This document shows, piece after piece, positions 1 through 34,889 of a stretch of 34,889 nucleotides of DNA; the stretch's first letter is position 1, and each line of letters starts with the position of its first letter. This DNA is from Phycisphaerales bacterium (lineage in GTDB: Bacteria > Bacteroidota > Bacteroidia > Chitinophagales > Chitinophagaceae): positions 1 through 34,889 of the forward strand of contig JASGCP010000009.1 in the NCBI GenBank assembly GCA_030053995.1, given 5' to 3'. The position numbers and the translations under genes are program-made. A model generated the notes under the pieces. That model was not told the DNA's origin. It worked only from the letters and a program-made list of their open reading frames with translations, and made no database searches.

Positions 1-2
1 AA

Positions 3-3000
3 CAAATTTCTGTAGTGAAACAATCCTTTAATAAACTAGAAGATCAGGTATTGTCTTACGCACAGAATAGATTGTGGTTTATTTATCAGTATGATAAAGC
101 GAATAGTGCAGTGTATAATATCCCCATGGTATGGGAATTAGATAAAATCATAAATATTCCAAAGTTGAAGGATGCTTTACTTTTTGTTGTTAATCAACAT
201 GAGATATTGCGAACGGTTATAGAACAAAACAATGAGGGGGCAACTTATCAAGTGGTTAAGGAAGTTTCTAAGGATTTAATACAAGAAGGTTATTATACAA
301 CGCAACACGATTTGGAAGAGCAAGCATTGTCGTTAGTGAATTATGGATTTCAATTAGATAGAGAAACGCCAATACAAATAAAGTTTTTTAATTCTAAAAA
401 GAAAACGAAAAAAACAATATTGGTAATCGTGATTCATCATATTGCTTTTGATGGCTGGTCAGCTGGGGTTTTACAAAAAGACATAGAAAAAGTATATCAG
501 TTATTATTGGATAATCAGCCGTTAGCATTTGCGGATAGATTGCAGTATAAGGATTATGCTTTGTGGCAACGGCATTTTTTGGCGGGGGAACGATGGAATA
601 AAGAATTGCAGTATTGGCAGCATCGGTTGGCGGGGTATAATAATAGTGCTTTGCCTACCGATTTTGCTCGTCCTTTGCAAGTGAACTATGGGGGATATAA
701 TCTAACAATTACTATCTCTAATGATGTTACTAATAATTTAAAAGTAGTTGCCAAAGAATTAAATACCAGTTTATACAGTGTGTTGTTATCGGGTTATTAT
801 TTGTTTTTGTCTGCATATAGTAACGAGCGGGATATCGTAATAGGTTCTCCATTTGCTAATCGTCATTATGCAGGTACAGAAGAGATGATCGGTTTTTTTG
901 TGAATAGTCTGGCTTTAAGAATGCACATAAATTTTAAAGATAGTCTGAAAAGCTATATAGAACAAGTGCATGAGATCGTGCAGCAAGGACAACACAACCA
1001 AGATATTCCTTTTGAGCAATTGGTAGAGGCTTTGGCAGTAGAACGCGATACGAGTCGCCATCCAATTTTTCAAATCATGTTTGGCTTGCAGGATTTTGGT
1101 GGTGAGCATGATGGTACTTTACTCAAACCCTATCTTGCCAATACAGAATATTCCATCCCCGCAAAGTTTGATATGACGACGATGATTGCCGAGGGTAAAG
1201 ACGGATTGTCTATTTCTTGTAATTATGCAACAAGTTTGTATAAACGAAAAAGTGTAGATCGATTTATGCGGACTTACCAATTTATTCTTACACAAATTGT
1301 AAAAGAACGGTTAAGTAACTCTTTGCAAAAAATTAAATTTGTTGATGAACAGGAATACAAGTATTTGGTTTATGACTACAATAAAACAGAAGCAGATTAT
1401 CCTAAAGACAAAACCATTCATCAGCTATTTGAGGAGCAAGTAGCACGAACACCGAATAATATTGCGGTAGTCTTTGAGGACAAACAATTGACTTATCAGG
1501 AATTAAATAATAAATCAAATCAGTTAGCTCATTATTTACATGATGCCTACAAAACAAAAGCTGACGACATTATTTGTCTCTTGCTTGAACGAAGCGAATG
1601 GATGATTGTCGCAATACTCGGGGTGTTAAAGAGTGGAGCAGCGTATTGTCCTATTTCACCGGAGTATCCTGAAGATCGCATACATTTTATTTTAGAGGAC
1701 ACGAATCCAAAATGTTTAATTGTTAATATTGATGTGGTATTCGTTAACAATATACAGCTACCAATCGTAGATTTACGAAATGAAGGACTATTACAAACTT
1801 TGGAGACATGCACCATTCATAATTCACCATTAACCATTATTAATAATCTGGCTTATATTATTTACACATCAGGGACAACTGGGAATCCTAAGGGTGTGAT
1901 GGTAGAACATGTTAATGTCGTCCGTTTATTTAAAGTAACTGAAGATAAGTTTGATGTTACAAGTCGAGATGTATGGAGTTTATTTCATGAGTACTTTTTT
2001 GATTTTAGTGTTTGGGAGATATGGGGTGCCTTAGTTTATGGTGGTAAATTGTGGGTGGTGCCGAATAGTTGTAGAAAGGATTTATCGATATTTTATTATG
2101 AGTCGATAGTACAGGGGGTTACCATTTTAAATCAAACGCCTACATCTTTTTATGCTTTAACAGAAATTATATTTAAAGAAGCAGATGCACGAGCAAATCG
2201 ATTGCCTTATAGAAGGATTGTTTTTGGTGGAGAGCCTTTAAATAAAATTTCTGTAGAGCCTTTTCATAGAGCTTATCCATCTGTTGCTTTGGTTAATATG
2301 TATGGGATAACCGAGACTACGGTGCATGTTTCTTATAGACATTTATTTCAGTCTATTGAAACGCCTTCTAATATTGGTAGGATTTTCGATGATTTGCAAG
2401 GTTTTATTTTAGACGGTGATAGGAGGCTATTACCAATAGGTTCTATTGGTGAATTGTACATTGGTGGGGATGGGGTAGCCCGCGGGTATTTTAATAGACC
2501 AGAATTAACTGCTAAAAGATTTATTAAAAACCCATTTCAAACTGAAGATGATAATAAGAAAAATAGAAATAGCCGATTGTATAAGACCGGCGATTTAGTG
2601 AGAATGTTGCCCGATGGGAATATTGAATATATCGGTAGAAATGACTTTCAAGTGAAGATTAGGGGCTACAGAGTTGAATTGGGGGAAATAGAAAATAAGA
2701 TATTGGAATTTAAAAATAACAAGGCTATCAATCAAGCCGTAGTGTTAGTTAATGACAAAGGGGATAATAAATATTTGGTGGCGTATTTGGTGGCTTCTGA
2801 AGAATTGAAGACAGAAGAGTTAAGAAATTATTTGTTGAGTCAATTGCCTGAATACATGGTGCCTACAGCTTATGTGCAGTTGGATAAATTACCTTTAACC
2901 GTTAATGGTAAATTAGATAGAAAAGCCTTGTTGAATAAGGATATTTCTTTTTCTGATGCGTCTATTGTTCTGCCTGTAAATGAGTTAGAGGTTCAAATAT

Positions 3001-3935
3001 TAAATATATTTTCGGAACTATTATCTATTAAACCTACTGAAATCAGTACTAACACTTCCTTCTTTAAATTAGGCGGTAATAGTATTTTGTCTATTAGATT
3101 GGTGCGTTTGCTGAACAAGAAATTTAATGCCCAACTTGCTGTACTGGATATTTTTCAATATCCCAATGTCCGTGGGCTATCTTATAGATTGTATTTTAAT
3201 AAAAATACACAGGAAATTGTTGTAGGATTAAATAGTTCATCTTCAAACAAAGTTATGTATATGGTACATCCTGCTGCCAGTGGGGCGGAAATTTATTATA
3301 ATCTGGCGTATCGATTGCAAGAGCATTATACTTGTTGGGGTGTTCAAAATTATAATATTATTAAAGAGGATAAAATAGATGATCTTAGTCAATTAGCAAA
3401 TTATTACTTACAAGAAATAGAGGCAATAACTAAAACAGCCCCGCTTATTTTACTCGGTTGGTCTTTAGGTGCTCAAATAGCTTTAGAAATGGCTTATCAG
3501 CTCGAGCAAAGAGGTTTTAGGAATATACTTATTTATGGTTTGGATACAATTATTTTTGATCCGATTATGACAAGTATTCTCTCAAAATATAAGACTTTAC
3601 CAGAGCAACAACAATTAATACTATTGGACATTGCTGAGAAGCACGGTGAAGTTTATAAAGAAAAAATTCTTGATATTATACCTGTAGAAGAAAAATTAAG
3701 TGAAGCACCATTAAGCGGAAAACTACAATATACTCGTTGTGTCTTGTTTAAAGCGATGCTTTCTGATAAATATGAAGTTTCTGAGCTTTTTAATTATAGA
3801 CTATCCTTGCCTTACAATAATATAGACAAATATGTCCCTATCGAAAATATAAAGGTTATAAAATTGCAAACTAGTCATCGAGAAATTGTTAAACAACTAC
3901 CCGAGCTTGTGGCGGGGATATTGTCTAATGAATAA
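3..3935 (+). CDS. Non-ribosomal peptide synthetase, terminal module C-A-PCP-TE (5'-truncated by window edge)
   Basis: C-domain motifs SYAQNRLW and HHIAFDGWS; A-domain motifs YIIYTSGTTGNPKGV, YGITETT, YKTGDLVR, NGKLDRKAL; PCP FFKLGGNSILS; TE motif GWSLGAQ. The reading frame stays open upstream of the GTG at 15 to the window edge. Confidence 0.95.
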   Translation, partial: QISVVKQSFNKLEDQVLSYAQNRLWFIYQYDKANSAVYNIPMVWELDKIINIPKLKDALLFVVNQHEILRTVIEQNNEGATYQVVKEVSKDLIQEGYYTTQHDLEEQALSLVNYGFQLDRETPIQIKFFNSKKKTKKTILVIVIHHIAFDGWSAGVLQKDIEKVYQLLLDNQPLAFADRLQYKDYALWQRHFLAGERWNKELQYWQHRLAGYNNSALPTDFARPLQVNYGGYNLTITISNDVTNNLKVVAKELNTSLYSVLLSGYYLFLSAYSNERDIVIGSPFANRHYAGTEEMIGFFVNSLALRMHINFKDSLKSYIEQVHEIVQQGQHNQDIPFEQLVEALAVERDTSRHPIFQIMFGLQDFGGEHDGTLLKPYLANTEYSIPAKFDMTTMIAEGKDGLSISCNYATSLYKRKSVDRFMRTYQFILTQIVKERLSNSLQKIKFVDEQEYKYLVYDYNKTEADYPKDKTIHQLFEEQVARTPNNIAVVFEDKQLTYQELNNKSNQLAHYLHDAYKTKADDIICLLLERSEWMIVAILGVLKSGAAYCPISPEYPEDRIHFILEDTNPKCLIVNIDVVFVNNIQLPIVDLRNEGLLQTLETCTIHNSPLTIINNLAYIIYTSGTTGNPKGVMVEHVNVVRLFKVTEDKFDVTSRDVWSLFHEYFFDFSVWEIWGALVYGGKLWVVPNSCRKDLSIFYYESIVQGVTILNQTPTSFYALTEIIFKEADARANRLPYRRIVFGGEPLNKISVEPFHRAYPSVALVNMYGITETTVHVSYRHLFQSIETPSNIGRIFDDLQGFILDGDRRLLPIGSIGELYIGGDGVARGYFNRPELTAKRFIKNPFQTEDDNKKNRNSRLYKTGDLVRMLPDGNIEYIGRNDFQVKIRGYRVELGEIENKILEFKNNKAINQAVVLVNDKGDNKYLVAYLVASEELKTEELRNYLLSQLPEYMVPTAYVQLDKLPLTVNGKLDRKALLNKDISFSDASIVLPVNELEVQILNIFSELLSIKPTEISTNTSFFKLGGNSILSIRLVRLLNKKFNAQLAVLDIFQYPNVRGLSYRLYFNKNTQEIVVGLNSSSSNKVMYMVHPAASGAEIYYNLAYRLQEHYTCWGVQNYNIIKEDKIDDLSQLANYYLQEIEAITKTAPLILLGWSLGAQIALEMAYQLEQRGFRNILIYGLDTIIFDPIMTSILSKYKTLPEQQQLILLDIAEKHGEVYKEKILDIIPVEEKLSEAPLSGKLQYTRCVLFKAMLSDKYEVSELFNYRLSLPYNNIDKYVPIENIKVIKLQTSHREIVKQLPELVAGILSNE

Positions 3936-3964
3936 GTACTTCTTTTTTTTGGGGAATAAACTTA

Positions 3965-3972
3965 TACCTTTG
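3965..3972 (+). promoter_or_regulatory. Bacteroidetes -7 promoter element TACCTTTG (no clear intact downstream gene)
   Basis: Exact TAnnTTTG match; followed only by short or interrupted ORFs. Confidence 0.35.
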
Positions 3973-4356
3973 CAGACATTATAATAATGTCCCATCTTTT
4001 ATGGCAACTAAATATTTATGCCCTTAGATATTTCAATTCCCTTATCCACCTATCAGGATTTTTTTTATGAATGGGAATTAGAGCCTTTAGGCTATGGCTA
4101 AAATATATTTTTGCTACAAGAAATAAAAGGGCAATTAGATATAGAAAGGCACGCGGTTGCTTGGCAAAATTATTAAGAGATGTATTGCTTTATACGATGT
4201 ATGTTTCAAAAGAACAACCAACACTTGCTATGCACACTTTAGAGAATTATCAACCACTTGAATATATTAAGCTGTGGTATTAACTACACGGTGCCTGTAC
4301 CCAAGAAAGTAAAAGTCGCAATAGATAGCTTGTTCAGTAAAATCCAGTTGTTATTA

Positions 4357-5739
4357 TTACTTTTTGTCTTGGGCATCTTTCCACAGTTGGTTGAATGATT
4401 TATCGCTGAAACGGATGTCTTGACGATAACGACTCCACCCTTTGATAACTTTATTGACAACAAAATTTTTTATACTGCTCGTGCCTTGATTCATCAAAGT
4501 TCTATTTAAGGATGACTGTTCCCATAAGTACCACGACAATCGTTCAATCCAACCTACCCCGCGATGAGCTACGGCTAATTGACGATTGTATAAAATTAAT
4601 TCATGTATATTGATCTTAACAGGACAAACACTCGTGCAACTACCACATAAAGAAGACGCATAGCTGAGGTGGTTAAATTCTTTTATCCCTTTTAAAGTGG
4701 GTGATATAACCTCGCCAATAGGTCCTGAATAAGTTGTTTGATAGGCATGCCCACCGATGCTTTTATAAACAGGACAAATATTGAGGCAAGCACCGCAACG
4801 AATACATTGTAAAGATTCTCGTAGTCGTGTATCTTCTAATAATTTAGTTCGTCCATTATCTAATAAAATTACATACATTTGTTCGGGACCGTCAACTTCG
4901 CCCACTTGTCTTGGACCAGAAATAATGGAATTATATACGGTTACCTTTTGACCGGTACCAAAGGTGGCTAACAGTGGTAAAAAAAGTGCCAAATCTTGAA
5001 TGCTGGGTAAAATCTTTTCAATGCCAACAATAGCAATATGTGTTTTAGGTAAAGAAAGCGATAAGCGTGCATTGCCTTCATTTTCAGTAACCACTACTGC
5101 TCCAACATCAGCTATTAAAAAATTACCACCACTAATACCAATTTCGGCTTCTGCAAATTTATTTCTTAATAGCTGCCTTGTTTTTGCGGCAATGTCAATA
5201 GGTGTGTATGTCAAAGGGGTTCCAAGTTTATCATGGTACAGTTTGGCAACATCTTCTTTGCTCTTGTGCATGGCAGGTGTTACTATATGGTAAGGTGGCT
5301 CACCGTCTAATTGCTGGATGAATTCACCTAAGTCGGTTTCAATAGACTGAACGCCGATACTTTCTAAGTATTCATTTAGATGTATTTCTTCGGTAACCAT
5401 ACTTTTACTTTTCACCACCGAGCGAGCTTGTACTTCTTTACAGATAGCACCAATGTAAGCCAAGGCCTCGGTGCTATCTTTAGCCCATAATACTTGTGCA
5501 CCTCGTTGTGTTATGTTTTTTTCAAATTCTAATAAATATAACCCTAAGTTGTCGATTGCCTTTTTTTTTATGTACTGTGCTTGGGTACGCGTGGTTTCTA
5601 AATCGATCCACTGTTTTTTACCCTCTAGTACCGCTGTATCATAACGATTGATATTGAAGGCTAAGCGCTTACGATGGTTTACATCAAATGCCTTTTGGGT
5701 GGCTTTATTATAAAATTGTTGCCCTGTTGATAGAGACAT
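4357..5739 (-). CDS. lutB: Lactate utilization iron-sulfur protein LutB (LUD domain plus 4Fe-4S motifs)
   Basis: CIRCGACLNICPVYKSIGGH and CGSCTSVCPVKINIHELI cysteine motifs; LUD-type N-terminus (VKSKSMVTEEIHLN, EIGISGGNFLIADVGAVVVTENEGN). Confidence 0.9.
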   Translation of the reverse strand: MSLSTGQQFYNKATQKAFDVNHRKRLAFNINRYDTAVLEGKKQWIDLETTRTQAQYIKKKAIDNLGLYLLEFEKNITQRGAQVLWAKDSTEALAYIGAICKEVQARSVVKSKSMVTEEIHLNEYLESIGVQSIETDLGEFIQQLDGEPPYHIVTPAMHKSKEDVAKLYHDKLGTPLTYTPIDIAAKTRQLLRNKFAEAEIGISGGNFLIADVGAVVVTENEGNARLSLSLPKTHIAIVGIEKILPSIQDLALFLPLLATFGTGQKVTVYNSIISGPRQVGEVDGPEQMYVILLDNGRTKLLEDTRLRESLQCIRCGACLNICPVYKSIGGHAYQTTYSGPIGEVISPTLKGIKEFNHLSYASSLCGSCTSVCPVKINIHELILYNRQLAVAHRGVGWIERLSWYLWEQSSLNRTLMNQGTSSIKNFVVNKVIKGWSRYRQDIRFSDKSFNQLWKDAQDKK

Positions 5740-5754
5740 TTTTTATCATTTGGG

Positions 5755-5762
5755 CAAAGGTA
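5755..5762 (-). promoter_or_regulatory. -7 promoter element TACCTTTG for lutB
   Basis: caaaggta on + strand = TACCTTTG on - strand, 15 nt before the lutB ATG. Confidence 0.55.
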
Positions 5763-5822
5763 AAAAATATTATACAACTATATTGTTTTAATGTATGCAG
5801 AAAAAAATTAAATATTAATACA

Positions 5823-5830
5823 TACCTTTG
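5823..5830 (+). promoter_or_regulatory. -7 promoter element TACCTTTG for gldA-like gene
   Basis: Exact TAnnTTTG match ending 9 nt before the ATG at 5840. Confidence 0.55.
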
Positions 5831-5839
5831 TGTAAAAAA

Positions 5840-6757
5840 ATGTCTATTATTGTTAGTGGCGTAACGCGACGGTACGGTGCACAAGTTGCTGTCAATAACA
5901 TTAGCTTTTCTATTCAACCGGGGCAAATTGTTGGCTTTTTAGGTCCTAATGGTGCCGGTAAAAGTACTACCCTTAAAATGTTAGCAGGCTCTTTAATGCC
6001 CTCATCTGGTACAATCGAAATACGGGGGCAGGATAGTACAAAGCAGGCTCAAGCAATTAAAAAACAAATCGGGTATTTGTCTGAAGGTAATCCATTGTAT
6101 TACGATATGTATGTACAAGAATATCTTTATTTTATAACCCAATGTTTTTCACTGACACATAAGCGAAAAAGAATTAAAGACATCCTTGAACTGACACAGT
6201 TGACGCCCGAGTCTAATAAAAAGATTGGTCAATTATCAAAAGGATATAAACAACGACTAGGCTTAGCGAGTGTATTCATTCATCAGCCCGAAGTCCTTAT
6301 CTTAGATGAGCCTACGAGTGGCTTAGACCCGAATCAACTGATTGATATGCGTAATCTTATTAAAGCACAAGCATACAATAAAACGGTTATTTTTTCATCC
6401 CATATCATCCAAGAGGTAACCGCTATATGTGATAGAATTATTGTCATGCACCAAGGTACGATTGTTGCTAATGATAATTTATCTAACTTGCAAAATGAAG
6501 CAACGATGGGTGATAAGAAAATTGTTATTGAATTTGAGCAAGCTATTGACTTCTCAAGATTGTCAGCGTACATTCATCCTGATTTAACAACGGTTGTAAC
6601 CGATAAAAAAATGAGTATAACCGTTACAGAAGCAACCCCACATGATGTCCGGAAAAAAATAATGCAGTTTAGTTTAGATACTAATCAAAATATACAAAGT
6701 ATTCAAGTTGTGCAATCTAATTTAGAAGAAATCTTTAAAAATCTAACACAATCTTAA
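5840..6757 (+). CDS. gldA: ABC transporter ATP-binding protein, GldA-like
   Basis: Walker A GPNGAGKST, signature LSKGYKQRLGLA, Walker B VLILDEPTSGLDP. The track start (TTG 5828) overlaps the promoter motif, so ATG 5840 is preferred. Confidence 0.8.
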   Translation: MSIIVSGVTRRYGAQVAVNNISFSIQPGQIVGFLGPNGAGKSTTLKMLAGSLMPSSGTIEIRGQDSTKQAQAIKKQIGYLSEGNPLYYDMYVQEYLYFITQCFSLTHKRKRIKDILELTQLTPESNKKIGQLSKGYKQRLGLASVFIHQPEVLILDEPTSGLDPNQLIDMRNLIKAQAYNKTVIFSSHIIQEVTAICDRIIVMHQGTIVANDNLSNLQNEATMGDKKIVIEFEQAIDFSRLSAYIHPDLTTVVTDKKMSITVTEATPHDVRKKIMQFSLDTNQNIQSIQVVQSNLEEIFKNLTQS

Positions 6758-6777
6758 ATTGAATAAAATTCTGTACG

Positions 6778-8187
6778 ATGAAAATATACAATAAGGTAGA
6801 TGCTCATACAATTGGTTTATTAAAGCAAGTGCTAGGCGAGGAGTGGGTAATGGATGATAAAGAAGATATGGAAAAATATAGTAGAGATGATACAGAAAAA
6901 TTGGTCTTTTTTCCAGAGGTGGTGGTTAAGCCGATTACACCTGAAGAAGTGAGTGCCATTTTTAAAATTGCTAATCAATATCAAATCCCTGTAACACCAA
7001 GGGGCGCCGGTACCGGATTGTCTGGTGGTGCCTTGCCCATAGCAGGTGGTATTGTGCTCTCAACTGAAAGAATGAATCAGATTCTTTTTATTGATGAAAA
7101 AAATTTTCAGGTAACAACACAACCAGGGGTAATAACTGAAGTACTCATGAATCAGGTTAAGGAAAAAGGTTTATTTTATCCGCCCGACCCCTCTAGTAAG
7201 GGCTCCTGTTTTATTGGTGGTAACATATCTGAAAATAGTGGTGGTCCTAAAGCAGTTAAATATGGGGTAGTGAAGGATTATGTACTCAACTTAGAAGTAG
7301 TATTACCTACGGGTGAAATTATTTGGACCGGTGCTAATACTTTAAAAAATTCTACGGGATATAATCTTACGCAATTGATCGTTGGTAGCGAAGGTACATT
7401 GTGTGTTGTAACTAAAATTGTTTTAAAATTAATCCCATTGCCTAAATATGATATGACTATACTCGCACCTTTTTCATCGATAGAAAAAGCAGGGGCTTGT
7501 GTTAATGAGGTTTTTATGGCGGGTTATACCCCCAGCGCTTTAGAACTGATTGATGCTGATTCGATTAAGTTTGTAGCACCTATTATTCAAGATCATGTTA
7601 TGCCCTTGTCGCCCGAAATCCAAGCCTATTTATTAATTGAAGTTGATGGACAAAATAAAGATGTGTTGTTTCAGGAATTAGAATCTATTGCACAGATTAC
7701 TACTCGGTTTGGTGCGGGGGATGTCTTGTTCGCTGAAGACAGTCATCAAAAAGAGGTACTTTGGAAAGTGCGTAGAAAATTAGGGGAAGTTCTTAAATCA
7801 AATGGCTTTACCATCGAAGAAGATACCGTGGTGCCAAGAGCCGAATTACCTAAACTGATTAAAGCGGCTAAAGATATTGGTAAAAAATTTGATTGTCAGG
7901 TTCTTAGCTATGGACATGCCGGAGACGGTAATTTACATATCCGAATACGCAAAGAAGGAATCAGCGGCACCTACAATAATGTTGTAATGAAAAAAATTAT
8001 TCGCGAATTATTTATTGTTGTCAAGAATCTAGGCGGTACCATTAGCGGAGAGCATGGAATTGGATTAATTCAAAAAGATTTTTTAGATATTGTATTTGAT
8101 GCTACTACGATTGAATTAATGAGACAAATTAAAAAGGTTTTTGACCCGAACCTAATTTTAAATCCTAATAAAATATTTGATTGTTAA
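6778..8187 (+). CDS. glcD: FAD-binding oxidase, glycolate/D-lactate oxidase GlcD-like
   Basis: FAD_binding_4 motifs (PRGAGTGLSGGALP, GSCFIGGNISENSGG, LKNSTGYNLTQLIVGSEGTL), C-terminal GHAGDGNLHI and GTISGEHGIG. Confidence 0.88.
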   Translation: MKIYNKVDAHTIGLLKQVLGEEWVMDDKEDMEKYSRDDTEKLVFFPEVVVKPITPEEVSAIFKIANQYQIPVTPRGAGTGLSGGALPIAGGIVLSTERMNQILFIDEKNFQVTTQPGVITEVLMNQVKEKGLFYPPDPSSKGSCFIGGNISENSGGPKAVKYGVVKDYVLNLEVVLPTGEIIWTGANTLKNSTGYNLTQLIVGSEGTLCVVTKIVLKLIPLPKYDMTILAPFSSIEKAGACVNEVFMAGYTPSALELIDADSIKFVAPIIQDHVMPLSPEIQAYLLIEVDGQNKDVLFQELESIAQITTRFGAGDVLFAEDSHQKEVLWKVRRKLGEVLKSNGFTIEEDTVVPRAELPKLIKAAKDIGKKFDCQVLSYGHAGDGNLHIRIRKEGISGTYNNVVMKKIIRELFIVVKNLGGTISGEHGIGLIQKDFLDIVFDATTIELMRQIKKVFDPNLILNPNKIFDC

Positions 8188-8311
8188 ATAGTTGTTCCTT
8201 TAAAAAGTATCGCCTAACGCTTATCTTACCAATAAAATGTGCTTTTGTAAATGACTGTGCGTAATTTGTATTCTTGATTTTTAATTGAACATAGAATTTT
8301 ATAAAAAATAT

Positions 8312-9079
8312 ATGTCTATTCTTCTATTTCATAAGTATGCCTCCCGTACCTGTATTGGTATCTTTACTATTGTTTTGTTGTCCTGTTCAAAAACAATAAA
8401 TCCTGCACAAAATGCCGTTAATTATTATCCGATTGTTCCTCGTACCTACAATGTTTATTACTTAGAAAATGATGGTACTTTTGATACGAATTTTGTTACA
8501 TCGGTAACCGGGCTATTTAATAACCAAACCTATAACCAACTAAATTATGTGGGTGCTAATGGATTTTTTACCGTGTTTTATGTATATAGTACGCCTCCTG
8601 TTTATTGGGAAGCAAGAAATACAATTGACGCAACTACATTAGGACCAACCAATCCTATCACGGCAAATTATTTTCAAGAAGTATTAGATACAAGAATTCC
8701 CTTGGGCGGTACCTATACAAACAATAATGTAGGGATTTATACGCTTAACGACCAATCATTCATTGGCACCCTTACGGATACAACTACTACCATTTTAACA
8801 AATGGGGTAGTTAGTTTACCAATAGTTAGTGGCAAATATTATGGGGGTACTTATAAACAGGTTTATGCAACTACTGTTAAAATATCGATTGTTCCTGGTC
8901 CAGGTATGCAGCCGCCAGTTGCTGGTGATGATTATTATGAATTATTTACTTATTATTTTGCACCTAATATTGGTGTGATTAGGTTTGTTCAAACTATGTA
9001 TCCCAACACGCCGGCGGTTAGTACTACCTATACTTATGATTATGTCAGCACACAAAAATATCCATACTTGAATCAATAA
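8312..9079 (+). CDS. Putative secreted lipoprotein of unknown function
   Basis: N-terminal hydrophobic stretch followed by lipobox-like LLSC (TIVLLSCSKT). The track start is a TTG at 8285; ATG 8312 fits a signal peptide better. Confidence 0.65.
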   Translation: MSILLFHKYASRTCIGIFTIVLLSCSKTINPAQNAVNYYPIVPRTYNVYYLENDGTFDTNFVTSVTGLFNNQTYNQLNYVGANGFFTVFYVYSTPPVYWEARNTIDATTLGPTNPITANYFQEVLDTRIPLGGTYTNNNVGIYTLNDQSFIGTLTDTTTTILTNGVVSLPIVSGKYYGGTYKQVYATTVKISIVPGPGMQPPVAGDDYYELFTYYFAPNIGVIRFVQTMYPNTPAVSTTYTYDYVSTQKYPYLNQ

Positions 9080-9175
9080 CTGCACCGGTAATAGTATGAT
9101 GATATAGAACAATAAGATAAGAGGCGGACGGATTACCGATAAATTAGAATGGTTATATTAATAAATTGTAGATTA

Positions 9176-10717
9176 TTAGAATTGTTTGATGGCCATGGCA
9201 ATATTAGGGTCGGTCTGATTAGTAATAATATACGCAACTTCGGTACCCCATGTTTGTAGGGCTAGATATTTTCTAAACAATTTAATGATTTCTAATCTGT
9301 CAGTAGGCGTAAAGTATGATATACTGCACGAGTCGCCACAAATAATTCTTTGTAATTGTCGCCAAAAATTAATATCATAGTTGATACTATTAATTGTTGT
9401 AATTGCTTTCCTTGCCCGAAGAACATCTTTGTGGTCAATGTAATAGAGGTATGCTAAATGTTGTATTATCTTTTTAGACATTAAGGTTGATATATTAGGC
9501 GTAAATAAATTGGTGTCAATTGGTACAAATATATCCGGAACAACACCACCGCCACCATATTCACTTTCATTTTGATCTTTGTTTTCATTGGCGAGTGCAC
9601 CATCTTTAAATCGCCTATTAATATCGGCTTTATACTCATTTATCGATTCTCCTTTGTATTTTTTTTGTAAACACCTACCTGATGGGGTATAATACCTAGC
9701 AACCGTTAATCGTAATATGCCCTTATTAATTAAATTATAATTTTCTTGAACAAGTCCTTTTCCAAAAGTGCGTCGCCCTATTACAATTGCTCGTTTCCAA
9801 TCTTGTAAAGCAGCCGTAAACATCTCGGCGGCACTAGCCGTCTTTTCGTTAACAATAATTACTAATTTATACTTTTGATATTGACCTATTTTAGTACTAA
9901 CAAATGATTTTCTGTGTAAATGTGCACCCTCTATATAGGTTATTAGTTTACCGTAACTTAAAAATTCATCCGCTAACTCAATAGCAGAAGCCATATTGCC
10001 ACCAGAATTCCCCCTGACATCCAATATAAGTTGTTGTTGCATACCAAGGTGGATTAATGAATCCATTACTGTAATAAATTCACGATGGGTAAATGTAGTA
10101 AAAGATGCTAAGTGTATATAGCCAATATTTTTATTAATCATGTAAAATGCATTAATACTCGGAATATGTATTGATTGTAGATGAATTGGTAGATTAACTA
10201 TGGAATCGTTTCTTAAAATAGTTAAATAAACTACCTCTTTTTGAATTACATTATAAACAATGGTATTATAACTTTCTTTATTAAATGCATTTCCATCTAA
10301 CGCAATAATTTTATCGCCAATCTGAACATTTGCTCGATAAGCAGCTGTGTTTTGTACTACAGAAACAACATTAGCCGTATCATTAAACCATTCAAAGAAT
10401 AGCCCAATACCCTGATAGTTTCCTAGTATCTTTGCATGGAATTCATTTACTTTACTTGGTGGAATATACGAGGAGTAAGGATCCAAACCAGTAACAGCCC
10501 AATTAATTGATGAGTCGGTTATAGAAACCAAATTAGCGTTATCCACATATTTCGTTTGAATGAGCCCTTCAATTTCTCCCAATGTTTGCGTACTTATGTT
10601 AAAAGCAGAATCGCTAAGGCTACCGCCTGATAAACTATACCCTATAACGATGCCTACTACAACAGAAATCGATATCAAAAACGGTAAAAAAATATTCATC
10701 TTCTTAATCCGACTCAT
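9176..10717 (-). CDS. S41-family C-terminal processing peptidase with PDZ domain
   Basis: GIGLFFEW and VQIGDKIIALDG (PDZ), LILDVRGNSGG, VNEKTASAAEMFTAALQD, GRRTFGKGLVQ catalytic region. Confidence 0.9.
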   Translation of the reverse strand: MSRIKKMNIFLPFLISISVVVGIVIGYSLSGGSLSDSAFNISTQTLGEIEGLIQTKYVDNANLVSITDSSINWAVTGLDPYSSYIPPSKVNEFHAKILGNYQGIGLFFEWFNDTANVVSVVQNTAAYRANVQIGDKIIALDGNAFNKESYNTIVYNVIQKEVVYLTILRNDSIVNLPIHLQSIHIPSINAFYMINKNIGYIHLASFTTFTHREFITVMDSLIHLGMQQQLILDVRGNSGGNMASAIELADEFLSYGKLITYIEGAHLHRKSFVSTKIGQYQKYKLVIIVNEKTASAAEMFTAALQDWKRAIVIGRRTFGKGLVQENYNLINKGILRLTVARYYTPSGRCLQKKYKGESINEYKADINRRFKDGALANENKDQNESEYGGGGVVPDIFVPIDTNLFTPNISTLMSKKIIQHLAYLYYIDHKDVLRARKAITTINSINYDINFWRQLQRIICGDSCSISYFTPTDRLEIIKLFRKYLALQTWGTEVAYIITNQTDPNIAMAIKQF

Positions 10718-11000
10718 AGGTTATTTTTTACTGCTAAGAAGAATAAAGTAAGTGGCATCTTGAAAGGATATTAAAATTTTTTGTTTTTTTATTGAACATG
10801 GCACACGATGTGATACCATACAAAGCAACCCCTATTGATACAAAACGCCAAGATCGATATCAACTATGGTATTATTTAATAAAAATGTAAGTTACATATA
10901 AAAAATTACATAAAATATTAAGTTATCGTGCCCAATTATTTTTTTTATGTGGTAATTTGTTGTCATAATAGGTTATACTACTACCGATAACCGTACTTAT

Positions 11001-11723
11001 TTATTTGGCATTTACTAAATTCATAACACCCGCATCATCTTCTAAATTATTCATTTGTTCCAAAACTTGTGGATAACGATAAGCTACTCTGGGTGAAATG
11101 GGAACAATCGTAAATTTTTTAGGATTCGGTAAACAGGAAATGATCATAGCTGCTTGTTTGGGCGATAGTTTATTAGCATGTATATGAAAATAATATTCGG
11201 ACGCCGCTTCGATTCCAAATATACCGGGTCCCATTTCTATGACATTAAGATATACTTCGAGAATTCTTTTTTTACCCCAAAAATATTCAATCATTTTTGT
11301 AAAATATACTTCCAAAAATTTGCGTACATATTTTGTCCATCCATCGCCTTGCCATAAAAAAACATTTTTGGCAGTTTGTTGACTTATAGTGCTCGTTCCT
11401 GCACCTAAAGGACGCAACTTTTTTCGTTTACTTTTTTTACCTGTTTCAGATACATGTTGCTCGATACTTTTTTGTACCGCTTCCCAATCAATTCCATTAT
11501 GATAGGGAAAACTTTGATCCTCACTGGCGAGTGCGGCTAATTTTACAGATGCCGGAATGTCATGCCACGATATAGATTTTTGATGGAGCCCGTAATAGAA
11601 ACCATTGTATATTTGTGTAATGGTAATAGGTGGAAAAATATAGATACATAACAGGATGTAACAAAAAGAACTAATAAAAAACCACATTAATAATTTTGCT
11701 AATAATCTTAGGACTGCGAACAT
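11001..11723 (-). CDS. mtgA: Monofunctional biosynthetic peptidoglycan transglycosylase
   Basis: GT51 motifs ASEDQSFPYHNGID, GAGTSTISQQTAKN, KKRILEVYLNVIEMG, GIEAASEYYF. Confidence 0.93.
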   Translation of the reverse strand: MFAVLRLLAKLLMWFFISSFCYILLCIYIFPPITITQIYNGFYYGLHQKSISWHDIPASVKLAALASEDQSFPYHNGIDWEAVQKSIEQHVSETGKKSKRKKLRPLGAGTSTISQQTAKNVFLWQGDGWTKYVRKFLEVYFTKMIEYFWGKKRILEVYLNVIEMGPGIFGIEAASEYYFHIHANKLSPKQAAMIISCLPNPKKFTIVPISPRVAYRYPQVLEQMNNLEDDAGVMNLVNAK

Positions 11724-11878
11724 AAAATATGGTCTTTTTATAAGTAATGTCTTATTTAATACCTTTTTAATACATAAGAAGGAACCGGTAAACCTATAAA
11801 CTTCTTAATAATTTATAATCGATTCGTCTTAATTCCATACCCCGAAAGAAAATATTTACTATTCATTCCTTAATATGT

Positions 11879-14521
11879 TTAATGGTTATAGGTATCATAA
11901 ATACTCTGAATCTTAAATTTTGGACTTCTATATTTTTCATCCTTTGCATAAGAAAAATAAACTCTTCGCTTTTGATAGGGTAATAAGTCAAAAAAATTGT
12001 CGGTGAAAATACCTTTAGATTGGGTTGACAAATATAGATTTTTAACCAAATTTTTAGACTCTAAAGATAATAAAAATCCATTCTTATTTTTGGTTATAAC
12101 TGATATACGCAACTTAGGCTTAGGCAATAGTAATTGTTTTACTGGTGCAAAATACTGAATAGCTTCTGATAAAATTTGATTGTTTTCACCCAATACTTTA
12201 ATATCCATATAGGCTTTGCGAATATAGCTAACTTGTTGTTGTACCTCATCCATCTTAGGAATGGTAAAATAAATACTGCTTGATGCAGGTGCAATTTCGA
12301 TTGGTATTTTTTTTTGATAAAGGGGGGTACCTAAGAAATCAAAAACCCGAATCAGTAACTTAGCCGTTACCGATTTTTGTTCATCAGATACAACATATAT
12401 TTTACAAACCGAGCTGTCCATAACGGGCGATACTAAAATAGGATTATACACCTTCTTTGCAAAATATTGCAAAGCTTTCCAAGTTCCCGTATTATCGATG
12501 CTAGACCACGAAGGAGCAGGCCAACAATCGTTCAATTGCCAATATAAAGTACCCATACAATAAGGCATACTGCGTCTATGGGCTTCGATAGCTTGTTTAA
12601 TACCTTCAGCTTGTAGTACTTGGGAAAGATAAACAAAAGATGAAAAATTCTTGGGGTCTTGATAATCGCGATCCATGTAAATTTTAATTAATCCATTACC
12701 CGGTGGACTGCGTTGATGATCGAGCATTACCGGACTATTTATATTCCAATCACTCGCATTAGCAAAAGTGGCAATCGTTTGCATCGATGGAAACGATTGG
12801 AAACCATACTCGGTCATAAATCTACCTACATGTTTGGCATATTCAGAAAATGGCTTTTTTCCATGCCAGACAGACCAAAAGTGCATATCGCCGGATAATT
12901 GCTCTTGCTCGGCAATCTGATTAGCGGGGATATTAGCACCGTGATAAGCCAATGGTGATGATTCAACATAATCAACTTGCGGGCTATATTTTGCTACGGC
13001 ATGGCACAGTATCGTATCAAAAATATTGAGATAATTACCCCAAATAATTTTTTGTTGACTAGGGGAATAGCTATCACGCCATCCTTCACCCCAGTAATGC
13101 CAAGCAGCATCAATTTCATTGTTACCACACCATAAAGCAATACAAGGGTGATTCCTTAATCTAATAATATTATCTTTTGCTTCCGCAGTAACGCTGGCCA
13201 AAAAATCGGGGTCGCCAGGATACATAGAACAAGCAAACATAAACTCTTGCCAAATAAGTATCCCGTACTTGTCGCATAAATGGTAAAAATAATCATCTTC
13301 ATAATTCCCGCCACCCCATACGCGCAACATGTTCATGTTTGATCGGTGTGCACTTGATAGGATAAAATCATATTTGTCTTTAGTAACACGGGTCTGAAAA
13401 ATATCATTGGGAATATAATTGGCACCCTTAGCAAATACCGGAACCCCATTCAATACAAACTTAAAACCCCGCCCTATCGAATCTTTATCTTGTACTAAGC
13501 GAATATTACGGAATCCGTAGGTGAATTGGTTGATTGATAACATTGTACCATCAAAATATAGTTGGCAAGAAATATTATATAAATGTGGCGAGCCGTATCC
13601 AGCACACCACCACAATTTAGGGTTGTTTAAAACAAATTTTAAGGGTACCGTTTGCGTGCCGGGATTTAACGCCGTGTCCATTCGTATTTTTTTTTCAATA
13701 CCATTGTTTAGTTCTAAATTAACTGAATAGTACCCTTTTTGGGTAACAAAGACTTGAATGTACGCCGTGATCGTATCTTTATTGTAATTACTTGAGAATA
13801 CATTGTTGATATAAACATTTTCAATTTTTCCAACGCTCCATCCTTCTAATGTGATAGGGTGCCCAATACCCATCGAAACAAAACGCGGACCCCAATCCCA
13901 GCCATATTGATAGGGTGCCTTGCGTGTAAACACGCTAACTTGTGCATCGCCCGGTACCTGCCCCATTTTAGCTTGATCATTAGAAGCCGGTAAAGGATAA
14001 CCGTTTTCTTTTAATTTTTCTAATCCCACCATAATCGGTGATTGGAATTTGATCTCTATAATGTTATTTTTTTTTGTTAAATATTTCTTGCAACTAATAT
14101 GCCAAGCTCGGAACATGTTATCGGTGTGCAACAAAAAATGATTGTTGATATAGATATCAGCATAGGTATCTAACCCCTTAAAATGTAAATCGATGGAATC
14201 TTGCTCCCAAATGGCATCAGGAACATCAAAATGCGTTTGGTACATCCAATTTTTTTTATCAATCCACTGAAGCATTGTTTCATTAGTTCCCCAGAATGGA
14301 TCAGGAATTAACATATTAGATCGTAGATCAGTATGCACGCACCCAGGCACCGTAGCGGGTAACCAATTAATAGAATCTTCTCTTGTGAACTGCCAATTTT
14401 TATCTAACTCAACGGAAAATTTAGAATGTTGAAATAAAGCATGGGCATACGATGGTGTTGATAATAGAAGATACATCAATAAGACCATTGCATTAATAGC
14501 AGTAGCTTTCAAGATTTTCAT
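11879..14521 (-). CDS. Beta-mannosidase (GH2 family), secreted
   Basis: Signal peptide; GH2 motifs VPGCVHTDL, YQYGWDWGPRF, NMLRVWGGGNYEDDYFYHLCDKYGILIWQEFMFAC, WCGNNE, FMTEYGFQSFPS, LYWQLNDCWPAPSWSS. Confidence 0.92.
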   Translation of the reverse strand: MKILKATAINAMVLLMYLLLSTPSYAHALFQHSKFSVELDKNWQFTREDSINWLPATVPGCVHTDLRSNMLIPDPFWGTNETMLQWIDKKNWMYQTHFDVPDAIWEQDSIDLHFKGLDTYADIYINNHFLLHTDNMFRAWHISCKKYLTKKNNIIEIKFQSPIMVGLEKLKENGYPLPASNDQAKMGQVPGDAQVSVFTRKAPYQYGWDWGPRFVSMGIGHPITLEGWSVGKIENVYINNVFSSNYNKDTITAYIQVFVTQKGYYSVNLELNNGIEKKIRMDTALNPGTQTVPLKFVLNNPKLWWCAGYGSPHLYNISCQLYFDGTMLSINQFTYGFRNIRLVQDKDSIGRGFKFVLNGVPVFAKGANYIPNDIFQTRVTKDKYDFILSSAHRSNMNMLRVWGGGNYEDDYFYHLCDKYGILIWQEFMFACSMYPGDPDFLASVTAEAKDNIIRLRNHPCIALWCGNNEIDAAWHYWGEGWRDSYSPSQQKIIWGNYLNIFDTILCHAVAKYSPQVDYVESSPLAYHGANIPANQIAEQEQLSGDMHFWSVWHGKKPFSEYAKHVGRFMTEYGFQSFPSMQTIATFANASDWNINSPVMLDHQRSPPGNGLIKIYMDRDYQDPKNFSSFVYLSQVLQAEGIKQAIEAHRRSMPYCMGTLYWQLNDCWPAPSWSSIDNTGTWKALQYFAKKVYNPILVSPVMDSSVCKIYVVSDEQKSVTAKLLIRVFDFLGTPLYQKKIPIEIAPASSSIYFTIPKMDEVQQQVSYIRKAYMDIKVLGENNQILSEAIQYFAPVKQLLLPKPKLRISVITKNKNGFLLSLESKNLVKNLYLSTQSKGIFTDNFFDLLPYQKRRVYFSYAKDEKYRSPKFKIQSIYDTYNH

Positions 14522-14814
14522 AAATAGTTTTTGATAATTTTATTATCCTTAAAAAATGCAAGTTAACTCAAAAAAAAAACATTGAATCATTAAAAAAAAA
14601 TGGGGCATTTTTTATATTTGTATCCTACCTAAAAGCCATAATTTTAGGGATTATCGGGGTATCTATATAAGACTTTGTGCAATAAATGCTTATGTCCTTT
14701 TAAAATGCTATAAAAACAGCTTAGACTCGTGATTTGATTAAAAACAAAACATAAGCACAGAAAAATAGTTAACTTTACCGCTTATCAATAAGCATGTTGT
14801 ATTACGGACATAAT

Positions 14815-14904
14815 GGAGAGGTGCTCGAGTGGTTTAAGAGGCACGCCTGGAAAGCGTGTATACTGTAACAGGTATCAAGGGTTCGAATCCCTTCTTCTCC
14901 GCCA
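14815..14904 (+). tRNA. tRNA-Ser(GGA), CCA included
   Basis: Acceptor GGAGAGG pairs with CTTCTCC; anticodon stem CACGC/GCGTG with loop CTGGAAA (anticodon GGA at 14849-14851); long variable arm; GGTTCGAATCC T-loop; encoded CCA. Confidence 0.95.
14889..14902 (+). repeat. Direct repeat copy 1 (attL-like), within tRNA-Ser 3' end
   Basis: CCCTTCTTCTCCGC, identical to 16102-16115. Confidence 0.75.
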
Positions 14905-15019
14905 GATAATTGTCTAAAGTAGTCTAAAAAGATTGTAAAATAAGGGTTTTACAAGACTTCTTTATGTTCTTCAAACTCTAAAAAAGTCTAGGTTTGTCTA
15001 TACTTTTGCTTTTGTCGTG

Positions 15020-15027
15020 CAAAGATA
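15020..15027 (-). promoter_or_regulatory. -7-like element TATCTTTG on - strand beside a palindrome
   Basis: caaagata on + strand = TATCTTTG on - strand, immediately downstream of the 38-bp palindrome. Confidence 0.3.
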
Positions 15028-15030
15028 ATT

Positions 15031-15068
15031 AATTTGTCCAGTTTATTATCAAATAAACTGGACAAATT
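15031..15068. repeat. Perfect inverted repeat (17-bp arms, 4-nt spacer), operator-like
   Basis: AATTTGTCCAGTTTATT-ATCA-AATAAACTGGACAAATT. Confidence 0.8.
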
Positions 15069-15322
15069 GTAGCCGTTCGAAATTGTAGAAAATTTTGTTT
15101 CGGCCGTAGTTCGAAATTTCCGAATTACTGAAATAGGTTGCCGGAATTTTCGACATACCACTTTTTCGTTCAATTCGCCTTCTTGCTTCAACAACTCGGC
15201 AAACGCCTTATCTAATTTCTCTTCGGTGAATTTTCATTTATTAAATTCTTATTGCACTTCTTAATACTAATAAAGCAATTCTCAATGTTAATTTTATTTT
15301 ACTCCGAAATTCAGGAATCAAT

Positions 15323-15610
15323 TTATTCATTTGGACTAAAAACTATTTGCCTGTTTTTAATACCAAATTCATTCAGTCTTTTTCTGCGTGTTTCTTTTTC
15401 ATTAGGGGTATGATATGACAAAAGCCAAACAGCACTATTACTGATTGATATCAAAATTTCATTAAAATATTTTTTATCTATGTCTGCAAGCGAATGTCCA
15501 AGAATAAAAACTTTGCGAATGGATTTCAAGGAATTGAAAAAGACTTTGTTTTTTTCAATAAGCGAAGATGTAGCCTTGAACGATTTTGAGAAATATTGAA
15601 TTAATTGGTT
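15323..15610 (-). pseudogene. C-terminal remnant of an AbiH-like abortive infection protein
   Basis: Open frame ...SLIEKNKVFFNSLKSIRKVFILGHSLADIDKKYFNEILISISNSAVWLLSYHTPNEKETRRKRLNEFGI...; VFILGHSLADIDKKYF and W-LSYH match the conserved AbiH C-terminus. The N-terminal part is missing; the frame meets a TAG exactly at the end of the adjacent repeat element. Confidence 0.55.
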
Positions 15611-16017
15611 CTATGACGAAAAGGGTGGGGGGGTAGTTTACCTTAATTTCATATTGATTACCATTAAGCATATATCCGGAATGCCCTCAGAGGAAGGGCG
15701 TTACAAAACAAGGCGAACGAAGTGGCTATCGAAAATGGGGCGAGGCGGATATATCAAAGAAAGCGAGTGGTAGCGATGCTAAAATTGTAAAGAAGCAAGC
15801 AAGTTATATCCAATCGCTTTCTATATATCCGATGCCATTCATTTTCGATAACGAAGAGAGCCGTAGTTTTGCAGCCCTTACTCTGCAGGCTTGATTTTTT
15901 TTTGTTTCTTTCTTTTGTATCAAGACAAAAGAAAGAAAAATGACATGATAAAATACCAAATTATCATTTTAAAAGTCATCAAACTTCTAACATTTTACCC
16001 ACCCTTTTCGTCATAGA
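15610..16017. mobile_element. Non-coding MITE-like element with 20-bp terminal inverted repeats and internal long imperfect palindrome (complete copy)
   Basis: Left end TCTATGACGAAAAGGGTGGG (15610-15629) is the exact reverse complement of the right end (15998-16017); no long ORF inside; right end repeated at 34792-34889. Confidence 0.75.
15905..15938. terminator. Hairpin with 14-bp perfect arms, possible bidirectional terminator inside the element
   Basis: TTTCTTTCTTTTGT-ATCAAG-ACAAAAGAAAGAAA. Confidence 0.45.
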
Positions 16018-16101
16018 GCTTAAATTTTTTACTCAAAACTGTTCCTTTTCAACTACTAAATTATATCTTAACTATCTGTCCGAAAAATGCACCCCACCAT
16101 G

Positions 16102-16115
16102 CCCTTCTTCTCCGC
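16102..16115 (+). repeat. Direct repeat copy 2 (attR-like) of tRNA-Ser 3' end
   Basis: CCCTTCTTCTCCGC, identical to 14889-14902. Confidence 0.75.
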
Positions 16116-16186
16116 ATAAAATATAAACTTTCGGCACCTCATATTTTATAAATGCTGCGGGTTCGTTAATCCGTGTAAAAAAAACT

Positions 16187-16194
16187 TACCTTTG
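16187..16194 (+). promoter_or_regulatory. -7 promoter element TACCTTTG
   Basis: Exact TAnnTTTG, 26 nt before ATG 16221. Confidence 0.5.
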
Positions 16195-16220
16195 CACATT
16201 AATGATCAATTCTTTGTAAT

Positions 16221-19200
16221 ATGCTTCGTTGCTATTGTTTATTATTAATAATATTATTAGCATTTGTCGATAGCTATGGACAAGAGGGCTCTTCGATTGA
16301 TTTTGTTCAGAATAAAGGGCAATGGAATAAAGAAGTGTTGTTTAAAGGGGATATGTTACACGGTGCTTTTTTTGTTCATCTTAATGGTTATACAGTTTCA
16401 TTGAATAATCCTAAAGAGGAATCCGAAATATTGACCGATGTGCATACCGATTCAAGCACCTACACCAATGGTGTTCCTAATGGTAGCGTACAAGTTTTAC
16501 ACGCACATGCTTACCGGGTTGTGTTTATGAATGCTCAAGCTACACCCCTTGTGCAACCTGAAAAATTAGTTTCTTCAGGTAATAACTATATTGAAGGTAA
16601 TAATCCTGCTTTGTGGGCTCGTGATTGTAGTATCTATAAATCAATTGCTGTAAAAAATATTTACAGTGATATTGATCTTAGATATTTTACTAATAATGGT
16701 TTATTGAAGTATGAGTTGATTGTTAACCCCGGTGCTAATCTTGCACCGTTAGCTTTGTTGTTTAAGGGTACAACGGCTATCAACCTTGCCGGTGATGGTG
16801 ATTTAATAATTCACACATCCGTGGGCGATGTTGTAGAGAAAAAACCTTATTGTTATCAACCAACATTAACCGGTCGCCGAGAAGTTGGCTGTCGTTATGT
16901 TATCACCGATGATTCAATTGTTAGCTTTGCCTTAGATAATTATGATAAAAATTTCCCTTTGATTATTGATCCAACATTGGTGTTTTCTACCTTGAGTGGT
17001 AGTAGTGCTACTAATTGGGGATTTTCAGCAACTTACGACAATCAGGGCTATTTATACGCTGCCGGTATCGCTTATGGTAATGGTTTCCCTACTTCGCCTG
17101 GGGCTTTTCAAACGACCTTTAGAGGTGGAACCGTAGAAAATGGTGTTTCCGGCTATGATATGGTGGTTATTAAGTATTCTCCGAATGGTCAAAATAGAAT
17201 CTATGCAACTTATATCGGTGGTGGCGGTAATGAACAACCCCATAGTTTGATTGTTACGCCGGCCGGTAACTTAGTAATTGCTGGTAGAACGAGCTCGCCT
17301 GATTATCCAACAACCTTGTCTAATATTGGGTCTTGTAATGGTGGCTATGCAATTGTGTTAACAATTTTGAATGCACAAGGTACTGGTTTGATTGCTAGTA
17401 GGAAAATTGGTGGCTCGGGTGTAGATGGCGTGAATGGCGGATTCAGTAAAGCACCTTATAATGTGTCGCGTCCTACTGTTCGAAATTATGGAGATGATGC
17501 CCGTAGTGAAGTGATTCTCGATAAGCTCGGTAATATTTATTTGGCTTCGTGTACGCAATCTAATAATTTTCCAACAACGGCTAATGCTCCACAAAAAGTA
17601 TTGAACGGTAAGCAAAATGGTGTTATCCTTAAATTTGATCAAAATCTTAATCTTGCTTTTAGTACATATCTGGGAGGAAGCGGTAATGATGCCTGTTTTG
17701 TATTATCGCTTAATCCGCTAACGCAGGATATTTTGATTGGTGGGGCTACGAGTAGCTCTGATTTTCCAGGCGATAAAACAGGTACCGTAGGTCCTGTTTA
17801 CAATGGCGGTGTTTGTAATGGCTTTCTTGCTGTATTGTCGAATGACGGCGGAATACTTAAAAAAACCTCATATATCGGTGCGGCTAATGCGGCAACGGTT
17901 GTATATGGCGTTCAGTATGATGCTACCGGCAATCCTTATATTTGTGGTACTACTACCAAGTCTTTCCCTGTTATTAATGCACCGTTTAGTCAGCCAAACG
18001 GTAAGCAATTTATAGCTAAACTAGCCCCCGATTTATCGCAGTATGTTTATAGTACTGTTTTTGGTACTAATACATCAAATCCCAATATTTCTATTACGGC
18101 ATTTTTAGTGGATCGTTGTGAGAATGTTTATGTAGGCGGATGGGGTGGGAGTGTACAAGGTATCTCACCTGATTTTCCTAATGATGGTACTTTGGGCTTA
18201 TCGGTCACGCAGGATGCTATACAAAAAAAAACAGATGGTAAGGATTTTTATTTTTTTGTTCTTGAACGCGACGCCCGATCGCAATTATATGGTACTTATT
18301 TTGGTCAATACGGTGGTTTTACTGATCATGTTGATGGTGGAACTAGTCGCTTCGACCCTAGAGGTGTTATTTATGAGGCTATTTGTGCTAACTGTGGCGG
18401 CGGTGTTTTGTTTCCAACAACACCGGGTGCTTGGTACACGGCGTACGACAAAAATGCTGCGGGGAATATGGGCTGTAATTTAGGTGCTGTAAAAATTGAA
18501 ATGGGATTTATTGGTATAACTTCGGAAATTCATGCTACGATCAATAATATTCTTAATAAAACTACCGGATGTCAACCACTCATCGTTAATTTTTCTGATG
18601 CTATTGCACAAGCAACGATGTATGTTTGGCGTTATGGCGATGGAACTAAAAATGATACTACCCTTGAACCTTACGCACAGCATACTTTTACCAATTTGGG
18701 AAATTATATCGTTACGCTCTTTTCAATTAATCCTGCTGCTTGTAATCAAGTCGATTCGTCTAATGTGCTTATTAGGGTTAAACCGTATCCCGTAGCATTA
18801 GATTTTACTTTTAATCGTTTATTGCCCTGTGATGTTTTTAACTATCAATTTGTTAATAAGAGCGAAGCACCAATAGGAAAACCTTTTACTAATGAAACTT
18901 TTTCTTGGAATTTTGGTGATGGCACTGCTCCAATAACTACCAACACCGAATCGATCTCGTATTCGTTTGTCAACCCCGGTACCTATACCGTTCAATTGTC
19001 CCTTATCGATACCGATTATTGTAATTATCCCGATAGTATTCAACAGATTCTTAATGTTTCTGCAACCTTAAAAGCTGTTGCTATTTATCCGCAAACCGCT
19101 TGTTACCAAACTCCTATCATTTTTAAAAATGCGTCAATCGGTGGTACTAATTTTAATTGGAGTTTTGGCGATGGTACTGCTTCTTCAGCATTTGAACCTA

Positions 19201-19829
19201 TACATAGTTATCAGCAACCAGGCACTTATTTGGTTAAATTAGTTGTTACCGATGTGGTTTGTAACTTAAAAGATAGCACGCAGTCATACCTCGCTGTTGG
19301 GGGACAACCTACTGTTAATTTTGATTTTACACCTGATAAGAATGCACAAGAAGTTAACGCTATCCCTACCTTTAATAATTTGTCGAGTAGTGATGCGAAT
19401 AAGTTTATTTGGTATTGGGGAACAGGTGATTCTACAATCGTAAGAAATAAAGCACCCGTTACTTACGAATATTTATCGTCTGGCATTTATAATGTTTGCT
19501 TAGTTGGCTTTAATAATTATTGCTCGGACACAGTTTGTCAACCCTATAGTGCCCTTATTCAAGATGTTGTAGATGTAGCGAGTGCTTTGGTACCTAATGG
19601 CGTTAATAAGAAAGTATTTGTTCGCGGAGCCGGCATTCAGTCTATCGACTGGCGTATTTTTAATCGATACGGTCGCTTAGTATATGCTTCTACCGACAAA
19701 GAGATGGGATGGGATGGAACTTATCGTGGCGTACTACAACCGCAGGATGTTTATCATTATACGCTTAATATTCAATTTGTCAATGGTAATAAGCTGATCA
19801 AAAAGGGTACCATTACAATATTGTATTAG
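16221..19829 (+). CDS. Large secreted protein with SBBP-like beta-propeller repeats, PKD domains and T9SS type B (gliding-motility-associated) C-terminal sorting domain
   Basis: Signal peptide; N-terminal VQNKGQWNKEVLFKGDM; repeated YSTYLGGSGND-like blocks; PKD motifs SWNFGDGTAP, NWSFGDGTAS; C-terminal DWRIFNRYGRLVYAS...GWDGTYRGVLQPQDVYHYTL. Confidence 0.88.
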   Translation: MLRCYCLLLIILLAFVDSYGQEGSSIDFVQNKGQWNKEVLFKGDMLHGAFFVHLNGYTVSLNNPKEESEILTDVHTDSSTYTNGVPNGSVQVLHAHAYRVVFMNAQATPLVQPEKLVSSGNNYIEGNNPALWARDCSIYKSIAVKNIYSDIDLRYFTNNGLLKYELIVNPGANLAPLALLFKGTTAINLAGDGDLIIHTSVGDVVEKKPYCYQPTLTGRREVGCRYVITDDSIVSFALDNYDKNFPLIIDPTLVFSTLSGSSATNWGFSATYDNQGYLYAAGIAYGNGFPTSPGAFQTTFRGGTVENGVSGYDMVVIKYSPNGQNRIYATYIGGGGNEQPHSLIVTPAGNLVIAGRTSSPDYPTTLSNIGSCNGGYAIVLTILNAQGTGLIASRKIGGSGVDGVNGGFSKAPYNVSRPTVRNYGDDARSEVILDKLGNIYLASCTQSNNFPTTANAPQKVLNGKQNGVILKFDQNLNLAFSTYLGGSGNDACFVLSLNPLTQDILIGGATSSSDFPGDKTGTVGPVYNGGVCNGFLAVLSNDGGILKKTSYIGAANAATVVYGVQYDATGNPYICGTTTKSFPVINAPFSQPNGKQFIAKLAPDLSQYVYSTVFGTNTSNPNISITAFLVDRCENVYVGGWGGSVQGISPDFPNDGTLGLSVTQDAIQKKTDGKDFYFFVLERDARSQLYGTYFGQYGGFTDHVDGGTSRFDPRGVIYEAICANCGGGVLFPTTPGAWYTAYDKNAAGNMGCNLGAVKIEMGFIGITSEIHATINNILNKTTGCQPLIVNFSDAIAQATMYVWRYGDGTKNDTTLEPYAQHTFTNLGNYIVTLFSINPAACNQVDSSNVLIRVKPYPVALDFTFNRLLPCDVFNYQFVNKSEAPIGKPFTNETFSWNFGDGTAPITTNTESISYSFVNPGTYTVQLSLIDTDYCNYPDSIQQILNVSATLKAVAIYPQTACYQTPIIFKNASIGGTNFNWSFGDGTASSAFEPIHSYQQPGTYLVKLVVTDVVCNLKDSTQSYLAVGGQPTVNFDFTPDKNAQEVNAIPTFNNLSSSDANKFIWYWGTGDSTIVRNKAPVTYEYLSSGIYNVCLVGFNNYCSDTVCQPYSALIQDVVDVASALVPNGVNKKVFVRGAGIQSIDWRIFNRYGRLVYASTDKEMGWDGTYRGVLQPQDVYHYTLNIQFVNGNKLIKKGTITILY

Positions 19830-19914
19830 TACCGTTAATGCATGTAGCGTCTCTGCTATTTTCTTTTTTTGGCTCCGTCCCTCGAATTATTAATTTGCAA
19901 AAATCCTTATTTTT

Positions 19915-20688
19915 ATGAGTAGCGATGATCAAGCAAAAGATGAATTTGATTTGAATATTATTTATAATTATTTTTTAGATACAGAACGGCAGGGACCAGG
20001 AAGTACAGAAGCAACACGCAAAGCATTGAATTTTATTGCTGGACTTTCTGAAAAATCACTCATTGCTGACCTTGGTTGTGGAACAGGCGGGCAAACAATC
20101 GTGTTGGCACAAAACACAACGAGTAAAATTATTGGTGTTGAATTATGGCCTGTTTTTATAAAGCAATTCAATAAAAATATCCAAACCCAAAATTTTCAAG
20201 ATAGAGTGCAAGGTATTGTTGGCAATATGGATAATCTACCATTTGAAAAAGAAGAATTAGATTTGATTTGGTCAGAAGGGGCAATTTATAATATTGGTTT
20301 TGAGCGGGGACTGAACGACTGGCGGAAATTTTTGAAACAAGACGGATATATTGCCGTTACAGAAATATCTTGGTTGGGTGAAACCCGCCCAACCGTCATT
20401 AATGATTTTTGGCAAAAATCCTATTCTGAAATTAATACGATCCCAATTAAAATCACTCAAATGCAAAAAGCAGGTTATTTGCCAATTGCAAACTTTATTT
20501 TACCTGAAAATTGTTGGTCAAATTATTATGCACAACAAGCACGCATGCAAGAATCTTTTTTACAAAAATATGCCGGTAACAAATTTGTAGAAGAATTTGT
20601 TGCTCAACAGCGATATGAGGCGACATTATTTGATCAGTACAAAGCATATTATGGCTATGTATTTTATATTGGCAAAAGAATAAAATAA
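19915..20688 (+). CDS. Class I SAM-dependent methyltransferase
   Basis: Motif I SLIADLGCGTGGQTIVLA, then GVELWPVFI and LDLIWSEGAIYNIGF. Confidence 0.85.
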   Translation: MSSDDQAKDEFDLNIIYNYFLDTERQGPGSTEATRKALNFIAGLSEKSLIADLGCGTGGQTIVLAQNTTSKIIGVELWPVFIKQFNKNIQTQNFQDRVQGIVGNMDNLPFEKEELDLIWSEGAIYNIGFERGLNDWRKFLKQDGYIAVTEISWLGETRPTVINDFWQKSYSEINTIPIKITQMQKAGYLPIANFILPENCWSNYYAQQARMQESFLQKYAGNKFVEEFVAQQRYEATLFDQYKAYYGYVFYIGKRIK

Positions 20689-20718
20689 TACCATGCTTAT
20701 CGAAACCCGTGCATTTAT

Positions 20719-21768
20719 TTAGTTTAATGACGATAGATCAATTACAAATCGATATTTGACATCACCTTTAATCATTCGTTCAAACGCCTCATTTATTTTT
20801 TGTATTGATATTAATTCAACATCGGATACAATTTTATGTTTAGCACAAAAGTCTAACATCTCTTGTGTTTCTTTAATACTCCCAATTTTTGATGCCGTTA
20901 CCGTGCGTCTTTTTTCAATCAATGTAAAAGGACTGGATAGGCGAATTTCTTGTTGCGGAAAACTTAAACAAATATAAACCCCATTCAACCCTAATAAATT
21001 GATATATGAATTGTAGTCATGTTGCCCCCCAAGCGTATCAACAATGAAATCAAATTTATTTCTATTTTTGGTGAAGAAATCTTTTTCAGTAGAAATAAGA
21101 AAATTCGTAGCACCTAATTTTTGGGCATCTTTCTTTTTGCTGATTGAAGTACTACAAACGGTAACGGTAGCACCCATCGCTTTTGCAAATTTTACAGCTA
21201 AATGTCCTAACCCACCTAATCCTACTACGGCAACTTTATGTCCTTTGCGAACCTTCCAATATTTTAAGGGTGAATAAGTTGTAATGCCCGCACACAATAG
21301 GGGGGCAACAGCATGCAACGGTAGCTTTTTGTTTACTTTTAGTACATAATTTTCGTTCACAACGATTTGTTTTGAATAACCACCATAGTTCGGTTGTTTA
21401 CTGTTTTTAGGAATGTCATTATAAGTGCCTTCAAACTGATCGCAATAATGACTGTTGCCACTTTTACATTCAGGACATACTTCACAAGCACCAACATAAA
21501 CCCCGACACCAACAATATCCCCTAATTTATATTTTTTCGCTTTCTTACCTACTTGTACTACTTTACCAACAATTTCATGACCCGGCACTATAGGGTAGCG
21601 CGTCCAATTCCATTCATTTCTGGACATGTGTATGTCGCTATGACATACACCGCAATAAAGAATATCAATCATGACATCCTTGTCTGTCATTTTTTTTTGG
21701 TTAAATGCAAATGGTGCTAAAGGCGTATTGTTATTATACGCAGCATAAGATTTTATTAATTCAGACAT
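20719..21768 (-). CDS. Zinc-dependent NAD(P) alcohol dehydrogenase (CAD/YahK-like)
   Basis: CGVCHSDIHMSRNEW, PGHEIVGKVVQVG, four-Cys zinc loop CEVCPECKSGNSHYC, VAVVGLGGLGHLAVKFAKAMGA. Confidence 0.92.
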   Translation of the reverse strand: MSELIKSYAAYNNNTPLAPFAFNQKKMTDKDVMIDILYCGVCHSDIHMSRNEWNWTRYPIVPGHEIVGKVVQVGKKAKKYKLGDIVGVGVYVGACEVCPECKSGNSHYCDQFEGTYNDIPKNSKQPNYGGYSKQIVVNENYVLKVNKKLPLHAVAPLLCAGITTYSPLKYWKVRKGHKVAVVGLGGLGHLAVKFAKAMGATVTVCSTSISKKKDAQKLGATNFLISTEKDFFTKNRNKFDFIVDTLGGQHDYNSYINLLGLNGVYICLSFPQQEIRLSSPFTLIEKRRTVTASKIGSIKETQEMLDFCAKHKIVSDVELISIQKINEAFERMIKGDVKYRFVIDLSSLN

Positions 21769-21847
21769 ATAAAATATTTTTAAATTTTATTATTGAGATA
21801 AGATCGTTATTGGTTAATGTTTTCAAAAAAATAACAAACCAATATTG

Positions 21848-21855
21848 CAAAGGTA
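21848..21855 (-). promoter_or_regulatory. -7 promoter element TACCTTTG for alcohol dehydrogenase
   Basis: caaaggta on + strand, 79 nt upstream of the - strand start. Confidence 0.45.
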
Positions 21856-22000
21856 GTTTTTTTTACTGGGATTTTTATAAGCATTTGATTAACCATTTTT
21901 TTATGTGCTCGGAAGGTTTTAAGGGCAGTGGAAAAATATTGTTGTTTTTGTATGGTAATTTTTCTTTTGTCTGAATCACAGACTACACAGATTTTACCAA

Positions 22001-22030
22001 TTGCCTCCAGATTTATCTGGAGGACAAATG
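22001..22030. repeat. 30-nt palindromic intergenic repeat, copy A
   Basis: TTGCCTCCAGATTTATCTGGAGGACAAATG; hairpin CCTCCAGAT-TT-ATCTGGAGG. Confidence 0.8.
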
Positions 22031-22103
22031 ATTTTTTTTATTTGTTTACTCTAGATAAATCAGGGCTATTGATCTTTTTTTGAAATTTGTTTTTTGCCAT
22101 AAA

Positions 22104-22133
22104 TTGCATCCAGATTTATCTGGAGGACAAATG
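22104..22133. repeat. 30-nt palindromic intergenic repeat, copy B
   Basis: TTGCATCCAGATTTATCTGGAGGACAAATG, 29/30 identical to copy A; lies immediately 3' of nusB. Confidence 0.8.
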
Positions 22134-22144
22134 GTACCGCTGTA

Positions 22145-23071
22145 TTATTGTTCAGGTTTAGTAAAATCTTTTTTTATTATTTTATTTTCAGCCAGCAGTT
22201 TATTTTTAATATTATCAAGAATACCATTTAAAAACTGTGCACTTTTGGGCGTACTATATTCTTTAATAATCTCCAAGTATTCGTTGATGGTTACCTTTAG
22301 TGGGATAGTTTCAAAATATAAAAATTCGCTAAGAGCCATTTCAATAATAATAATATCTACTACTGGGATTCTATCTATATCCCAGTTAACGAGTTTAGGT
22401 TTGATGAGTTCGTCTAAATATTTTTTTTTAGATGAACATATATCTAATAAATCGCCTGCGTAGCTTATCTTATCTTCATCGACAAACTTGGTTAAGTTCT
22501 CCAAGGGGTAGGATAACATGCTAACCACTAACTTTTCAACAAGTGTTATATCATCTTGAAAATTAGGGAATAGATCATCGAGATAGGAAACAAACGAATC
22601 ATTACCTAAGATACTATTATAAAACAAGACTTTTAGAATATCCTTGTCTTCTCCATGCGTATGATTACTTTTTTGAATATAGGTTTCGTAGGCGGGATCA
22701 TGGTGGGTGAACGAAAGGTAGATAATTCTAATCCAATCGGGGTCAATTAAAGCGGTGTATTTCTGTTTATAGTTTACCAACGCCGTATTTTCTATCAGAT
22801 CACGAATGACTGAATTATTTAATATACTCGTATTAAAGTTAATATCTTCAGGGGTAGGGAAATTTTTATTTTTTCGTTGTGTAGCTTCTACTTGGACAAA
22901 CTGAACCACATCCACTAATAATTTCAAAAAAAATATAAGCAGTTCTTTAGTTGTTTGTATCCTTTTAAATAACTCCTTTTTATATTGTTTTTGTAAGGCA
23001 TAATCGTTCTTAACATACATTTCATACAAAAGTTGTAATACTTTCAAACGAATTTGTCTTCTACTGAACAT
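22145..23071 (-). CDS. nusB: Transcription antitermination factor NusB
   Basis: N-terminal SRRQIRLKVLQLLYEM; C-terminal VDIIIIEMALSEFLYFETIPLKVTINEYLEIIKEYSTPKSAQFLNGILDNI. Confidence 0.9.
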   Translation of the reverse strand: MFSRRQIRLKVLQLLYEMYVKNDYALQKQYKKELFKRIQTTKELLIFFLKLLVDVVQFVQVEATQRKNKNFPTPEDINFNTSILNNSVIRDLIENTALVNYKQKYTALIDPDWIRIIYLSFTHHDPAYETYIQKSNHTHGEDKDILKVLFYNSILGNDSFVSYLDDLFPNFQDDITLVEKLVVSMLSYPLENLTKFVDEDKISYAGDLLDICSSKKKYLDELIKPKLVNWDIDRIPVVDIIIIEMALSEFLYFETIPLKVTINEYLEIIKEYSTPKSAQFLNGILDNIKNKLLAENKIIKKDFTKPEQ

Positions 23072-23157
23072 AAATAAGGTTAATAATTCTGTAAATATAT
23101 ATTTTTCGATGCTACCAATATTACATAATCGCTAAAGATAGTTAATCGTATCAGTTT

Positions 23158-23844
23158 TTATCGTGCAATTATTTTATTAATCCATTTTTGGAGTGATACA
23201 ATGAGCAAGATGAGCAACATGCCATAAAATATATCTTCAAAGGGAATTGTTATTATCCTTAATTTGATGATTTCTTCGTTATTATACCATACTATTGGTT
23301 CTGCTGTAATTGCACCTGTTAGAATGCCGTTGACGATTGTAAAGGGAATTAATAATATGAGATAAACAGCATAAAATGATAAAAGCCAGGTTACCTTTAA
23401 AACAAATTGCAAAATGAATAGGCTGAGTAATAAAACGCCGAAGGTAACAAAGGTATATTTTTGATGAAAATAGATACAGGCTAATATAAAACACATGATC
23501 ATTAGTACACACGATATATACTTATCGAGGGGCATTTTTATTTGAGGGATGTATGGTTCTAAGTATGTATAGGTGAAAATACATGCATACGGAATACAAT
23601 AAAAAAACAAAACCTCTTCTATGGGTAAATTAACAAAGTAAAAACCGGTAATGTATTGTGGGTTAAAGCCCCATACCCGCCATTGTGTGAATAATATATC
23701 CCAAAATATAAAGGCTGTGCTTACAATAAAACAGGCAAATAAAAATGACGGGATATAATTATAAAATTTAATCTTAGGGTGAAATGAAAATAATAGTGGT
23801 ATAACAACTACTAGACCATCGATTATTAAATAGGCCGTTCTCAT
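23158..23844 (-). CDS. Lycopene cyclase domain protein (CrtYc/CrtYd fused type)
   Basis: Polytopic membrane protein with FNPQYITGFYFVNLPIEEVLFFYCIPYACIFTYTYL; PIEE motif typical of CrtYcd cyclases; adjacent to crtZ. Confidence 0.85.
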   Translation of the reverse strand: MRTAYLIIDGLVVVIPLLFSFHPKIKFYNYIPSFLFACFIVSTAFIFWDILFTQWRVWGFNPQYITGFYFVNLPIEEVLFFYCIPYACIFTYTYLEPYIPQIKMPLDKYISCVLMIMCFILACIYFHQKYTFVTFGVLLLSLFILQFVLKVTWLLSFYAVYLILLIPFTIVNGILTGAITAEPIVWYNNEEIIKLRIITIPFEDIFYGMLLILLIVSLQKWINKIIAR

Positions 23845-24305
23845 TAATCTTTGGCTTGTTTGGCATCTTTATAAAAACTAGTAGGAACCCATAACATGCC
23901 AAAACACTCGCCATCTTTCTTGCCTAAATGTTTATGATGTACTTTATGTGCTCGGCGAATTGCTTTTAAATAAGCAGAATTAGTATTTCTTAATATCTTA
24001 AATCGTTGGTGGATAAAAATATCGTGTATGAGAAAATAACATAATCCATATAATGTAATGCCTAAGCCTATCCAAAATATAAAGTTATAATCGTTATATG
24101 CCCCTATCAGCAAGCATAAGAACCCCGGTATAGCAAATATCAAAAAGAAGAAGTCATTTTTCTCGAAAAATTGTTTCGCATTTTCTTTTTGATGATGATC
24201 TTGGTGTAATGTCCACAATACGCCGTGCATAATATATTTGTGCGTAAACCAGGCGGCGAGCTCCATCGTTAAAAAAGCCAAACAAACAAATAGTAAATAG
24301 GTCAT
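23844..24305 (-). CDS. crtZ: Beta-carotene hydroxylase / sterol desaturase family (CrtZ)
   Basis: Histidine motifs HKYIMHG, HQDHH, HDIFIHQRF, RRAHKVHHKH. Confidence 0.88.
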   Translation of the reverse strand: MTYLLFVCLAFLTMELAAWFTHKYIMHGVLWTLHQDHHQKENAKQFFEKNDFFFLIFAIPGFLCLLIGAYNDYNFIFWIGLGITLYGLCYFLIHDIFIHQRFKILRNTNSAYLKAIRRAHKVHHKHLGKKDGECFGMLWVPTSFYKDAKQAKD

Positions 24306-24350
24306 AATATATGATTTCTTTAATGAGTTTTGGAAGAGTTATCTTACGGG

Positions 24351-24358
24351 CAAAGGTA
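24351..24358 (-). promoter_or_regulatory. -7 promoter element TACCTTTG for crtZ-crtYcd
   Basis: caaaggta on + strand, 45 nt upstream of crtZ start. Confidence 0.5.
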
Positions 24359-24448
24359 TTTTTTTTTTGTGATAATTTTTGACAAATGACAAACATATTA
24401 CATTATTTTTAAACAATTATTTTGATACGGCAATTATGATAAAAAATA

Positions 24449-24456
24449 TATCTTTG
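24449..24456 (+). promoter_or_regulatory. -7 promoter element TATCTTTG for gcvH
   Basis: Exact TAnnTTTG, 14 nt before ATG 24471. Confidence 0.5.
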
Positions 24457-24470
24457 GGCAAAAAATAAAA

Positions 24471-24845
24471 ATGAATATCCCACAAGAACTTAAATATACT
24501 AAAGAACACGAATGGATCATCATTGAAGGTAATATCGGCACTATCGGCATCACTGATTTTGCTCAAAAAGAGTTAGGGGATATTGTCTATATTGATATCA
24601 ATAGCTTGAATAAAACACTCAAGGCGGGCGAAATTTTTGGAACGGTTGAGGCTGTAAAAACAGTTAGCGACCTCTATTTACCCATGAGTGGTAAAATTGT
24701 AGCTTTTAATACCGAACTACAACAACACCCTGAATTTGTCAATAACGACCCGTATAAAACAGGATGGATTATAAAAATAGAACTTACCCAATTAACAGAA
24801 CAACAATCCTTATTGTCGGCTGAACAGTATAAAAATATAATATGA
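24471..24845 (+). CDS. gcvH: Glycine cleavage system H protein
   Basis: YTKEHEWI, GITDFAQKELGDIVYIDI, GTVEAVKTVSDLYLPMSG lipoyl-lysine motif, NDPYKTGWIIKI. Confidence 0.96.
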   Translation: MNIPQELKYTKEHEWIIIEGNIGTIGITDFAQKELGDIVYIDINSLNKTLKAGEIFGTVEAVKTVSDLYLPMSGKIVAFNTELQQHPEFVNNDPYKTGWIIKIELTQLTEQQSLLSAEQYKNII

Positions 24846-25201
24846 AAAAAACATTAGTGGTTGGTGCCTCAGCATCAGCCGATCGATATAGTTATAAAGC
24901 TGTAAAAGCACTATTGGCAAAGAACTACCCGGTGTTAGCTTTTGGCTCTAAGCCAGGTACCATAGGCGATATAGCCATTAATACTAACAAAGAACAATAT
25001 ACGGATATCGACACCGTAACCTTGTATATTAATCCAGAAATACAAAAAAACTATTACGACTACATTCTTTCAATAAAGCCTAAGCGACTTATTTTTAACC
25101 CTGGTACAGAAAATAAATATTTTTTTAATAAGGCAAAAGAAGTAGGCATCAACTGCGTAGAAGCGTGTACACTCGTTTTATTATCAACTGGACAGTATTA
25201 G
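24842..25201 (+). CDS. CoA-binding domain protein (YccU-like)
   Basis: VVGASASADRYSYKAVKALLAKNYPVLAFG, GVNCVEACTLVLL-type ending; ATGA overlap with gcvH. Confidence 0.85.
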   Translation: MKKTLVVGASASADRYSYKAVKALLAKNYPVLAFGSKPGTIGDIAINTNKEQYTDIDTVTLYINPEIQKNYYDYILSIKPKRLIFNPGTENKYFFNKAKEVGINCVEACTLVLLSTGQY

Positions 25202-25224
25202 TTATTGTTTGAAATGCACTGCTA

Positions 25225-26121
25225 TTACATAATATAAAAACTCTCTGGTTTAATTGGTTGAGGCAATTGTTTTTCACCAAGTAACTGTCGAATATTAATG
25301 TCAATTCCTCGAGCAATTGTGGTTACTGAAGTATCCGTTGGCAAATTTCTAAATGGGTCTTGCATCAAGGTAGCGGTCTTTTGTATAAGAAAAAAAGCAG
25401 TAGAAATAACCAACAAAATAGGTGCTTCATAAACATCGTCAATTTCTATTAAAGCGAAGGATAATAGCACTAAAAAAAGGTAAATAAAAAAAGTTACTAA
25501 GTGGCTATAGGTTGTAGGAAAAACGGTGTTATTAATGCGTTCACACTTACCCATAGAATCACAAAGTCGTACCAAATTATTATCAATTTGCACTTGTTGA
25601 AAATGCGATAAATGTTGTTGATCGGTTAAAAACTTTAAATCTTGGTATTGCTTTTGTAATAACCCCAATGGTTTGTTTTGATGCTCTTTTAAAAAATCTA
25701 AATCCTCGGAGGTAAGCAACCCATCGGTATAGGTAAAAACATTGCTATTTTTTCTTAAAGAATTACCTAATGAATAACACCATGCAATTTGGCGATAAGC
25801 CATGCGTCTAATAACTTCATGATGTTCAGAATTTAAAAAACATTGTAATTCCATGGCCAAACTCCGCGAGTCATTAACAATAGCACCCCATACTTTTCGG
25901 GCTTCCCACCAACGGTCGTAAGATTGACTAAGTTTAAATGCCAACAATAAAGATATAGCCGTTCCTAAAGAAGCCACCAAACCAAGTTCTATTTTGGGCA
26001 AATGGCTTTCAAAAAAAAATTGCAGGACTAATAAAAATAAAGAAAGAATAACAACCTTAACAATATCTTTACGAATACTATCAAATAAATAACTATAAGG
26101 GATACCGCGTTCTAAAAGCAT
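25225..26121 (-). CDS. Bestrophin-like membrane protein (YneE/UPF0187 family)
   Basis: LGTAISLLLAFKLSQSYDRWWEARKVWGAIVNDSRSLA; LMQDPFRNLPTDTSVTTIARGIDINIRQLL. Confidence 0.9.
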   Translation of the reverse strand: MLLERGIPYSYLFDSIRKDIVKVVILSLFLLVLQFFFESHLPKIELGLVASLGTAISLLLAFKLSQSYDRWWEARKVWGAIVNDSRSLAMELQCFLNSEHHEVIRRMAYRQIAWCYSLGNSLRKNSNVFTYTDGLLTSEDLDFLKEHQNKPLGLLQKQYQDLKFLTDQQHLSHFQQVQIDNNLVRLCDSMGKCERINNTVFPTTYSHLVTFFIYLFLVLLSFALIEIDDVYEAPILLVISTAFFLIQKTATLMQDPFRNLPTDTSVTTIARGIDINIRQLLGEKQLPQPIKPESFYIM

Positions 26122-26295
26122 AAATAAAGAATTTTTAATTCTATCTAATTTAATAAAAAAAAACGATAAATCATAAACTATTTACGCCATCATGGTAATA
26201 ATAGTTTAGGTGACGGCAAGAGCAAAAGTTAGATTCCTTTAATTTTAGTATATTTTTTATAAAAAAATACTACCTTCGCAATATTAAAAACATAA

Positions 26296-27807
<1,512 letters not shown>

Positions 27808-27843
27808 ATATCTTATTTGAACAGCTGTCTTAAACTTCTTACT

Positions 27844-28101
27844 ATGAAACTTACCTTATTGACCCCACAAAAGAAAAATTTCGAAGGCACCGTTGCGGGT
27901 GTTTTACTTCCTGGTCAATCAGGCTTATTTGAAATATTGAACGATCACGCACCAATTGTTAGCTCTTTAAAAAGTGGAATAATTAAAATTATTCTACCTG
28001 ATCAAAAAAAAATTAGTTTTCAATCAGGCTCGGGTTTTGTAAAAAAAACAAAAGATAATACAATTAATATTCTTGTGGAAAGTGCTACTGAATTATCTTA
28101 A
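27844..28101 (+). CDS. atpC: F1F0 ATP synthase subunit epsilon
   Basis: MKLTLLTPQKKNFEGTVAGVLLPGQSGLFEILNDHAPIVSSLKSG; directly after atpD. The track start at 27817 is upstream of the likely ATG. Confidence 0.92.
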   Translation: MKLTLLTPQKKNFEGTVAGVLLPGQSGLFEILNDHAPIVSSLKSGIIKIILPDQKKISFQSGSGFVKKTKDNTINILVESATELS

Positions 28102-28225
28102 CTAGACTTAAAGATGCATATTTACCAATAGTTGTATATTGGATGGTGGCTCCTGAATCATCGCTGTAATATTGAGGAGTTTTATAAACAGTGTGTTGCA
28201 CCTTGATACTTGTAATTAGCAATTT

Positions 28226-28924
28226 ATGCCTCATATACTATCAACGGCTATCTTACAGAAAGAAGCTAAAGAGCTATTATCTGATCAGGATTGGAAAATT
28301 GATGAGATAGAATTTATAGACATTATCTATTTAGAAGACACCTTACTACAAGAGCAAGATTTTATTAGTAATACGCCCTATTTTATTTTTACAAGCAAAC
28401 AGGGCGTGCGGAGTTTTAAAAGATTCATGCAATTAGTACCCGATTATAGTTGTGCACATCAGGTTTATTGTTTAGAAGGTCAAACTATGAAAGAGGTATT
28501 AGCCGTACCCAATTTAAGCATTATAGCCACCGCACCTGATGCCAAACAATTAGCGAACGAAATTATACAATCAAAACCGCTAAACAGGATTATCTTCTTT
28601 TGTTCCTCTATCCGTTTGGATACCTTACCCAATAAGCTACAAGAAAATAAAATCGACTATCATGAGCTAACAAGTTATAAAACAATCGAAAAGCCACAAA
28701 AAATATATCAATCCTACGATGCTATTTTATTTTTCAGTCCCAGTGGTGTCAGAAGTTTTTTGTCAGCCAATACACTCACACCACAAACACCTATTTTTTG
28801 CATGGGCACAACAACAAAGGACTATTGTTCTTCACAAGGGTTACTAAATCCCTGTATTCATGCTGCAAAACCAACACATTTATCACTTATAGAGTCAGTA
28901 AAAAAACACTTTTATTCTTTATGA
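28226..28924 (+). CDS. hemD: Uroporphyrinogen-III synthase
   Basis: IFTSKQGVRSFKRF, YDAILFFSPSGVRSFLSAN, TPIFCMGTTTKDYC pattern typical of HemD. Confidence 0.82.
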   Translation: MPHILSTAILQKEAKELLSDQDWKIDEIEFIDIIYLEDTLLQEQDFISNTPYFIFTSKQGVRSFKRFMQLVPDYSCAHQVYCLEGQTMKEVLAVPNLSIIATAPDAKQLANEIIQSKPLNRIIFFCSSIRLDTLPNKLQENKIDYHELTSYKTIEKPQKIYQSYDAILFFSPSGVRSFLSANTLTPQTPIFCMGTTTKDYCSSQGLLNPCIHAAKPTHLSLIESVKKHFYSL

Positions 28925-29658
28925 AATATTGTTTATCTATTGCAGGATTTGATCCTTCAGGTGGGGCAGGACTATTAGCCGACATTAAGGTTTTTCAAAA
29001 AGTTGGTGTTGTAGGCATGGGTGTTATGACTGTGCTAACCGCACAACATGAATCAAAATTTCAAATGGGCTATCAAATAAAGTTTGAACAAATAGAAGAA
29101 CAGCTATTAGTCCTCTGTGAGCGATACGAGTTTGATTATATAAAAATAGGTCTGATTATTAAAATTGAAACTTTAATAAAATTGATTACTCTTATTAAAA
29201 GAAAATTACGAAAGACTAAAGTTATTTGGGATCCAATCATGAGTAGTAGCGATGGATTTATTATTCATAAAAAAATTAAAGATAAGGAGCTACTCGCCAT
29301 ACTTCGTGGTGTGTATTGTATGACTCCTAATTACAAAGAATTAGATCAACTAACTTCCATACCCTATCCTTATTCAGCAAAATATTTATCAACGCTAACA
29401 AATGTCATTGTAAAAGGGGGACACCGTGAAGGTGATCTACAAGGCGTGGATGAATGGTGGTATAAAGAAGAAAAACAGGTCTTTCAGCCAAGTAACGACA
29501 AAAAAATATACCCTAAACATGGCAGTGGCTGTGTGTTTTCAGCTTTTTTAACAGCTTATCTTTGTAAAACTCATTCGTTAAGAAAGTCAATAATACTTGC
29601 TAAGAAAGAAACAGAAATATTTTTAGCGAGCAGTAAAGGGTTGTTGGGTAGTTTATAG
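28921..29658 (+). CDS. thiD: Hydroxymethylpyrimidine (phosphate) kinase ThiD
   Basis: LSIAGFDPSGGAGLLADIKVF, VMTVLTAQ, KIGLI, VIWDPIMSSSDG, PNYKE, HGSGCVFSAFLTAYL; ATGA overlap with hemD (track start 28798 is inside hemD). Confidence 0.88.
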   Translation: MKYCLSIAGFDPSGGAGLLADIKVFQKVGVVGMGVMTVLTAQHESKFQMGYQIKFEQIEEQLLVLCERYEFDYIKIGLIIKIETLIKLITLIKRKLRKTKVIWDPIMSSSDGFIIHKKIKDKELLAILRGVYCMTPNYKELDQLTSIPYPYSAKYLSTLTNVIVKGGHREGDLQGVDEWWYKEEKQVFQPSNDKKIYPKHGSGCVFSAFLTAYLCKTHSLRKSIILAKKETEIFLASSKGLLGSL

Positions 29659-29824
29659 ATTGGATAAGTAAAAATGGTACCTATATACCATAAATTGACG
29701 GTATGCGTACTTTTTTAATTTGATGAAATTTACCCTTGGTACCAATAAATTTTTGGCAATTATATATTGGGAACTACCATAATAATTTATTTTAACATAC
29801 ATAACTAAAAAAACATAAAAAGGC

Positions 29825-32635
29825 ATGGAGTTAGCATTAGAAAATTTAAAGTATCAGGATACTGCTATTCAAGCGGTTATTAAAGTTTTTGAAGGAACAG
29901 AGAAAAATACTTTTGACAATTCTTGTATGGAAGGCATCCGTTCTAATTTTTGCAAACTAACAGCAAAGCAATTGACCAATAACATCAAAGCCATTGCACA
30001 AGAAAATGGTATTAATGATGAGACAGCAAAATATTCTGCAGACAATGACTTGTGCATTGAAATGGAAACAGGAACAGGTAAAACACTCGTTTACATCAAA
30101 ACAATTTACGAGTTATACAAACATTATGCTTTTACAAAATTTATCATACTTGTTCCTTCAATTGCAATTAGGCAAGGAACTTTAGGCACATTCAAAACTT
30201 TTGAAAAGCAATTAGAAAGCATTTACGGTTTTAAGATTTCGGCTTTTGACTATGACAGCAAGAAACTGAACAAGGTAACTAACTTCATTGAAGAACAGCA
30301 TCCACAAGTTATGATTATGACTATAGGTGCTTTTTCTTCTGACGACAGAATATTAAACAGAACCCAAAGAGAAGATTTGTTTAATAATCTTCCATACATT
30401 GACGCTATTGCCAAAGTCCGACCAATCATTTTTATGGACGAGCCACAGGAAGGAATGGATAGCGACAATATGATGGAGCGTTTAAAAACACTTTCAGCAG
30501 AAGAAAGAAAAGAACGATATAATGAAAAAGCAAACAACAGAGAAAAAACAATTTTCAAAACATTAGACCCTCTTTTCAAAATTCGTTATTCGGCTACACA
30601 CAAAACGGTTAAGAATTTATTGTATCGTTTAACTCCTTATGACAGTTATAAACAAGGATTGGTAAAGAAAATTGAAGTTTTGACTGTTAACGAAAAAAAT
30701 GATGAGGCAAATTTGAAAATTCAATTTTCAGCAGTAAAAAATGAAAATAATAAAATACGCGCAAAGCTAAAAGCATGGAAATTAAAATCTGGGAAATTTG
30801 TTTTTGAAGATACAAATTGGTTAAAAGATGGCGATAGTTTAGGTGAAAAAACAAATAATCCAAGCTACCTAAACTATCAAATAGACCAAATTTTCAAGGA
30901 TTTAAAAAGTCAACAATGGTTTGTTACGTTCTCAAATGGAATTGCGTTACAGCTAAATAATTCGGCGGGAAACATTGAAGCAGTTTGGGCTTTACAATTG
31001 GAGTGGCTTATACATCGCCATTTTGCAAAATCTCAAAAATTACAACCGAAAGGTATTAAGGTCTTGAGTTTGATTTTTATTGACAAGGTTTCAAACTATA
31101 TGGGTGAAGACCCCAGAATTAAAAACCTGTTCGTTGAAAAATACAAAGCCATTTATCCCGAATACAATGATGGTAAAATTCCAACAGACCAACAAATACA
31201 GGAATTACAAGGATATTATTTTGCTCAAAATGCCAAAGGCGAATATTCAGATAATGAGGGGGGATTGAAAGAGCAAAAGAAAATCTACGAACTCATACTA
31301 CAAAAGAAAGATGAATTGTTGACCATCGGCAACCCGATCGAATTTGTGTTTTCTCACTCGGCTTTAGGTGTTGGTTGGGATAATCCCAATGTTTTCAATA
31401 TCGCAACTCTTAATACAGCATATTCGGAAATTCGTAAACGACAGGAAATTGGAAGGGGTTTGCGGATTTGTGTAAACCAACAGGGACAAAGGGTTTATGA
31501 TGATCCCAAAACACAAGTTGGTAATGAGTTAAACTTGCTTACGGTTATCCCTAATGAAACCTATGAAACTTTTGTAACCCAATATCAAAAAGAAATTAAA
31601 GATGTTTTTGGAACAACGCAAGCCGGTGCTAAATTAATTCATAATCATAAAGGAAAGGACATTGATATCCGAGAATTAAAGCGAAATAAAACCGAGAAAA
31701 TTGATAGTGCCTTCAGAAAATTTTGGAAACTATTGGCAAAAAAAACAGATTATACGGTAAACTTCGTTCAAAGCGATTTAGAAAAGAAGTGCATAGCAGA
31801 AATAAGTAAAATAAAAATCAATGATTATTTAATTGAAAGCTCAAGCCGAAGAATTACATCTATTACCCAAGAAACAATCAATTCCGAATTGGGCGGTGTT
31901 TCTAAACAATTATTAAAGGCATCCTTTCAACCATTTGATTATGTAGAAGAGTTTAGCGAGGGAACTTCACTTGATTATAATTCAAGTTGCCGTATTCTTT
32001 TTAATATTAGTAATCATGGGCAGTTTATTAAAAATCCGCCCTTCTTTATTCAAGAAGCAATCAAAATAGCTCATCAAGTAGAAATGCAGGAATTGCAAAG
32101 AGGATTGGTTTATCATGTTGTAGGCGAAATGGAGGGAGATTTTGATGATTTGTTTCCTGAAATAATTAAACACCGAAAAGACAAAACATTATTAGGCGGT
32201 ATTGAAGACACACCTAAAAGAGGGATTTATGAAGGATTTATTTTCGACAGCGAAGTGGAAAGATGGTTTGGGAAATGTGCAGAACATGACCCTGAAGTAG
32301 TATGTTTTATCAAATTGCCGAGCTGGTATAAAATTTCAATTCCCATTGGTAAACGACATACAGCATTTTATGAACCCGATTTCGGTTTAGTAATGAAACA
32401 TAAAAATTTAAAAGATGGTAATGAAAGTGAATTTTACTTTGTAATTGAAACAAAAGGTACAAATGATATTAACGATAGAGCCGCACTAACCGAATCTGAA
32501 ATTTATAAGATAGAATGTGCTTTGAAACATTTTAAAGCGATTGGGGTGGATGTACATTACAAAGCTCCTTTAAAAGATTATCAAGTATTTAAAACACAAG
32601 CTGAACAAACAATATTAGAAAATACTCAAAAATAA
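29825..32635 (+). CDS. res: Type III restriction enzyme, Res subunit (SF2 helicase + endonuclease)
   Basis: Walker A METGTGKT, motif II MDEPQ, motif III YSATHK, HSALGVGWDNPNVF, EIRKRQEIGRGLRI; C-terminal EPDFGLV...YFVIETKGT nuclease motif. Confidence 0.93.
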   Translation: MELALENLKYQDTAIQAVIKVFEGTEKNTFDNSCMEGIRSNFCKLTAKQLTNNIKAIAQENGINDETAKYSADNDLCIEMETGTGKTLVYIKTIYELYKHYAFTKFIILVPSIAIRQGTLGTFKTFEKQLESIYGFKISAFDYDSKKLNKVTNFIEEQHPQVMIMTIGAFSSDDRILNRTQREDLFNNLPYIDAIAKVRPIIFMDEPQEGMDSDNMMERLKTLSAEERKERYNEKANNREKTIFKTLDPLFKIRYSATHKTVKNLLYRLTPYDSYKQGLVKKIEVLTVNEKNDEANLKIQFSAVKNENNKIRAKLKAWKLKSGKFVFEDTNWLKDGDSLGEKTNNPSYLNYQIDQIFKDLKSQQWFVTFSNGIALQLNNSAGNIEAVWALQLEWLIHRHFAKSQKLQPKGIKVLSLIFIDKVSNYMGEDPRIKNLFVEKYKAIYPEYNDGKIPTDQQIQELQGYYFAQNAKGEYSDNEGGLKEQKKIYELILQKKDELLTIGNPIEFVFSHSALGVGWDNPNVFNIATLNTAYSEIRKRQEIGRGLRICVNQQGQRVYDDPKTQVGNELNLLTVIPNETYETFVTQYQKEIKDVFGTTQAGAKLIHNHKGKDIDIRELKRNKTEKIDSAFRKFWKLLAKKTDYTVNFVQSDLEKKCIAEISKIKINDYLIESSSRRITSITQETINSELGGVSKQLLKASFQPFDYVEEFSEGTSLDYNSSCRILFNISNHGQFIKNPPFFIQEAIKIAHQVEMQELQRGLVYHVVGEMEGDFDDLFPEIIKHRKDKTLLGGIEDTPKRGIYEGFIFDSEVERWFGKCAEHDPEVVCFIKLPSWYKISIPIGKRHTAFYEPDFGLVMKHKNLKDGNESEFYFVIETKGTNDINDRAALTESEIYKIECALKHFKAIGVDVHYKAPLKDYQVFKTQAEQTILENTQK

Positions 32636-32638
32636 GCA

Positions 32639-34585
32639 ATGGAAAATATAAATGACTTAATGCCTTTGAGCAAAGACTGGAACAAGGAAAGATTAACACA
32701 ACTTAAAAATCTTTTCCCTGATTTGTTTACCAATGAGGGCAAACTGAATATAGAAGAACTTAAAAAAGTGGTTGACCCTGCAAGCGTTTCAGAAACGGAA
32801 CGCTACGAGTTTAGATGGTTTGGAAAAAGTGCTGCCAAAAGAAATGCCTATACGCCAAGCAATGCAACTTTGATGTATGATGAAAAAAGAAGCATTAATC
32901 CGAACGAAAACGAGAACTTAATCATTGAGGGGGAAAACCTTGAAGTATTAAAATTGCTAAGTGAGAGTTACCGAGAAAAAATTAAGTGCATTTACATTGA
33001 CCCACCTTACAATACAGGAAAGGACTTTGTGTATTCTGATAACTATACACAAGACAAAAAAGCATACTGGGAAGAAAATGGCGTTTTTAAAGATGGTTTG
33101 AAGATAGATACTAATTCGGAATCAGACGGTCGCTACCACAGTAATTGGCTGAATATGATGTACAGCAGGTTGTTAATTTCGAGACAGTTGTTAAAAGCTG
33201 ATGGTGTAATTTTTATTTCTATTGATGATAATGAGGTTCATCATTTGCGAAAATTATGTGATGAGGTATTTGGAGAGGAGAATTTTATAGCTGAAATTCC
33301 TTGGAAAGGAAAGGGAGGGGGGGCCGATAATAATTTCTTGATGGTTGCTCATGAGTATATTATATTTTATGCTAAATCTAAGGAATATTTTGAAGTAGGA
33401 GAAGAAACAAAAGAAAATGAAGTTTTTTCAAAATATGATGAAATAAAAAAACGAAATTATAAAACACAATTAGCAAGAAAATGGGGGGCAAATAGTAAAA
33501 GAACAGATAGACCAAATCTTTACTACCCAGTTTTAAGTCCTGATAATATAGAAATTTATCCAATTTTGCCAAGTGGCGAAGAAGGTTGTTGGCGTTGGTC
33601 AAAAGAAAAAATGAAAAGAGAAATGAGCGATGGAAATATTGAATTTGTAAAAGATGGTGATAATTGTATTATTTATGAAAAAATTTATGAACCATTAGAC
33701 GGAGGGTATAATACAAAAAAATATTCTACTTGGTTAGATGATGTAGGAAATACTGCTACTGGAACTAAAGAGTTTGGGAAATTATTTGATTCAAAGGTTT
33801 TTAATTTTCCTAAACCTACTATTTTATTGAAGAGACTTTTTAATATAGCTGATTTTGCTAATGGGGATATTATTCTCGACTTCTTCGGAGGTAGCGGTAC
33901 AACTGGTCAAGCTGTAATGGAACTCAACCAAGAAGATGGAGGCAACAGAAAATTTATTTTAGTTCAAATTCCTGAAGCTACGGAAGAGAATAGCGAAGCA
34001 CACAAAGCAGGTTACAAAAAAATTAGCGACATAACCATTGAACGCAACAAAAGACTAGTTGAAAAAATAATTGAAGAAAAGAAAAAGCAACAGCCCAACT
34101 TATTTACCAACGGACACAAAGACGATGCAATAAATGGTTTAGGATTTAAAGTTTTTAAATTAGTAAAATCAAATTTTCCAAGAGTTGAATGGGCACCCGA
34201 TATTGAGAAAACAGACGAAGAAAATATTGTTTCATTCAAAAAATACATTACTGACAAAGAATATCAATTGGTAACTTTATTCAACAGAAACGAACTTTTG
34301 ACCGAAATTTTATTAAAGAACGGTTTCCAGTTAAACTACAAAACCGACAAGGAAGAACAATTTAAGAAAAATGAAATTCTTTTAGCTACCGATGGTATTA
34401 AAAAAATGTTTATTTGCATGGATAATTTAATAGATACGGAAACCATAGAACAATTAAAAAAGATGTATTCTAGTAATTCTATAAATTCTGAAAATAACTG
34501 TTTTATTTGCCTTGAACGAGCATTAGACACGACAAAAAAATATAATTTGAAACATTATTTAGATAACTGGTTTAAAGCATTTTAG
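32639..34585 (+). CDS. mod: Type III DNA-methyltransferase, Mod subunit
   Basis: Motif IV IDPPYNTGKDFVY, GRYHSNWLNMMYSRLLISRQLLKADGVIFISIDDNE, motif I ILDFFGGSGTTGQAV; starts 3 nt after res stop. Confidence 0.93.
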   Translation: MENINDLMPLSKDWNKERLTQLKNLFPDLFTNEGKLNIEELKKVVDPASVSETERYEFRWFGKSAAKRNAYTPSNATLMYDEKRSINPNENENLIIEGENLEVLKLLSESYREKIKCIYIDPPYNTGKDFVYSDNYTQDKKAYWEENGVFKDGLKIDTNSESDGRYHSNWLNMMYSRLLISRQLLKADGVIFISIDDNEVHHLRKLCDEVFGEENFIAEIPWKGKGGGADNNFLMVAHEYIIFYAKSKEYFEVGEETKENEVFSKYDEIKKRNYKTQLARKWGANSKRTDRPNLYYPVLSPDNIEIYPILPSGEEGCWRWSKEKMKREMSDGNIEFVKDGDNCIIYEKIYEPLDGGYNTKKYSTWLDDVGNTATGTKEFGKLFDSKVFNFPKPTILLKRLFNIADFANGDIILDFFGGSGTTGQAVMELNQEDGGNRKFILVQIPEATEENSEAHKAGYKKISDITIERNKRLVEKIIEEKKKQQPNLFTNGHKDDAINGLGFKVFKLVKSNFPRVEWAPDIEKTDEENIVSFKKYITDKEYQLVTLFNRNELLTEILLKNGFQLNYKTDKEEQFKKNEILLATDGIKKMFICMDNLIDTETIEQLKKMYSSNSINSENNCFICLERALDTTKKYNLKHYLDNWFKAF

Positions 34586-34602
34586 AAAAATAGTTGCCAT
34601 AT

Positions 34603-34631
34603 TTTTAATGACAAATAATTTGTCATTAAAA
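34603..34631. terminator. Hairpin downstream of mod (13-bp perfect arms, 3-nt loop), possible terminator
   Basis: TTTTAATGACAAA-TAA-TTTGTCATTAAAA. Confidence 0.45.
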
Positions 34632-34791
34632 GTAGCTTTGTAAAATTATTAATCGATGTTTGCCAGTCGCACTAATAGAATAATAGATGTGGATAGAGTC
34701 ATAATTATAAGTATAATATGATGAAATTTTTAAGTAAAGTACTTAATTTAAAATTTAATTTTTTAAATCATAATTTTAAAAATAGCCAGGC

Positions 34792-34889
34792 TCTATGACG
34801 AAAAGGGCCGGTAAAATGTTAGAAGTTTGATGACTTTTAAAATGATAATTTGGTATTTTATAAGGTCATTTTTCTTTCTTTTGTCTTGA
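34792..34889. mobile_element. Second copy (one end only, truncated by window edge) of the MITE-like element, inverted relative to copy 1
   Basis: TCTATGACGAAAAGGG..GGTAAAATGTTAGAAGTTTGATGACTTTTAAAATGATAATTTGGTATTTTAT... matches the reverse complement of the 3' ~98 nt of 15610-16017 with about 4 mismatches. Confidence 0.8.

Follow-up and report, generated by a model that had tools for sequence, protein, structure and literature searches.

The 414 bp sequence at positions 15607–16020 is very probably a non-autonomous ISL3-type MITE that is moved by an ISL3-family transposase acting in trans and that inserts into AT-rich intergenic DNA with an 8 bp duplication of the target. It is short, has no transposase gene and is bounded by terminal inverted repeats with fixed boundaries; target-site duplication is found at the level of the family. 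The window, i.e., the whole stretch of DNA that was analysed (34,889 nt), is a complete contig (C156) of a 2.28 Mb metagenome-assembled genome, which has 203 contigs and is approximately 90% complete. The features in the window are the following.

15607..16020, plus strand: MITE copy, 414 bp, boundaries set by comparing copies; it matches itself at 100%, and dozens of related sequences are present in the genome
15607..15630, plus strand: left terminal inverted repeat, GGTTCTATGACGAAAAGGGTGGGG; the family consensus is GGCTCTATGACGAAATGAGTGGGT
15995..16020, minus strand: right terminal inverted repeat, which reads AGCTCTATGACGAAAAGGGTGGGTAA on the minus strand
15727..15850, no strand assigned: internal imperfect palindrome with arms at 15727–15754 and 15823–15850 that are 75% complementary
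15890..15938, minus strand: internal pseudoknot-capable motif with a 14 bp stem, CTTGAT loop, linker and ATCAAG
34789..34889, minus strand: another copy of the family, represented by its right end alone and ending at the contig end
15326..15610, minus strand: AbiH C-terminal fragment (PF14253 positions 193–260), a neighbour outside the element

The element and its copies

The exact 20 bp inverted arms at positions 15610–15629 and 15998–16017 are where an earlier note on this DNA had placed them, but the edges it gave for a 408 bp element (15610–16017) are too narrow. A comparison of copies shows that the true ends are at positions 15607 (GGT) and 16020 (GCT), each 3 bp further out. The family consensus ends are GGC...GCC and the termini are approximately 26 nt in length. 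The terminal motif is present three times in the window, the third time with two mismatches, vs. no occurrence in 100 shuffled sequences. The additional copy of one end that had been seen elsewhere in the window is indeed there, and represents the right end of another copy (positions 34789–34889). Any ORF inside the element is shorter than 80 aa, in agreement with the earlier description of it as non-coding.

BLAST against the host genome reveals at least 40 sizeable copies with identities of 79–100%. The right-end pattern has 57 exact matches in the genome (none for the reversed-pattern control), and a 15 nt terminus with up to one mismatch has 335 occurrences (0–1 for the reversed-pattern control), equal to about 170 elements when all subfamilies are counted. 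Approximately two thirds of the ends in the sampled contigs belong to the subfamily of the window copy; the remaining ends have the terminus in common with it but belong to elements with other interiors. Many copies have internal deletions. Pairwise identity among full-length copies is only 77–95%, and the burst is thus not very recent. The MITE architecture proposed in the earlier note is borne out in that the element is multi-copy and its copies are not alike beyond the termini; the note had named a single-copy element, or similarity extending well past the inverted repeats, as evidence to the contrary, and neither is found.

The exact 17 nt terminus is present 76 times in the window's genome and once in each of two other genomes, with no second end nearby, among 398 genomes of the order that were searched. 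A terminus search of GTDB shows 16 sites, where the only real copies are on two short contigs assigned to MAGs of Limnohabitans and Alphaproteobacteria (L138, positions 1–560, and L145, positions 2250–2578). These contigs are probably misbinned pieces of a related Bacteroidetes-type genome. Plasmid and phage collections have no match to the element. As a separate observation, small ORFs with a common leader-like start (e.g., LGYILSRNDIK..KGG) are present in L138 (2431–2727 and 5879–6208) and L066 (2491–2844 and 4825–5127), and these resemble precursors of double-glycine-leader peptides.

Insertion sites and the ISL3 link

Perfect 8 bp direct repeats are found at the boundary in 6 of 38 end-pairs, where shuffled flank pairings give a mean of 0.18 and a maximum of 2 over 2000 trials; perfect repeats of 9–12 bp are absent from the 38. 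Two of the six perfect duplications are of low complexity. Most end-pairs are without a clean duplication, and one pairing of 1,902 bp probably joins two ends that do not belong together. The window copy scores 3/8, i.e., it has no duplication. The earlier note saw no clear target-site duplication, which holds for the window copy; in the family as a whole such duplications do occur. Of 106 termini, only 2 fall within ORFs, in sampled DNA that consists to 75% of ORFs of 110 aa or more. A terminus is present within 450 bp of 45 of the 70 contig ends sampled vs. 6.4% of internal windows; neither fraction is an unbiased genome average, because the sampled contigs were partly chosen for carrying copies. 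Empty sites, sought as joined flanks within the sampled DNA, were not found.

Immediately left of the window copy is an AbiH-type abortive-infection gene that lacks approximately its first 190 codons. The fragment aligns to PF14253 positions 193–260 (E = 1.7e-14) and starts at the edge of the element, and the missing N-terminal part is absent from the far side of the element and from the rest of the genome. The search for this other AbiH half, as a sign of recombination between copies, thus gave no match. A deletion or rearrangement beside the element would be the simplest reading of both the missing duplication and the cut-off gene. The flanking deletion suggested in the earlier note is thus consistent with the state of the AbiH gene, although the event itself is a reconstruction: the window copy would have lost its target duplication after insertion, probably by a deletion or rearrangement that took the start of the AbiH gene as well. 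Between the AbiH fragment and a tRNA-Ser gene, positions 15031–15068 represent a perfect 17 bp inverted repeat with a 4 nt gap (AATTTGTCCAGTTTATT).

An intact ISL3 element of 1,288 bp is present in a genome of the same bacterial family (L176 in G305), with an exact 8 bp duplication, TCTTTTTG. Its 410 aa transposase is intact and scores 320 bits to NCBIfam NF033550 (cut-off 180); it is also far above the cut-off for PF01610. The termini of this element match the MITE termini at 24/26 and 20/26 positions, and among 539,000 background positions no other 26-mer has more than 17 matches. The interior is unrelated past the ends. Another element, from the same order (L194), ends in GGCTCTATGCTAAATCGTGTGGGTAA, is identical to the MITE at 20/26 and 19/26 positions and has an exact 8 bp duplication. 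The MITE family displays GG(C/T)TCT termini and 8 bp duplications as do intact ISL3 relatives. The earlier note offered a link of the GG(C/T)TCT ends to ISL3 as a guess, and it is upheld because the family has 8 bp duplications and an intact ISL3 of the same bacterial family has nearly identical termini.

The window's genome has ISL3 transposases (PF01610) as broken pieces only. No ISL3 transposase that is intact, or that has the MITE termini, was found in this approximately 90% complete genome, which breaks at repeats. A full-length insertion sequence with the same termini, which the earlier note proposed to look for, has a near match in a relative (L176), and none was recovered from the genome itself. 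One remnant group (P0001) has the ends GGYATTACTAAATTTYGTGTG by inspection. It was rejected as the driver of the MITE, since its ends differ and a P0001 fragment is inserted in a MITE copy. The second group has the termini GGCTAAATC...GAGGTGC, resembles L190 and L198 of relatives (loci L067 26–360, L190 1450–2925 and L198 847–2317) and is represented in the window's genome by decayed copies and non-coding derivatives. Neither of these resident groups with readable ends carries the MITE termini. A GTDB search with the remnant transposase gave no matches. Direct repeats of approximately 200 bp are found around an ISL3 transposase remnant in L068 (3041–3249 and 4083–4299).

In the proposed mechanism, an ISL3-family DDE transposase provided in trans would recognise and cut the terminal repeats of approximately 26 nt, and 8 bp of AT-rich intergenic target DNA would be duplicated on insertion. 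Amplification would have occurred while a matching ISL3 was active in the lineage. The resident ISL3 transposases are broken and their readable ends differ; the autonomous partner is therefore apparently lost, unassembled or unrecovered.

The missing partner also leaves room for mobilisation by another transposase family that makes 8 bp duplications, e.g., IS6, as such duplications are possible in other families and are not exclusive to ISL3. This is very unlikely, in that the termini are best matched by an ISL3 element from the same bacterial family and a search of the genome, which among the rival families covered IS6, shows that IS6-type transposases (PF13610) are absent. The fragmented assembly, with copies near so many of the sampled contig ends, could suggest that the repeat is an artefact of assembly or binning and that there is no real dispersed family. 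The chance of this is practically negligible: diverged full-length copies are found at different flanks with common boundaries, some with 8 bp duplications, and the element is present on two contigs filed under other assemblies.

Interior fold and hairpin motif

An origin other than transposition is suggested by the fold of the element, which is far more stable than that of shuffled sequences (z of approximately -10 as RNA and -9 as DNA), and by one internal hairpin that is nearly invariant among copies and is also found in other genera of the order. These properties would fit a repeat that has spread because of its function, either a conserved structured RNA or a regulatory sequence, in which the terminal repeats form the base of the stem. 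For the whole element, however, the consensus fold of 14 aligned copies reveals no covariation: only 2 of 99 pairs have two-sided changes and the covariation term is unfavourable. The fold is therefore read as inherited palindromy. Scans against Rfam, both for the element and for the motif loci in relatives, give sub-threshold matches only, many copies are internally deleted, and the 8 bp duplications point to transposition. A structured RNA dispersed for function is thus a highly improbable account of an element that is better explained as an ISL3-type MITE.

In other genera the internal hairpin has a perfect stem, a 6 nt loop and, a short distance downstream, the complement of the loop. The loop and its partner change in concert between genera, i.e., CTTGAT/ATCAAG, CTTGAC/GTCAAG, CTTGAA/TTCAAG and CTTGTT/AACAAG. 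The stem exceeds the linker by exactly 4 nt in 30 of 31 cases, and the A-run of the linker tracks the T-run of the stem. This putative second type of repeat would be an AT-rich hairpin of approximately 9–14 bp whose 6 nt loop could pair with 6 nt past an A-rich linker. Matches to the pattern number 62 in G032 and 20 in G056, with none in controls; related copies inflate these counts. In several genomes of the order the motif starts a genome-specific multi-copy repeat; loci are L037–L065 and L207–L256, in addition to positions 15890–15938 (minus strand) of the window. The motif is covered by no Rfam family and was not found in the literature, both of which are weak negatives. The MITE might possibly carry a second repeat, apparently undescribed, that forms a real pseudoknot or triple helix, as RNA or single-stranded DNA, with a function of its own in spread or expression, but this reading is tentative and on balance doubtful.

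Related MITEs and significance

The element is a new family of a known kind, because MITEs derived from ISL3 have been described previously. A 187 nt MITE of Microcystis aeruginosa PCC 7806 is attributed to ISL3 (PMC11448079). It is similar to the window MITE in its GGCTCT-starting termini, 8 nt direct repeats, stem-loop and terminal match to ISL3, but differs in that it has half the length and another interior, has intact matching ISL3 elements in the same genome and belongs to an unrelated phylum (PMC11448079). Methanosarcina acetivorans has a 179 bp MITE related to ISMac21 that is likewise assigned to ISL3, with inverted repeats of 22 nt; it is present in 6 copies in an archaeal host and its direct repeat is given as 7 bp (PMC3852290). 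The ISL3 element L176 has similar termini and an 8 bp duplication as well, but it encodes an intact transposase. Within the Bacteroidota, BrickBuilt and other MITEs of Porphyromonas gingivalis are also multi-copy and have termini that resemble resident insertion sequences (PMC4596501). They differ in having IS5-type termini, approximately 10–20 copies per genome, a number typical for bacteria, and no consistent 8 bp duplication (PMC4596501).

The family is notable for its unusually high load in a small genome with no recovered partner; the element type itself is known. That a copy is near most of the sampled contig ends shows that MITE repeats break assemblies in practice. If the hairpin motif is a true pseudoknot, it would represent a class of repeats that has gone unrecognised in this bacterial order. 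With 335 termini in 2.3 Mb and no intact transposase recovered, the lineage may show a MITE burst that has outlived its source.
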